A stretch of DNA of 64,000 bases from Fulvia fulva (Eukaryota; Ascomycota; Dothideomycetes; Mycosphaerellales; Mycosphaerellaceae). The notes under the pieces were generated by a model. It saw only the letters and a list, made by a program, of their open reading frames with translations, had not been told where the DNA came from and did no database searches. Of this stretch, positions 1-64,000 are shown one piece after another. The stretch's first letter is position 1, and every line of letters starts with the position of its first letter. The stretch is taken from positions 744,001-808,000 of the forward strand of contig NC_063024.1 in the NCBI RefSeq assembly GCF_020509005.1. Reading direction: 5' to 3'. A program made the translations under genes and the position numbers.

Positions 1-1
1 C

Positions 2-124
2 GACCTGCTTGGACAGAAGTTGAGTATGTATGGTCGCGGTCAAATCATACCTCGGATGCTGATCGACCCCATTGATGACTGGATTGAGAGACAAGATTTT
101 GCCAAGAAGCAAGAAGCGTCTTAA
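2..124 (+). CDS. 3' end of an unidentified protein-coding gene (partial)
   Basis: The window opens inside an open frame of 40 codons that ends in TAA at 122-124. The peptide ends ...DPIDDWIERQDFAKKQEAS, a charged soluble tail. No family is recognisable from so short a piece, and coding status rests only on the open frame reaching the window edge and the ordinary composition. It could also be a chance open frame. Confidence 0.35.
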   Translation, partial: DLLGQKLSMYGRGQIIPRMLIDPIDDWIERQDFAKKQEAS

Positions 125-1272
125 GGCAATCTGACGGCGCATCGGTCCGGGGAGCGCTGAAGGGTGGTGTGGTGGCATGTGGCATGCGGAGGCCTTCAGT
201 CAGATGATCATTGGCTAGTACCACAGGGCTGAAGTCGTGACATATTCACGACCAGTTGACTACCTTCTTCATGCGGCTGAACTGCAGTCAGCACTTGGAA
301 TGGCACAGCCCTACAGCTCAATCTTGGGTGAAGAAGTCCCTGTTGTTCATGACGAAGCTGCTCTGGCGGCGTTTTTGATGAACGAAGAGCGGAGTACCCT
401 GCCTCGCAAGCAGTACCACCGGAGGCTTTAGTGACTTTCCACTCCGAGTCAGCGGATTCCAGTCCCGCGTAGATCAACATCCATCGTGCAATATGAGCGG
501 TGAGCCGAGTTCGGCAGTGTCAATTCCGCCGGGCGGTGATAGGGACGCGGGTTTAGCATCTCACCCGAAATGCGGCGATGAGAATGATGATACCGATCAT
601 ACCAAGGTACCGTTCTGCCATTGCTATCGTTCCAGCGTCTTGCCAGGTTATCCCTCCGGAATGAACAGCACGGGTCAGCATGCCGCAAAGTCCTCGACGA
701 GGTCACATCCGCAACATCGCTGCCGGATGTCACCCAAAATGTTCGTGAAAACAGACTGCAGCCATGTTAGGCGAACGAGCTGCACATGAGGCGCGAGAGC
801 TTCGCGCGGGACGAACACCGCTTGTTTCACGACCGAGTACCACCCATTTCGTAGCCGCCAGATATGCGCAGTCAAGCGACTGCATGGTATTGCATGTCGT
901 GTTTTGCCCTACACTTGGTACTCAAGATCCCTTCCATGCGCATAGAACACTTTATGCACGTGGAGAATGCAGGGACTCGTGCCAGTATGCCAGTATGCGG
1001 GGTCGAGCAGTTCCGAGCAGTGTAAGCACTGAGTAATGAGACTCCTTCTTCAGACATCAATCTGCTGCGCATTGTGTGTCCATGTGCTCGGAGCCATAGC
1101 GGGAGTCAACTGCTTCGAGATCGACACAGGAACTTTATCTTTGAAGACCCGTCGCCTGGCTAGAGGACTGTGGCAGTAGAGTGGCCAATTTGTGGGGTTG
1201 CAGACTTTGCGGATCTTCTGCCCGATAGTCCAAACGAAGATATCAGGTTGTGTCGCTGCTGCCTTACCGCTA
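125..1272. other. Intergenic region, no gene seen
   Basis: Only short overlapping open frames with no recognisable motif occur here. It must hold the 3' UTR of the minus-strand methyltransferase gene that ends at 1273. No repeats or RNA gene were noticed. Confidence 0.5.
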
Positions 1273-2418
1273 TTACCGCTCGTTCCTTGCCTCAACCAGT
1301 CCTCGCAAGCCGGTCAAGCCAATCCAGATAGCTTCTTCGGTCCGGATCGTGCGACTTCCCTGACCAAATACCAGATTGATCCAGCAATCGAACACTTCCG
1401 CTGCCTGGCTTACTCCAGCTGCCTGAAGTTCCTTGTCGGCGCGAAGTGCTGCTTCTAGCCCGGACACACCGCCGAGAATCATAATCATATGGTTCCATGT
1501 CGGCTCCACATACGCAGCGCTACCTTGCTCCGTGATAGCCTGGAGCGGACTTCCTCGCTCGCTTGTGCCAATGCTGACATCGTAGCCGCCGTCGAAGGGA
1601 CACTCGGTGAATACAGATCCAAGGGATGACGCTTGTCGGACAGCATAACCCCAATAATAGCCACCTTGCTCTCGTGGAGTATCTGGAGATACTGCCTCAC
1701 CAGTGACGATCTCAGCGTGCTGGTTGGCGGCACTCTCAGGAAGCTGCACTGTTACTCGTGTCTTCGGTTCAATCTCCTGCGGTATCAAGACCTTTGAGAC
1801 GAGTCCACAGTCGACCAGAGTGCCTGCCTCGCGGCCGTTCCTGCCAGGGCCTATCGTGATGCCCTCTCGAAATTGACACCACTCATCGCTTCGAAGATGA
1901 TGTGGCATGTCCAGACTCGGCAGCGCCCCAGCAGTCCGAAGATCAGGGTGCATAGGGAACAGAGACTTCCTCAGGTTCGGGGGCGTCTCCAGGTAGGTCA
2001 GGATGTGATACAGAAAGAAGTTGGGGTCGGCGTATGCAGTATAGCCACCCTGCTCTGGATCGCGGATCTCGGCCTGACCGTCATCAAAGACCACGACCTC
2101 ATCAACGCAGAATACAGTGCACGCCCTGGCGATCTGGCCTGCAAGACTTGTCTTTTGGTCGTGCGTTGTTGCACTGCGAAGTTCGTGTCAGTAACGTCGG
2201 CGAGAAAGAGCAGTGAGGAAGTCGCGGTGCTCCTGTCTTGGTCCGGCCCAAGCCGAAGCGCTCTGAACGTACTTTGCAATAATGCTCCCTGGTAATGCGA
2301 GGCTGCAGGTATGTGTCCTCCCTTTCGAGGGCTTGAAGATGGCTGACGGACGAGATGTGTCAACGGCGGCATCATCCGCTATGCCATGGCCATTATCGAC
2401 CTTGCGCTTCTGTAGCAT
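1273..2418 (-). CDS. SPOUT-fold RNA methyltransferase (C9orf114/SPOUT1 family)
   Basis: Two exons, 2418-2273 and 2173-1273, with a 99-nt intron (GTACGT...CGCAG), give 348 aa. The splice rejoins LPGSIIA-N to TSLAGQIARA and VDEVVVFDD, the conserved start of the family Pfam calls putative RNA methyltransferase (human SPOUT1/CENP-32, yeast YGR283C/YMR310C). The C-terminus holds the knotted cofactor site: ILGGVSGLEAAL, then GQGSRTIRTEEA. Members are predicted SAM-dependent RNA methyltransferases; the substrate cannot be inferred here. The N-terminus is basic (MLQKRKVD). The ATG at 2418 lies just before a sequence resembling an intron end (TTACTGAC...CTACAG), so a short upstream exon may supply the true start. 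Length is normal for the family. Confidence 0.9.
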
Positions 2419-4253
2419 ATGTCAGTAACAGGAGATGGAAAGCAGGCTGATGGATCAAGGCACCTTTGCTTTAGGGCCTGGCATAATGTCTTTCGTCGCT
2501 GCAGAAGGAATGTTGATGTTGTTGTTAGAGTTGTCCTTGCCCTCGAAATTGAGTTTTGCAGGGAAGATGCCCGGCTTCTCCCGGTGGCTCGAGCCATGTG
2601 TTATGATGTTCCTTCATTGTATCCATTGATATATGACTGATTTGTCGAACACCTCGTGTATCGTGGCTTATTGACCACTCTGTACAGTCTCACAGTAGGC
2701 TGAGGTCGATAGACATGTTTGCTGCAGCTGCTTTGTCACCATCAGATCGACGATTCCTTCGAGTTGACTAATGCCATGTGGCTCGAATCGACAAGAAAGC
2801 AAAAGGCTGTTAGATTCGCGGTCTTGTAGTTAATATGTACTTGATGCTATGTCCTGATATACGAGAAGCTACCTTTCCCACAGGTAAGCTCAATCGAGGC
2901 ATCTCAAGATCCGCTGCAGACGCGACGATGAGCACAACCCTGGCGATAGCATCCGAGTCTTGGCTCTGGCCTCTACCAGGCTTGCTTCTCGTATAGCATA
3001 ACTGGCAGCCTATCGTGGCTTATGATGACCAACACAAATACCGGACAAAGATATTCTCAACCACGTCTCGGTAGCACATCGCGGCAGCTTCATCATGTCG
3101 TGCAAAGGACGACTCAATACACTCCCAGCCCTTCACTTCAGCCTCAGGGGGGGGGGGCCCTTTGCACCACTTAGCTTGTGTACGTTACCACATTGTATGA
3201 CATTCGCTCGCACCAATCTTCAACCGGACAGAAGATCGAAGTTGATGTGACACTTCAGGTCGCAATGACACTTCAAGTCGCAATGTCATATCGAAGTCTT
3301 GCGCCGGAGGTAGCGAGTCCGGACTAGGAGGAGGATGTTTGAGTTGTCAGTAAGCATGTGTGAGAAGCGGACGCCCTACAAGCTTACACGCCAAGCCTGC
3401 ATGTTGCTCAACAGAGGAGTATCTGTGATGAGGCCATAGACTATATTACGATCCCGGATTGAGTAGATCGGATTCAGAAGCTGTCGGGAAGAAGTCCTGA
3501 AGCGGGAGCCAGAGTCATAGCCAAGAAAATACCACTTCCAAAGTGACCAGCTTCCTGTACGCGCCTGCGGCTATGACCTGGTCTACGCGAGGACGTGCCA
3601 TATGGGCAAAGTATTTCTCCGCAGTTCATTGCAAGGTGACCTTGTTGGCGAGTTAGTCCTCATCTCGAAGCAAGCCAAGGCCAAGCTCCATGTACCAGCG
3701 ACTTTGACCAAGACCCTGCAGTAGTTCTCATCAGCCACAAACCACCTGCAACGAAGATCACCGGACTCTTTTCAAGGTGCCCAATGTTTACGAGAATGGC
3801 GCCATGTTTGTTCGATCGAACTGTTCAAGAAGACGGCGCCAGATGTCGTCTCTGCCCCCGATCTCATCTCTCACCCCAACCATTCTTGACCCACTTCCCC
3901 AGATTGCGTGCTTCCAGCTCTCGATGTGCACTTTGTAAGGTTTCCCATCGTTGCTCACCATCACCCTCCCATCCAACAGCATCTTCGAACGACACATGCT
4001 ATCGCTCGGTCGTAACGCATTGCCGACGAAGACGCAATGCATTGTGAAAATTTGCGATGTGCCGTGTCTGCGTATAAGGCCTGGGTTGTCAGCGATATTC
4101 GTGTAACATCTTCGGCGTCCACTTTTCTGTACCTGATCTGTGGTGATTGTTTCTATTGATTGTTAGCGAGAGTGCCGATATCCTGGTAGCCGGGTCATTC
4201 ACACGTGGTCTGGGATACCTATTTCTGGTCATTGGAATCGATCGACAGCGAAG
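2419..4253. other. Divergent intergenic region with a G-run and an 18-bp direct repeat
   Basis: This 1.8-kb stretch separates the minus-strand methyltransferase from the plus-strand transporter and should hold both promoters. It contains a run of 11 G (3147-3157) followed by CCC, and two head-to-tail 18-bp copies at 3248-3265 and 3266-3283 (TGACACTTCARGTCGCAA, one mismatch). No convincing coding sequence was found. Confidence 0.6.
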
Positions 4254-5252
4254 ATGCCTCACGATAATCGTGTCGAGCAGCTGGAAGATCTGAAGAACAT
4301 CGAGACGAATGCCGACTTCTATGAGAAGCTTGCATCGGGCAAGATTGCCACGACACAGTCTGATGCGTCCTCTCTGAGCAAGATCGGAGGATATGCGCAG
4401 CCGTACTACATCCCAGTGCCGATAACGATCAAGTCGCAGCTTGGAAGTCCAGTGCGTAGACTGCTGTCCATGTGTTGACTTCGATCGCTGATGATGTGTA
4501 GACCGCTCTTGCCATCGGCGCTTTCGCGACCACATTGACGACTTTGTCGCTTGCATTGATGGGCTTCCGCGGCGTAGGTGTTACCAATGCATTCGTCGGC
4601 AACTTCTTCGGTGTGGCAGGAATCGGCATGGTATGTTCATGTTCCGTCCAGGTTGACGACGTCGTAGATCTGACTGCTTCTTGTAGTTTGTTTCTGCCAA
4701 CTGGGAGCTGGTCCTCGGCAACACATATGCCTACACCGTGCTAGCAGCTTTCGCTCTCTTCTATGCTGGTTTCGGCATCATTTTGACACCATTCTTTGGC
4801 GTTGCTGAATCGTATGGTGGCGCCGATACTCCCGAGTATTACAATGCCGTCGGCTTCTTTGTTCTGAGTAAGTCTCGACGTCGGCACCTCGATCCCTCGA
4901 CAGCTGACATGACTTCCTCGTAGTGTGGGCAGTATGGAACCTATTCTTCCTGCTCGGATCGCTCCCTTTGAATCTGGTCTACATCGGCATCTTCTTCACC
5001 GTGCAGATGGCGTTCACGCTGGTCGCTGCGGCGTACTTTTGCTTCGCGGACGGTAAGATGGAGACTGGTAAGGCTGTTCAGACGGCTGGAGGTGCCTTCG
5101 CGTTCGCTTCTGGAATGTTGGGATACTATACTGTCGCGAACCTAATGTGCCAGACGGCGATGCGATTCAGCTTCCCGATGGGCGACACAAGCCGGTTCTT
5201 CAAGCATAAGAGCAAGCAACTGTGCAGTGAGGTCAGATTAGAGACGGAGTGA
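4254..5252 (+). CDS. GPR1/FUN34/YaaH (AceTr) family membrane transporter
   Basis: Four exons (4254-4451, 4502-4630, 4687-4867, 4924-5252) join in frame to 278 aa. Introns are 50, 56 and 56 nt with GTGCGT, GTATGT and GTAAGT donors. The product has a soluble N-terminus of about 65 residues and then about six hydrophobic segments with family landmarks: a LGSPTALAIGAF start to the first helix (family NPAPLGL-like), FVGNFFGVAGIGMF, NWELVLGNTYAYTVLAAF, and the late NLMCQTAMRFSFPMGD. Family members (yeast Ady2/Ato, Yarrowia Gpr1, bacterial SatP) move acetate, succinate or ammonium across the plasma membrane. The canonical NPAPLGL motif is altered (N and P replaced), so substrate should not be assumed. 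The final tail is short and basic (FFKHKSKQL). Confidence 0.9.
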
Positions 5253-8200
5253 CCTTGTAGAACGGCGACACAAGTCAAATAGTAATCAAGAATGATAGAT
5301 GATCAAGTATGCTCTGTGGCGAGGTGACCTGCTCTTTCCTCACTGTCCCGGGCATTCTCAGGTAGGATCGCCTCGTCTCTATGCAGGTACGAAGCCGTCG
5401 TGCGGAGGTAGTGAGCCACTGCTCGTTGCAATGCCCGGAAGATCTTACGTGACGCTCCTTCCTGTGATGTTCATGCTCGATGCTTCGTTATACAGCTGCG
5501 AAGCGTGGCCTGCCAACGACAACCGAGAGTCCTCGTCGAAACCATGCCTCGTGCTGCTTGCGCATTGCTCTGCATTAGGCCAAAGCGATCCAGCACATGC
5601 AGCTTGAGCTGGATGTTCGCCGGCCATTGGAGCTCGGCGCGATGGTGATGGTGGAAAGGAAGCCCGCCCGTGAACCAAGATGCACAGCAGGATTTCAGAG
5701 CCTGAACCACGGTCACCTCTTCGTACACAAATCTATGTCACAACACCACCATCTGCTGCACCGATCGAAGCCATGCTACACATCAACGAAGCCTGTGTAG
5801 GCAGCGAGCGAACTGTCCGTGGCATCAAGACCGTACCGGCCCCGAAGCCTCACGATATCGACCGCAACGAGCAATGACTGCACCGCAAGTGTCTCTCGAC
5901 ATCACGATCCGCACGAGCATCGCCTATGCACCCACCGAAGCCTACCAACGACATCGAGACACGACATGACTATCGCATGAAGGATTGATGAGCGATGAGT
6001 CCGCCATGTCGCCTGGCGCAGCGAGCAACGGAACGCCCGCGACAGACTGCACGACATGCAACACATGCGCCTTCCCGACAATGAGTGATCGCGTGCATAG
6101 TAGCGACATGCCGTGCAAGCTGCTACGACTATACCTGTCGATTGGAGAAAATACCGCGAGCAGAAGAGCAGGGACAGGCACAGTTCACCGAGCATGCGTC
6201 AGTCAAACCTCCGCAGTCGTTACACACTCCCTCAGTACTGTGTCGGCTCACAGAGCTATCACAGCTATCAGAGGCTGATGAGATGTCTGTCAGGCATGCA
6301 GACGGTAGAGGCACATAGCGCTGGACACGATGGCTCGCGATGCTGAGGAAAGAGGCACATGCTGCTCGCCGGCTGCGATGTCTGCAGGAGTGCATGTACA
6401 CAAGCCGTCGGCAGGCCAACTTCCAAGCTCATGCAAGATAGCATCAGGCATATAGCCACGCCTCCTCTGGACAGAAAGCTGGACAATCTTTCCGCCCTAC
6501 CGAGCCCATCGATGAGGATTGACTGGGATTGTCCAAAGAACAATAAGGGCTATATCGTAGGGCACAGCACTTCGCCGCCAGAGGCACTGTGCTACAGAGG
6601 TACAGAACAACACCCAGCCCCCGGGTTCCAGGCCGCTTCAACTGCTGCTAGGAGACGTACCACCGCCGAGATAATCGGCCATAGTGACTGGTCCTCGGAG
6701 ACCTTGGCTCGATGGTTGAGACGGCATTACTTCCCTGATCCCAGTCTGCTTCGGAGATTTATGGTTATGAAGCTACCGTTGCCTCTGTAAAGAACGGTTC
6801 GGCAACGGAAGCAGCTTTAAAAGGGTGCTATGCAAGAAGAGGAGAGCCGACAACTCCTGATGGCGTCAAGCACGACTGCGGCTGTGTCGATCATCCTGGT
6901 AGTGATCGAGCTACCTCAGGCAGCGTTGTCGTGGCAGCACGGCCTCCTTTGGCGAGCCGATATCACCAACTTCTCGAGACCCTTTGTGCGCACGCCAGAA
7001 GTGGACACTCAGATGTGCCCCTTCACGAGCCCAATCGACCACGGTTCGTCGGCAGGATGGCGTTGCTGACATCGCCCTGGACTTCCGAAGCCGCTATGGA
7101 GGAGTCCAAGGTCCGCTGACGCTGCTTCAGCACGACGAAAGAAGAGTGTATTCGTCTTCATGCCCTCGAGATGGGCTGTGATCATCGATGACTCCAACGT
7201 TGTCGTCAACACATTTGGGTTCCTTTGGCAGATCCTCCAGGCACTGGAACTCGGTCTGAAGAACGGGCGTAGTCCAACCACAGCAGAATACGATCTCAAG
7301 AATCTTGATCTTGGAAGCTCATGACTCCTGTACCAGCTCTCGCCGTTGTGGTCTCGTTCGACATCAAGCGAAGCACATCAGCCACTCCATGTCCCCACCA
7401 ACACTGCCTGCGCTTGTCGGCTGAGGAGATCCTTGTATAAGAATTTCTGAAGGTGGGCATGGCGCCTTCGCCACAACATAAAAGGCTTAGCACATAGCTC
7501 TGGCCGCGCAGCATCACGCGGGATATTGCCTGGCTGGTTATTGCCATCTTCTCGTTCTCGTAAGGCACGATACCTAAGGACCTGTCTCAGTTCTGCGTTG
7601 GACCTTCCTTCTACTATCGTCGCAGCTTGAAGACCACCAACATCGCAGAAGCCTTCGGTCTTGTTCCCTTGGCGGGCGTGCATTTTGAAGCTCAAGTTCT
7701 ACGTCGAGAGTCATGGTATTGCACTCTTGCCCGACCCGATGTCCGCAGGACAGCAGCTTTGGCAATCTTTGACGCTGCGCGCAGTGCTTGACCTTCTTCC
7801 GCTGTACGAAGTGTTCTCGTATGTCAAGCTTGCGGGACATGCTCGTTCCCACAGTACGATATTGCGATATCACCCACCGCGAGGATCAAATAAGGCTTCG
7901 AAGGGCCCATATCCATGTCCTATACGCTGGCCAGGTCCTTCCAAGTATAGTCTGGCGCTGCCCTGCTTCCAGTCTCTCGACTAGATATCCTCGCCGTCCC
8001 GGGCTTGCTCCTTCTCTTACTGGACTCGCAGTGGCACAACGACCCGATCTGCTGAGATGTTCAATCGGTACCTTGGCTGGCTTATCAAGGTCGTGTTGAG
8101 ATCTTGTCGACGACCGACGTCCTGCGTAGCGTGCCGTAGCGTGGCCGCAAATGTCGGCGCCATGCGCTGCATCCAGATCTTGAAGGTAGAGTGGACTGTC

Positions 8201-9600
8201 TGCTCTCTGCTTGCGCCACAGCCTTATTCCAAGCCACTTGTCGCTGAAGCGCTTGCGCACTGAGGGTCCAGAGAATGAACGGTCTTCAATGCGGCGAGGG
8301 CTCGGGGGTATACAAACGATGTCCCGGCGCTGTTACCTCGCTGCGCCCTTTCGCATGCAGGCAGGTGTGTCCCATCATCGCCGATATCGATTCTGCTGAG
8401 TCGTGGCTCCATGTTCGGAGCGCCATTGCAGACGCGTACTGGCAGTCAGCCCCGGCCATACCGCTTCCGGCTGTGGTAGAAGGAGATGAGCCTGCTCTGC
8501 CGTGATACAGCCATGCCCACGGTGGCGCCTCGTGCAGGAGGCCTTGATTGCTTCGGACATAAGTTGGTCATCTGCTGCACGCTCTTTTCCATCAGGCTGG
8601 TGCTCGACGCGTTCGCTTGTCGGCTGAAGAGCCCCAGCACCATGATCGCTGCAAAGGCCATATCTGGCGCCGTTGACATCCTCTCGCCAAAGGTGTAGCT
8701 CCTCCTCTTGCCTTGGCCGCTGCTTGCAAGCGCCTGCCTTTGTGGTATGCCTGCTGCCATACCCTGCTCTTCCATGTGCTGCTGCTCGCGTGGCAAACAT
8801 TGGGGAAAGTGGGTCAAAGCCAAGATGTCGTATCGGGGACTTCACGTTATGGATCTGAGGGCTCGCTGCTGCTGGTTGCTCGACGGTCTGTCATTCTGCC
8901 ATCTAAGATCTAGATGTGTGTATTGATCTGCTGTTCGTGGTGTACGCACTGTCGTGGACGTGCACTGGTCGTGCGTGTGGGAGCTGAAACCCGTTCTGGA
9001 CCTGCGAGCACAAGAGCAATATCATAGCGGACTTTCCAAGAAGATCCATATCATAGGAGCGCTGGAGGAGCATGCCTCAAGCACTGCGTGCAGGACCGAA
9101 TACCTGCTGCGGAGCTTCAGGGAGTCGAAGAAGGCTGCTCAGTGCCGATGGAGCCATCCTGGACTGGCCTACCTGGACTTCCCAGGACCTGCTGCTTGTG
9201 CACATCAGCTTGCAGACGTGAGATGGCTCTCATGCATGGCGATATCGTATTGCCCCGAAGGTCCTCGTCAGCCGCAACCCAGTCAAGATCTCTCGCACTG
9301 TGTTCTAGGGCTCAAGGGGACTTGCTGTTGCAGGTAGGCGGGTGATCCCGAAGTAAGTGACAGCGTTTTCGCTCTAGCTAAGCTGTCTTCTGTTCTTCCC
9401 CTTCTTCCTCTTCCTCACCCGAAAAACACAACAACGCACACGACCACGCTCTTGTACCTTCAAACGACGCCAACAGCCTCGAGTAAGTAAGCCCCTGTCT
9501 CCCTGCCTCATAACCATCATCTAGCAAGCACAACGGTAGCCGCAGCATCGTTGTGGACGACCGGACGGCCGCCCACGCCACCATATCGTGCTGGTGAGAC
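5253..9600. other. 4.3-kb gene-poor region
   Basis: Base composition matches the rest of the single-copy DNA, so this is not RIP-damaged transposon. Open frames on both strands stay below about 157 codons, overlap one another and show no domain, signal peptide or intron-flanked continuation that I can support. Near the end (9362-9524) there is a pyrimidine-rich leader-like stretch followed by a possible 42-nt intron (GTAAGT at 9483, CTAG at 9524), hinting at a transcript entering the repeat array. No tRNA, rRNA or transposon terminus was noticed. Confidence 0.5.
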
Positions 9601-10139
9601 CGCGACCGCGTAGCCTCACCTGCTCGCAACGCCACCACCAAGGACCGGACAAGGACAACACCATCTGGAGGACCTTCAGCAAGCCCATTACAAGCCCTTC
9701 CAACGATATTTGCCACCTCGCCGGCTGCATATCGTTGCGTGACACTTGTTGTGGTCAGCACGCCCTCAAGCCGGCCGCGGAGCGACCGTAGAGGCTCACC
9801 CACCAACAACGCCACCGCAAAGGGCTGTACAAGAACAACACCTTGTAGAGGAGTAACAGCAAGCCTATAACAAACTCATCAACGATATTCACCGTCACAA
9901 CAGCGGCATATCGTCGCGTCACGACCCCCTGAGGTCAACACGCCCTCAAGCCAGCCGCCGAGCGACCGTGAGACTCACCTACCATCAACCTCACCACAGA
10001 GGCCTGTACAAGCATGACACCTTTCGGTGGTCCATTACCGACACTACAGCAACCTCATCAACGATGTTCACCGTCACAACAGCGGCATATCGTTGGCTCA
10101 CGACTTGTTGTGGCCAGCACGCCGTCAAGCTGCCCTGCC
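9601..10139. repeat. Tandem repeat, three copies of about 180 bp
   Basis: Three diverged head-to-tail copies start at 9601, 9781 and 9961 (180, 180 and 179 bp). Shared landmarks per copy are GCGACCG near the start, CTCACC, ACAACACC or ATGACACC, CAACGAT, GCATATCGT and GCACGCC or ACACGCC. Partial matches flank the array: CGACCGG at 10141 and a fragment before 9601. Copies 1 and 3 are open in similar frames (both with CCGQHA and ending in ERP or QRP), while copy 2 carries several stops there, so the array is either non-coding or a decayed 60-residue protein repeat. Confidence 0.8.
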
Positions 10140-10171
10140 AGCGACCGGCGGGAGAGCACCGCACATACGAC

Positions 10172-10223
10172 GTAAGTACACAAAGTTACCTTCATCAATC
10201 ACCATCGCTAACAAATGCTGCAG
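10172..10223 (+). other. Consensus spliceosomal intron next to the 180-bp repeats
   Basis: The 52-nt segment starts GTAAGTAC, has the branch motif GCTAAC at 10207-10212 and ends TGCAG. It matches the introns of the confirmed genes in this window very closely. It implies that the plus strand is transcribed and spliced across the repeat region, and it would sit in the 5' leader of the ORF at 10249. Confidence 0.5.
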
Positions 10224-10248
10224 GACAACACATGAGGCAACATTGTCG

Positions 10249-10569
10249 ATGGCTACCAACACCGCCGTGACTGTTGTTAATGTGCCTCACGCAGCTATTC
10301 TGCTGGGCCTGATAGCCTGCCAGACAGCCGCCACCACCGCACCAAGCTCATCGTCAAGCGGTACGTCTGCAGCATGGTCGTTCAAGACAACTCAATGCCA
10401 CAACACGGTCAAGATCACGCAGTTTGCCATCAACGATTCGGCTCTCAGCACAAAGGCAAATTACGTCGGCTGTGACTCCTTACACAGGCAAAAGACCGCT
10501 GGCGACCTGCAATATTGCCGCTCAGACAACATGACACAGTTGTCACTGCAGCGTGCTCAGCACAGATGA
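10249..10569 (+). CDS. Small possible secreted protein, 106 aa
   Basis: ATG at 10249 follows the consensus intron by 25 nt. The frame runs 107 codons to TGA. Residues about 6-25 are mildly hydrophobic (VTVVNVPHAAILLGLIA) and could be a signal peptide, followed by a Ser/Thr/Ala-rich stretch and three later cysteines. There is no recognisable domain. Small cysteine-containing secreted proteins in repeat-rich, gene-poor DNA are often lineage-specific in plant-associated fungi, but nothing here proves such a role. The frame also stays open upstream to 10027, so it could be a chance frame. Confidence 0.3.
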   Translation: MATNTAVTVVNVPHAAILLGLIACQTAATTAPSSSSSGTSAAWSFKTTQCHNTVKITQFAINDSALSTKANYVGCDSLHRQKTAGDLQYCRSDNMTQLSLQRAQHR

Positions 10570-10739
10570 GCCTGGCACCAACATCGTTCGAAACTGCCGA
10601 CGCTGATCCCCCTTCGGTGGCGACATTGATGGCACAGTCAGCTGCATCAAGCTGGGAGCACTCTCACAGTATCATCTTCCCACCGACCATCGATAGTGCA
10701 AGCACAATCTGCCCTCGCCTGCTTGACCTCACCAGACCG

Positions 10740-11700
10740 ACGCCATATTGCCTTGCCGCTCAAGGCATTACGGCATACGCTACCCGACCTCTCAGATGCC
10801 AACACATCCGGCCATGTCCTTCGGCTGCATGGCGCGCTTCTACCTCGCGGCCCTAGGAGGACCCTCCGCTCACCAACCCGCTGCGGAGATGCAAGCAGTG
10901 TCGTGGTATCACAGCTTCTCGACGCGCTGGCTCTGCCTAGACCCTACCCGAACAGCATATGCAAGCTTGTCCTTCTGCTGCAAGATGAGCGTCTAGCTGG
11001 GTAACTTAGAAGCATTGCCAGACTGGCCAACCGGCAGCGCAGACGCAAACGATGCTACGGTATCACAGCTCCTCAAGACCCGCCGGTACCAAACACAGGC
11101 GATCTTGTCCATCTGCTGCATGATACGCTCCAACTTTGCATGTCAGGAGGATTGCCATACATGCCGACCCACAGCGCAGATGCAAACGATGCTCTGATAT
11201 CACAGCTTTCCAAGACCCGCCAGGACGGAACACATGCACTATTGTTCTCCAGCTGCATGATGCGCTCCAGCTTTACATATCAGGAGGATGCCAGACTGGC
11301 CACCCCGCTGCACAGGCGCGAGCGATTCTCTGATATCATAGCTTTTCATCCTGCCAGGACGCAAGCCATGCACTCCTGTCCTTCATGATGCGCTCCAGTT
11401 TTGCCTATCAGGAGGATATCCCACTGGCCAACCCGCTGTGTGGCCGCGAGTGATTCTCTGGTATCGCCACCTTCGGACGCGCTGGCTCCATGCAGACCTG
11501 GCAGAGCAACACATGCTGCAATTGTCCTCGTCCTTGAGTTAGAAGGCATGATACCGCCTCGCTGCTTCCGGAGGATCCTATACTGGCCTGCCCGCAGCAG
11601 AGATGCAAGCATCCTGCTGGTATCACGACTTTACGACGCGATGCTGCTCCTGCCGTTTGTGCTTGCTCCAAATGCACCTCGGCTCCTGCCGTCCGCTAGC
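10740..11700. repeat. Degenerate tandem repeat, about 128-159-bp units
   Basis: A recurring block begins GGTATCACAGC (or GATATCAYAGC) at 10905, 11059, 11196, 11332, 11460 and 11619, spaced 154, 137, 136, 128 and 159 bp. Within each block I see AACACATGC-like, CTGCATGATGCGCTCCAG, TATCAGGAGGAT and ACTGGCCAACCCGC in the same order, then a GATGCAA tail. At least six units are visible. Frames shift between copies and stops are common, so protein coding is unlikely. It directly precedes the helicase gene and may extend into its 5' leader. Confidence 0.75.
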
Positions 11701-11918
11701 GCTAACAAGGATGTTTAGGAAGGCACAAAACAAATGCACTCTTCCGGTTCCTCCTCCTCCTTCGGCTCTCTCTCGAACGCAAACCTCACCTCACCAGAAG
11801 CTGCTTATCTCGGCGGTCGCGAAATCTACGGTCGCTCACCATCACTCGAAGAACACGGATTCCACCCCGACGGTATCACCTTCTGTGAAGCACTCCACGC
11901 CCGCCCTCCGCACACAAG

Positions 11919-13952
11919 ATGGCAGAGACAGCTTCCAACCCTGACATTCCCTCAGCCGACGCTGCCAAAGCTGAGCAGCATCAGCGTGCACGCGACGCGG
12001 GATGGACTGAGACAAGCGCCTTCGACTATGAAGCCTTCCAGCGCAACGGTGGAGACGATGGCACCTTCTACGGCGAAGGCAAAGTCTACGAGTGGTCGGG
12101 CGAGTATGGCGAAGTCGGACCAGAAGTCCCGGAACTCGAGAAAGTCCTCTTCGGCTCAGACCTCATCACACGTGAAGGTGTTCACCGTGCCAACATCGAG
12201 ATTCAAGTGGCTCTGGAGGGGCCAACCAAAGTAGCCAAGATTGATTCCGTGAGTTACCTCTGTCACGCACCTCGCATGCTCATTCTCACTGACCACCATC
12301 ACAGTTCGACGATGCCGGACTCCACCCCATCATGCTCGACAATGTCAAGCGCTGCGGCTACAAGACCCCGACCCCGATCCAAGCCTACACGATCCCCGCC
12401 GTCCAGATGGGCCACGATGTGGTTGGCATCGCGCAGACTGGTATGACAACCTTCACATGCTCGAAACCCCCCCGGAGAGAAGCTCACTGACACACAACAG
12501 GCTCCGGCAAGACTGCTGCCTACATGATTCCCGTCATCTCGAAGCTCATGGGCAAGGCCAAGAAGCTGTGTGGACCAAAGCCGGATGTCACCACCGGTCT
12601 GTACGACCACCGCATGAACCACGTTCGCGCCGAGCCACTCGTCGTCATCGTCGTCCCTACCCGCGAGCTCGCCATCCAGATCTTCGACGAAGCACGCCGC
12701 ATGTGCTACCGCTCGATGCTTCGCCCATGCGTTGCTTACGGTGGACTGCCGATGAATATTTGCATCGAGGAGTTGGGCAAGGGCTGTGACGTCCTCATTG
12801 GCACACCAGGTCGTCTGTGCGATCTTATGGACAAGCCTGACATTCTCACCATGGCACGCGTCAAGTAAGCATACCCACATACCCACCTTCACGGCATTGA
12901 CTGACATGACACAGGTTCACCATCGTCGACGAGGCCGACGAGATGGTCGACCAGGATTGGGAAGATGAACTCAACAAGATCATGGGTGGTGGTGGTACGT
13001 CAATCCACTCTTGCTACAATACAAGCTCCTCACATGCTGACCACTTCACAGACACCAACGAAGACGCTGACCACATCTACATGCTGTTCTCCGCCACCTT
13101 CCCCAAGGGTGCCCGCGAGCTGGCTCGCAGCTACATGGCTCAGGATTACCTGCGCATCCGTGTTGGCCGTCCAGGCCAGTCTCACAAGAACATTCGCCAG
13201 AATGTCGTCTATGTCGACCAGGACAACAAGCGCGAGGCTCTTTACGACCTCCTCTTCGCCTCAGAGCCGGCTCGTACCCTCATCTTCTGCAACTCAAAGC
13301 CCGCTGTCGACTTGCTCGATGACTTCCTGTACAACCGCGGTCTTCCCACCACCTCCATCCACGGTGACCGCAACCAGCGCGAGCGTGAGGACGCCATGTA
13401 AGTCATCGCGATCTTACATAATTCTGACCCCACATACTGACCGCTCCCAGTCGCGCCTTCCGCACCGGTCGTGCTCCTATCCTCATCGCCACCGGCATCT
13501 CTTCTCGTGGTTGGGACGTCAAGGATGTCAAGCATGTCATCAACTACGACCTTCCCAGCCAGATGTATGGCGGCATCACTGAGTACGTCCACCGCATCGG
13601 TCGCACCGCCCGCATCGGCAACCAGGGCTTGGCCACCTCTTTCTACAACGACCGCAATGAGGATCTTGCACAGGATCTCGTCAACATTCTGGTCGAGTGT
13701 GACTGCGAAGTCCCCGATTTCCTCCAGCACCTCGTTCCTGAGGGTGGTGTCGATGAGATCCAGTGGGACGACAACTCCGACGACGAGGCTGAGGCTGGCG
13801 ATGGCGGCGATGGCGCTTGGGGTGATGCCGCTCCTGACACCGATGGCGGCGCTCCTGTCGCTGACGGCTTTGGCGGGGCCGATGGTGGCTTCCAGGCTGC
13901 CGATGATGGCTTCAAGACCGATGGTGGCGATGCCGGCGCTTCTGCTTGGTAG
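11919..13952 (+). CDS. DEAD-box ATP-dependent RNA helicase with acidic Gly/Asp-rich tail
   Basis: Six exons (11919-12248, 12305-12440, 12501-12864, 12915-12994, 13052-13397, 13451-13952) join in frame to 585 aa. Helicase motifs appear in order: Q-motif region YKTPTPIQAYTIPA, motif I GSGKT (about residue 156), PTRELA, GG, TPGR, motif II DEAD (about 280), SAT (about 317), ARTLIF, and motif VI HRIGRTARIG (about 466). The layout is that of the Ded1/Vasa branch, but motif V reads ATGISSRGWDVKDV instead of the usual ATxxAARGLD, so this is a divergent paralogue. The last 80 residues are a repetitive Asp/Gly/Ala tail ending GASAW. Likely role: unwinding RNA in translation or mRNP remodelling. The upstream boundary lies close to the repeat array. 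Confidence 0.95.
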
Positions 13953-14170
13953 GCTCCTCGCCTCCACTACTCGTCACTTGCTTGTGTGACTGGCTTCACG
14001 GCTGGTTAACAACATGCGACACTGCATTTACGACTTTGCGCGACACATGGGCAGCCCTTTGACTCTTGATGAGCATGGACGGGTCTTGCAAATTTGTTGG
14101 TTCGGCGAGAGCGTCGACTGGTCTTTACCAACTGGTCTTGCTGGCGCCGCCAACCACAGAATGGGAACAT

Positions 14171-14321
14171 GGGAAAAGGAGTTTAGCGTGTACAACTTTC
14201 AGGAAAAGGGACGAAACGAGTGCAAGGTCTCACAAAACAAAAAAAATCATAATGGGAAAAGAAGTTGGGTGTGTACAATAGTTAGAAAAAGGGACGAAAC
14301 GAGTACGAGGTCTCACAAAAC
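14171..14321. repeat. 68-bp direct repeat, two copies
   Basis: Copies at 14171-14238 and 14254-14321 both run from GGGAAAAGRAGTT to AAGGGACGAAACGAGT and end GGTCTCACAAAAC, with about ten differences. They lie 83 bp apart in the intergenic stretch 13953-14562, downstream of the helicase. No coding role; the purpose is unknown. Confidence 0.8.
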
Positions 14322-14562
14322 CAGCATCTGATCTCGTCTCATCTTGACTCGTGATGTTGTCGTTGACCAGCCGCCGTGAAGCCAAATTTTGGTCGTTGCC
14401 AACATCCATGACGTATAGACCCGACTTCACATGGAATCATCAACACAACCTCATCGACGTGTTGCTCAAGTATAGCGCAGGTGTTCACATACTTCGCATC
14501 TGCTCATCAACATCTCATCAGAACCTTACCACAACTCAATCCAAAAGCAAAGAGACACCACG

Positions 14563-14856
14563 ATGGCTAACAGCCTTTTCTCCCCTCACGGCAAAGCCGG
14601 TCCTATCGTATGTCCCCACCCTTCCACATATCATTTCTCACCTCTGCCTAACTTGCCCAAAAATCTATTTCTCTCACTTCTCGCTTCTTGTGCCCCAAGC
14701 TGATGAGTGCTTTAGAGATCTACCGCCCCACTCCTCATCGGACTCGGAATTGGTGGCGGCTTCTTGTACTGGTTGAGGTTTCAGGGCACGCATAAAGGGG
14801 ATGTGACGAAGAAGGTACCGCCTAAGGCGAGTGGGCCTATGGGTGGGAGTGTGTGA
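14563..14856 (+). CDS. Small single-pass membrane protein, 61 aa
   Basis: Two exons, 14563-14607 and 14716-14856, around a 108-nt intron (GTATGT...TTTAG) give 61 aa. The product has a short polar N-terminus (MANSLFSPHGKAGPI), one hydrophobic glycine-rich segment (PLLIGLGIGGGFLYW), then a basic tail (HKGDVTKKVPPK). This topology resembles small inner-membrane subunits or assembly factors of mitochondria, or a small ER protein, but I do not recognise the family. The intact frame across a clean phase-0 splice and the preceding ACCACG-ATG context favour a real gene. It was too short and split to stand out as a long frame. Confidence 0.55.
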
Positions 14857-15501
14857 TGAGGTATTTCGGGAGGCAAGAGGACTGTCGTGGGTATAGGGGT
14901 TGGGGGTGGAGGCGGAGTTGGGGTTGGAGAGCATAGATGGAGATCAGGTAATGGAGGGTGGAGTGGCGTGTGATGAAAGGTTTTTGGATGTGGAGCTGTG
15001 TAAATACATATAGATGACGAAAAGCTATTGCTCTCGACGATGGTATTCGTTTGGGTGGCTGAGTTGAATAGCCAAATTGCCTCGTCGATGCGCCAACTTT
15101 CGAACGCATTGATGCGTACAAAGGTGACGATGTCGTTGGGGGCTGGTTGCTCGAACGGATGTCGTCGTTTCTTTTTGCTTGTCCCACCCACTTCGGTCGT
15201 TAACGGATATTGGCCATGCATATGAAGCAGGAACTGTGACTGTGATCGAGGCCTTTCTCGCCAGTTCATTATGTGATCATGATAATTATGTTCATCCTGT
15301 ACGTCTATGCTCGTTCCTGTCCATTCGTCCAATGCCGTCCCGTATATCGTATCCCATGCTCTTCCTTATGCATTCATCTCATTCCAATCATGTCACTCAT
15401 CTTCACAACCCAAAGTTTCCTCGTCAGTCACCCATCCGCGGGCTCACAAAAATCCCAAGCGCCATCGCTCAAAATCGCAGCACCCAAAATCAAAATTCCC
15501 C
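14857..15501. other. Intergenic, convergent 3' regions
   Basis: This holds the 3' UTRs of the 61-aa gene (plus) and the DUF3433 gene (minus). Overlapping minus-strand frames of up to 183 codons are proline/histidine-rich and low in complexity; I see no gene in them. Confidence 0.5.
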
Positions 15502-18379
15502 TCAAGCCCTTACCCGATCAAACAAATCATAATCCCTTCCATCTCTTCCCATAAACCGTCCAAAAGCATACCTCGGCGTCTCATACTGCCCAGGCACAGA
15601 AGCAGGAGCAGCATTAACCCTCGCCCTCCCAAAGCCTCTCACACTATCCGCGACACTGACCTTCGACGCCGCCGCAGCTGGCACAGACATCACCTGCATC
15701 CCCGGCGTACTGCTCAGCAACCTCGTCACCAGATCCGTCTTGCTCACGGGGTTGCGGAAGGCGACATCGTCGAGCAAACGACTCTGGTGGAAGAGCTCCT
15801 TGATGCCGGCAAAAGTATTGAGGTCTGCTGGGAAGGTTGCGTGGCGGAGTGAGCTTGGTGGGAAGATCGCCAGGTATGCCAAAGCGTAGATCGTGACGAA
15901 GACGGTCAGGGCGTAGTATGCTGGCATATGTGCTGAGATCCGGACCGTCTGTAGGGAGATGTAGAATTGCGCCCAGAACACGCCGCCAGCGAGGATCGGG
16001 AGGGCTGTTGCCAGGATTGTGATGAAGGAGGTGAGAGCAACGCGCCAGTGTCTGTTGAAGATCGCGCTCAGAGTGACGAAGAATGGGAGGTCTGCAGCGT
16101 AGCTGACCAAGATCGTGCGTTCAGCGACGTCGCCCCATGCGTTCGCGGCTTTCTCCGGATCACCGTGACGCGTTTGGTGCGAGGTCAGAGAGGCGAAGGG
16201 GGCGAGGTGACGGTATGCGAGGTCGATGTCCATCCAGAAGAGGAGACACAGCATCGCGAGGAGGGTCGGAACGAAGCTGTAGAGGAAGTTTGTGCCAGAG
16301 TAACCCATGCCGCTGACTGCTGCGGGGACCATTGGGTCGAAGCCGTTGGAGACGGCGGTGGACGGGAGGTATGACACGATCAGGAAGGCGATGAGGAGGA
16401 CGATTGCGATGATTGGCCAGAGGATGGCCAGGAAAGGTCGGAGATACCAGGGCAGGGCGGAGCCGTGGTGTGCGTCGCTGGACACTTCATCTTCTGCTTC
16501 GTCGCGTGGTAGCATTGCTTCCTTCGACAGTCGAGGTTGGCCACCTTCGTGGTATGAGCTCAGATCAGAGTAGCGCTTCTCACGGATTTGTCCGTCTACC
16601 ACGTGGTGGCTGCGGGCTTGTTTGTCTGGCACGCCATAAGTGTGGAAGACTTCATCCGGGCGATGTGCTGCGTGGAAGTAGCCCAGTTGAGGGACACCTT
16701 CACCAAGACCATCGAGAGCATTGCTGCGCTCGAGTAGAACTGCCATGTCCGCCAGGCTTCGAGAATCCCACTTCAGTCCAGTCGAGCTTCGCCTGAGCCA
16801 GATGAAGAGAGTGATCAAAGCTACCAGTAGTAGTATGTATAGCGCAATGACCACCCAGATGACGCCCTGAGTAGCGAGCCAGCTCCAACGAGCTTGGTTG
16901 TCTTGGTAGACGTTGAAGGCACTACCAAGCAGCGGAATGGTGAAAAGCTGGAGCCATGCCACCAGTAGGAAAATGCCAACCACTGGCTGTCTTGCACCGA
17001 AGTGACCAAAGTATGGCAGAACGAAACCTTTTGGTTGCAATGGCAACTTTGCTCCCGCCATGCGGCTGATGACTCGTCGTGAAGATCCCATCGCGATGAA
17101 CGGCGTTACGCGGTAGACAGCTTTCTGGATCTCAAAGAGCCACATCAGCAGGATCATGCCAAGAATCGTTGGCAGATATTGGAAGACGAAGTATCGCCCG
17201 TCTCCAAGCGATGCATATCTCCAGAGTCCCGTGTTGCCTCGGCTCCATGCCGCTGCGAAGATCAGCAAGATGACATAAACCACAAGCAGCAGGATGTAGG
17301 TGCCAAGCTGTAGTGGTCGTAGTATGCCGGGCACGAAGTTGAGAGGTGGCTGTCGCGATTCATCTTCCGGCACTGGTACGAAGACGTTTGGCCCTTGTTC
17401 GTGGCGGAGGCCTGGAGGGTACAGCTGCGGGGATTCGATGCTGATGTGATCCGAGTTTCGTGCTGGAGGGTCGGAAAATGGTGACTGTTCAACAATGTCC
17501 CTCTCCTCTTGTGCTACTGGCTCATATCGACCGCTTGGAGCTTGAAAGGGCATTTGCGTGCCGGCTGGAATCTGATATGGGTAGTCACCCTCAATGCCAG
17601 GTCCTCCAACATATCGCCTACTTCCTCTCACTTCTTCGTCTCGTGTAAGTTGATCGAGGGCGAAGTGGATGTAGGGTGTATCGTCAACGCCTGGAGTCGG
17701 GGCATTCTGCTCGCGATCCATATCCTGGGCGACGGAGCTGCGAGCATCAGTGGGCGAGATGTGGCTCTCCCTTTTTGCGCCATTGTCCTCGGTGACCATG
17801 CTGGCTACTGGCTTCCTTCGTATGCCTCCTGCCTTGAGCTGAGCCTGTGCAGGCAGCAATGGTTGCTCGACAGATGCTGCAGCTTGTTCTTGGCTCAGCC
17901 TTCGCTCGCCGTGGCCTCTCATGGGCGTCTTCCTGAACTGTTCCTGGACTGGTACTTCCACATGCTGCTGAAGTGGGAGGAGATCGCGAGATTGTTGAGG
18001 CGTCCTGTATCGAGAGGGTGGAGTCTGGAAGCGAGTGATTGTGTGGGAGGAAGCTCCAGCTGCCCGAGCATTGATCAGATCGTTGCTATGCGTTGATGAG
18101 TTGGAGCCAGATAGCGAGTAGTAGTCCTCGGAGGCGGTAATGGACTGTTGGGAAGGTCGACTATGTATTACGCTGGGGTTGGAGACTGTTAATCAATGTT
18201 AGCTGCCATGCGCTGGACAGTGGAGGAGTGGAGGTGAAGCTGTGCATGAGCTGGCAAGGATATCGCAGCTCTGCCTGCATACATCCCCATTGAGGCGTTC
18301 CCCCAATGCTACCATCTTACATACCATTAGTGTGGCGTACGACGTATCCGTTGTCGGTGGGCGACAAGTTGGTCGACAT
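15502..18379 (-). CDS. Large multi-pass membrane protein with two DUF3433-type domains
   Basis: A 55-nt first exon (18379-18325; MSTNLSPTDNGYVVRHTN) joins across a 139-nt intron to one long exon (18185-15502), giving 912 aa. Simply extending the long frame upstream meets no ATG, and the splice restores ...VVRHTNVSNPSVIHSRPSQ. A disordered Ser/Pro/Gln-rich N-terminus of about 280 residues precedes two similar halves, each with several transmembrane helices, separated by a polar loop around the MLPRDEAEDE region. This is the layout of fungal proteins annotated DUF3433; their biochemical role is not known. A basic tail ends GRDGRDYDLFDRVRA. No catalytic motif is visible. Confidence 0.8.
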
Positions 18380-18983
18380 TGATCTCGGTGATCAATGCTA
18401 CTGTATTATCGTGGTAAGGACTGTTGCATTCTTCTAGTGTACGCGCACGTGTGATAAGGGAGCGATAGAGAGCAATGCAAGACAGAGCGACCATGGGTCG
18501 GAGTGCAGGTCAAGTCAACGGCAAAGGAACGTCCCTACATGTACCTATCCACAATACCATAATGCCTTGTAGCAATATCGAGAGGTTGGCGGATGCACCG
18601 GGATGGCAGGAGAGGAGGTTGGGACGTCTTTTGGCGCAATTCATTGGGCCTGTGTTTGGTATTCCGTGTATTTCCTGGTCAGCTATTACACTGTGATCGT
18701 TAGTTAGGGGTGTTGTGCTCGTGCTGAGTATGTCGTGCGTCATGTGAAAGAGTACATGTTGTGGTGTAGCTGTTGAAGAGGAGCTGGAGGATTTGAAACT
18801 TGGGCGCGTGGCTGGGGAACTTTCTTAATCAATATGCTCCCATCAAATATTGCTTGACTGATCTGACCGGCAACTTCCGACTCTTTCCGCATCTCAACTT
18901 GCTTGAAGGAGGTCCTCCACGACATAGCTCCAGCTCGTATCACGACCACCACCCCCAAACCTCCTCTCAAACACCACACAAGA
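18380..18983. other. Divergent promoter region
   Basis: About 600 bp between the divergently transcribed DUF3433 and ATP18 genes. It must contain both 5' leaders; no further gene, repeat or RNA structure was noticed. Confidence 0.5.
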
Positions 18984-19442
18984 TGCCTGGACTACTCGGA
19001 AAGAAGTTCCCCACGCCCGTCGGTATGTGCGCGAACGATGGTGGGCGCGCAATGGCTGCCGGAGCGGAGACTGACGAAGCGTGATAGCACGACCGATGTG
19101 GCCTTTCTACACTGCCGGTACGATCATATCACCCGGATGAGCGAGAAGAATGGAAAAAATAGCATGGAGACTGTGTGGGCAGAGTGATAAGATACTGAGA
19201 TTGTGATACAGGCCTCATCATTGCATACGGCATCAACTCCTTCGCGACGGTTCTTGCAAACAGTGCGTATACCCTTCGATCACTATCGCGACCTTCAAAA
19301 AGATTCTCCTGCCGGCATTTGTGGAGTGACTTATGACTTGGGTAAAGACTAACATGGACTTTGAATAGCCGACGAGTACAAGAACGACCCAAGAAACCCA
19401 AACGCAAGGAAAGTGGGCGAGGACAAGGACCTGAAGCACTAG
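18984..19442 (+). CDS. ATP18: Mitochondrial F1Fo ATP synthase subunit j (Atp18)
   Basis: Four small exons (18984-19023, 19088-19117, 19212-19262, 19369-19442) join to 64 aa, the usual length for this subunit. The protein starts MPGLLGKKFPTPVARPMWPF, has one membrane helix (YTAGLIIAYGINSFATVL) and ends with the conserved YKNDPRNPNARK. Yeast Atp18 has the same KRFPTP, WPF and NDPRNP landmarks. It is a small inner-membrane subunit of the Fo sector implicated in the stability and dimer region of ATP synthase. Three introns in under 200 coding bases hide it from simple frame searches. Confidence 0.95.
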
Positions 19443-21573
19443 ATGGGCCGTGAAGCATGAGCATGAGGCGGTAGAAACACTTCGAGTGCGATAGAAGGCA
19501 TGGCTACAACGATACGAGAATGGCCTTGAAGCCAGACTCCAGGCCAAGCAGTACGGTGAGACGTGCTGTACATATATACCACCAGAAACCTCGTCTCTCG
19601 GACTACGAAATCATTAGAAGTTCTCACAATGGTTCATCTCCGTCCGCGCAGGAGGTAGGTTCATGAAATGATGTGAAGGAGACTTGCCATGAGGTGTGAA
19701 TATCCGAGGATGTTCAAGCGCAAGGGCCATCTGGTACGATACGCATTCTAGCGAACACTGCAATGGCCACATAGACTGCATCCTCGCCCGCTCAAAATGC
19801 CGCCCATGGACTTCTTCAGGTGCAGATCTTGCGCTCAGAGCCGGACCACAGCTCCAAGAGTCCATAAGGTTGCCCAGTTTACAGCACTTCTGTCTTGTTC
19901 ATGCGGAATGCTCCTCTCCTTCGCAGTAGCAGCAAATGTTGTCACAACGCACTCTCATCCACCGAAGGATGCAGTGAGTTCCAAAGCTGCCGGGAAAGAT
20001 AGCATCACATCCGGTCACAATAGAGGTCTCGTGCCAATACTCTTCCCTATATCATCATGCATACTGAGCTCTATTCGGATAACACCTCCCACATTTCCGA
20101 GCCTATAGCAATGAAAGCCATCTCACAGCGACACTTCCGACCTATAGCACCTCAGGGCGACGTGTCAGAGGCAGACCGCAAAAGGGCAACGCTATGGGCA
20201 ACTTGACAGCCACGTCAATGCGCATGCATGACAGCGCCCTCCCATATTCTCAGCACTGAACTGCGGTTCCAAAGCTACGGTGTCTTCGCCAGCTCATACA
20301 TCGATGCGCACATGCAGACATGGGGATCGAGAATACTATGTTAGGCGCGATGAAGAAACACGAGATTGACACGATTTGTGAATAAACGCAGTGGTACACG
20401 CTATGTACCCGAAGCAATCGCTGTAGCCGCCGGCGATGCGGGCATTGGGTAGCTTGCTATTTCAGTACGCGAAGTAGCCGCTGTGGTTGTACAAGGATAG
20501 CTGGGGAAGTGATTGATTGCTCGATGGAGCGAGTGCGAGTCCATGCAGTGCTGCAGGGCGTCAGATATCGGTAACATGAGCCGATTCGCAGGCTCTACGG
20601 GAAGTTGGGCAGCATTTGATGAAGGACGTCAGATGTGTTGTGATGGAGGCGGCGAGCGAGACAGCGCTGTTCTGTCCATGGGGTGCGGTATGTGTATACG
20701 TGACTTTAGAGTGGAGGGAGTACTGCATTTGCATAGACTCGATCGTCATTGTCAACCTCTGAATCGTAACGTGGTACCAATCTCGGCGGCAGTCGAAGGT
20801 GTGGGCAGACAAAAGGAAGGTTGCTCTGAGGGAAAGCGGTGCCAGTTATCGCCGCGACGGACATTCCGGGCGGGCGATCAGCAGATTCAGAAGTCAGATT
20901 CAGGCAGACTCTTCGCTAACCGGCTTCCTGCCTTCCTACCAAACCGCGGCGCCTCTCTTCCCACCAACACTACTAAGCTTAACCTAACACCCTACTCCTC
21001 CTCCTCGCCGACATACCGCACTCGACGCCTTTCTTGCGGCCTCGAGTTGCTGCGAACGGTTCGCCTTGTTCTTTGACAGGTACGTGGCCATTCCCGCCGA
21101 CAGCCATCCAAGCACACATCAGACACACCAAGTCAGCTGGCGGGCAGCACGAGGCGGTGCATTGCTGGACAGCTGGGCTTTCCTTTACTTGCCGTCCTCA
21201 TATCACTCCTCCCCTCCTTCCCATATACACTGCTGCAATTCACTACGGCTGCCGCTTCGGTGTGTGTGCACAAACACGGCGCTCATTAACCGGCCGAGCG
21301 CTTTGTGCTGTCTTTGACAACATAATTGTCTCGCACCTCCGCAAGCAAGCAAGCTTCTCGCCCATCCCCACCGCCCTTTGTCGCTCACCGGCTACTTACT
21401 ACTCACCTTTGACCTCCTCCACACGACACTGCCTACGAAGGACAACACCTTACCTTTCTTCTTCTACCACAGGCACCACACAGTCCTACGCTCGGTAGAA
21501 ATACTGAGCAGCGACACGAACCCTACCACCACAACAACCCGAAAACCCTCACCAGCTGAGGTCACCCGCAACC
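19443..21573. other. 2.1-kb intergenic region with a pyrimidine-rich leader
   Basis: No supported gene. The last 600 bp (about 20980-21570) is C/T-rich with CTCCTCCTCC and CCTTACC tracts and runs into the ATG of the casein kinase gene, as expected of a long fungal 5' UTR/promoter. Frames within it are Ser/Pro/Thr-rich and low in complexity. Confidence 0.5.
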
Positions 21574-23045
21574 ATGACGACAATGGTACGTCCTCCCCAA
21601 CACCGCTCGACCGCCCTGTCACGCCCCCGTCAGGCACACGGGCACACGACGCAGTCCCGTATGGCAGGAGGAGATGTTGACATGTTGGCAGGACCTCCGC
21701 GTGGGGAACAAGTACCGCATCGGTCGCAAGATCGGAAGCGGCTCATTCGGCGACATCTATCTGGGTAGGACAAACAAAGCAATACTGAAGCCTGACACAC
21801 ACATACTGACATCCTACCTCAGGCACTAACATCATCTCCGGCGAGGAGATCGCCATCAAGCTCGAGTCGGTCAAGGCCAAGCACCCACAGCTGGAGTACG
21901 AGGCACGCGTCTACAAGTCCCTTGCTGGCGGTGTCGGCATCCCATTCGTGAGATGGTTCGGAACGGAGTGCGACTACAACGCCATGGTGCTCGATCTCCT
22001 CGGCCCATCGCTCGAGGACCTCTTCAACTTCTGCAACCGCAAGTTCTCCCTCAAGACCGTCCTCTTGCTCGCCGACCAGCTCATCTCCCGCATTGAGTAC
22101 ATCCACGCCAAGTCCTTCATCCACCGCGACATCAAGCCGGACAACTTCCTCATGGGTATTGGCAAGCGTGGTAACCAGGTCAATGTGATCGATTTCGGTC
22201 TGGCCAAGAAGTACCGCGACCCGAAGACCCACTTCCACATCCCGTACAGAGAGAACAAGAACCTCACTGGTACCGCCCGTTACGCCTCGATCAACACTCA
22301 CTTGGGTGTCGGTAAGTCATAGAACGATGTGCTTATACTGTTCATCAGTACTGACTTTCTCACAGAGCAATCTCGTCGTGACGACATGGAGTCTCTGGGC
22401 TACGTCATGCTCTACTTCTGCCGTGGCTCCCTCCCATGGCAAGGCCTGAAGGCTGCCACCAAGAAGCAGAAGTACGATAGAATCATGGAGAAGAAGATGA
22501 CTACGCCAACCGAGGTCCTCTGCCGCGGCTTCCCCAACGAGTTCGCCATCTACCTCAACTACACTCGCAGCCTGCGCTTCGACGACAAGCCAGACTACTC
22601 GTACCTCCGCAAGATCTTCCGTGATCTGTTCGTGCGTGAGGGCTTCCAGTACGACTACGTCTTCGACTGGACTGTCTACAAGTACCAAAAGAATGCCCAG
22701 GCCATCGCAGCTGCCCAGAACCCGACTGGTGCCGAGGACCCAGAGCAGGAGAAGGCTGGCCGCACTCGCAACACCGCACAGGCTACTGGCGGACAGACTG
22801 GCGTCAGCAAGGCGCGTGCTGGGAACGTGCAGTCGAGAGAGGGCACTAACATGTGAGTGTGCACATACACATGACCTGCCTATGATCTCCGTCTTGTAAG
22901 GCGCCTTCTCCTCTGCGGTCGAACTTGCTTTGGCGCGAGGGGATAGAAAACTTCGGCTAACGAATACTCTTTGTCATACAGGAATGTGCAGACTCGTGGC
23001 GCAAGCAAGCGTGCTGCGGACCAGACCGGCTACAACAACTTTTGA
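21574..23045 (+). CDS. Casein kinase I (Hrr25/Hhp1-type serine/threonine kinase)
   Basis: Five exons (21574-21585, 21692-21764, 21823-22311, 22366-22852, 22982-23045) join to 374 aa. The start is [18 protein letters not shown]. Visible kinase features: [11 protein letters not shown] loop, IAIKLE lysine, [12 protein letters not shown] catalytic loop (CK1 style), [11 protein letters not shown] with [17 protein letters not shown], and the CK1 signature [16 protein letters not shown]. The catalytic domain ends near residue 300 and is followed by a Gln/Ala/Gly-rich tail ending TGYNNF. Homologues act in DNA repair, ribosome maturation, endocytosis and clock-protein phosphorylation. The first exon encodes only four codons. 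Confidence 0.97.
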
Positions 23046-24369
23046 ACGGCATGATCAAGGGCAGGGCTGTCGCACACTTTCAACTCTCGACAAGGCGGTG
23101 CAGCCTCAACAACTGTACGCGTTTTGACAACTTCTGGATCCGACCAAGGAGCCAGGAAGACTTTTCATATCGGTATCGGTGCACTCGTACATGGCGGGCT
23201 CATCGTTTCGCTTCTCTGCATGGTTCAAAGCACGCTGTCCTTCCGGATGGATCTTCGACAAACATGCGTTAATGGGAGAAGCGGAATGTTGAGTTTGCAG
23301 CACAAAGGCAGCGTAACAGCAAACTGGCAGTGTCACTCGGCAGGGCTTTCGGCATCGTTCATTTGGAGTAACGACTTGCTGGATTCATCTGCAGGCTTCC
23401 TGGGCCACCTGACTCTCCCTTGTTACTGCTTACCCGATGCATGCAATCACCAACATCCCGACAACTTTTGACGACAAAACACCAAAAACAAGTTCTGTTT
23501 CCTTGGCAAGGACGATTTCTTTTTCTGGCTGGCTATGCGACGATGGAGCTTCTCTTCGAAACGGTAATAATGGAATAGCTTCCTGCGCGATGGTTCATGG
23601 CTGAGTGGCAATTCCGGGGTGGTCAAAGGGGATGAGAGTACAGAGGCGAGGCATCGACATGGATTTCAACGACCTTTCTTCGCACACGACGAGCAGCACG
23701 CCGGGCACATGGATATGGCATGTTTTCAAGCAACAACGTCTGGGTGGGATTGGGAGGGAAGCACATGGAGGAAAGGCCGATGATGCTTTGAGGATGTGAG
23801 GGTTTTGCCTGTTTGCTCAGCTTTGTGCGTTCTCTCGGGGTATGTAGTTGTGTATGCGTTCCGTCCAACAATCTCACCGTATCGTGTGCGTGAGGTCCGT
23901 GGTCATCCGTGATGAGGCGTTGGGAAGAGGTGAGGTCGTTTCATATGTTTCATCCATGTCTGGGCGGTTGTGCCGGAGATCTGGGTGCTGGGATGTCATC
24001 TGAAGGTTGTAGAGTCAGGACGTGGGGTGGCTGTTTGATTGTGAAGAAGAGTTGCTGGGAGGAACGTGGACGACTGTTCCCAGTGGACGTGCATAACTGT
24101 ACTGTAGACGTGAAGTCGTTTGAAGTTATGCTAGCACGTGCGCTGGATCTAGTTCTATTCCTGTTCATCTTTTGATTCCTGGCGGACTTTGAACAGATCT
24201 GACGCTAGCGAAGTATGAAACCGGGTGATGTTGATTGGTTGCTTAACTTTCGGTGCATTGACACCTTCGATGGTGGTATGCGACTTATTTGCCAACGACT
24301 TTCTCTTACCACAATTACTGCGTGAGGAAAGTGCTATTAGGAAGAGGTGAAGATAGAGATAAGAGCGAG
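23046..24369. other. Intergenic region
   Basis: This 1.3-kb stretch holds the 3' UTR of the casein kinase gene and the promoter of RSM22. Short unrelated frames only; no repeat or RNA structure noticed. Confidence 0.5.
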
Positions 24370-26841
24370 ATGTTTACATCTTCATGCGCAACGTGTCGAT
24401 TGAGGAGTCTGATTAGGACGAAGGAGGTGGCCAGGAGGAGGAGAACGGCACAATATGTGGCGAGGCCATTAGCGGCGTTGAGGCCTTTTACGACGTCGCC
24501 GAGTAGGCAGAGGAGGGGTTTGGTGCCTACACGAGCAGCACCAACGGCGTCCCCGAAGCTGGTTCCCTTTACGCGGAGGCAGGAAGTCTCGCTTCTTGAG
24601 TCTTTGTATACGTCTGGCAGCATTACGAGGGAGGAATGGAGAGAGAGTGTTGTGGTGCAGGCTGGCTTGAAAGATGAAGAGCAAGGGACAGAGGAACGAG
24701 TTAGACGGCTGAGAGAATGGTACTCGGGAGACATTGTGCCTGGTGTTCTGCTGGAAGAGGAGGAGGTGAGGGTTTATGAGAGGTTGTTTGGGAAGGCTAG
24801 AGAGTTTGAGGTTGGCGTGGAGCAGGAAGAGGGAGATGTTGAAGAGCAGGCTGGCACGGGAGTCTTGAGGGAGGGGACGGAGGGAGTGCTGGAGGAGGTT
24901 GAGTTTGACGAAGAGCTGGATATTGAAGATGAGGAGGATGTGACTAGGAGGAGAAGTAGTGGGAATGAGAGACTTGCGGATGATATCAGAGCTGCTATGG
25001 AAGGCGAGCAAGAGTCGGAGAGGGATGAAGTGGCAGAAGGTGATGATGGACAGGATGCTTTCTTACGGACACATCCTCTATCGATCGCAAACCGATTCGC
25101 GACTTCGCCCGCTACTCTACAGCTACCGAAGCTCCCCTTCATCGATCCCGTCACAGCTATGCTCTCCGGTATATCGAATACGCACCTGAACGAAACGGCA
25201 CATCGCGTCTTTGGCGGTCCTGGCCTGCCGTACAGTACTTCTACACCTACAAGAGGAAGAGCAATGCCACAGAAGCCGATTGCGCTTGATGCATATCAGG
25301 GACAGATGGCAGAGATTGAGGCGGATGTGTACATGAGCACCATCATGCCGGGCATGTACTCGAGCATCATAAGCACTCTGACGGAGACGAGGAAGCGGCT
25401 AGGTACTGCGTGGGCTGAAGATATGGTTCGCAAAGCTGAAGCTGGAGAGCTGCGGATCCTCGACGCTGGCGGCAGTGGTGCTGGTGTCCTGGCTGTGAGG
25501 GAGATGCTTAGAGCTGAATGGGAGCGTATGCATGAAGACGGCCATGGAGACGAGAGTCCAATGGCACTTGCTGAGCTTGACGGGAAAGCTGGCGGCGAGA
25601 GTGCAATGCCACCGATGGGCTCAGCTACGGTCTTGAGTGGGTCCGATACCCTACGGAAAAGAGCCAGCAAGCTCCTGGACAACACTACGTTCGTGCCGAG
25701 ATTGCCAGACTATGTCCACACCGAAGTGGCAAAACAGCATGGCAAGTTCGACATCGTCATTGCACCACACACACTTTGGCCGCTGAAGGAAGACTACATC
25801 CGCAAGACCCACGTCCAGAACCTCTGGAGCCTTCTCTCAAACAACGGCGGCATTCTCCTGCTCCTCGAGAAGGGCGTAGCACGAGGTTTCGAGCTCATCG
25901 CGGGTGCCCGCGATATGCTCCTCGACTCCCGCATCGCCTCTCCTGACTCCCTTTCCCGTCAACGAGATATTACTGAACCCATTCAGAAGGACCTCGAAGT
26001 GGAATGGGAGAACTTGACTTCCGTCCCGAAGGAGACTGGTATGATCATCGCACCTTGCACAAACCACTCAAGCTGTCCGATGTACACACAGAAGGGCTTG
26101 GTGAAAGGACGTCGCGACATCTGCGCCTTCGAACAACGCTATCACCGCCCTCAATTCCTGCAAACCATCTTCGGCACCAAAGGCCGCAACCACGAAAACG
26201 TCGAATTCTCCTACATCAGCGTCATGCGCGGCCGTGACCTCCGCAAAACAACCACCTCCACCATCGAACAAACCCCCGAAGCCCGCGACGCCGCCTTCAA
26301 AGGCTACGAAGCCTCCACCCAGGACCCACACTCGCTCTCCCTCCCCCGCACCATCCTCCCACCCATCAAACGCAAAGGCCACGTAATCCTCGACCTCTGC
26401 ACCCCAGCCGGCAAACTAGAGCGCTGGACAGTTCCCCGCTCTTTCAGCAAGCAGGCCTACCGCGACGCACGCAAATCCCAATGGGGTGATCTCTGGGCCA
26501 TGGGCGCTAAGACTTCTATACCGAGAACCCCGACCATCAAGCGGAACCGCCTGGACCCAGAGTATGCGGATCTTGATGTGAAGAGTGTCAAGGGGGATGG
26601 GCAGAAGGCGAGGAGTGAGCAGGCGAAGTGGGAGAAGAGGGAGGCGAGGAGGGGAAGGGGGACCGCGGGTGGCTTGAGTACGGATGAGTATGGAAGGGTT
26701 GTTGTGGGGGGTGAGAGGGTTGGTGTTGCTGGGGAGGTTTTGAATGGAGGGAAGAGGAGAGGGGGGATCAAGGTTAAGGGGATTAGGGATAAGAGGGATA
26801 AGCGGGGGGATGGGAATGGGAGGAGGAAGAATCTGGACTAG
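24370..26841 (+). CDS. RSM22: Mitochondrial small-ribosome assembly methyltransferase-like protein Rsm22 (METTL17 family)
   Basis: A single exon of 823 aa. I chose the ATG at 24370 because it begins an Arg-rich, acid-free stretch (MFTSSCATCRLRSLIRTKE...) typical of a mitochondrial presequence. A SAM-binding glycine motif, ILDAGGSGAGVLAVREM, lies near residue 361. Near 560 is APCTNHSSCPMY, followed by GRRDICAFEQRYHRPQF and later VILDLC; these cysteines match those that bind an Fe-S cluster in METTL17. The family helps assemble the mitochondrial small ribosomal subunit. Two long insertions, one acidic (residues about 150-245) and a Gly/Arg/Lys-rich C-terminus after about residue 735, are probably disordered. 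Length is at the upper end for fungal members. Confidence 0.93.
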   Translation: MFTSSCATCRLRSLIRTKEVARRRRTAQYVARPLAALRPFTTSPSRQRRGLVPTRAAPTASPKLVPFTRRQEVSLLESLYTSGSITREEWRESVVVQAGLKDEEQGTEERVRRLREWYSGDIVPGVLLEEEEVRVYERLFGKAREFEVGVEQEEGDVEEQAGTGVLREGTEGVLEEVEFDEELDIEDEEDVTRRRSSGNERLADDIRAAMEGEQESERDEVAEGDDGQDAFLRTHPLSIANRFATSPATLQLPKLPFIDPVTAMLSGISNTHLNETAHRVFGGPGLPYSTSTPTRGRAMPQKPIALDAYQGQMAEIEADVYMSTIMPGMYSSIISTLTETRKRLGTAWAEDMVRKAEAGELRILDAGGSGAGVLAVREMLRAEWERMHEDGHGDESPMALAELDGKAGGESAMPPMGSATVLSGSDTLRKRASKLLDNTTFVPRLPDYVHTEVAKQHGKFDIVIAPHTLWPLKEDYIRKTHVQNLWSLLSNNGGILLLLEKGVARGFELIAGARDMLLDSRIASPDSLSRQRDITEPIQKDLEVEWENLTSVPKETGMIIAPCTNHSSCPMYTQKGLVKGRRDICAFEQRYHRPQFLQTIFGTKGRNHENVEFSYISVMRGRDLRKTTTSTIEQTPEARDAAFKGYEASTQDPHSLSLPRTILPPIKRKGHVILDLCTPAGKLERWTVPRSFSKQAYRDARKSQWGDLWAMGAKTSIPRTPTIKRNRLDPEYADLDVKSVKGDGQKARSEQAKWEKREARRGRGTAGGLSTDEYGRVVVGGERVGVAGEVLNGGKRRGGIKVKGIRDKRDKRGDGNGRRKNLD

Positions 26842-26952
26842 GCGCACGTGTGAGGATTATGTGATGATGTCCAAGGTAGATGATGAAGTGACTCTGCTCT
26901 GAAGGGATGTTTCTCGATATTCCTGGTCTAGTGGTGATGTGCTTCAAACCAG

Positions 26953-27108
26953 CAAAAAGACAACGACATCCGCTGGAATGGCCATCGTGGAAGAGTTTTT
27001 CAGGCCGTACGATGAGCTATCATCTTACCAGAAAAGAGCTCCAAGACTCCACAGATTATACCGAGACAGCTCTACTGCTTGCGCCACTCCACCGGATGTG
27101 GTTGCTCG
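26953..27108 (-). ncRNA. tRNA-like unit A
   Basis: The 5' arm CAACCACATCCGGTGGAGTG and the reverse complement of the 3' arm, CAACGACATCCGCTGGAATG, agree at 17 of 20 positions, so the ends can pair. A box: TGGCGCAAGCAGTAGAGC. Terminator: five T at 26954-26958. A GATATC element lies at 27130-27135 upstream. No clear B box. Confidence 0.6.
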
Positions 27109-27238
27109 ATATCCTGGTAACATTTGCCAGATATCAAGGCTCACATCTTCATCTTGGGCCAGGGACAAAAAGTGAAAGGAATACTCTGATATGATGTCCG
27201 CAGGTTGCGAGGTCGTGTGATTTGACACTCCCGGAAAG

Positions 27239-27392
27239 CAAAAGGAACAACCACATTCGACCGAATGGCATGTCTAGGCGGAGGCATCGCCATCAACACC
27301 CATTGGTGTCGACGTGCAGCCTTGTCATGGACGTGTTAGAAAGCAACCAAGCGGCTACTGACTGAGCCATTCGACCGAATGTGATTGTCGAT
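27239..27392 (-). ncRNA. tRNA-like unit B
   Basis: Arms CAATCACATTCGGTCGAATG and, reverse-complemented, CAACCACATTCGACCGAATG; the three differences leave G-U pairs. The A box TGGCTCAGTCAGTAGCCGC closely resembles the D-arm of a lysine-type tRNA. Terminator of four T at 27240-27243. A TATATATAT box lies at 27411-27420. Confidence 0.65.
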
Positions 27393-27506
27393 GGTGGGAC
27401 TTTGGTGTTGGTATATATATGAAGCATCTGTCTCCCCTTTTGGGCCTCGAAGCGGCCGAAAGGCATATTTGGGCCAGGACGACTTGCTAATCAGGATGAT
27501 CTAGAT

Positions 27507-27662
27507 GCAAAGAGCAATGACACCCGCTTCACGTGGCAATAAAATAATGCATTGCACGAAGATCCAGTCACATAGCTGGATCGACGGTATCGACATCAAG
27601 CTTCAATGGCCTAGCAGAGGGAGAAATAACTGGTGAGCCACTGGAGCGGCCGTGATCGTCGA
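27507..27662 (-). ncRNA. tRNA-like unit C (weak)
   Basis: Arms GATCACGGCCGCTCCAGTGG and ATGACACCCGCTTCACGTGG are more diverged than in other units. The A box starts TGGCTCACCAG. Only three T remain at the terminator (27509-27511) and no TATA-like element is seen, so this copy is probably inactive. Confidence 0.4.
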
Positions 27663-27807
27663 AGATGCTCGGGAACGCTTCTTCATGAACGTTGAGCATA
27701 GGCTATGGTCTCCCTCCACCGGACGGAAGAGACGTCATTGCCCACAAAAGAAGATAGGACTTGGCGCTCAGTACGGCGCAGATAGGTTTCTAGGACGTCG
27801 AACTGGG

Positions 27808-27963
27808 CAAAAAGAGCAACCACATTCGCTCGGGCGGCGGCTTGAACACGCGTCGGGACCGGATCACGTCTGATGTCGTGAATCGGTCTTGCGGTGCTCA
27901 AGCTGTCAGATAGAAGAGAAGCGCCTTACTGACTGAGCCAATCGAGCGAGTGTGGTTGTCGAA
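27808..27963 (-). ncRNA. tRNA-like unit D
   Basis: Arms CAACCACACTCGCTCGATTG and CAACCACATTCGCTCGGGCG pair over the whole length with wobble. A box TGGCTCAGTCAGTAAGGCGC. A B-box-like GTTCAAGCC lies at 27839-27847. Terminator of five T at 27809-27813; TATA-like TATATA at 27982-27989. Confidence 0.65.
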
Positions 27964-28079
27964 GACTGCTTCTTGCTTGTTGTATATATTGCTGACAAGC
28001 ACTTTAACGACTGAGATGTCCTCAAGAAGCAGGCACACAAGGATGCCAAAGGATCGCCACGAATTATGATAATAGGAGG

Positions 28080-28243
28080 CAAAAAGAACAACCACACTCA
28101 CCCGGGTGGCAGCCGCTTGAGCAGAAGCAAGAGCAGACCTTCGATGCGCCGGAGGTATACCTGATCTTTGCCCAGTGAAGGCGAGAGTGGCAGTGCGATT
28201 AGTGCTGTACTGAATGAGCCACCAAGACAAGTGCGGTTGTCGT
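28080..28243 (-). ncRNA. tRNA-like unit E
   Basis: Arms CAACCGCACTTGTCTTGGTG and CAACCACACTCACCCGGGTG. A box TGGCTCATTCAGTACAGCA, B-box-like GCTCAAGCGG at 28113-28122, terminator of five T at 28081-28085. No TATA-like element was found upstream. Confidence 0.55.
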
Positions 28244-28281
28244 GGTGTCTGACATTTGAGCCACACATGTAACGAAAGCGG

Positions 28282-28435
28282 CAAAAAGAAGACCATACTC
28301 GTTCACATGGCAGCATGAAGAGGTCAAATTGATCGACGACTGCCGATGTTGATCAAGTCTGCCCTACCCAAGCTGTCAGCCGGCCACAGTGATGCCGTTG
28401 TAATTGAGCCACCCGAGCGAATACAGTCTTCCGAA
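28282..28435 (-). ncRNA. tRNA-like unit F
   Basis: Both arms differ from the other units in the same way: AGACTGTATTCGCTCGGGTG and AGACCATACTCGTTCACATG (AGAC instead of CAAC). A box TGGCTCAATTACAACGGC. Terminator of five T at 28283-28287; GTATATG at 28454-28460. Confidence 0.6.
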
Positions 28436-28729
28436 GCCAGGATTTTCAATGTCGTATATGAGCATACACTGATCATCGCTTTGCTGGATGATCGACTTTC
28501 GTACTGACATGGACTTGCTCCGTCATTGGGCAGGACAATGCAAATTCGATAGGAAACATGTGCAAGTCTTGGCAGCTTTCAAAGCTGCGCCGGCGTCTTC
28601 CATGGAGCAGTACTTGAGCAGAACACTGACTGAAGACTGCCCAGAACCTTCTAGAAGTATCATTGCTAACTCCACTGATCCATCACGAATTTCCTTATCC
28701 AGGATGACCATCACGAAGTCAAAAGATGG

Positions 28730-28905
28730 CAAAAAGAAGACCTCAGGTTTGACCCTAAGGGAAGAGAAATGGTTAAATACCTCGTATCGCACTTATGGTT
28801 GCCAGTGATGCAAAACTCATGAATGATAGCATATGCTATCGTAACCACATCGTTCGAACTGAGCTATGCACACGCCGAAGGTACAGCTTGCGCCACGGAT
28901 GCATT
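28730..28905 (-). ncRNA. tRNA-like unit G (degenerate remnant)
   Basis: A five-T terminator (28731-28735) and an A-box-like TGGCGCAAGCTGTACC survive, but the two arms no longer pair well. The flanking gap of about 450 bp on either side suggests a lost neighbour. Confidence 0.3.
28825..28840. repeat. Perfect 16-bp palindrome
   Basis: GATAGCATATGCTATC reads the same on both strands. Just after it is AACCACATCGTTCGAACTGAGC (28843-28864 region), resembling a 5' arm in plus orientation, so it may be the upstream element of a decayed plus-strand unit. Confidence 0.6.
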
Positions 28906-29224
28906 TTCTGCTTCTTTGATGGAGTAAGTAGTGTTTGAAGTAATTCTATGCCTATGTGAGGATGCTTCTAACGCAAAGAAGTGATGTGAAGAGTGAGGTC
29001 TAGTGATGCTTCTTGTGAGAACGTGGGATATACGACGTAAGCTTCACTCTCATTTGTTTGTCACAACTCTGTCACTCACAGACCGGCGAAGTAGGCAGAG
29101 GGGATGAAGCCTGTGAATTCCCCTCCGCTAACAGACTCGGTACTCCAGGAAGTAAACCGAGAGCAAAAGTCCTCGATGTAATCCGATGATGGAACAACGT
29201 TACTCCATATGTCCTGCTACAAAG

Positions 29225-29372
29225 CAAAAAGGCAACCACACCCGCTCGAACAGCAGCTCGACCGCCTCACCTATGTACCAACTGAGGTACGATGGAGTAA
29301 GCTGTCTTGAGCATGCCGCGGAGGGCGCATTGCGCTCCACCACTTGCGCCATTCGAGCGAGTACATTTGCAC
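29225..29372 (-). ncRNA. tRNA-like unit H
   Basis: Arms AAATGTACTCGCTCGAATGG and AACCACACCCGCTCGAACAG. The A box TGGCGCAAGTGGTGGAGCGC is an excellent tRNA-type match, with B-box-like GGTCGAGCTGC at 29253-29263. Terminator of five T at 29226-29230; TATA-like at 29394-29399. Confidence 0.65.
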
Positions 29373-29502
29373 GTGTACACCAGATCTTGACTGGTATATC
29401 AAGGCACGTCGGCTCGTACATGCTTCGTGATGGACGCAAGGCAAAAGATCAAGTACGACATCTCGCAGCTTCCAACGATGGAGTCTGAGATCATTTCGGA
29501 GG

Positions 29503-29656
29503 CAAAAAGAACGACCGTCCTTGCTCGAATGTCTGTTCTTAGCAATAGAGCAGCAGGCTTACGATATCATCGTAGTCCCGTAGCACTGCTAGCAGACTAT
29601 AGTTGTGTGCAAGGTGCAAAACCATTGAGCCATTCGAACGAGTACAGTCGTCGAAA
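29503..29656 (-). ncRNA. tRNA-like unit I
   Basis: Arms CGACTGTACTCGTTCGAATG and CGACCGTCCTTGCTCGAATG; both share CGACYGT, unlike other units. A box TGGCTCAATGGTTTTGCACC. Terminator of five T at 29504-29508; TATA-like TTATAT around 29675-29680. Confidence 0.6.
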
Positions 29657-29812
29657 GAAACTGACTACTGGGCGTTATATCAGCCTTCGCCTAAACAGCT
29701 GATCACGCACGATCTAGGAGTCTTCCATGTGATAAGAGCGAAAGGCAAAAGTGTACTGATCAGAGCCAAGTATGACTACTCAGTGTTGTCATCGAGAAGA
29801 TCTGCCATGTAG

Positions 29813-29979
29813 CAAAAAGACAACCCACATCCCCTCAAGTGGTACCTCACCGTCAGCATCTTTACACCACGACGCCTAGACGTCGTGGTGTGAAGGATGC
29901 AGAACGAGGCCTTTAGGTTCACCACCAAGCGCATTTGCACTTAGACCACTGAGCCACCTGGACGAATGTGGGTTGCTCG
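29813..29979 (-). ncRNA. tRNA-like unit J with internal long hairpin
   Basis: Arms CAACCCACATTCGTCCAGGT and CAACCCACATCCCCTCAAGT; both carry the extra C of CAACCCACAT. A box TGGCTCAGTGGTCTAAGTGC. Terminator of five T at 29814-29818; a TATTTAAG-like box at 30002-30010. The middle folds into a separate hairpin: an 11-bp stem (29864-29874 with 29881-29891) around CCTAGA, extended outward by GCATC/GGATGC. Confidence 0.65.
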
Positions 29980-30102
29980 AATGTCCCTGCTTCCCCATGA
30001 CCTTAAATACCCTCAACGACACTGAGCTGCTCGCCGAGCAAGAGCCAATCCAGACTAAAGGCACCGAGGCTCATGTATCTCGAACGGCATGCTTCCCTCG
30101 AT

Positions 30103-30262
30103 AACCACCTCTGCACGAATGGCTCAATCGGCACAGAGTCTGATCACTGTGTGCAATCGATTGACATCCGACATAGCGTACTCCCAGTGCCATGCAAAGT
30201 ATGTATTGATTCGTGTGGTGCATTTCGGTGCTATTCGGGCAGAGGTGGCTGTTTCCTTTTTG
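30103..30262 (+). ncRNA. tRNA-like unit K, plus strand
   Basis: The opposite orientation to the rest. Arms CCACCTCTGCACGAATGGC (30105-30123) and, reverse-complemented, CCACCTCTGCCCGAATAGC differ from all other units yet match each other, with a perfect 10-bp outer stem. The A box TGGCTCAATCGG is at 30120-30131. Terminator of five T at 30257-30261. A TGTATCT element lies at 30074-30080. Confidence 0.65.
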
Positions 30263-30532
30263 CCTGTTCCTACACATCACGATCATAAGCGTATCATACC
30301 CCAAGTGAGACCCGAGAACCCCGGAGGCAATGATCTCAACATGGCAGCGAAGCCTGCTCCTCATGCTCATGTCAATTCTGTACACATCATGCACACATGC
30401 GGCATTTCCCGCCATCTCATCAGAATCATAACGAACACCATCGATGTCTTTTGTACACCACATCCCACCAACCTCGCCCTACTCCACCACAACACCCCTC
30501 ACCTCTCCACCCCAATCATCACGAAGCTCCTC

Positions 30533-32275
30533 CTAAGAACTCTGACGTCGCGGCGTAATCGGCAAGAAATTCCCCACAATCAGGGACGGTCTGTTCAACA
30601 CACATCAGCAAACTTCACCAACGCCACCCCTCACATCCCCCCAACCTCTTTCACAAGCTCGGGACTTGGGTGATACTCACATATTATGCCCATCCCTCCT
30701 AATCGTAAAACTAAAACAACACCTGACCGTCTCCATCGGCACCTGCTTCTTCTCCCCCCTCTCCTTCTCCCCCGCGTCCCCCTTGACCGGACTCTTAGCC
30801 CTCTCCACCGGCCTCTTCAACGCACAACTCGTCAGAATAGCCTTCTGACTCTGATCAAACGCTATCGCGCCAAACTTCTCCCAGTAAGATACTAGGGAAT
30901 CTTCAGCGACAATTTCATGGATGGCGAGACGTCCATCTCGGAGCTTTTCGAGAGGGACGCGGAGGAGGTCGGCCATTTCGGTGTTGCCGCGGAAGACTTC
31001 GCCGGTGCGGCGCCAGCAGCAGGCGGGGACGGCCATGGAGGCGAAGACGCGGTCGTATTCCATGAGGGAGCGCTCGAACCACATTTCGACGAGGACTAGT
31101 TGGACGTCTGTCAGGCCTTGCATTGCTTCTCTGAATTTTGGGCGAAAGCGGTCTAGTTGTTTTAGGATCCGGAGCTGGCTTTCGCGCGTTAGGTGCTTGG
31201 AGATGTACTGCGACAGGCGAGAGTAGCCTTTGACGTAGTTGAAAGGTTTCAACATTCCTGCATCCCATTTTGACTTTAGCAGGGCGTGCAAGCGGTTCGA
31301 GGCACTATCGAGGCCGGCGGGGTCGGCGGCTGTCATGTAAAATTTATCGCGGGCTTTGGAGTCGATTCCTGTCGGAGGGAAAGTAGAGGATGGGCGGGAG
31401 AGTTCGATGCCTGCGGCGCTTTGGGCTTGGAGTTGTTGTATTGGGTTCGGACGGTTTGAGGAGGAGGAGGAAGTGGGAGGTGGGAGGCTATTGGCTGTGA
31501 GGGCGTTCATGGAAGAGGTGGAGAGGAGTGGATCGTTGAAGAGGGCTTGGGCATCATCGTTGGAGTAGAGGCCTGTGTTGTCGTCGAGCAGGGAGGAGGA
31601 AAGGAAGTCGTTGAGGAGGTTGTATTCGTTGGTGACTTCGGAGGTGTTGAACATGTAGTTTGGGTGTAGGTGGTGCATGTCCTGGAATTGATTGCCTGCA
31701 GCATTGCTGCTCCAATCAAAGTTCTGGAGGAAATTGTTGGTGCCATTGCTATTAGCAGACTGTGGTGTGGGTCGTTGTAGTTGTACGGGCGAGACAGGCT
31801 TCGGTTGTGCCAGATGTGGATTCGCACTGCCATTGACCAGCCCTATGTTCATATCGCCATTCCCCTGCCCATACTGCGCCACGCCATTCGACGCGGGTAT
31901 ACTCTGCTGTCCATCCGGTGTGTCCATCGGCGCCGGCGCAATGTCTGCCGTGCTCATCTCGCTCTTGGTGCGCTTGGGCGGCTCCCTCGGCTCGTCATGG
32001 CACAAATGTCCAATGTCTCTCTTCTTGCAGCGCGCACACGGTCGCTCCAGATCGCAGGTCATATGCGAGCGGCGACAGTAGACACAGGCATGATTCACTT
32101 TGCGCCTCTTCTTCTTGCCCTCGCCATTCTCCGTTGCTGTCGCTGCTTCCGAGCTCTTGCGCTTGGGCGATGCTTGTCGTTCTTTCGCGCAGGTGAGGGA
32201 CGGTTTGCTCTCTTGTGTGCCGGCTCTTATCTGCTGCTGCTGCTGCTGCTGCTGTTCATTCACGGGCGACGCCAT
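30533..32275 (-). CDS. Zn2Cys6 + PAS transcription factor, ERT1/AcuK gluconeogenesis-regulator family
   Basis: A long exon (32275-30681) plus a 58-nt last exon (30590-30533) across a 90-nt intron give 550 aa. The splice converts an early stop into IRRDGHNIPSLIVGNFLPI, the conserved end of the Ert1/Rds2/AcuK/AcuM family. The N-terminus has a run of eight Gln, then a basic stretch and the binuclear zinc cluster with cysteines at 64, 67, 74, 80, 83 and 92 (HACVYCRRSHMTCD). A PAS-like region follows near residues 400-480 (EYDRVFASMAVPACCW). Family members activate gluconeogenic genes such as PCK1 and FBP1 on non-fermentable carbon. Which paralogue this is cannot be settled by eye. An acetate-type transporter elsewhere in the window fits the same metabolism but is not linked. 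Confidence 0.92.
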
Positions 32276-33320
32276 CTTGTCGAGATGCAGTCAAGCATTG
32301 AACAAATGTAGCTCCAACTCCCAGCTTCGAGTCCAGCTCCGACCGTTGACCAGGATCCCGATTGTCCGTTCGACCGACGATAGCCGCGATGCAATGCTTC
32401 CAGCGCGCGCTCCCAAGCCTCTAGACCTCTTGCGACACTTGCGACAACCTTCTCTTGCGCGTGTGCTCGTGACCCCAGACAAGTATAGTAGTTTGTGTCA
32501 CGTCTAGTCTGGAGATCGGCGCAGACGGTAGACCCAGCCTGGCAACCCTGGTAAGCGAGGCGCAGGCCGAGATGGGGAGTCAATTCACTTCGGTAAACGC
32601 TGCCGAGAGGTGACAGGGCTGGGCTGGGGAGTTGGTAAAGGTTTAGGACGATTTCTAGTTTCGTGTTATTGATGCTATAGCTACAATTGGACCTAAGCTG
32701 AAGGTCTGTGACATGATGGCCGCACGCGCGGCAACCTTCATGTCTTTGCCACTGGCATACGAAGCCTCTTCGTTCGCATGTCATGCATTCGGCCACGGCA
32801 CTGATTTCCTTCGTCGCCCACATCTTCTCTTGGCCTTGAAGGAACGACATTCAATCTCGTTGTGACCAGCTGGTGCCATGTTCCAGACTTTGCGCACCAT
32901 ATCGACTCATCAAGTACTAGCTGGAATCTCATCCGAAACTTCCGGCCTAGCCTATCGCGATTGATGGCCATACCCTACTCTTGCTCTTCAGCGAATGAGA
33001 CAGCCAGTCAGAGGCGATTGCGCATCCGCGCAATATGGGCAGCTTCATAGCCAGCCAGGAACATCTTCCCCGCAGAAATACTCCAAGGTGACATGGCCGC
33101 GAGGAGATCCTTGAACGAATAGTTGCGGGCTAGGCTGCTCCTGGCCTGGCGATAGATTGATCTCGCTTGACATTGCATGCTTCGTGCGCTGGATAGCGGA
33201 AGGTGCGAGCCTGCCTGACTGGACAACTAGCAACGCGACGCACGTGCGAGTCGTCTTCCTGGTGGGCTCTCAAAGCAGCATAGGACGTCGGCAGACTACG
33301 TGTTGAGTTGGCTGTGGGTG
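32276..33320. other. Intergenic region with one cysteine-rich open frame
   Basis: This holds the promoter of the zinc-cluster gene. A minus-strand frame starting at 32850 contains C-x2-C-x6-C-x7-C-x2-C (ECMTCERRGFVCQWQRHEGC...), a zinc-binding-like spacing also seen in fungal gene fragments. Overlapping frames compete with it and no clean intron structure supports a gene. Confidence 0.4.
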
Positions 33321-33328
33321 TCATTCAC

Positions 33329-34050
33329 TCAGCTTTTTCGCGATCCGTCGCCGGCATCTGGCAACCTTGACAGCATACAATGACGAGTGGCGGCAGCATG
33401 CGATGTTCGGCCAGGTAGCTGAAGTACGATCCGTGAGTACGGCACGCCCCTTTGCTCTGGACGTGCGCAGGATTTGATCTTCCTCGACTGTCCATTTTGC
33501 ATTCGGTGGTTGAGTAGGATTGCCACATTTCGACCACCGGACCATTACGGCCTGTGTTGATCGCTTCAATGCAAGCCCGACCTGTGGGAATGACATGCCC
33601 TGCGCCCGCAGGCGCTGGAGCTCCTTATCTTCCTCAGAACTCCAACTCCGCTTCACCAGTTGTGTGGGTGAATACCCCCTGAGGGACTCAACGGCCTTTC
33701 TGACGGCGTCGCGGTCCCGTCCAGGCAGAGCTGCCACCATTACGTCTTGTGATAAGTTCGCCTTTCGCATCATTGCAAGTTTGTCCCTTTCGAGGCTTGA
33801 CCATGAATAAATTCCTGCGTTATGTGCACGTTTTTCGCTCCCTGCGAGATGGCACGAGATGCTCTTTTTGGACCTTCCAAGAGAATCTGCGATCGATTGC
33901 AGGGTTTGCCCTTGTTCCTGGAGCATCCTAAGCTTGACATCTTCCTCAGGTGTCCAGTGTCTAAAGCTGTGCGTAGCCCCATCACGCCGATGATGGTCTA
34001 CCGTTGAACGACCCCGCGAAGGGTACCTTGGACCTGCCAGGTAGTATTGA
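33329..34050 (-). pseudogene. Decayed tandem Myb/SANT-repeat gene (copy 2)
   Basis: Four Myb-like repeats are readable: WTPEEDVKL...GRSKKSI, WSSLERDKL...PGRDRDAV, WSSEEDKEL...KRSTQAV and WTVEEDQIL. In the fourth, the frame breaks near 33446-33450: after SRAKG the matching continuation VPYSRIVLQLPGRTSHAA lies one base out of phase, and it aligns with MSFARIAKLLPGRSAFAA of the neighbour. The frame upstream of the first repeat (HQYYLAG...HWTPEED) is open but has no ATG before a TAG. The gene therefore lacks a start and carries a frameshift, unless unseen introns or sequence errors explain both. It sits 17-40 bp behind its paralogue on the same strand. Confidence 0.55.
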
Positions 34051-34067
34051 TGTAATAGTCGCGATGG

Positions 34068-35096
34068 CTATGGATTTGTGCGACTGATGCGACTCGCTAG
34101 CCTGTATGTGCGCACGCCAGGCCAGGTAGCTGCAATCCTACTGTACCATGCAGTGCTGTACTGACGAGACGAGACTGCAGGGTTGCCAGGGTAGAAACTG
34201 TAGAAGTGAGAACTAGCCGCAAACGCAGAACGTCCTGGCAAGAGCTTTGCGATTCGTGCAAAGGACATTCCCGCTGCTCTTGATGATCTCAATATTTCTG
34301 ACTCCTGGGCTGTCCAGATCGGCTTGAAAGTTCGACATTTCAACGCAGATAGTTTACTATAGACGCTGGCCAACGGTCGATCCAGACGCTTCGCGATCTC
34401 GTGATCACTAAGTCGCAAGTCGCCACGATAATGTTTCAGCAAATTCTCCTCCTTGATTGACCACGGTACAAGTCTGTCACCGCCTGATCTACTCGAAAGT
34501 CTTCGAATCTTGGCATTGATGCTGTGCTCGGTGCGATCTGGGAATTGTCCGAGTATCTCGCGCCGTGAATGACCGGCGTTATGCAAATCTTGGAGACGCC
34601 GGTATTCAGCTTCGGTCCAGGCTTTCTTGACGGGTAATGTGCCGATTCGCTGATCTACATTGCTCAAGCGGGAGTATACACTTCTGCGTGGGCGTCCCAG
34701 GATATTGGCGATTTCCCCTGGGGACCGGCCCTGAGTGTTGAGTTCGACAAGTGTGTCCAGTTGAGACTGAGTCCATCGTCTGACTTCGCGGACGGGATTC
34801 GAAACAGGCCCTGACCTGAACCTTTCTCTTGCCGCCCCAGAACTTCTGCCGAAAATAGTCGCAATGGAGGCGAATGTTTGCCCTTGAGCACGCAGTTGAA
34901 AGAGCTGGTCGATCTCGGATTGCGTCCAAGGCCTATGGGGAGGTGTCGTCCTGGGCTTGGCTTCAGCATAATACCGATGGGAGACCTTTGCAGCACGGAT
35001 ATCAGTCCAGTGAGGCAGCCGTAACATGGCACCTAGTTCGGGACTCCATCTGCTGAGCATAGACCTGCCTCCATTTGGAACCCAGGATATCACCAT
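34068..35096 (-). CDS. Protein of five tandem Myb/SANT-like repeats (copy 1)
   Basis: A single exon, 342 aa. Five helix-turn-helix repeats of about 45 residues each begin with W at regular spacing: RPWTQSEIDQ, RRWTQSQLDT, KAWTEAEYRR, VPWSIKEENL and PIWTAQESEI. Each ends in a G/P/D-R-S/T third helix (FGRSSGA, LGRPRRSV, PDRTEHSI, LDRPLASV, LPGRSAFA). Such repeats bind DNA or histone tails, so a nuclear regulatory role is the natural inference; the family is not one I can name. The N-terminus (MVISWVPNGGRSMLSRW) could instead start at the later Met. The decayed paralogue lies directly downstream. Confidence 0.7.
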   Translation of the reverse strand: MVISWVPNGGRSMLSRWSPELGAMLRLPHWTDIRAAKVSHRYYAEAKPRTTPPHRPWTQSEIDQLFQLRAQGQTFASIATIFGRSSGAARERFRSGPVSNPVREVRRWTQSQLDTLVELNTQGRSPGEIANILGRPRRSVYSRLSNVDQRIGTLPVKKAWTEAEYRRLQDLHNAGHSRREILGQFPDRTEHSINAKIRRLSSRSGGDRLVPWSIKEENLLKHYRGDLRLSDHEIAKRLDRPLASVYSKLSALKCRTFKPIWTAQESEILRSSRAAGMSFARIAKLLPGRSAFAASSHFYSFYPGNPAVSSRQYSTAWYSRIAATWPGVRTYRLASRISRTNP

Positions 35097-35623
35097 CTCT
35101 CAGAGTCAAGGATTGGCAGCATCATCATCGCCCCGAATTGCGTGGGCCTTGTGCTTCAAGTCGATGATGCTGTCTTCAGTGGACTGCTGTTGACGATGAA
35201 GATGTTGAAGTGTTGGAGGACGGGTTGAAGTCGAGGTCGCGAGATTGTCATTCCGGCGCCAATCTCGCTTAATTGTGGGTCCAGCACTTTTGCTCCCGAG
35301 GATGCATCTGTGCATAGCGATGACAACAAGCAGCTCGACATGGCAGACACTGCTGCGTCATGTTGTAATGTCACCGAACATGAGGTCGGGATAGCATTGA
35401 TAGGGAGGAAGGCAGGAACCTGGAAAGCAGTCTGAGATGCTCATTGAGTTTCGGCACTTGCTCAGCCGGCCCCTTGGCGGTCCTGCCGACATCAGGCTGT
35501 CACGATGTGACGATCTTGTCGCTGTGCAAGAACAGTGAAAGATGCGAACATGGCCGTGCTGGAAGCAAGATAAAGTGTACGTTAATGATTCACGATACTG
35601 GCAGGTCTACCGCACCTCGTGCA
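35097..35623. other. Divergent intergenic region
   Basis: About 500 bp between the Myb-repeat gene (minus) and the SGNH hydrolase gene (plus). The hydrolase frame stays open upstream and an alternative ATG lies at 35585, 13 codons earlier. No other feature seen. Confidence 0.45.
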
Positions 35624-36395
35624 ATGGACACGCCCAAACAGCCCGCTAATCTGGCCCCTCCAACCAAGCCATCACTACTCCGGCATCACCAAGACCACTT
35701 GAGAATCCTCGCCTTCGGAAACTCCCTCACAGAAGGCTACACCGACTTCGGCATGCGATTCCATCCCTACGGCAACGCTCTCAAGTCCAAGCTCTCAGCC
35801 CTCGCTCCCGACCTCACAATCTCAGTCGACATCAACGGGCAAAGCGGCGACTGTGTCCTGGACTCTCTTCGTGGGAACTTCAAGAACCGACTACTCAACG
35901 CGATCGGATCAAGAGAGCATGGCAAGTACGACTTGGCCATAGTACTTGGCCATAGTACTTGGCGGGACCAATGACCTTGCCCACAAGCTCGAGAGGGGCC
36001 TTGAAGGCTCGGAGGAGATTTTCCAGGGGTTGCGCCCGCTGTATGAGCATGTTCTGAATGCTGGGACGAGTTTGATTGTCATGACTGTGCCGGAGCGAGC
36101 TATTGATACTAGGAGTTCTGATCTTGCAGTGAAGGCGCACGCTAATAGGGAGCATCTCAATCGCTTGATTGTGCAATGGGCAGCAGACTCTCGTCTGCAT
36201 AGAGAACAGATTGATGGCCCGAAAGTGTACTTCTTTGATCTTGCTGCTTTGGTTCCATTCCCGAGGAATGAGGATGATGGTGATACGACACCGGCTGAGG
36301 GAGGGATGTGGTCACTCGATGATCTGCACATGACATCCAGGGGTTACGACTTTGTCGGAAACGAGCTCGCGGCTTTCATCAAGAATCTACTGTAA
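35624..36395 (+). pseudogene. SGNH/GDSL hydrolase disrupted by a 13-bp tandem duplication
   Basis: The first part (from 35624) carries block I, ILAFGNSLTEGY, with the nucleophile Ser. The second part carries the GGTNDL block, MTVPERA and the C-terminal catalytic DDLHMTSRGY (Asp-x-x-His). Between them TTGGCCATAGTAC occurs twice in a row (35933-35945 and 35946-35958). Without one copy the frame would read KYDLAIVLGGTNDL, the expected family sequence; with both, it ends in TGA at 35972-35974. The extra 13 bp therefore splits one esterase of about 250 aa. Homologues are esterases/lipases of diverse substrates. It may be a recent null allele or an assembly error, since everything else looks intact. 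Confidence 0.8.
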
Positions 36396-37597
36396 GAGGA
36401 GCACCTCGTACGAGATGACAGGGACTGTGTCGATGACTTCACTTTCGAGGGTGAATCATTAAGAGCCATCCATCGTTGACGGGATACATGAAGAGCCTCA
36501 CGGGACCGCTGGATCAAGGTTGCCATTCCAACAACTTTTCTGTACAGGCTTATCAGGTCAAAGAGGTCATACAAACGCAACTCTTTATGTAGCTGGGAGT
36601 ACTCACACGACTCGAGCTGTTCCCAGAAGGAGACACGTTCTTGCGCCTAGGGGGAAGCAGCAGAGCTTGAGCATGAATCGAAGGAACATCTGAAGAGGCT
36701 CAGAGAGAAGTACGAGCGCACAACGGAAGCTCACTGGGATCAACATCACGAAAGCCCATAAATCACGCGTCGTCCGCGTAGACATGGAGCTGCTCCGGTC
36801 CCGCGAGGTTCGCAGGGGCTATGCAAATGTAGCGTCAGCTCGATGATCTTTGCCTCGGAGGCTATGCTAGCATGCAGACCTTCCCGCATCTTTCGCGTGT
36901 TGTTGCAATATAGTAGCGTGTCGGGTACAGCACGGGCGCGCAGTGAAAGACTGTGACTGCAACGTTGGAGAGGAGCTGCGAGCTACAGGCGTCGCTAATG
37001 CTCAGGCCAGGTTGAGCTTCGGCGGCATACAAACGCGTTCAAGAGAGGTTAGGCGGATAAGAGAGAAGTCTACGAGAAAATGGTGGGGAACATCTTCTAG
37101 CCGTTGTGGAGGCGAGTGCCGTGTCCGGCGATGGCTTGCGCAAATCGTCGAAGGTATGTCTTGCCAGTGAGATGCAAGCATTGTAGTCCTTCAAAGCTTG
37201 CTGGAACACCCATTCCACCACAAACATTGATCCTGCTATGTCCTTGACGCGCCGCGCCACACCTGCTCTGCAGTATATCCAACGATTCTTGCATTCACTT
37301 CTATACACTAACAGATGCATCCCAGTGAATCTGCAAGCTTGGGACTTGATGCAACTGCCACACGTGACACCGTGCGGCATTCACCGCCGCCGTTGCGCTA
37401 GCGCGATTTCCTTTCTTATTGTCGACAATGCCATGGTCACAAATGACTCCAACACACTTTCTGAAGAGACAGATTCTCATCGCAACATACAACACACAAC
37501 ACTTTGCATATCCCCAGATTCGCGTTTTCACGACATCAACCACCTACACTTGTAAAGATACTCAAGACCGGTCAACATCTCAACATATACAATCACC
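36396..37597. other. Intergenic region
   Basis: About 1.2 kb with short unrelated frames. The end (about 37480-37597) is an A/C-rich leader (CATCTCAACATATACAATCACC) running into the next ATG, typical of a fungal 5' UTR. Nothing else is supported. Confidence 0.5.
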
Positions 37598-38494
37598 ATG
37601 ACCAACCTCGCCAACTTCGAAAAGCAGCTCGCAGACGCCGAGAAGGCGGGCAACAAGCAATCCGCCCAACGCCTGAGGTTCATCATCCAGAAGCAGAGGC
37701 GCAACACCGCCAACCGCGACGAAAAGCAACAGACTCGGAAACGCAAAGCCGAGGATGATGGCACTGGCCCATACAAAGCCATGCGCTTCACAGACAGCGG
37801 CATCAGCATGGGCACCGTCGAGGACATGATCCAGGAATCACACGCTCGAGACCAAGCCGAGATGAAGAAGCGTGAAGAAGCGCGTCTGAAGACAGAGCGA
37901 GCACGAAAGACAGCCGAGTCGCAGCGTAAGAGGCGCGAATACCAAGCTCGTCAGGCAGAGAGGGAGCGCCAGGATCAGGCTGAGAAGGACCGCAAAGCCA
38001 AGGAGGAGCGCGATCGCAAGGACAAAGCGCGGAGGGAACGAGACGAGAGATTCCGCCAAAAGCCACCCCCAAAATCCCAACCTCCTCCACCACGCTCACC
38101 ACCAAGATCCCCTCCCCGCCCAACACCAACACGCCGCCCAGCAGCACCTCTAGCAACCATGCACCAAATCAACACCTGGCGGACCTTCAGCCTCAACTGC
38201 TTCGCCGACTACTCCAAAGTGCTGACCTTCCCCGCACCACCTGGCGGCTGCTGCAGCAGTGCGGAATGCCAGGCGGCAGCTGAAAATCGAGTGTTGGAGG
38301 CGTGTGACTGTCATATCCGCCTGGCGTTCAGGAATGCGCGAGTCACGAACTTTAGGATGGAGAGGTTGAAGTGGCATCCGGATCGGTTTGGGCAGTGTGT
38401 GGATGAGAAGAGGGCGGAGTTTGAGAGGGCGGAGTTTGAGAGGAAGGCGAAGGAGATGTTTGTGGTTGTTGATGGGTTGTATCAGGGGAGGTAG
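37598..38494 (+). CDS. Coiled-coil protein with a C-terminal HPD (J-domain-like) segment
   Basis: A single exon, 298 aa. Residues about 75-155 form a long, highly charged Arg/Lys/Glu coiled coil, followed by a proline-rich linker (PPPKSQPPPPRSPPRSPP). The C-terminal part has RMERLKWHPDRFGQC followed by KAKEMFVVVDGLYQ. The HPD tripeptide between two helices is the Hsp70-stimulating motif of J domains, and the following helix fits helix III, but the preceding region with four cysteines is not a canonical helix II. Similar coiled-coil/HPD proteins are common in filamentous fungi and uncharacterised. It is convergent with the tannase gene, 169 bp apart. Confidence 0.7.
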   Translation: MTNLANFEKQLADAEKAGNKQSAQRLRFIIQKQRRNTANRDEKQQTRKRKAEDDGTGPYKAMRFTDSGISMGTVEDMIQESHARDQAEMKKREEARLKTERARKTAESQRKRREYQARQAERERQDQAEKDRKAKEERDRKDKARRERDERFRQKPPPKSQPPPPRSPPRSPPRPTPTRRPAAPLATMHQINTWRTFSLNCFADYSKVLTFPAPPGGCCSSAECQAAAENRVLEACDCHIRLAFRNARVTNFRMERLKWHPDRFGQCVDEKRAEFERAEFERKAKEMFVVVDGLYQGR

Positions 38495-38663
38495 ATGTTG
38501 GGGTTGGTGGCGGTAGGGAGAGATTGGAGGGATTGTGGCGGTGATATGGTTGATGAAACCCATGATGATGGACACACAGCCTAACGTGGCTTGCATAGCA
38601 CAGCATCACATTGACAGCGTTCACGCATCCTTCTAAACACACACATCCACCTCCTCCCCTCCC

Positions 38664-40289
38664 CTACGGCACACACCTCCAACTCTCCACATCCTTATAA
38701 TTATCCGGATCCACACACTCATTCCTCAACGGATACCTACAATGCCTCCTCTCAAAATCCACCCCCAACGCCACCGTATCATTCACAAACCTGACCCCCG
38801 TAATACTCTCCGGCGCCTTCCCTTCTTCGACCCACTCAATAATCCTCCTCAACACATTATGCTGCGCATCCTGAAACGGACTCCCAGCCACAAACTCCTG
38901 CCCAACAACATACGCCCCCAACCCGCCCGTGCAATGATCCATCCCCCCGATTCTAAAGAAGCGGTAGAACTCGTCGAGCTCAGAGGGGGATTGCGACATG
39001 GTGGCGGCCACGTGGTCGTAGTAGCGGGGACTGTTTGCGGAAGTGATGATGCTATCCATTTGGCCATGGTAATGGAGAATTTTGCCACCGCGGGCGGCGA
39101 AGGGGAATAAGTCGCCGTTCCAGCTTTCGATGTTGAAGGGGTTTTTGGCCGCTGCGTAGGCGGCCGTGCTGGCGTTTAGGGTGGAGGCGTTCCAGGTGGG
39201 GTCGTTGAGGATTGCGTAGCGGAACCAGTCTTCGGTGTAGGGGAAGGGTTGGCCGTTGTATTCGATGTGGGAGGAGGCGAGTTCGCTGCCGGGTTGCATG
39301 CGGGGGAAGATGAGGGCGCCGTTTTTACCGTAGTAATCCTCGAACACTCGCTGAACAGTCACGACTTGTTTTGCGGTGAGGCAGTTGGAGGTGTTGGTGG
39401 CGGTTGAGGAGCATTGGAGGCTGACAGGCTTGTAGGAGCAGAGGGTTGGGTCTTCGAGGATGCCGTCTTTGACGCCATCGAGGGCGTCACATTGTTTGAG
39501 AATGTCCTGGTGAACTAGCGCCCACTTGTCTGGAGAGACGAAGGTATCCGACGTGTTCGAACCAGTAATTGGCAAAAAGTGACCAGACCAAGACGTCAAA
39601 TTATCAAAAGCCAGAGCAGGCGCGCCTACCAGGACCCCATCAAACAGCTGCGGCCAATCCTGAACCATCTTGAACCCTTGCCGTCCTCCAGTGGAGCAGC
39701 CTATGTAATAGCTCTTCCCCGGGATCTGCTGCTTGCTGTAGTAAGCCTTCGTAATCTCCTTGCCAACTACCGTCTCAGTGTATAAGCTCCGCCACGCAAA
39801 ATCTTCCATCACATCTGGATTGTCCTTGAAAGCCAGACCGCGAGTCCCGTTGTGGCCGTTATTCGCACCGACCGTGGCGAAGCCGAAGGAAGTTCCGTAT
39901 GCTACGTCCTCGTACTGGAGACATCCGTTGAGACCGCCGTTGCCAGTACTCAGGAACCTTCCAGTCCAGTTCGTGGGGAGCCAGGCTTCCAAGGTGATGC
40001 CAGAACGGCTCGATGTCGAGACGTACATGGCCACGCGGCAGAGGTCGACGGGCACGACTTGAGATGGTCGCGTACACGACCGTAACTCAGGCGTGCTCTG
40101 ATCCAGACTGACGTTTGTCCCAGCCGCAATATAACGACTAAAGTTGACCGTAACATTCTCTCTCTGGAACTCTCTCGCAATACCCTCGCACGCAGCCTCT
40201 GGATCCCTTAGCACAAAATTTTGAGTCTGAGTCTGACCTTGCACAAGGCCTAAAGCCACAAGGCCCAACGACAAAACCCGAAGAATCAT
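38664..40289 (-). CDS. Secreted tannase/feruloyl esterase family enzyme
   Basis: A single exon, 541 aa. The N-terminus is a clear signal peptide (MILRVLSLGLVALGLVQGQ). The family's linked Cys-Ser and His-Cys pairs are visible: IGCSTGGRQG with C198-S199, LHYHGQMD with Asp412 and GGMDHCTGG with H452-C453. The Ser, Asp and His form the catalytic triad and the two cysteines the neighbouring disulfide that defines the family. Ten or more N-glycosylation sequons fit secretion. Enzymes of this family release gallic or ferulic acid from tannins or plant cell-wall esters; which substrate applies cannot be read from sequence. Length is typical. Confidence 0.95.
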   Translation of the reverse strand: MILRVLSLGLVALGLVQGQTQTQNFVLRDPEAACEGIAREFQRENVTVNFSRYIAAGTNVSLDQSTPELRSCTRPSQVVPVDLCRVAMYVSTSSRSGITLEAWLPTNWTGRFLSTGNGGLNGCLQYEDVAYGTSFGFATVGANNGHNGTRGLAFKDNPDVMEDFAWRSLYTETVVGKEITKAYYSKQQIPGKSYYIGCSTGGRQGFKMVQDWPQLFDGVLVGAPALAFDNLTSWSGHFLPITGSNTSDTFVSPDKWALVHQDILKQCDALDGVKDGILEDPTLCSYKPVSLQCSSTATNTSNCLTAKQVVTVQRVFEDYYGKNGALIFPRMQPGSELASSHIEYNGQPFPYTEDWFRYAILNDPTWNASTLNASTAAYAAAKNPFNIESWNGDLFPFAARGGKILHYHGQMDSIITSANSPRYYDHVAATMSQSPSELDEFYRFFRIGGMDHCTGGLGAYVVGQEFVAGSPFQDAQHNVLRRIIEWVEEGKAPESITGVRFVNDTVALGVDFERRHCRYPLRNECVDPDNYKDVESWRCVP

Positions 40290-41327
40290 TGAAAAAACTT
40301 GACAAGCAGCACTTTGGAAGAAGCAGTGTCAGAAAGGGCGCCGAAGCTTGCGAAGCCCTACCTCGATGTCCAAGGAGATGGGGACAAGCATGTTTATACA
40401 TACTCGCACACAGCCGTGACAGCATCTCGGAGTAGTCTTGATCCCCATAGTATTAGTTCGTCCACTAGCCCCATGGGCGACGCACTCCACGCGTTGGCGC
40501 CATGCATGGTCACGCGGCCTTGGTGTCGGCAGCAGGTAGGGGAAGCCTTGATGGAGGCTTGACAGTTGGGCGGCACATAGATCGTGTAGCTTCTGTTGGA
40601 AATGGTTGTTGCCAAGATGTATGGTTTGGTCCAGTCTTGTAGCAGTCTTGTTATTCACTGGATGCCGTTTTTGGTTGAAGTGATCGTCCCTTCGTCGTAC
40701 TCTTTCCAATCGTTTGCAGAAAACGTTCAACGGCCTGACGTTGCACGGCAGTCGTCACCTCAAGCGCGGTGTGACCTCGGCTCCCGGTAAAGTCCAACCG
40801 AAGGCGGGCGAGATTAGGTTCGGCAGATGTTCCTGCGTCCAAAGACTTGGCGGACATTTATCCGCCACGCAATGATTAGTAGGGCAGTGCAGCCGCATGC
40901 CGTTTGTGGTTCCTGTGTCCCTGACATGGCCAGCAAGGCTGCGTTTTCAATACCGGTATATCCGTCTGCTGCGTTCTGTACATGCAACCTCAGTTTTGAG
41001 ATATGGTAGCAAGGCCGTACCATCTGGCGCTCAAGTCGTTGGTGAAGGTGCTCTTGAGTACTTAACTCGTGCCCAAGAGCGTTTGCCCTTGCACTCAAAG
41101 TTGGATAGCAACGATATCTTCAAGCCACTCAGGCTCCATCGTCTGATTCGCCATCACCCTCCGCGTAATGCCACCATTTGACGCTGAAACTTCTGTACAA
41201 TTACGTTCACATGATACACAGCCACTTGCGGGATTATCACCCATCAAACACACCATGCTGGAGCTCAACTCCAATCCTGCGACACCATTAGTTAGCAAAG
41301 TTCCACAAAACCATTCCACGTTCAAAC
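40290..41327. other. Intergenic region
   Basis: About 1 kb between two minus-strand genes, holding the tannase promoter. A minus-strand frame near 40651-40857 contains GHTALEVTTAVQRQAVERFL, faintly like an ankyrin helix pair, but it is too short to support. A possible extra 3' exon of the ADCK1-like gene lies at 41095-41270 (see findings). Confidence 0.4.
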
Positions 41328-43376
41328 TCACCCCTCCGCCATCTTCTTCATACTCTCCTCAATATCATCATCCATCCCCTTCCCCACTCCAACCGCCTGT
41401 CTAAACTTCGCCCAATAAAACCACAAATCAGTCGCAAACAGCACAAACCTAAACAGACAGTGCTTCCCATACTCTTTCCATCTCTCAACCGCCCTCGCCT
41501 CACGATCCTCCGTCAAAGCTCGACTAGCCCAGTAGCCAGTAATCTTGATCCTGTTAACGGGGGAGCCGAGGAACTGGTTGTTCCCTTGCACAATCCGGAG
41601 GTTGCGGCCAATGAAGATAAGTTCTTGCGGGAATTTGTCCTGGTTCGCAAGGATATCGCGAATGTCGCGGCGCATACGCTGTTGCATTTCGAACTGTCGT
41701 TGTTTTTGGTCCATTTTGCTGAGTTTCTTGATGCCTTCCATGGTTTTGTTGTCGCCTCCTTGGTAGGGTCTCATCAGAGTGGCACTGGCGAAGATGTCCG
41801 GTGCGTCGACGCCCCATTCTTCTTCGGTGATCTTGGCCATGGTTTTGTTGTCGAAGGTCATCAAGCTTCGCCAGAAGAGGGCGTATTCTCGCCGGAATTT
41901 GGGAGACATTTGGATGTAGAGACCGTGGTCGATCAGGACGAGTTCGGGTTTGCCGGAGGGGAGACGGCGGATGAAGATGTTGCCAGGGTGTGGGTCGCAG
42001 TGAACGAGGCCCCAGAGGAACATTTGCGCGCTGAAGAGGTCGACCATTGTTTGCATTACTGGCTTGAAGCTCAAGCCGAGACCCCCTTTGCCGGATGCAC
42101 CACGCCAGTGGTCTCGTTTCGGTTTGAGCTTTTCATCGTCGGGGTTGTTCGCTCGGATAGAAGCCTTGACAGAAGGTGGTGGTGGTGGTGGCAGCTGAGC
42201 ACCGCCTGCACCAGGTGAGCCTTTGCGCCAGCCACCTTTCCAGGAACTCTCGACGCCTTCTTTATCCCACAGACGAACACCCTCGATCCACTCTGCAGTC
42301 ATGACGCGCTTGCTGCTGAGCTCCGGATACTCTGCAGGGATGTAAACTCTGTCCCGTAGACGAGGTTCGCCTTGAATGAGCTTGCGCATCTGTCTCGAGT
42401 TGTCTGCCTCTTTCCGGAAGTCCGTCTCAGCCATCAGTCTATCGCAGATGTACGGCACCAAGTGGTAAAGCGGTAGATCAAACCACCACGAATATATCTT
42501 GCTCACAACCCTGAACGACCACAGATCCCACCCGACTTGTCTCGCAATCTCTTTCTTCTGAATCTTGATGGCCACCTCACGCCCATCTGGCAGACGTGCC
42601 CAATGTACTTGCGCCACACTCGCACTTGCTCTTGCTGTCCGTTCCATTACCCCCTTATCCGCATCACCACTGAAGCTGATACCAAATACTTCCTCTACGC
42701 TCTTGCCAAAGTCCTCCTTGATGACCGTCTCCACCTCACGCCATGTATTCTGCGGCGCATCGTCAAACATGCGCGCGAACATCTTCTGGAACTCTGGTGG
42801 CAGAATCGCGCTCTGCATAGCGATCGCTTGGCCGATCTTGAGGTATAGCCCGCCATTGGCTCGGAGTAGCTCGAAGACTGTCCTCGCACTGCGGTTGTGT
42901 ACATCGGCTACACTGTCGCCTACCCAAGGATCAGGGCGAAAGTTAAGCTGGTAGTCCAGTGCGATCCATAGGCCTGTGCCAAAGGTTCGGAATGATCGAG
43001 TTATACACGAGTCGTAAAAGTTGGTATCAACGCCGTATACTATTCCGAGCAGGATCGATAATCGAACTAATCGTCGTAGCCATTTCCGCGTGCGTCGATA
43101 TGTCTTCGCCGCAGTCGGTTTGCCCAAAGATTCTGGTGAAGGAGGTCGCACCGGCGAGAAGGCGCTCTGGTATCGTTTGAGTCCAAGCCCAGCATTAATC
43201 GTCGGTACTCGGCGTTGTATCGCTGCATTCCTGGTATGTAAGTACTGTCGCGTGCTCAGTCCACCACTTCGATGCAATGATCTGATCGCGTTGAGGTCTG
43301 CTCCGGAAACAGATGGAGACTTTGGGGTCCTGCTTGCACATCGCCAGCATATCGGCGACACGGCACGAAGCATCAC
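41328..43376 (-). CDS. Mitochondrial ABC1/ADCK (UbiB) atypical kinase, ADCK1/Mcp2-like
   Basis: A single exon, 682 aa. The N-terminus is Arg/Ser-rich without acidic residues over about 20 residues, consistent with mitochondrial targeting, and a membrane helix follows (LVRLSILLGIVYGV). UbiB hallmarks are in order: the KxGQ motif in NGGLYLKIGQAIAMQS, the Ala/Ser-rich loop ARASASVAQVHWA in place of a Gly loop, the VAIKIQ lysine, the catalytic VHCDPHPGNIF and metal-binding LIDHGLY. A poly-proline insertion (QLPPPPPPS) is unusual. The yeast homologue Mcp2 and human ADCK1 sit in mitochondria and affect lipid/coenzyme Q distribution. The chosen stop follows MAEG, but the stop overlaps a consensus splice donor, so the C-terminus is uncertain. 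Confidence 0.93.
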   Translation of the reverse strand: MMLRAVSPICWRCASRTPKSPSVSGADLNAIRSLHRSGGLSTRQYLHTRNAAIQRRVPTINAGLGLKRYQSAFSPVRPPSPESLGKPTAAKTYRRTRKWLRRLVRLSILLGIVYGVDTNFYDSCITRSFRTFGTGLWIALDYQLNFRPDPWVGDSVADVHNRSARTVFELLRANGGLYLKIGQAIAMQSAILPPEFQKMFARMFDDAPQNTWREVETVIKEDFGKSVEEVFGISFSGDADKGVMERTARASASVAQVHWARLPDGREVAIKIQKKEIARQVGWDLWSFRVVSKIYSWWFDLPLYHLVPYICDRLMAETDFRKEADNSRQMRKLIQGEPRLRDRVYIPAEYPELSSKRVMTAEWIEGVRLWDKEGVESSWKGGWRKGSPGAGGAQLPPPPPPSVKASIRANNPDDEKLKPKRDHWRGASGKGGLGLSFKPVMQTMVDLFSAQMFLWGLVHCDPHPGNIFIRRLPSGKPELVLIDHGLYIQMSPKFRREYALFWRSLMTFDNKTMAKITEEEWGVDAPDIFASATLMRPYQGGDNKTMEGIKKLSKMDQKQRQFEMQQRMRRDIRDILANQDKFPQELIFIGRNLRIVQGNNQFLGSPVNRIKITGYWASRALTEDREARAVERWKEYGKHCLFRFVLFATDLWFYWAKFRQAVGVGKGMDDDIEESMKKMAEG

Positions 43377-44151
43377 ACTCCGCAGGCGCCAGATATGCGC
43401 GATGGTAGCAAGAGGAAGGCGATATCGAAGTGCTCACACGATACATGTACATGTATGGAGGTCAAGGAAACATGTCATGCACGTCATGCTGCCTCGGCCT
43501 GCGCCGGCGATTTGGAGCGTCCGTGCTCGGTTCGCGGCTGAATGGATCGTGCTGGACCAATTCCATCCATTTGAACGTCCCGGGAAATAATATCATTGAA
43601 CCGCGAAGTCGATCTGACCTGCCCGAAATGAAGTCCAAGCCGACTCCACGTTAGAAGGAAGCACTCTGGAAACATGAGAGATTGCTGGGTTGACAGACAG
43701 AATATGCAACCTCTGATCGCCATCTCAACTTCGCCTAGGATAAAATGTGCTGTTGGCGGTTGTGAACCTCCAAAGGTAAGCGTAGCGGAGTGGAGCTCTC
43801 TACCAACCCTTCTAGACTGCAAAGTAGCGTGCGATCCACGCTACCGCTACCCGACGTACAGTGCTTATTATACGACGACATAGGCGTGAGCGACGAGTAT
43901 ATGTTTGCGAGTTCGCCAACAGGCACAGTGCAGTAGGTCACGTGACCCTAAAACTTGAAAGTTGACCAATCAGAGCGGGCGCCAAGGCTAGTTGAGGGCT
44001 GGTATAGAGCTTCACTCCCTCGCTGACGCCTCACCTACGTACTCGCAAGCTCGTACTCCGGTGTGGCTAGCGCTCGGTCGCTACGCTTAATGAACCATCC
44101 AGTCCCAAGCTGCCTGCCACTCTCAAAGATCCCTCGTCGACCAGATAGCCA
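43377..44151. other. Intergenic region
   Basis: About 775 bp between the ADCK1-like gene promoter and the 3' end of the first membrane-protein gene. No supported feature. Confidence 0.45.
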
Positions 44152-45620
44152 TCAACACAGCTTCAGCTCAGACCAAGGGCGATCCCACACCGATGCATCG
44201 GCCAAGAGCTCGTCGTCCTCACGCAGACGTTCAGTCATGCCTTGCTCAAGCTCATAGCGCTGGTCCGTCTTCTCTTCGAACACATGGCTCGCGCGAAGTC
44301 CTTGAAACACCGCAGCCATCAGGAGTAGAAGAGACATTAGTCCCAGTGGCATTTTGACGAGTGACCAGGTGCTCATCTTGGTGTTTTGCTCCGGTACTGT
44401 GGGTATCACCTTCACTTGGCCAGGATCTGGAGTCGCACTCTCGGGAGTTAGTCTCCCGCCTTCCTGCTGAGAAAGATCTGGCGGAGGCGAGGGTACCTTC
44501 TGGCCTGGCCAGTGCTTCTGGCTCCGCAACTGCCACAGATCATCCTTGATCTTGATCAGCATCTGGCCAGTCTCACTGGCATGATTATCTGTGGCCCATT
44601 CCAGCTGCGCCATAAGAACCGCCTTCTCAATCTTCATCAGCAGTTCTTCCGCAGTCCGCTGGGTGCTGTGAATTTGCCAGTCCGGACTGTCAGGGTCATG
44701 GCTGTTGTAGTAGTCATTGAACCCCAGGAGGTCTGCGAGAGAATTTTGGGTCATGCTCAGACAACGTGTTGTGTAACAACCGCTTTCACATGCTTGATGG
44801 ACCGCAATTGTGCTCATGCTGAACCAGCTAGTGAAGTGGGTGGCGTTCTGGCAGGCTTGGTCACAGACGGGGAGGTACATGTGGACTTCTTCGCCGTCGA
44901 TGGTTGAGGTGTGGTCGACCATTTCTGGCTCTGAGGGGCCTTCGACCTCTTCATTTTCCACGCGGGAGGGGTTCTCACTGGCGAGGATATCACCCTGATC
45001 CAGGACCGTCTTGTCCTTCCCTGCCTCATCATCATTCGGAGAATACTCCATCTCCGGCCTCTGCCTTCGGACTTGTCCAAGGGTAATAATATCATTCTGA
45101 AGGAACGTCAACATCTTGATATTAGTCTCAGGATCCGGGATCTCATCCTTGTGCTCAAAATGAGCGGTAACAGCTCGTGTGACCACATTCACGACCTTAT
45201 ACCAGAGGACAGAGGCCTGCGCCAGCTCATGGCTCCGCTTGTCATCGGTCGTCCAGATGCCCTTCTTGTGCCACTCAATTTGCATAGCCTCGTGGTACTC
45301 TTCTTCCCAGCCTTTCAACATATTGAGTGAGGCTTTCAGGACGTCGACGCAGAGCTCTGAGAGGAGAATGGGGATCTGGCTCTGAGGAGCGTTCATGCAT
45401 ATGTCCTGCACCTGAGGAATACGCCCCTGGACGATCTGGACATTAAGAAGTCAGCATATTGTGTAGTTCACCTGCCGCATGATGGACTCACTCCTGCGTA
45501 CGTGAGACCGTCTCCGGTGTGGTTGCCAGGGTTGAACGCTGATGACACCTCGGGGTATAGAGGATGGGCGCATGTCAGCGTCGCTGCTGTCGCCAGCAGT
45601 AGCGGTAAGACTCGTTTCAT
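44152..45620 (-). CDS. Type I membrane protein of unknown family, tandem copy 1 (intact)
   Basis: Two exons, 45620-45492 and 45435-44152 (56-nt intron, GTGAGT...CCAG), give 470 aa. A clear signal peptide (MKRVLPLLLATAATLTCAHP) starts the protein. The outer part has several cysteines and predicted helices (CDQACQNATHF, ACESGCYTTRCL) and one acidic low-complexity stretch. Near the C-terminus is one membrane helix (LVKMPLGLMSLLLLMAAVF) and a charged cytosolic tail of about 50 residues. I do not recognise the family. It is the first of three same-strand genes with the same plan, and its promoter is similar to that of copy 2, which argues for duplication. It is the only intact member. Confidence 0.7.
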
Positions 45621-45698
45621 GTTCTGCCGAATGTGGCGGTGCTGCTGTAGGACATGCGTGGTAGGGTGGTGGATGTGGTCGCCAGAGGTTGTCGTCAG

Positions 45699-45806
45699 CC
45701 TTAAGAAGTTTCACCGATGTACAAGCGAGGCAGTCACACCGCGAACCAACCGCGTGGTAAGACACTAGCATCGAGCTCGCACGTGAATCATTTGGAGGAC
45801 ATGTGA
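45699..45806 (-). promoter_or_regulatory. Promoter block shared with copy 2
   Basis: This stretch upstream of copy 1 contains CTTAAGAAGTTTCACCG, GCGAGGCAGTCACACCGCGA and GGACATGTGA in the same order and spacing as 47350-47448 upstream of copy 2. On the minus strand CTTAAG may act as the TATA element. The similarity is clear by eye, although the coding parts are much more diverged. Confidence 0.65.
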
Positions 45807-45889
45807 AGACTCTGGAACCACTCTTCTCGGGAATCGTCTCAGGTTCAGCTCAAACAAGGGACTATCCTACTCTACTCAGTCGCCTTGGT

Positions 45890-47263
45890 CTACTCGGTTA
45901 CTTTGGCTATAAGCTCCTCCGTCTCGCTTATGCCATCGCTCATGCTCTCGTTCAGCTCAAAGGAGTCAGCAGTCCTCAATGCTCGATATTGCTGCTTGCG
46001 CTTCTGAGCATTGCAACGCTGGACGCAAAGAAGGACCACCAAGGAGAGTCCTAGCATGCCCAGGACGGAAGCAACCTGGGCCCATGTTGAGTGGAATGGA
46101 CTCAAAGACTTGTTGATCGCCTCGCTGTGGTTCTCGCCTTCTTCCTCTTCGGGCGAGACTTCTTCAGTCACTGGGACCGCCTCGTCATGTATTGGATCCA
46201 GTTCGTGTGTCTTTATCGGCATGAGCTTTGGTTCCTCCTCTGATTCCTGCTCCTGCTGAAGAGGTGGTGCCTCAAATGCAGTCCAGATCCCCGAGTCGAA
46301 AGCGCGCTCCAAGTCGGTTTGCATCTGGGCAACCATTCCATCAAACTCTTTCACCCCGTCACCTCCTGGATTAACGCTCGCCAGTCCCATCATAGTCTCG
46401 ACCTTGAGCGCAAGTTGCACTATGAGCGGCACAATACCATCGAACTTCTGTCGATTTTCGTCGGAAAGGCCATTGTAGTTCCGAACGATATTGAGGATAT
46501 CGTCGACAGCAAAACGAGCTTCGAGGAGAGCATCTGCGATCTGATCGCCCTTCTAGAAGTGCATCTTCAGATTGACGGCACGGACTTTCACCGCAGCTTC
46601 TGCTATGGCCACGTCCATCTGCGTGCGGCAAGCTTTGTCGCAGATCGAGTCTGAAAGGACATGCTTTGAAGCTTTCTCAGTGGACGGATCTTTGTTCAGG
46701 CGTTGAATGCGCATTTCCTGGACCCGGCTAACATCCTCCTGGAGTGCTGCCAGATCATGAGGACCCTCCTCGCTGGCCAGCTGCGTGCCGAGGTTGTTGA
46801 GGCGGTCGTTGAGGCGGCGGTCCACGGCTCCTTCGACGACGTGCTCGATCATGAGTAATAGCTCCGTCTCGGCAGCCTCCGTGTGGCTATCAGCTGCACT
46901 GTCACCTTCTCGGTAAGCGTCATCAAGCTCAGTCGCGGTCTCGAGCGAGAAGCCAATCACCTCGACGCATCCTGGGGTAAGGACTTTGTTGAAAGTGCCA
47001 TCTGCAGACGGTATGCAGTTCTTAGAAATGTTGGGAATATGTGCCTCCAGGAGCTGGAAAGGTCAGTGAAGAACGTGTGATCATGCTTGAGGGCATCAAT
47101 TTACCTGCTTGTCTTGGTCTGCCATCGCGGCTGAGACCTTGGCTTCTTCTGTTGCGTTTGCTTGCCTGAAAGCTCCGCCCTCTGACATTATTTTGACGTT
47201 ACGTGGGTACGCGTTGGTAAGTGTTGCTGCTGTTGCTGACAGCAATAATAGTGGAAGCTCCAT
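45890..47263 (-). pseudogene. Type I membrane protein, tandem copy 2 (in-frame stop)
   Basis: Exon 1 (47263-47105) encodes signal peptide MELPLLLLSATAATLTNAYP. A 51-nt intron leads to exon 2 from 47053. The frame runs to a TAG at 46553-46555, yet continues open in the same frame to 45890 with a coiled region, the membrane helix VASVLGMLGLSLVVLLCV and a cytosolic tail. Without the stop the product would be about 440 residues. TAG could arise from CAG by one C-to-T change. Alternatively a 39-nt in-frame intron (GTGAAA...CTAG) could remove it, but that is shorter than any other intron here. Treat as a probable pseudogene or a gene with a micro-intron. Confidence 0.5.
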
Positions 47264-47349
47264 GTCGTGTCCTGTGTGGTGGTATTGTCGCAGGTGTTGT
47301 GCAGTACAGTGGAGGATGAGCTAGGTACGTTCCAAAAGGATCTCGCTGG

Positions 47350-47448
47350 GCTTAAAAAGTCTCGCCGGTCTGACAGCGAAGCAGCCACAGCGCGAACCAC
47401 GCGGCGCTAGCTTGGCGTGCACACATGAATCATATGAAGGACATGTGA
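47350..47448 (-). promoter_or_regulatory. Promoter block shared with copy 1
   Basis: Contains CTTAAAAAGTCTCGCCGG, GCGAAGCAGCCACAGCGCGA and GGACATGTGA, matching 45699-45806. CTTTTTAAG on the minus strand is a plausible TATA element about 90-100 bp before the ATG at 47263. Confidence 0.65.
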
Positions 47449-47789
47449 CGGAATCTGTCTATTTGCAAGATCTGGATTTTGCTGCTACTGACCGTAGAGC
47501 CTACGCGAAAATCTACTTAGGGGTTACACGCCTCTGTTCTAGAGGCTGGCTAACATCTCCGCTACGTCACCTAGCAGTGTCCATGCAAATTATAGCACGC
47601 CCTCGGGCCACCATGACAGCTCGAATCCACCTCAACGTGGCACAGATCCGCTTCCAGACCATCATCGCCGTGATCCCCTGCCAAAAGACCCGCCTTCTCG
47701 CTATGCTCCAATTCCTCCGCCCCGGGTACGCTGCACTCTTCAAGGTCCTCCTTGATCATCTTCTCGTCCCTCTCCCGACGCTTATCGCG

Positions 47790-49022
47790 TCACATCATGA
47801 TATGTCCGATGCATACGAGTAGGACAAGGGACGTGAAGAAGGCCACGAGTCCCCAGTCGATGAGACGTGCGAATTTGACGTCAAACTCTTCGTTCTTTCT
47901 CTTTCTTGCATTGTGTGCCTCGATCTCGCCATAAGCACCACGCAGCGTCTTGATCTCCTGCAGCTTCAAGAAATCTTGCTCGATGGCACGAAAGCAATCT
48001 TCTTGATGGTATGGCTGTAGGCTTGGTGTACGACTTTCAACCGCTAGGAGATGACTTCGCCCAACTGAGAAGAGAGAGCTTCGGCGTCTGTGAAGGTGAA
48101 GTACTCGTATGGGACAAGAGCTTTGTCGTAGTTACCCTCGAGGTTGAGGAGCAGATCTAGGCCTTCGCGGACTTTGGTGTGGCAGACGGAGTACTCGAAT
48201 TGAACGGTGAGCGTGTCGGTCGAGTTTCCGTTGGGTGCACAAATGGCTTGGATGTTGTCCGAGGCGTCCTTGACGGAGTACCGCATCTGGAGTGATGTGG
48301 TCAGCAGAGAACTTTGGGCTCGATAGGGAATGATATACCTTGATTAGCTCTGCTTGTGCTGTCTCGGCCTTGGTAGGGATGTGTTTTGGTGAGGCAGATG
48401 GAAGGGCTGGGAGTGTTGTGCTGGGCTTCTCGATCGCAGCACTACCTTGGCTCTCTTGATTGGGACCGTTGTGCCATCCCACTGGAGTAATGCGACCTGG
48501 CAAGGTAGTGCGACGACAAGAGTCGATCCACTCTCCACGCTGTCGCTCCAAGCTGGTCAGATTTCTCTGGAGACCTTGGAGTGTCGTGCCCACCTGAACT
48601 TTGGCCTCGAGGTCCATCTCCAGTCTGTTGAAGTTGACGTAACTGTCAACGATCCGCTGGACGCTGGATAGCAGTTTGTATTTGCGAGTGTCCTCCTGAA
48701 GATTTCTCTCGCCATTGCAGCGCTCCTGATAGTATTGATTGAGCTGAGTGACTGCAAGATCAATGTTCTCAGCGCAGTTTTCGAGACATGATGATCTCGA
48801 AAATGAGCAATCTACTTTTACGAGATCGTTGCCGTACGACGCAGTCTGTCATACGCGTGTGAACTTCAAGATGCCCGAGCATGAATGGATTGAGCTTACT
48901 TCTGCACTGCACCCTGGTGCTGATTTTCTGCTCCATTGGAGGGTGTGAGACATCTCATCGTCAGGTAGCGCCTGCGTAAGCGCCGTGGCGACTGGAAGCA
49001 ACAATAGCACGATAGGCTTCAT
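47790..49022 (-). pseudogene. Type I membrane protein, tandem copy 3 (multiple lesions)
   Basis: Exons 49022-48900, 48845-48339 and 48286 onward join cleanly (54- and 52-nt introns) from a signal peptide (MKPIVLLLLPVATALTQA) through a cysteine-containing helical ectodomain. The third exon hits TAG at 48044-48046. The expected rest of the protein is still present, partly in another frame: DCFRAIEQDFLKLQEIKT, then the membrane helix DWGLVAFFTSLVLLVCIGHI, a TGA at 47790-47792, and an in-frame charged tail (RDKRRERDEKMIKEDLEE) after it. At least two stops and one frameshift therefore separate the pieces. A truncated secreted product of 290 aa remains possible. Confidence 0.5.
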
Positions 49023-49781
49023 TTTGTGCGACTTGTGGTGGTTCTGCAGAGGGATTGGTGTGAGTGACGTTGTTCTGTAGGGCAAAGAAGTCAAAGAAGT
49101 AGTGAGGTCATGGGCAAACGCTGGAATTGACGGCAAGCACGTGCCACATCCGCCGCCTGATCACATGTCAATCCGCTATTTGCGACTACGGATCTGTGGC
49201 CTCTTGTACAAGGCTCGAGCATAGTTTCATCAGTGTTTGAATAGCCGCAGATACTTTGCTCTATCGTGAACCACGCAACCACGGCAAAGACCTCGTTCTC
49301 GCATCGTTTTCCATGCCGACTGATGTTCCATCCCAAATGAGAAGGGTGCTCGTCAATCACGCACGTCTGATTGCGTCGACTGATATCAGGGGAGGGGGAG
49401 GAAGTTCCGGCCAGGACGAAGGTCAGGGCAGAGTCAGGAAGGGGCGATGATCTAGCGCGGATGGCGACACTAATGACGACGAGCTTGGGGAAGTCGTGGT
49501 CGAGGAAGACAATCTGGAGGACGGCAAGGTACATGTAGACTCGAAGACAGAAGACGAGAGGGCTCGAGAAGCAGCAATCTCATTCGTTGAGTTCGTTTCA
49601 TTTCATCGACGGCAGTGTCGTTCTACTCTATTCAGCGTGGCCTCGAGCTTTGTTGAGCGCCAGCCTAGCCAGCGTTGAGCTTTGTCAAGCGCCGGTAGTA
49701 AGTATGTACTCATCCATCATAACAGAAGCAAAGCAGAAAACCTTCCTTGCTCATTCGTAAGTATGTGTCTCCTTGCCCCGC
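49023..49781. other. Intergenic region
   Basis: Holds the promoter of copy 3 and the 3' UTR of the next minus-strand gene. A 147-codon minus frame here has no recognisable feature. The copy 1/2 promoter block is not obvious in front of copy 3. Confidence 0.45.
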
Positions 49782-51623
49782 CTAAGCGAAGGCACCCATG
49801 AGAACGGCAACGACACTGAACGCGGCAGCACCGAAGCCGCCGAGACCAGAAGCGCCGTTGTTATAGGTCGGTGGGGCCTCGGATGGCTGGCCAGTAGTGG
49901 CGTTGGCGGTTGGGTGAGTGAGGCCGATGGTGCCAGAGGCGAATGGGATGGTGCTGTTCGCAGAGACTGGGCCTGGGCCTAAGAGATACATGTCAGCATA
50001 GAGATCAAGGACAGGAGGATGAGATGCAAGCCCTGCCACATGAACATACCAAGCGGGTTCGGAGTACCAGGACATGGCAGTTCAGGGAGGATGCACAAGC
50101 CACTCCAGGCAGTAGTGTAGCAGGACTTGTACCCAGATGGGCATGGCTTACCGGTGGTGGTGGCGGCTGGGGTACCATCACATGGCAGTTCAGACAGAAC
50201 ACACGAGCCAGCCACGGCAGTAGTGTAGCAGAACTTGTACCCAGGTGGGCAAGGCACGTCGGTGGCGGCTGGGGCAACGAGGAGGGAGGTGGTCGAGTTG
50301 CAAGAGGTCGTCGATGGGTCGACAGTCTTGGTGGTAGTCTCGAAGGTAGTTGAGGTGGAGACCGAGGTGGAACTCGAGGTGGTAGTCTCGTCCTCGTGAC
50401 GCTTGCTGAGACCGAGCACAGCGCAGGCGTAGCTGGGGAACATGCCGCCCTGGTTGCACTGAGCGTCGCACTGCTTGAAGGACTGTGGAAGATGTCAGCG
50501 AAGTCATTATTTTGGATGAGGGTGAGGGCTTCGTACGTCGATCTTGCCTGGCTGGCACATGCAGCCAGCAAGCTCGAACTCGTGGCCTGCGATGACGAAA
50601 GGAGTGTTGCAGCCCAGCTCGGAGCTCCTCGTCTTCCAGCAGATCTCACAGCTGGAGTCGCGCTTGCTGGGAGGTGCCTTGACGGAGCCAGCACACTTGT
50701 TCTGGCGGAAAGTGTGGCCATATTCGTCAACGCACTTGGCGTCGCAGACCTTGAAGATGTCGTTGTTGCCGGAGGCGCAGACTGCCGTCAGTGGGTTGTC
50801 ACCAGCAGTATAGGCTGGGCTGTAAGCGCTGGAGAGAAGATTGGAGAAGCATGAGGTGCAGTCTGGGTGGTGTTAGCATGCGATGGATACGAACGAAGAA
50901 GACACGAGACTCACCCTCGGAGTAGCCCTCGTAGCCGGAAAAGACGTTCTCAGCCTGACGAGCCTGCATGAGACCGTGTCCGGAGCCAGCGCACTTGCTC
51001 TGACGGAAGGTGTGGCCGTACTGGTCAATGCAGAGCTGGTCACATGGACGGAAGAACTGGTCGTTGCCCGAGGCGCAGACGGCAGTGAGTGGGTTGTCAC
51101 CGTAGGTGTATGGTGGCTGGAAAGCGCTGGGCAGGGCGTTGGAGTAACACTGAGTGCACTCTGGATGTGAGGTCAGCACGTGAAGCGTCCATGACTCTGG
51201 AGGACTTGATACATACCCTCAGAGTAACCCTCATAATTGCCGATGACGTTCTCGGTCTGACGAGCCTGCTTGTGACCACCGTTCTGGACGGAGCCAGCGC
51301 ACTTGTTCTGGCGGAGGGAGTGTCCGAACTTGTCGATGCAGAGCTTGTCACATGGCCGGAAGGTCTTGTCATTGCCAGCGGCGCAGACGGCGACGAGTGG
51401 ATTGTCGCCCTCGAAGTAGCTGGGGTTGGAAGCGCTGGTGAGCATCCAGGAGTTGCAGGTGATGCACTCTAGCCCAATGTTAGTATGTGTGGTAGAGGCT
51501 CTCGAGGATATGAGAAGGGGACGTACCAGCGGAGTAGCCCTCATACGCAGATAAGTCCGCAGCATAAGCGAGTGGGAATGCCAAGATGGCGGCGGCCTTG
51601 ACGGCAGTCATGGCGGAAAGCAT
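49782..51623 (-). CDS. GPI-anchored cell-surface protein with three cysteine-rich repeats, one per exon
   Basis: Six exons (51623-51527, 51468-51217, 51160-50915, 50862-50537, 50482-50050, 49978-49782) join to 516 aa. After a signal peptide (MLSAMTAVKAAAILAFPLAYA) come three similar modules of about 80 residues, each beginning CxxC and carrying the pattern GDNPL-AVCA-GN(D/N), C(D)xxC(I/V)D(Q/K/E)(Y/F)GH(T/S)(F/L)RQ(N/S)KCAGS. Each module has its own exon with phase-1 junctions, so whole modules can be duplicated or skipped without a frameshift. A Ser/Thr-rich stalk (residues about 345-385) and two short C-P-x-GYK(F/S)CYTT motifs follow. The C-terminus (NGASGLGGFGAAAFSVVAVLMGAFA) fits a GPI-anchor signal. 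Function is unknown; a wall or surface protein is inferred. Confidence 0.85.
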
Positions 51624-52214
51624 GCTTGCTGTTTGGGGGTGTGTGTAGGAAGTTGTGGTGGTCGGAGGAGGTCTGTCGTGAAGTGCGGTGACCAAGCGAG
51701 TGTGGTGTTTGGGGTTGAGATGAGAAGAGTTATTGGGTGGATGGCGAAAATTCTTATGCGGTTGTGTGTGAGGCTCGTGCTCAAGCTGAAGGTGCAAATG
51801 ACGAAGATGAAACGGAGTCACGAGCGCGAGAATGAAGCAATCTCGTGAAGATGCGGGCTCAGTGATGGACTCGAGAGCCCGAATTGGCTGAAATGAGTTG
51901 TTGTCGACGCGGCGTGCGTTCGGATAGACAAGGCTCACGAAGGCGGAGGAAAGAACGGCGATCGAACTAAGGGTCAGTGAATGAGGACGGCAGCCTTGAA
52001 TGTCTGTCGTGTGTGTCCTCAGTGACGGAGCAAACATGGGCATTCGTGTGGCATGGAACAGCACGTATACAGCTAGCGTACTGCGGACTCACTCAATCGA
52101 GTCAAGCACACTTTGCCCCGATCCTCGTCTGCGCTTCCATCAGTTCGACGTGGCAATGTCCTCGCAGTCCTCGACAGCCATACACCCGTGTAGACCACAC
52201 ATATCCTCACCCAC
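51624..52214. other. Intergenic region
   Basis: About 590 bp holding the promoter of the cysteine-repeat gene and the 3' end of CMS1. The proximal part is rich in CTTCATCTT-type pyrimidine tracts on the minus strand. No gene. Confidence 0.5.
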
Positions 52215-53102
52215 TCAGAAGAACAGGAACTCCACCTTCCCTTCACCCTTCCCATACCTCCCCCTCAACTCCTCCCTCCCCAGCAACTTCACCAACGGCA
52301 CCTGAACCTCCTTCATATCCAGCACTCCCCTCTTCTTCTGATCAATATGACTCGCATCCACCACAACCCTCTCCAAGCCCTCCACCTTCAACGCCCCATC
52401 TTCCAGCAAATCAATCACCCTCTGCGGCGTCCCAACACCAATCCCCATCTTCGTCTTCTTGACCGTCTCAATGGCCTCCTTCAGCTTGATGTGCTTGGCG
52501 AAGAGTTTGGCGACTTTGCTGTCCTTCGTCTCAAACTTGCGTAGCGCGCGGGTCAGGTCTGCGGCGCGGAGGCCTGCGCCTGTTATGACGAGGGTGTGGG
52601 GGAAGGCTTTGGAGGTGGAGGATTGGGAGAGCTTCTTCTTGCGTTTTGCTGAGCCGGCGAATTGCTCTAGGAAGTCTGGGAGGACGTCTGTTGTCCGGGG
52701 CTTTTCGAAGGATGTTGTGTCGAGGATTGCTTTTGCTGTACCGAATGGTCAGCAGTCATGTCCATACCGTATCTTCTAGCATTTCCTACCTGGTATATGC
52801 ACGTCCTCCAATTCCACGGCACTCAGATCCGGCTGAAACCTCCTCGTCCTCTGCGCGATATGATCTGCCATCAACTGACTGTCCATATGCGCGAGCGCCC
52901 TGTTGATCCCCAGTTCACTGTCAAGGTTCGAGTGGTCGACATCGTCGGGCTTTTTCTTCGTTCTCTTCTTCTTTCTGGCTGCTTTCTTCGATTCGTCGTC
53001 AGCTTCGCGCTTGCGTTTCGTAGACTTGGACGCTTGAGGGTCGGGAGAGTCTGAGAGGTCTTCTATTAGAGGCACGCCGGCCTGGTCTTCTGAGTCCGAC
53101 AT
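52215..53102 (-). CDS. CMS1: Cms1-like small-subunit ribosome biogenesis protein
   Basis: Two exons, 53102-52790 and 52735-52215 (54-nt intron, GTAGGA...TACAG), give 277 aa. An acidic then Lys/Arg-rich nuclear N-terminus (KRKREADDESKKAARKKKR) precedes a degenerate DEAD-helicase-like core: LVITGAGLRAADLTRAL, VAKLFAKHIKL, MGIGVGTPQRVIDLL and VVVDASHIDQKKRGVLDM. The last motif replaces DEAD, as in the yeast 90S pre-ribosome factor Cms1. The splice restores VHIPAKAILDTTSFEKP. Likely role: early small-subunit processome in the nucleolus, without helicase activity. Length is usual for the family. Confidence 0.9.
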
Positions 53103-53652
53103 GGTTGGCGATGTGAAAGTGCAGAGATGTTCGTTGGTCGCAACTTCTTTCTTGACGTGCTTGAGATCTTATCTGATCTTCGGCATATCCTTGCTAGCGC
53201 CTAAAGCTTATATAACGTCGTGTTTGGGAAACCGCGTCGCGTGAAACCTCCATGGCTCTTTCTCTGTTATCCTACTGATATCGCCCAGCCTTATTGGACG
53301 AACGCCTGCTTCCGTCGACCACCGGTAACATGTCCCCTCAAAATCTTTAATGCTATCGCCGGTAGAAGGACTACTATCTTCGATCTACGTTTCTGCCCCC
53401 CAAGATCATGACCACAGAACGAAGAGGGATACTTGTATCAAGTCAATCTCATCGGCGTACTAAGACGAAGACTATTGTCTGTAACACCCGAGATCGGCGA
53501 CGAATTCGGTAAGTACCTCGAGACGTACCTCATCTGTCATTCCATGCTCCTGCGCTTGCATGGAACCCGCTGTCGTACATCTCAAAGCATATACAGGGAG
53601 CTCAGATTGCTTTTTTTGGAGCATCTGCTCTATCAGTAATTTCCTGTGTCGC
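53103..53652. other. Divergent promoter region
   Basis: About 550 bp between CMS1 (minus) and the CoA-transferase gene (plus). The CoA-transferase frame is open upstream to 53560 with no good start there. No other feature. Confidence 0.5.
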
Positions 53653-55128
53653 ATGGCAGAGACTGGCGGCCACGAGCTGGGTCGAGATCTGTGCCCAGGA
53701 TCCAGCGTCACTGCGAGGGGAATCATACAGCATATCTGGAGTGGTCTTGAACTACCCAGCCATATGCTGGATGCATTGCATCTGAAGGGAATAGGCCATC
53801 TCCTCCCAACATCTTTCAGAGTTGCAGACCTCGCTCAAGCTTTAATTGCCCTTTCTGCCCTGACGGCGAGCTTAGTCGACGCAACTCACAACAGCAGCCA
53901 GACTCTAAGGTCAGTCACCGTAGATCGTAAGCTTGCTGTCTGCGAGTTCGCCTCCGAGCAACTCTACTCCCTGAATGGCAAGCCAGCACCTAGCGGCTGG
54001 GGACCTCTGGAAGGGCTGCACAAGACGAAGGACGGCTCTGTGAGGATGCACGATTCGTTCCCCAATCATCGCACGGCAGCTTTGAAGTTGCTTGGTCTGC
54101 CAGAAGGCGCAGCGAGAGAGGATGTTGCAGCCAAAATTGCGACATGGAACGCCATCGATCTGGAAGCAGCAGCACAGGAGAACAAGGCTGTGATGTATGC
54201 ACTGCGGTCTTATGACCAGCGGGATGCAACCCTACAGGCCCAAGCCGTGCCGAGCTTTCCCATCTCGATCGTGAAGCTGAATAGTTCCGTACCTGCGGGC
54301 CCTCCAGCTCATCTGCCACTCGATGCAGATCGCTGCTTACGTGGCGTTCGAGTCCTCGACCTAAGCCGTGTCATCGCCGCTCCCGTGGCGGGCAAGACTC
54401 TTGCAGCTCATGGCGCAAACGTGCTCTGGGTGACTTCACCACACCTCCCATCGCTCCCAGAGCTTGACGTCGATGTTCAACGTGGCAAGAGAACGGTTCA
54501 GCTTGACCTCGATGACCCATCGGATGCAGACAAGCTCCGCGATCTAGTGAAAAGTGCCGACGTATTCCTCCAGTCATACCGCCCATCTCCACTGGCCGCT
54601 CGCGATTTCAGCAGTGCCGAGCTCATGAAGCTAAAACCCGGAGTCGTAGTGGCCAATCTGAGCGCATGGGGTAGCGAAGGGCCATGGAAAGAAGCAAGAG
54701 GCTTCGATAGTATGGTTCAGACCGCCTCAGGTCTCAACGTGAGTGAAGCTTTACACTGCGGTGATGAGTCTTCTGCGAAACCTCTACCTCTGCAAGCACT
54801 GGATCATGCTTCCGGGTATCTGCTCGCCACTGGCATTGCCGCTGCACTGTACAAACGTTCCAGAGAAGGAGGTAGCTGGGAGGTGAATGTTTCCTTGGCT
54901 GGAGTGGGGAAGTTTCTGAGGAGTCTGGGTCAGGTTGATGGGAAGGCTGGTTTTGAGGGAGATGTGAGGAGACCTGAGGAGCTTATTCAGGCGGACATGA
55001 TGGAAGAGCGGAAGACTGGCTTTGGAACGCTGAGAGCTGTGAGGCACTCGGCTAGCATCGAAGGAATGATGCCAGGTTGGGACGTTATGCCGAAGCATTT
55101 GGGTAGTGATGAGGCTGTCTGGCTGTGA
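53653..55128 (+). CDS. Family III CoA-transferase (CaiB/BaiF type)
   Basis: A single exon, 491 aa, taking the ATG at 53653 (MAETGGHELGRD). The C-terminal half holds the family core: LRGVRVLDLSRVIAAPVAGKTLAAHGANVLWV, then VQRGKRTVQLDLDDPSDADKLRDLVKSADVFLQSYRP and LKPGVVVANLSAWGSEGPW with RGFDSMVQTASG. The N-terminal 200 residues are a second, diverged half, the two-domain form seen in many fungal proteins of this family. Enzymes transfer CoA between carboxylic acids; the acid used here is unknown. The usual catalytic Asp position would lie in the DSMVQ region. A plain cytosolic or peroxisomal enzyme is inferred. Confidence 0.92.
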   Translation: MAETGGHELGRDLCPGSSVTARGIIQHIWSGLELPSHMLDALHLKGIGHLLPTSFRVADLAQALIALSALTASLVDATHNSSQTLRSVTVDRKLAVCEFASEQLYSLNGKPAPSGWGPLEGLHKTKDGSVRMHDSFPNHRTAALKLLGLPEGAAREDVAAKIATWNAIDLEAAAQENKAVMYALRSYDQRDATLQAQAVPSFPISIVKLNSSVPAGPPAHLPLDADRCLRGVRVLDLSRVIAAPVAGKTLAAHGANVLWVTSPHLPSLPELDVDVQRGKRTVQLDLDDPSDADKLRDLVKSADVFLQSYRPSPLAARDFSSAELMKLKPGVVVANLSAWGSEGPWKEARGFDSMVQTASGLNVSEALHCGDESSAKPLPLQALDHASGYLLATGIAAALYKRSREGGSWEVNVSLAGVGKFLRSLGQVDGKAGFEGDVRRPEELIQADMMEERKTGFGTLRAVRHSASIEGMMPGWDVMPKHLGSDEAVWL

Positions 55129-56045
55129 GGTCCACGGAAGGCATTTCTCGCCCAGCGTCCTGTCACGATTGGGTGAGTGTTGGACCTCTTGGAGTCTACA
55201 GCCTGAAACACCCAGTACCGCCCTGCGGACTGGACACACTGACATATAGAGGGCTAAGCACCGTGAATCAGCTATGATGAGGGCATCCGTTGTGGCGGTT
55301 CATGTACCCGGCGAAGGATCGCAAGCGACTTTCGGTCAACTTCTATTCACAGGGCGCATCCGAGCGGTGACGAACCCTTTCCAAATCACTGCAGAATTCG
55401 AGAAAAGAAATCTACCTCATGCTCAACACGGGCAACCGAACCAAGGGCATGCATGCGTACGGGGTATCCAATAAATTGAACGCGTGAATGGATACGATGA
55501 CGCTTTCCGAGACTATGCAGGTCGCGCGTCTGGTGTTCTATACGAGTCATTTTGTGGTTGAGATCCACCTGAACTACCCCAGACAGGCTGTAATGGGGAG
55601 GCAGAGGTTCGACTTCGAGATTTTGCAGCCGAGAGAGGAGGAGCCTGTGGATGATGGAGTCTTTGGGTAAGCTTGCGTCCAAGAGGGGAGGGCTGGAGGA
55701 GAGCTGGAGGCGAGCCGAGCTGGGGGAGATTGTAGATGCTGTGTTGAGGTTCGATGGGCATGAGGAGCGGATTGGCGATGGGTCTAGGTCTGTGATGGAG
55801 AGGCCTGAGGTTTCGAAGAAGGAGGAATCTGGTAGGCGTATGTTTGGAGGACGAAGTATTTATTATCAGAGCAAAGGAGAAAGGATCTTGACACAATACG
55901 ATCACATGTTATCGTACACGCGTACATGAACAAGTTACCAAGCAACAGCACCCAGGGATATCTCAAGCGAACCATAACCAAAATCCAAACTCTCCCAAGT
56001 CTCCCATATTCTTCTTCCCCTACGGCTCCCATCCCCTTCCCACCC
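55129..56045. other. Intergenic region, short unassigned frames
   Basis: About 900 bp between convergent genes. Plus-strand frames at 55488-55670 and 55651-55929 (HFVVEIHLNYPRQAVMG..., LEESWRRAELGEIVDAVLRF...) look somewhat protein-like but have no recognisable family or intron support. It holds the 3' UTRs of both flanking genes. Confidence 0.4.
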
Positions 56046-58441
56046 CTACGGCTCCAACCTCAACCTCCCCTTCCCCTCACCACCACCACTTCCCCCTCTC
56101 CCCCTACTCCCCACAACACTAACCCCCACACTAACCGCCTCCGGCAACGGCGGCACAACAACCACCATCCACAGCCCCACCATGCCCGAATAATGGATCA
56201 GCGGCGTACAATGAATCCACCTCGCCTTCCCCTCTCCCTCGCCCTCCTCATTCGGCTCGTTCAACCACCTTACCCTTGCTGTGACGTTCTTGCGGTGCTT
56301 CAGGGCCGTCTCGAGGTCGGAGCGCATCCTCGGTGATCCGCCGATGCGGTGAAGGAAGTGCGACTGGAGCGTTCCCGGGGTGCGGAGGGTGGGGGATGTG
56401 AAGAGGATGCGGAGGGAGGGGTGCGGGCGGATTAGGAGGTACTGTGGGTGGGTTAGCTGAGAGTAAAGGGAGGGAGGGAGAAAGGGTCGGCAGGTGCTGC
56501 GGTACTGGGGTGAAGGGAAAGACAGGACGTGGGGACGTACGTATTTGTACACGCCGGAGAGGTTTCCTGGCATGCCGCCGTCTTTGAACAGTTGGGAGGG
56601 AGAATGGCTGGAGGCCGCTCCATCCTGTGGTACGTCGTCCACGGGATCTTGATCAGAATGCTCGGCGCCACTATCCTCCAGGACCACACGTGGTGATGGC
56701 TGGGCCGGCTTCTCAGCTGCAGGTTCGTAAGCTCTATCAAGACCACGTTGAAGGGAGCCGCCAATTTTGCGGACGATGTCAATCTCCGGCATGTCGAACA
56801 TATCGCTAAGAGCTTTGAAGTCGGCGTAAGGGTCAGGGGATGGGAGGACTTCTTCCTCGGCTCCGGAGGGGTGCGCGGAATCTTGTTCGACGAGACGACT
56901 GAGACTTTCCATGCCGCTGCAGTTCTTCAGCAGGCCGGAGACGTCGACTTGGGCGCCGAGGAAGTAGCGGACTTTGCCCTCGCTGGAACGGAGTTAGCAG
57001 AGTGAAGTTGGTGAAGGTCCTGGAGGGATGTGAGGACATACCTGTCCATCAGTGGCGCGTTCATGACGAGACTCAAGAACGGACTGCCATCGCGACGATA
57101 GTTGACAAAGATCTCCGTGTGGTCTCTGTTCTCCTGGCACGATATCGCAAAGCGGCGGCAGGAATCTACTGTCGTACCTGGTCCTTGCATGAAGCGGCAG
57201 TTTCTGCCGAGAACGTACTCCAGGCTGCAGCCAGAATGTCGAGTGAAGGCTTCCGACGCTAGAATGATGGGATTATCCTTCCTGGTGGGGTCTGTGATAC
57301 AGAACACTTCAGCGAGGCCATTGCTTGTCTCGAGAAAGCGGACGGGTAGCGTCCCGGTGATACGACGCTGGACAATGGTACTGACGGCCTTGATCCAGGT
57401 GTGGGTTATGTAGTAGTGCAAGTCGTCCTTGAGCAAGGCATCGAAGGCTTCTTGTGCTGCAGCTTCGAGTTGTGCATTGGTCGCCACACCTGAAGGGTGA
57501 AGACCTCGGTCGTGCGGCAATGAAGACAGCACTTCTGCAAGGGAGTTTGCGTAGTCAAGCGCCTTCTTTGCTTTGCTTGCTGCCAGGTAGTAAGTCAAGA
57601 GGTTGACCCTCCACGGTCTGCACTTCCTAAGGATATTCGAGAACTTCGACAGAAGCTTCGGATCTTGGAGGATGATGCGCAGATGTGCTTGGCTGTAAAG
57701 CTGCTCCGCCCGCTTTTCCAGCGAGTACAGCTCCAAATTGCGTTCCTCAGCCTCTGTGCTCGGCTTGATAAGATCCCAAGAGGTCTCATCGTCAACAACC
57801 TCCAGCTCGGTGTTCACTATACCGCTTTTGTCTGGCGATGGAGTTTGCAGCTGGACTAGGGCCTCCTCCGGTAGCGTTGCGGGGACTGGAGGAGCGCCCG
57901 AGAGGACGGAAGCCAGCGAGGGCCGATTAGTATGGTTGTGAGGCGAGGTACCATTGTTCATGGAGGTCTTTGAGCGTGAGACTGGTAGCGATGATGGTCT
58001 CGATCTTTCTCGAACGGGAGCGTCGTCCTTGACTCGAGAAACAGAAGATCGAGGTTGTAAGAGGCCGTCGTCAAACTCGGAAAAGCTCAGCGACACATCA
58101 TCGCAATCTCCGCGAAGGGTCACTGTCTTGCTTCTGCCAGAAGAGTGCTCACGATTGATAGACCCGTTGGCGCTGTCTGCGCGCTCTGTCTCTCCCCTCT
58201 TGGCGCTCGACACTCGGTCTGGTATAGGCATAGGAGTGTATGTAGGTGGAATCGGGAACAGTGCAGGATCAGTCAAGGACTCCTTGGAGGTGACGTTGCG
58301 AAGTCTGCTGTGCTGCTCATCATCACTTATATCCCTTCCACTGGTAAGATCGTCCAGTGAGCGTGGGTGGCGATGTTCGCGCTTCCGAAATGTGCTGAAC
58401 TTCTGGAGTAACTTATGTCCGGACCGCGTTGAGGTCTCCAT
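56046..58441 (-). CDS. RGS-LOV blue-light receptor (BcLOV4-like architecture)
   Basis: Three exons (58441-57042, 56982-56541, 56441-56046; introns 59 and 99 nt) give 745 aa. A long disordered N-terminus (1-230) precedes an RGS-like helical domain (about 235-350: YSLEKRAEQLYSQAHLRIILQDPKLLSKF) and a LOV/PAS domain (about 362-480). The LOV core reads DNPIILASEAF and LGRNCRFMQGPGT, with Cys415 as the expected flavin-adduct cysteine and Gln419 behind it. The splice restores APLMDSEGKVRYFLGAQVDVSGL, the end of the LOV fold. A C-terminal domain follows (YLLIRPHPSLRILFTSP, FLHRIGG). Fungal RGS-LOV proteins bind flavin and move to the plasma membrane in blue light, linking light to G-protein signalling. 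The RGS part should be checked for G-alpha-contacting residues. Confidence 0.9.
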
Positions 58442-59719
58442 GGTGCGTGGGATGAAGATGAAACGAGATGAGCCATGGCGGTATGTCTGTTCTTGACCTT
58501 GGGACAGAGGGTAGCTCCACCTGCTTCGACAAATCTCCGGCAGTGCATGCCCTGGTCTAAACCTTGAACCTGTAAGCGCTTCACTGCTCGATCCTCAGCG
58601 AGAATTGCGTTCACCAGACTGAATAGTGTCAGGTTCTTCAAGCGCGTACGTCCTTGTCAACCTTGTTCCACGCAAATGAGGTGCATTTTGAGTTCCTGTC
58701 TGGCGTGAAGAACCTGAACTTAGACCTAAGTAGGTATACACGCTAGCTACGAACCCTGCTTTGAGAAGTACATTTACTGTAGCGCGGTACCGCAGCACCA
58801 CCCTGATGACGCGCACCGGGCGTACTAACAACGTCTGCTGACTGAAGAAAGCTGCAGTGTTCCTGGCCAGGAGCAGGCCAGAGGAAAGGATATGAGTGCG
58901 AGTCATGAGATTCAGGAAGGCCATTGGATTGGGCGTGAGCCGAACGCTCCATGGCTGAGTATATTCGAAATACAAAGCACGTGGTATGCCGTCGCAGGTT
59001 GTGTACATGCATGCGGAACGCTGCCAGAACCCAAGCAAGCAGTGCCGTTGGTCCTCAGGGAGATCCATGACTGTCAGTGGACAGTAGGGTCCGTAGTGGT
59101 CGTATCATGGTATGGCCACGATTGGTGGAGAAGAGCGCAGTGGCCAAGGCGAGTCCAGTCGCTCACTCTGCAGTAGAACTAGTGATGTAAACGTCTCGCA
59201 TCGGATGTCGCTGCCCTCTGCACTGGAAGTAGTGGCCGCTGTTTGACGGAGGCTTGGGGGTCAGCGGCCCGAGAGCCACTGTGTTGGTGGTCACAGCCCT
59301 ATGGAGGATCGAATCATGCCACGGCGGCTCAATGGGGATGACTGGTCGCCATGCTTTTCTGATTAATACCTGTACGTATCTGTGTTTGGCAGCCTCGGAG
59401 GAACAACAGGGCATATTCGGCGAGTGTCCGATGGCGCCAAGGACGATAGTACTGCGTAGTAACCAATAGAGGTCAAGTCACCGATGTGTTGTCCGGGAGG
59501 TGAGCTCTCGCCATGTGTGTTTGTGCGACATGTTCATTTTGTGATCATGTGAATGCAGTGAAGATCTCGAGATCGAATATAGGGTGGATGAATAACACAG
59601 ATATTCAATCGAACTTTGCGCGCAAGGCTGATTTTTGGTAGTGGAAGTCGAATAATAGGCTAGAACGCTAGCATAAACACCTGGTGCACTCGGCTTTCCC
59701 GGTCCGCTGAATCGCGAGT
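58442..59719. other. Intergenic region up to the AT-rich boundary
   Basis: Holds the promoter of the RGS-LOV gene. Frames of up to 157 codons lack recognisable motifs. Composition is normal until about 59720, where it changes abruptly to AT-rich DNA just after a small inverted repeat (TTTTCTAAAAAATTCAGAAAA). Confidence 0.5.
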
Positions 59720-61740
59720 TTTCTAAAAAATTCAGAAAATAAGATATAACTTCGTAGTATGGCTAGATACGAGAATATAAATTTCTAGTAGTATAGAACT
59801 AATATAGATCTATCGATAGTTTGAGTTTCGTAATATTAAATACACTATAAGTTAGTAGGAGTTATAGCTGTATATATAAAAGTTTGTCGTAAATTATTAA
59901 CGTCGATAAGCGCTAAGACTTTGCTATTCTTTGCTCTCGGGAAAATAGACTCTTAGTATATAGCATTTTAAGGCACGTATTCAATAACGTATATTATTAT
60001 AGTAAGGTAGTAGACGAGTTATAATTTGGATCTATAAAGAAGAGCGCGAGATACGCGAGCTATTTGAATACGCGCCAAGCCCGGGTAAAAGTTGATCCGG
60101 CGCCGAGCTATTCACTACGGGGTAGCGCGTTACCTATATACGCGTACCTTTATACGTAACAGTACCCCCCCCTCTAAAAGAAGGAGCTCCTACAACTATT
60201 ATACTATTTAGAGTCTATACGCGCGGTATAGAGCTAGTATTGCTAGGTAATATAGTAGCGTCCGGTAGTAGACCTTTTTTAATTACTATAAGGCTATATA
60301 GAGATAGCGCTTTAGGTAGCTCGATAGGTAGCTTTAGCTTATTCGGATATTAGGCGTAGAACTTAGCTAGTATCTCTTCGTACCTAGGTATTAGATCAAC
60401 CTATTACTAGGTCTATTGTTCGCCGCTATTATAAAGTATAGTATACTATACTTACTTATTCTTATACTTTACTACTACGTCGAGTACCTTATCTACTTCC
60501 TACTCTTACGTAAGTCCGTCGTCTCGGGCAATTTTAATCGGCGGAGGTAGTAGTATACGCTAACCGGGTATCGGGTCGTCCGAGTCGCGTATAAGGAGGC
60601 TAGAGTAGAACATATTATATACTTTTATACCGGGGTATAGGGATAGGTCGATACGGTAAGATTGTCGGCCGATACGCTTAAGGACGGTAAAGGGGCCGAG
60701 TCGTTTACTATCGAGCTTCTTAGATAGGCAACGTGTTATAATGTATCGTAAGTTAAGAAATACCTTTTCGCTAGCTTAAGAATCCGGTACGGCTATACGG
60801 TACTTATTCGCTTAATCCGCTATCCGTACGCTACCGAAGCTATATACTACTTAGAGCTATACTAAGACTTCCTTTATATATATATAATAGTCGTCGTCTT
60901 TACTACGTATTAAATTCTTATTCCCCGGATATATTAGCTAATTAGTAGCATTCCCGTTAACGCGTTATAAGACTAGGACGGTATTGCTCGGGAGAGGGTC
61001 TCGAGGCGCTATCGCTAAATACGACATATTCGAAAGCCCTTATTAAGGCCATTCTAACGATCTATAAAGTAGGCTACTACCCCTAGAATTAAGGGAGTTC
61101 TACCTTATTTAATTTAGATAGCTTAAAGTTCTCTTCACCCTATTTCTTTAGCTCTAAACGCCGCGGAGGTGCCTAGCTACATTAGGTAACTCCTAGGTAA
61201 TAGTAGCCTAGGCTACGGTACTACCGGCGCCTACGGCTCTATAGGCGAAGCTCCCCTAAGACAACTAGTAGTAACTTATAGAGGACGTAAAAAGTATAGA
61301 AACTAACGACTAGCTCCTATACCCTCTATAGGTAATGATTACTTAGCTACATACGGCGCTCGTACTATCGTATTACCGAGGGTAATAAGAAATAAGGACG
61401 ACGTCTTAGGCGATTAATAAGGCCACCCGGAATTAATACCCCTATAGCTAGGTATCGGTCGCGGTATCGATACTAGGCCCCCGCCTAACGTACGATATAG
61501 TTACGATTATTACGAATATAGGTCAGTAGGTATGTTGTACGGTACTAAGACTAACTTAGTATATACTAAGCTAGTCGAGACAATAGTACGGTAATACTAC
61601 CGAGACACCGTACGAATAGTAGGAGCGACTTAGAGGACCTAAAGTCGCTTAGCTAGTTAGTACGAGACTGTCGGAGGAACTACCGTCGTAGGATAAGATA
61701 TAGGTGAAACTAATAAGGCGTAGTGAAACAGAACTAGGAC
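59720..61740 (-). mobile_element. RIP-damaged Ty3/gypsy retrotransposon, 3' part
   Basis: On the minus strand, 60720-60440 still reads LGPFTVLKRIGRQSYRIDL, VYNMFYSSLL and DDPIPG, the C-terminal end of a gypsy integrase, with stops. Downstream is a polypurine tract (AGAGGGGGGGG, plus-strand complement 60163-60175) followed by TGTTACG, the expected start of a 3' LTR running toward 59.7 kb. The region is TA-rich, with very few CA or TG dinucleotides and many TAG/TAA stops, the pattern left by RIP. It is not autonomous. The outer LTR end and target-site duplication could not be fixed by eye. Confidence 0.8.
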
Positions 61741-64000
61741 TAGAGCAATATCCCTCTATATAGGTATAAGAGATGTAGTCTCTATACCGATAGTAGAGAT
61801 ACCTTTAGTACTAAACACTATTCTACTATATACCTTCGTATACTATATTAGTCCTTCCTCCTTCCCTATTACGTGTCCTAACTTCCGTATATATATATAC
61901 TATATCTATTTAACAGGTTATAAGCCCGGGTTTACTTAATAGGACATCGATATACTAAGGAAGTATAACGTAGGGTATTATACCCTATACCCGGAATCCG
62001 TACGGTAACGTACTAATAGACTCGGGGAGTCTACTATACGGAACGCTACTAATAGACTTAGGGAGTCTAAGCTTATTCTAACTACCGTAGTTAAGTAGAG
62101 CTTGCTATATATCTAAGGCTACCTTCGCTATAGAAGACTTAACGAGTTACGAGGGCCCCCGGAAGGTCGGCCCTACCCTTACTCGTAAGAACTAAAAGCG
62201 CTAGTTTGTTATACTACGAGACTATCTCGAAAGCCGGGAGGTATTCTAGGTTATCGACGACTCGTCGGCTAATCTCCTAGAATCCGTTACGCCTAAGATT
62301 ACTTCGAAGGCGAACGGTATAGCGAGATATACTATCTTAGTATATTTGTCCGAGGAGGATAACTAAGAAATCTTAGATATACGAGATACGAAAGAGATCT
62401 AGAAACTTCTATAGAAGAAGTATAGTAAGGTCTATAAGGTATACGTAGTAGCGCTTATAAAACAGCTAGTGTCGTTTAAGCTACCGGACGATTAGACAAT
62501 TAGATAAGGGTAGATATATCTAGGTAACCTATCTATATAGATTACCGAAATAGATAGTAAAGAGACCTACTATAAGGACCCTATCCGGAGGTTTAAGCAC
62601 CTACTAAGTAGCCTCCCGGACGTCTATACTAGTACTAGGGATACTATCCTAGCCTAGCTAAACCTAGACTAGGAATCCGCTATAACCTTACTTAAATCCT
62701 ACGAATTATAGATCTAAGAGAGTAAGGGCGAGACCGCTCTATACTCCTAGAGGTAAGGGGGTAAGAGCGGCTACTTTATCTACAATAGTAAATACCTAGT
62801 TATATTGTGCCCGGAACTAGATTCCGTAAAGGAGTTTATTAAAAAGAAGAATACCTAGAAGTAACCGGAGAAGAAGTCCTACGAAGAGCTAGTCCGGGAT
62901 CTAGAGAAGGCCTAAAACGCCCTTAAGAAGTCTAGGAAACAGTAGAAGGATAGGAGAAGCCAATCCGACAACAAGACAAAGGTAAAGGCGATACGAGCCT
63001 ATACCTTACGAGAAAGCGATACCGAGGAAATATACGACGACGAAGTCGCCTATTCTACTACCAAAGTAAAAGGCAAGTTTCCCGCCTCTAAATAGTTACT
63101 AGACTCCTATACCTCCTTATATATAACTAATAACAAGTCTCTATTCAGATCGCTTAGGAAACTAGCGAGAAGGAAAGTGATTAAAGTCGGTAGGGGGTAC
63201 CTAGATATATTCTATAAAGGAATAGTAACTATAGAAGGCCTAACGGGGAAACAAATTACGCTAGAGAAAGTCTTGTTTATTCCTAATCTCGGAGTTAATC
63301 TGGTTTCATAGAGGTAGTTTAGTAAGTAATTCGATGTCAAACCTCTAAACTTTATACTTAAGTATAAGAGCGGAAAGCCTATCGTACGAATAGTACTACG
63401 AGGGGGGGTACCGGTAGTATCTTCGATATCCGACTCCCTAAACTAGGTAGATAATAGACCCCCGGAGATACTATACGAGGAAGCTCTAGCCGCGGTAACT
63501 ACCGAGAATTAGTAGGAGCTTTAGTATAGAAGATTCGTATACCTAGGTAAAGGATTGCTCCGGAACGTCTATAGGGTAAGTAATAAGAAGGACCCGATTC
63601 CTATCCCGGACGAGTATAACTATAAGGTATACTCTATCGCAAATATACGGAAGTTTAAAGGCGCTATCGTAGAACGAAAGAACGAAAGACTTACGCTTAT
63701 GTCTATCGATATCTACTATTAAGAACATATAGGCCGCAGGACAAGTATATAGGTGTGGATGTATTATATAACTAGATTACGTAACTAGGGTTTACTAGCC
63801 TATAGGCTAGCAAATATCCGGACACCTAGTATCTACCTATACTAATACTAGCAATACTATATATAGATACACGCTATCCTATTAGGTCCTTCTTCGTCTT
63901 TTATATAATCCGCCGTCTTCTACTACTACGTAACTCGTACCTATTTAATAGGTTATAAGCCCGAGTTAGTAACTTAGTATTTCACCCTCGACAAAGTCGT
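61740..64000 (+). mobile_element. RIP-damaged Ty1/copia retrotransposon, gag to protease (cut by window end)
   Basis: After an LTR-like segment and the tRNA-primer-like AGGTTATAAGCCCGGG (61914-61929), the plus strand encodes a stop-riddled gag (about 62260-63090; a Lys/Glu-rich end precedes the protease). A protease-like LLDSYTSLYITNNKSLF follows (normally DSGA in place of DSY), with FIPNLGVNLVS near 63270-63310, a copia signature. A second primer-site-like sequence at 63946-63962 suggests another LTR and a nested or neighbouring element running out of the window. RIP-type composition matches the gypsy piece. Confidence 0.75.
61906..63967 (+). repeat. LTR-end/primer-site direct repeat, two copies
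   Basis: CTATTTAACAGGTTATAAGC at 61906-61925 recurs as CTATTTAATAGGTTATAAGC at 63941-63960; each is followed by CCGGGTT or CCGAGTT. The two copies are 2,035 bp apart, consistent with two LTR/primer-binding junctions of related copia elements. Confidence 0.75.

Follow-up and report, generated by a model that had tools for sequence, protein, structure and literature searches.

Organization of the array

The window analyzed here, 64 kb of chromosome 13 from the Race 5 genome of the tomato leaf-mould fungus Cladosporium (Fulvia) fulva, contains an array of ten units of one RNA family, nine intact and one decayed (Table 1). An intact unit consists, in order, of a TATA-like box (20–29 nt upstream of unit position 1), a 5' arm, the A-box motif TGGCKCA, unit-specific sequence, a 3' arm that complements the first, and a T-run with GC after it, which confirms the plan described in an earlier sequence-only reading of the same DNA. 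Nine of the ten units lie on the minus strand and one, U0, on the plus strand. Unit starts are spaced 201–310 bp apart, with wider intervals of 451 and 492 bp only around a foreign copy.

That reading had counted ten clear units. Ten family members are indeed present and nine are intact, but U8 is decayed, with no TATA-like box, only TTT (no T4 run) at its end and 0/24 closing pairs in its best fold, and an eleventh look-alike is a different RNA, the foreign copy just mentioned. The closing helix is absent from the best fold of this second RNA, and a DNA search with the array finds four other genomic matches to it with 77–82% identity over 169–234 bases; with such sequence-conserved copies elsewhere in the genome it was rejected as a family unit and dropped from later family counts. 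Model R1 had been built from eleven array copies including this one, and scored its training copies at 60–109 bits; the 60-bit score of the foreign copy therefore carries no weight. Over the rest of the window R1 found only one solitary unit, which carries a TATA-like box, TGGCTGA and CTTTTTGC, besides four antisense echoes of the array.

Table 1. Units and associated features in the window. R1 scores are those of training units, except for the solitary unit, which lay outside the training set.
Feature	Position	Strand	A box	R1 (bits)	Fold (kcal/mol)	z	Remarks
U0	30096..30261	+	30120-30126	98.9	-63.3	-4.1	Intact; sole plus-strand array member; T-run 30257-30261
U1	29812..29980	-	29950-29956	83.3	-81.8	-7.1	Intact; long inner hairpin
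U2	29502..29656	-	29626-29632	92.9		-3.6	Intact
U3	29223..29375	-	29345-29351	76.9		-5.4	Intact
Second RNA	28729..28919	-					Sequence-conserved; not a family member; TATA-like box, A box, T-run
U5	28280..28435	-	28405-28411	108.8		-3.9	Intact
U6	28079..28245	-	28215-28221	103.2		only -1.9	Intact; TATA-like box merely TACAT; closing helix present in best fold
U7	27807..27964	-	27934-27940	105		-7.5 (full), -6.3 (core)	Intact; 5' arm 27937-27960
U7 TATATA box	27983..27988	-					From sequence; agrees with the family-wide TATA peak
U8	27505..27664	-		78.8			Decayed
U9	27238..27393	-	27363-27369		-69.8	-7.0	Intact; 0/200 shuffles equally good; unbroken 24-bp closing helix in best fold
U9 TATATATA box	27412..27419	-					From sequence
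U10	26951..27110	-	27080-27086	97.5		-3.9	Intact
Solitary unit	15032..15176	+		34.1 (E 1.5e-6)			Outside the array

Distribution across the genome

Searches with the array-built model and with patterns identified 82 sense units on chromosomes 1–13, frequently in same-strand rows. After merging there were 83 sense units, or 82 without the foreign copy, grouped in 34 clusters; excluded from the list were antisense echoes of palindromic units, repeats of one unit in overlapping loci, matches cut by a locus end and one match of 8.9 bits. Two of the 82 units score only 15–16 bits, and if places known by pattern alone (35) are counted, the genome-wide number is 117. An exact gapped pattern had no match in the C. 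fulvum genome, and degenerate patterns with mismatches were used instead; the 5' patterns matched 12, 71 and 89 times and the 3' pattern 20 times, and the reversed versions of each had no match in the genome. No match was found in plasmid records. A single orientation is kept in 21/23 multi-member clusters, and 38/54 same-strand neighbours are spaced 200–350 bp apart. A 156-base DNA search with U9 returned only U9 itself; the family is thus invisible to ordinary DNA similarity. No description of this RNA family was found in a search of the literature.

Promoter and terminator signals

TATA occurs at a set position in 45/82 units, as against 1–6/82 in four control stretches, and a looser TATA-like box in 68/82 (controls, 13–19/82), leaving 37 units without TATA and 14 without even the TATA-like box. 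A run of at least four T lies near the 3' end in 76/82 units and is absent in six. The A of the A box is kept in 79/82 units, and the A-box side of the helix is more conserved than its pairing partner. The B box GGTTCGANNCC, with up to two mismatches, is found in 17/82 units and in about 17/82 in shuffles, that is, not above chance; in the 150 nt downstream it is found in 11/82 units, a figure without a shuffle control there. The description of the units as tRNA-like holds for the A box and goes no further, since the B box is at chance level and the helix that closes the units spans about 24 bp. Judged by sequence, the units have the TATA box, A box and T-run of a Pol III gene, and Pol III is the likely polymerase: the genome's single U6 match, with TATATA 23–28 nt upstream and a T-run then GC, has the same layout as the family.

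Pairing and covariation in the closing helix

When the arms of the 82 units were aligned separately, the top 12 of 2024 co-varying column pairs fell on one antidiagonal, which corresponds to a single closing helix, about 24 bp long. Summed mutual information is 7.85 among the 72 units that lie elsewhere than in the array, where 200 permutations reach at most 1.74, and 7.89 when each cluster is represented by a single unit (n=34), where permutations reach at most 2.61; the permutation tests ignore relatedness, an effect that the one-per-cluster version eases and does not remove. At least 12 of the 24 closing pairs are present in the best fold of 81/82 units. The mean arm-arm duplex is -33.1 kcal/mol for a unit's own arms, -25.7 for same-cluster swaps, -21.5 for other-cluster swaps and -15.0 for shuffles. 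Ranked among 82 partners, the own arm is best in 29 units with the 5' arm fixed (median rank 2.5) or in 31 with the 3' arm fixed (median rank 2).

When only the 5' arm was used to find places (64 distinct ones from the patterns with 71 and 89 matches, with enough sequence in the tested loci), a complement downstream still surpassed all 20 shuffles in 57/64 and did not in 7/64, and the evidence for the helix is therefore not circular. The own duplex is weaker than -27 kcal/mol in 9/64 of these places, and at one place found in this way, C4:3794213, there is no clear 3' arm. Relative to expectation, mismatches in the closing helix occur at 0.76 for G-U, 0.46 for A-C and 0.40 for others; this tolerance of G-U above A-C identifies the folding strand as the one that carries the TATA box, A box and T-run. 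Columns 18/23 of the helix are paired in only 68% of units. The outermost helix (GACAA/TTGTT) is among the most constant parts and the inner helix is the more variable portion, where compensation on both sides fits selection for pairing per se at least as well as selection for the sequence of a small RNA.

Cores and database searches

Between the arms lie 67–114 nt of unit-specific sequence (all 82 units). The middles of the units, considered unrelated in the sequence-only reading, prove to be so: scores beyond the 99.9th percentile of shuffled sequence occur in only 3/131 comparisons of cores within a cluster and 6/3190 of the remaining comparisons. The cores are nevertheless structured: mean core fold z is -1.63, compared with 0.10 for spacers, although the core z exceeds 0 in 13% of units. 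Two inner arms are present in 57/81 units, and a Y is the fold of most units.

ARAGORN (bacterial code) predicted no tRNA gene in the window and Rfam gave no match there at the gathering threshold, in agreement with the view that the units are not ordinary tRNAs; they are also unlike SINEs, as had been proposed, in their unrelated cores and chance-level B box. A permissive Rfam scan of the array and seven loci returned three matches, all below gathering and all treated as chance. Two fall in non-unit sequence of the array, SNORD59 at 17.5 bits (gathering 45) and ZFAT-AS1_3 at 15 bits (gathering 70); the third, MIR828, falls on a unit but at 30.2 bits, E 0.041, against a gathering threshold of 69, is too weak to count. 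The covariance-model search that the same reading had proposed, run on the C. fulvum genome alone, yields 82 members whose cores are unrelated and whose arms change in compensation; degenerate copies of a single tRNA or SINE, the outcome on which that reading was to fall, are not what was found, ARAGORN here taking the place of tRNAscan. The view of the units as a structured-RNA family bearing signals of the Pol III type is thus supported. Among protein domains, Piwi has eight matches at six genomic places and Dicer_dimer is found at two genomic loci, and the Ro60-type TROVE domain (PF05731) has no match in the C. fulvum genome.

Discussion

The family, its layout, the compensation within its helix, its unrelated structured cores and the Piwi and Dicer domains encoded in the genome are observed. 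The reading that we prefer, tentatively and with a confidence slightly below even, is that the array is one cluster of a family of ~80 predicted genes, transcribed by Pol III, for mostly Y-shaped hairpins whose closing helix is cut by Dicer into small RNAs; Pol III as the polymerase, the transcript ends and the Dicer cutting are what we infer. Transcription by Pol III would run from the upstream TATA box and internal A box to the T-run, and most transcripts would adopt a Y-shaped hairpin fold with the co-varying helix of ~24 bp at its base. Dicer would cut within this helix to give small RNAs adjoining the T-run; the predicted 22-nt 3'-arm product, which would leave a 2-nt overhang, would have U as its first base in 65/82 units, and its 5' end would come from the more variable inner portion of the helix. 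Tandem duplication would enlarge the clusters, and the cores and inner helix would then drift while pairing, promoter and terminator were kept. The predicted hairpins would be natural feedstock for the RNA-silencing enzymes of C. fulvum. Judged by analogy with Neurospora milR loci and adenovirus VA RNA, Dicer probably cleaves the closing helix.

Several known Pol III transcripts resemble the units in part. Vault RNAs and Y RNAs are Pol III products with paired ends and variable centres that occur in small clusters, Vault RNAs possessing internal A and B boxes and Y RNAs associating with Ro60; adenovirus VA RNA is a Pol III transcript of about 160 nt. The C. fulvum family differs from Vault RNA in that its A box is present and its B box is not above chance, and from Y RNA in that the TROVE partner domain has no match in the genome. 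In VA RNA I/II box A lies within the terminal stem, which Dicer cleaves and which also functions in export, and like the C. fulvum units VA RNA has inner stems (central and apical) and a U-run terminator; it is viral, however, with one or two genes and box B in the apical stem (PMC7589676), whereas the family comprises about 80 units in a fungal genome and its B box is at chance level.

In Neurospora crassa, a T-run immediately follows the small RNA at each of milR-1 to milR-4, whose precursors are hairpins like those predicted for the family; at milR-1, TATA-like elements are required, as is Pol III, which is bound there (PMC3547838). A hairpin with a T-run directly past the 3' arm, the mark of a fungal Pol III milRNA locus, is what the helix and T-run counts given above describe. 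The Neurospora loci number four, and a shared co-varying scaffold is not mentioned in the available portion of PMC3547838, whereas ~80 C. fulvum units share one; in the text of that portion neither an A box nor a B box is predicted for milR-1 (putative ones are marked in a legend among milR-1 to -4), whereas intact C. fulvum array units have an A box; and small RNAs, demonstrated at the milR loci (PMC3547838), are only predicted for the C. fulvum units. The trans-species miRNA loci of Cuscuta likewise represent a parasite with many small-RNA genes (only predicted in C. fulvum) on a common promoter plan, with a U6-like promoter and a U-snRNA-type element with Pol III features; Cuscuta is, however, a plant with a 10-nt upstream element, and the sections available of PMC10226582 do not mention a shared closing helix, whereas C. 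fulvum has TATA and an A box.

The chief rival, well possible although we consider it improbable on balance, is that the units are stable scaffold RNAs, bound or exported by a protein through the closing helix and 3' U tail, with Dicer uninvolved; the working part would then be the two variable inner arms, acting as guide, sponge or decoy. The visible anatomy of a constant handle with variable heads suits this explanation, as do the constancy of the outermost helix, the maintenance of pairing despite sequence change on both sides and the folding of the cores beyond that of shuffles. Core structure is, moreover, something that a mere Dicer loop would not require, which counts against the Dicer reading. 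Against the scaffold explanation stand the lack of a known partner protein, the missing TROVE match and the Rfam results, with nothing at gathering in the window and nothing convincing below it in the array and seven loci. A Pol III element that is selfish or in decay, related to SINEs or derived from a tRNA and multiplied in tandem, would account for the Pol III-style A box, the dispersal over 13 chromosomes and at least one decayed copy, but is very improbable given the unrelated cores, the chance-level B box, the compensatory changes and G-U bias that indicate selection on RNA, and the regular orientation and spacing within clusters. A MITE-like DNA transposon whose terminal inverted repeats enclose differing inserts would match conserved inverted ends around unrelated middles, but this explanation is rejected as hardly credible, as the TATA box and T-run lie outside the repeats at fixed places, the A box is on one side only, mismatches are biased to G-U over A-C, and the conserved columns flanking the arms differ (CCTC before, CTTTTTGC after), so that in the columns of the family alignment no duplication adjoins the inverted ends.

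If the Dicer-cut hairpin reading is carried further, the family could be a fungal RNA counterpart of a variable-effector gene family, with constant promoter, terminator and handle helix and, through tandem duplication and drift, with unique structured cores and small RNAs; Pol III genes numbering as many as a hundred or more would then supply a plant parasite with a fast-renewing hairpin repertoire, a proposal that we regard as doubtful. To our knowledge, the family would, if transcribed, be among the largest fungal Pol III-type gene families other than tRNA and 5S. Compensatory base changes are very clear across its roughly 80 predicted RNA genes, and no Rfam family matches in the window. As loci, promoter and ends are known and products predicted, the origin of fungal hairpin small RNAs would become directly testable. 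The design of a scaffold with variable cores would also show the way in which an RNA gene family diversifies when pairing must be kept, in a genome known to mutate duplicated DNA (RIP; PMC10823647).

Organization of the array and dispersal of its family in the genome

In minus-strand orientation, the array consists of units built to one plan (TATA-like box, 5' arm, A box, unit-specific core, complementary 3' arm and T-run). The sequence-only reading had counted ten such units. The array comprises nine intact family members and one decayed member, which lacks a TATA-like box, a T4 run and the closing helix; the copy at 28729-28919 proved foreign, matching four other genomic places with 77–82% identity over 169–234 bases. 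Eleven array copies, the foreign one among them, were aligned as input for RNAalifold and for a covariance model (R1). When no structure was supplied, RNAalifold returned a terminal helix of 22 pairs across the eleven aligned copies, at 17 of which at least one sequence is altered on both sides. R1 found a single further unit in the window. No signature of repeat-induced point mutation is seen in the array (TpA/ApT 0.63). Elsewhere the window holds two imperfect tandem repeats and an AT-rich block with a strong signature of that process (TpA/ApT 1.8).

Coordinates of the array, its surroundings and related genomic features
Feature	Position	Strand	Basis or remark
Gene with Rsm22 domain, neighbour of array on one side	24370-26841	+	domain match
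Gene with Zn2Cys6 and ERT1/acuK PAS domains, neighbour on the other side	30677-32275	-	domain match
Decayed array copy	27505-27664
Further unit in window	15032-15176		R1
Imperfect tandem repeat	9727-10147		179-bp units
Imperfect tandem repeat	11014-11343		137-bp units
AT-rich block	59000-64000
Second Pol III-looking RNA, five dispersed places	window 28729-28960; loci L075 1490-1732, L076 1495-1725, L077 1500-1710, L078 1400-1690
U6 match	contig C4:1169208-1169308 (locus L079)
Piwi matches, six places	contigs C13:26232-27206, C13:119170-120167, C5, C8, C9, C11

Pattern searches covered the genome (67,169,167 bases, 14 contigs). An earlier exact pattern had given no match in it; degenerate 5'-arm patterns (up to three mismatches) gave 12, 71 and 89 matches and a degenerate 3'-arm pattern 20, and the reversed version of each gave none. 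In fetched 3-kb loci, R1 detected complete units, frequently in rows. A covariance-model search, suggested by the sequence-only reading and run here in the F. fulva genome with R1 and the patterns, yielded 82 units in 34 clusters (83 sense units after merging by position, less the foreign copy), the largest clusters having 10, 8, 5, 5 and 5 members, with at least one unit on each of contigs 1–13. Adding pattern-only matches raises the total to 117 places, which form 60 clusters and are absent from contig 14; among these places, 38 of 54 spacings between same-strand neighbours measure 200–350 bp, and all members share one orientation in 21 of 23 multi-member clusters. The GC content of the 33 loci measured is 50–56%, against a published genome value of 48.94% (PMC9453070), which places these 33 outside strongly AT-rich repeat zones.

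The second RNA, one of whose five copies is located within the array, is conserved in the sequence of its body and carries a TATA-like box, TGGCGCAAGCTGTA, and CTTCTTTTTGC in four of the five; Rfam gave no match to it in the loci scanned.

Predicted promoter and terminator signals

The layout of TATA box, A box and T-run first read from the array is borne out in most of the family. TATA occupies a set upstream position in 45 of 82 units versus 1–6 of 82 in four control stretches, and a looser TATA-like box in 68 versus 13–19; T-runs of at least four are present in 76 units and of at least five in 57. A somewhat broader search located 77 T-runs, with G as the next base in 71 and C as the second base in 62. 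Within the A box, TGGC is base-paired to the 3' arm, yet its first bases are conserved more strongly than their partners (T, 1.90 vs 0.52 bits; G, 1.56 vs 0.76 bits), and the unpaired A of the box is retained in 79/82 units. Pairing by itself does not account for this conservation, which is what a promoter element would show. The units have no B box above chance. The sole U6 match reported in the genome is preceded by TATATA at a distance of 23–28 nt and terminates in a T-run then GC, an analogy that supports Pol III as the polymerase of the units. A GTAAGC stretch near the 3' part of the U6 match may reflect an intron.

Covariation of the closing helix and structure of the cores

When the 5' and 3' ends of the 82 units were aligned separately, with pairing information withheld, the twelve column pairs of highest corrected mutual information (among 44 x 46) all fell on a single antidiagonal, where 68–98% of units pair canonically. 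Over the central 16 pairs of the 72 units outside the training array, 89% of cells are canonical, versus 31–44% with the register slid by one or two. Mean arm duplex energies for the 82 units are -33.1 kcal/mol for own arms, -25.7 for same-cluster swaps, -21.5 for other-cluster swaps and -15.0 for shuffled arms, showing that pairing has co-varied both within and between clusters; in 29 units the own arm outranks every other of the 82 candidate partners, its median rank being 2.5. R1 scores are raised by pairing, so the test was also run on 64 places located from the 5' arm only; at 57 of them a downstream complement beats all 20 shuffles. Observed/expected ratios from column make-up are 0.76 for G-U, 0.46 for A-C and 0.40 for other mismatches; a DNA-level inverted repeat should not produce the difference between G-U and A-C, and RNA from the opposite strand should show the reverse bias. 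Best folds form at least 12 of 24 closing pairs in 81/82 units.

The middles are indeed unrelated in sequence, save for stretches common to neighbours in two clusters, which point to tandem duplication. Compared with their own shuffles, cores are more stably folded (mean z -1.63, with 32% below -2 and 13% above 0); this tendency is slight or absent in spacers (0.10) and upstream DNA (-0.32). In 57 of the 81 units the best fold is a Y with exactly two inner arms, of which the shorter (median length 29 nt) adjoins the A box and the other has a median length of 62 nt; the remaining best folds have one, three or four.

Relation to known RNAs and proposed processing

Rfam returned no match at gathering in the whole window, and nothing convincing below gathering in the array and seven loci. 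Among the matches listed in open-licence literature on Pol III hairpin RNAs, small RNAs of F. fulva and novel fungal RNA families, no title or abstract start describes this family. The main text of two genome papers (PMC9453070, PMC10823647) lacks the terms 'small RNA' and 'non-coding', and passages of a fungal hairpin re-analysis (PMC9757828) and of a 15-motif paper (PMC5640933) mention no such family.

Transcription by Pol III would begin close to the GAC of the 5' arm, about 26–30 nt beyond the first base of the TATA box, and terminate within the T-run; the transcript would then end in a closed ~24-bp helix bearing a short U tail. Such an end is of the kind accepted by Dicer, which would probably cut within the helix. 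Dicer_dimer is found at two loci in the genome, and there are Piwi matches at six places. Two of the latter lie near one end of C13, the window's chromosome; the match at 119 kb is split in two, with an in-frame TGA in one part. The main rival, in which the units are protein-bound scaffold RNAs, accounts for the compensatory handle and the structured cores about as well as Dicer processing does.

If Dicer does process the units, a 3'-arm small RNA of 22 nt, cut to leave a 2-nt overhang, would have U as its first base in 65/82 units, a prediction and not evidence because the length was chosen after the columns had been inspected; Neurospora milRNAs favour U as first base (PMC3547838). Neurospora milR loci, with the small RNA immediately before the T-run and, at milR-1, Pol III recruited by a TATA-like element (PMC3547838), resemble the units, most of which have a TATA-like element and a T-run right after the predicted small-RNA side of the hairpin. 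Adenovirus VA RNA likewise carries box A within a terminal stem, which is cut by Dicer (PMC7589676), as the stem of the F. fulva units would be.
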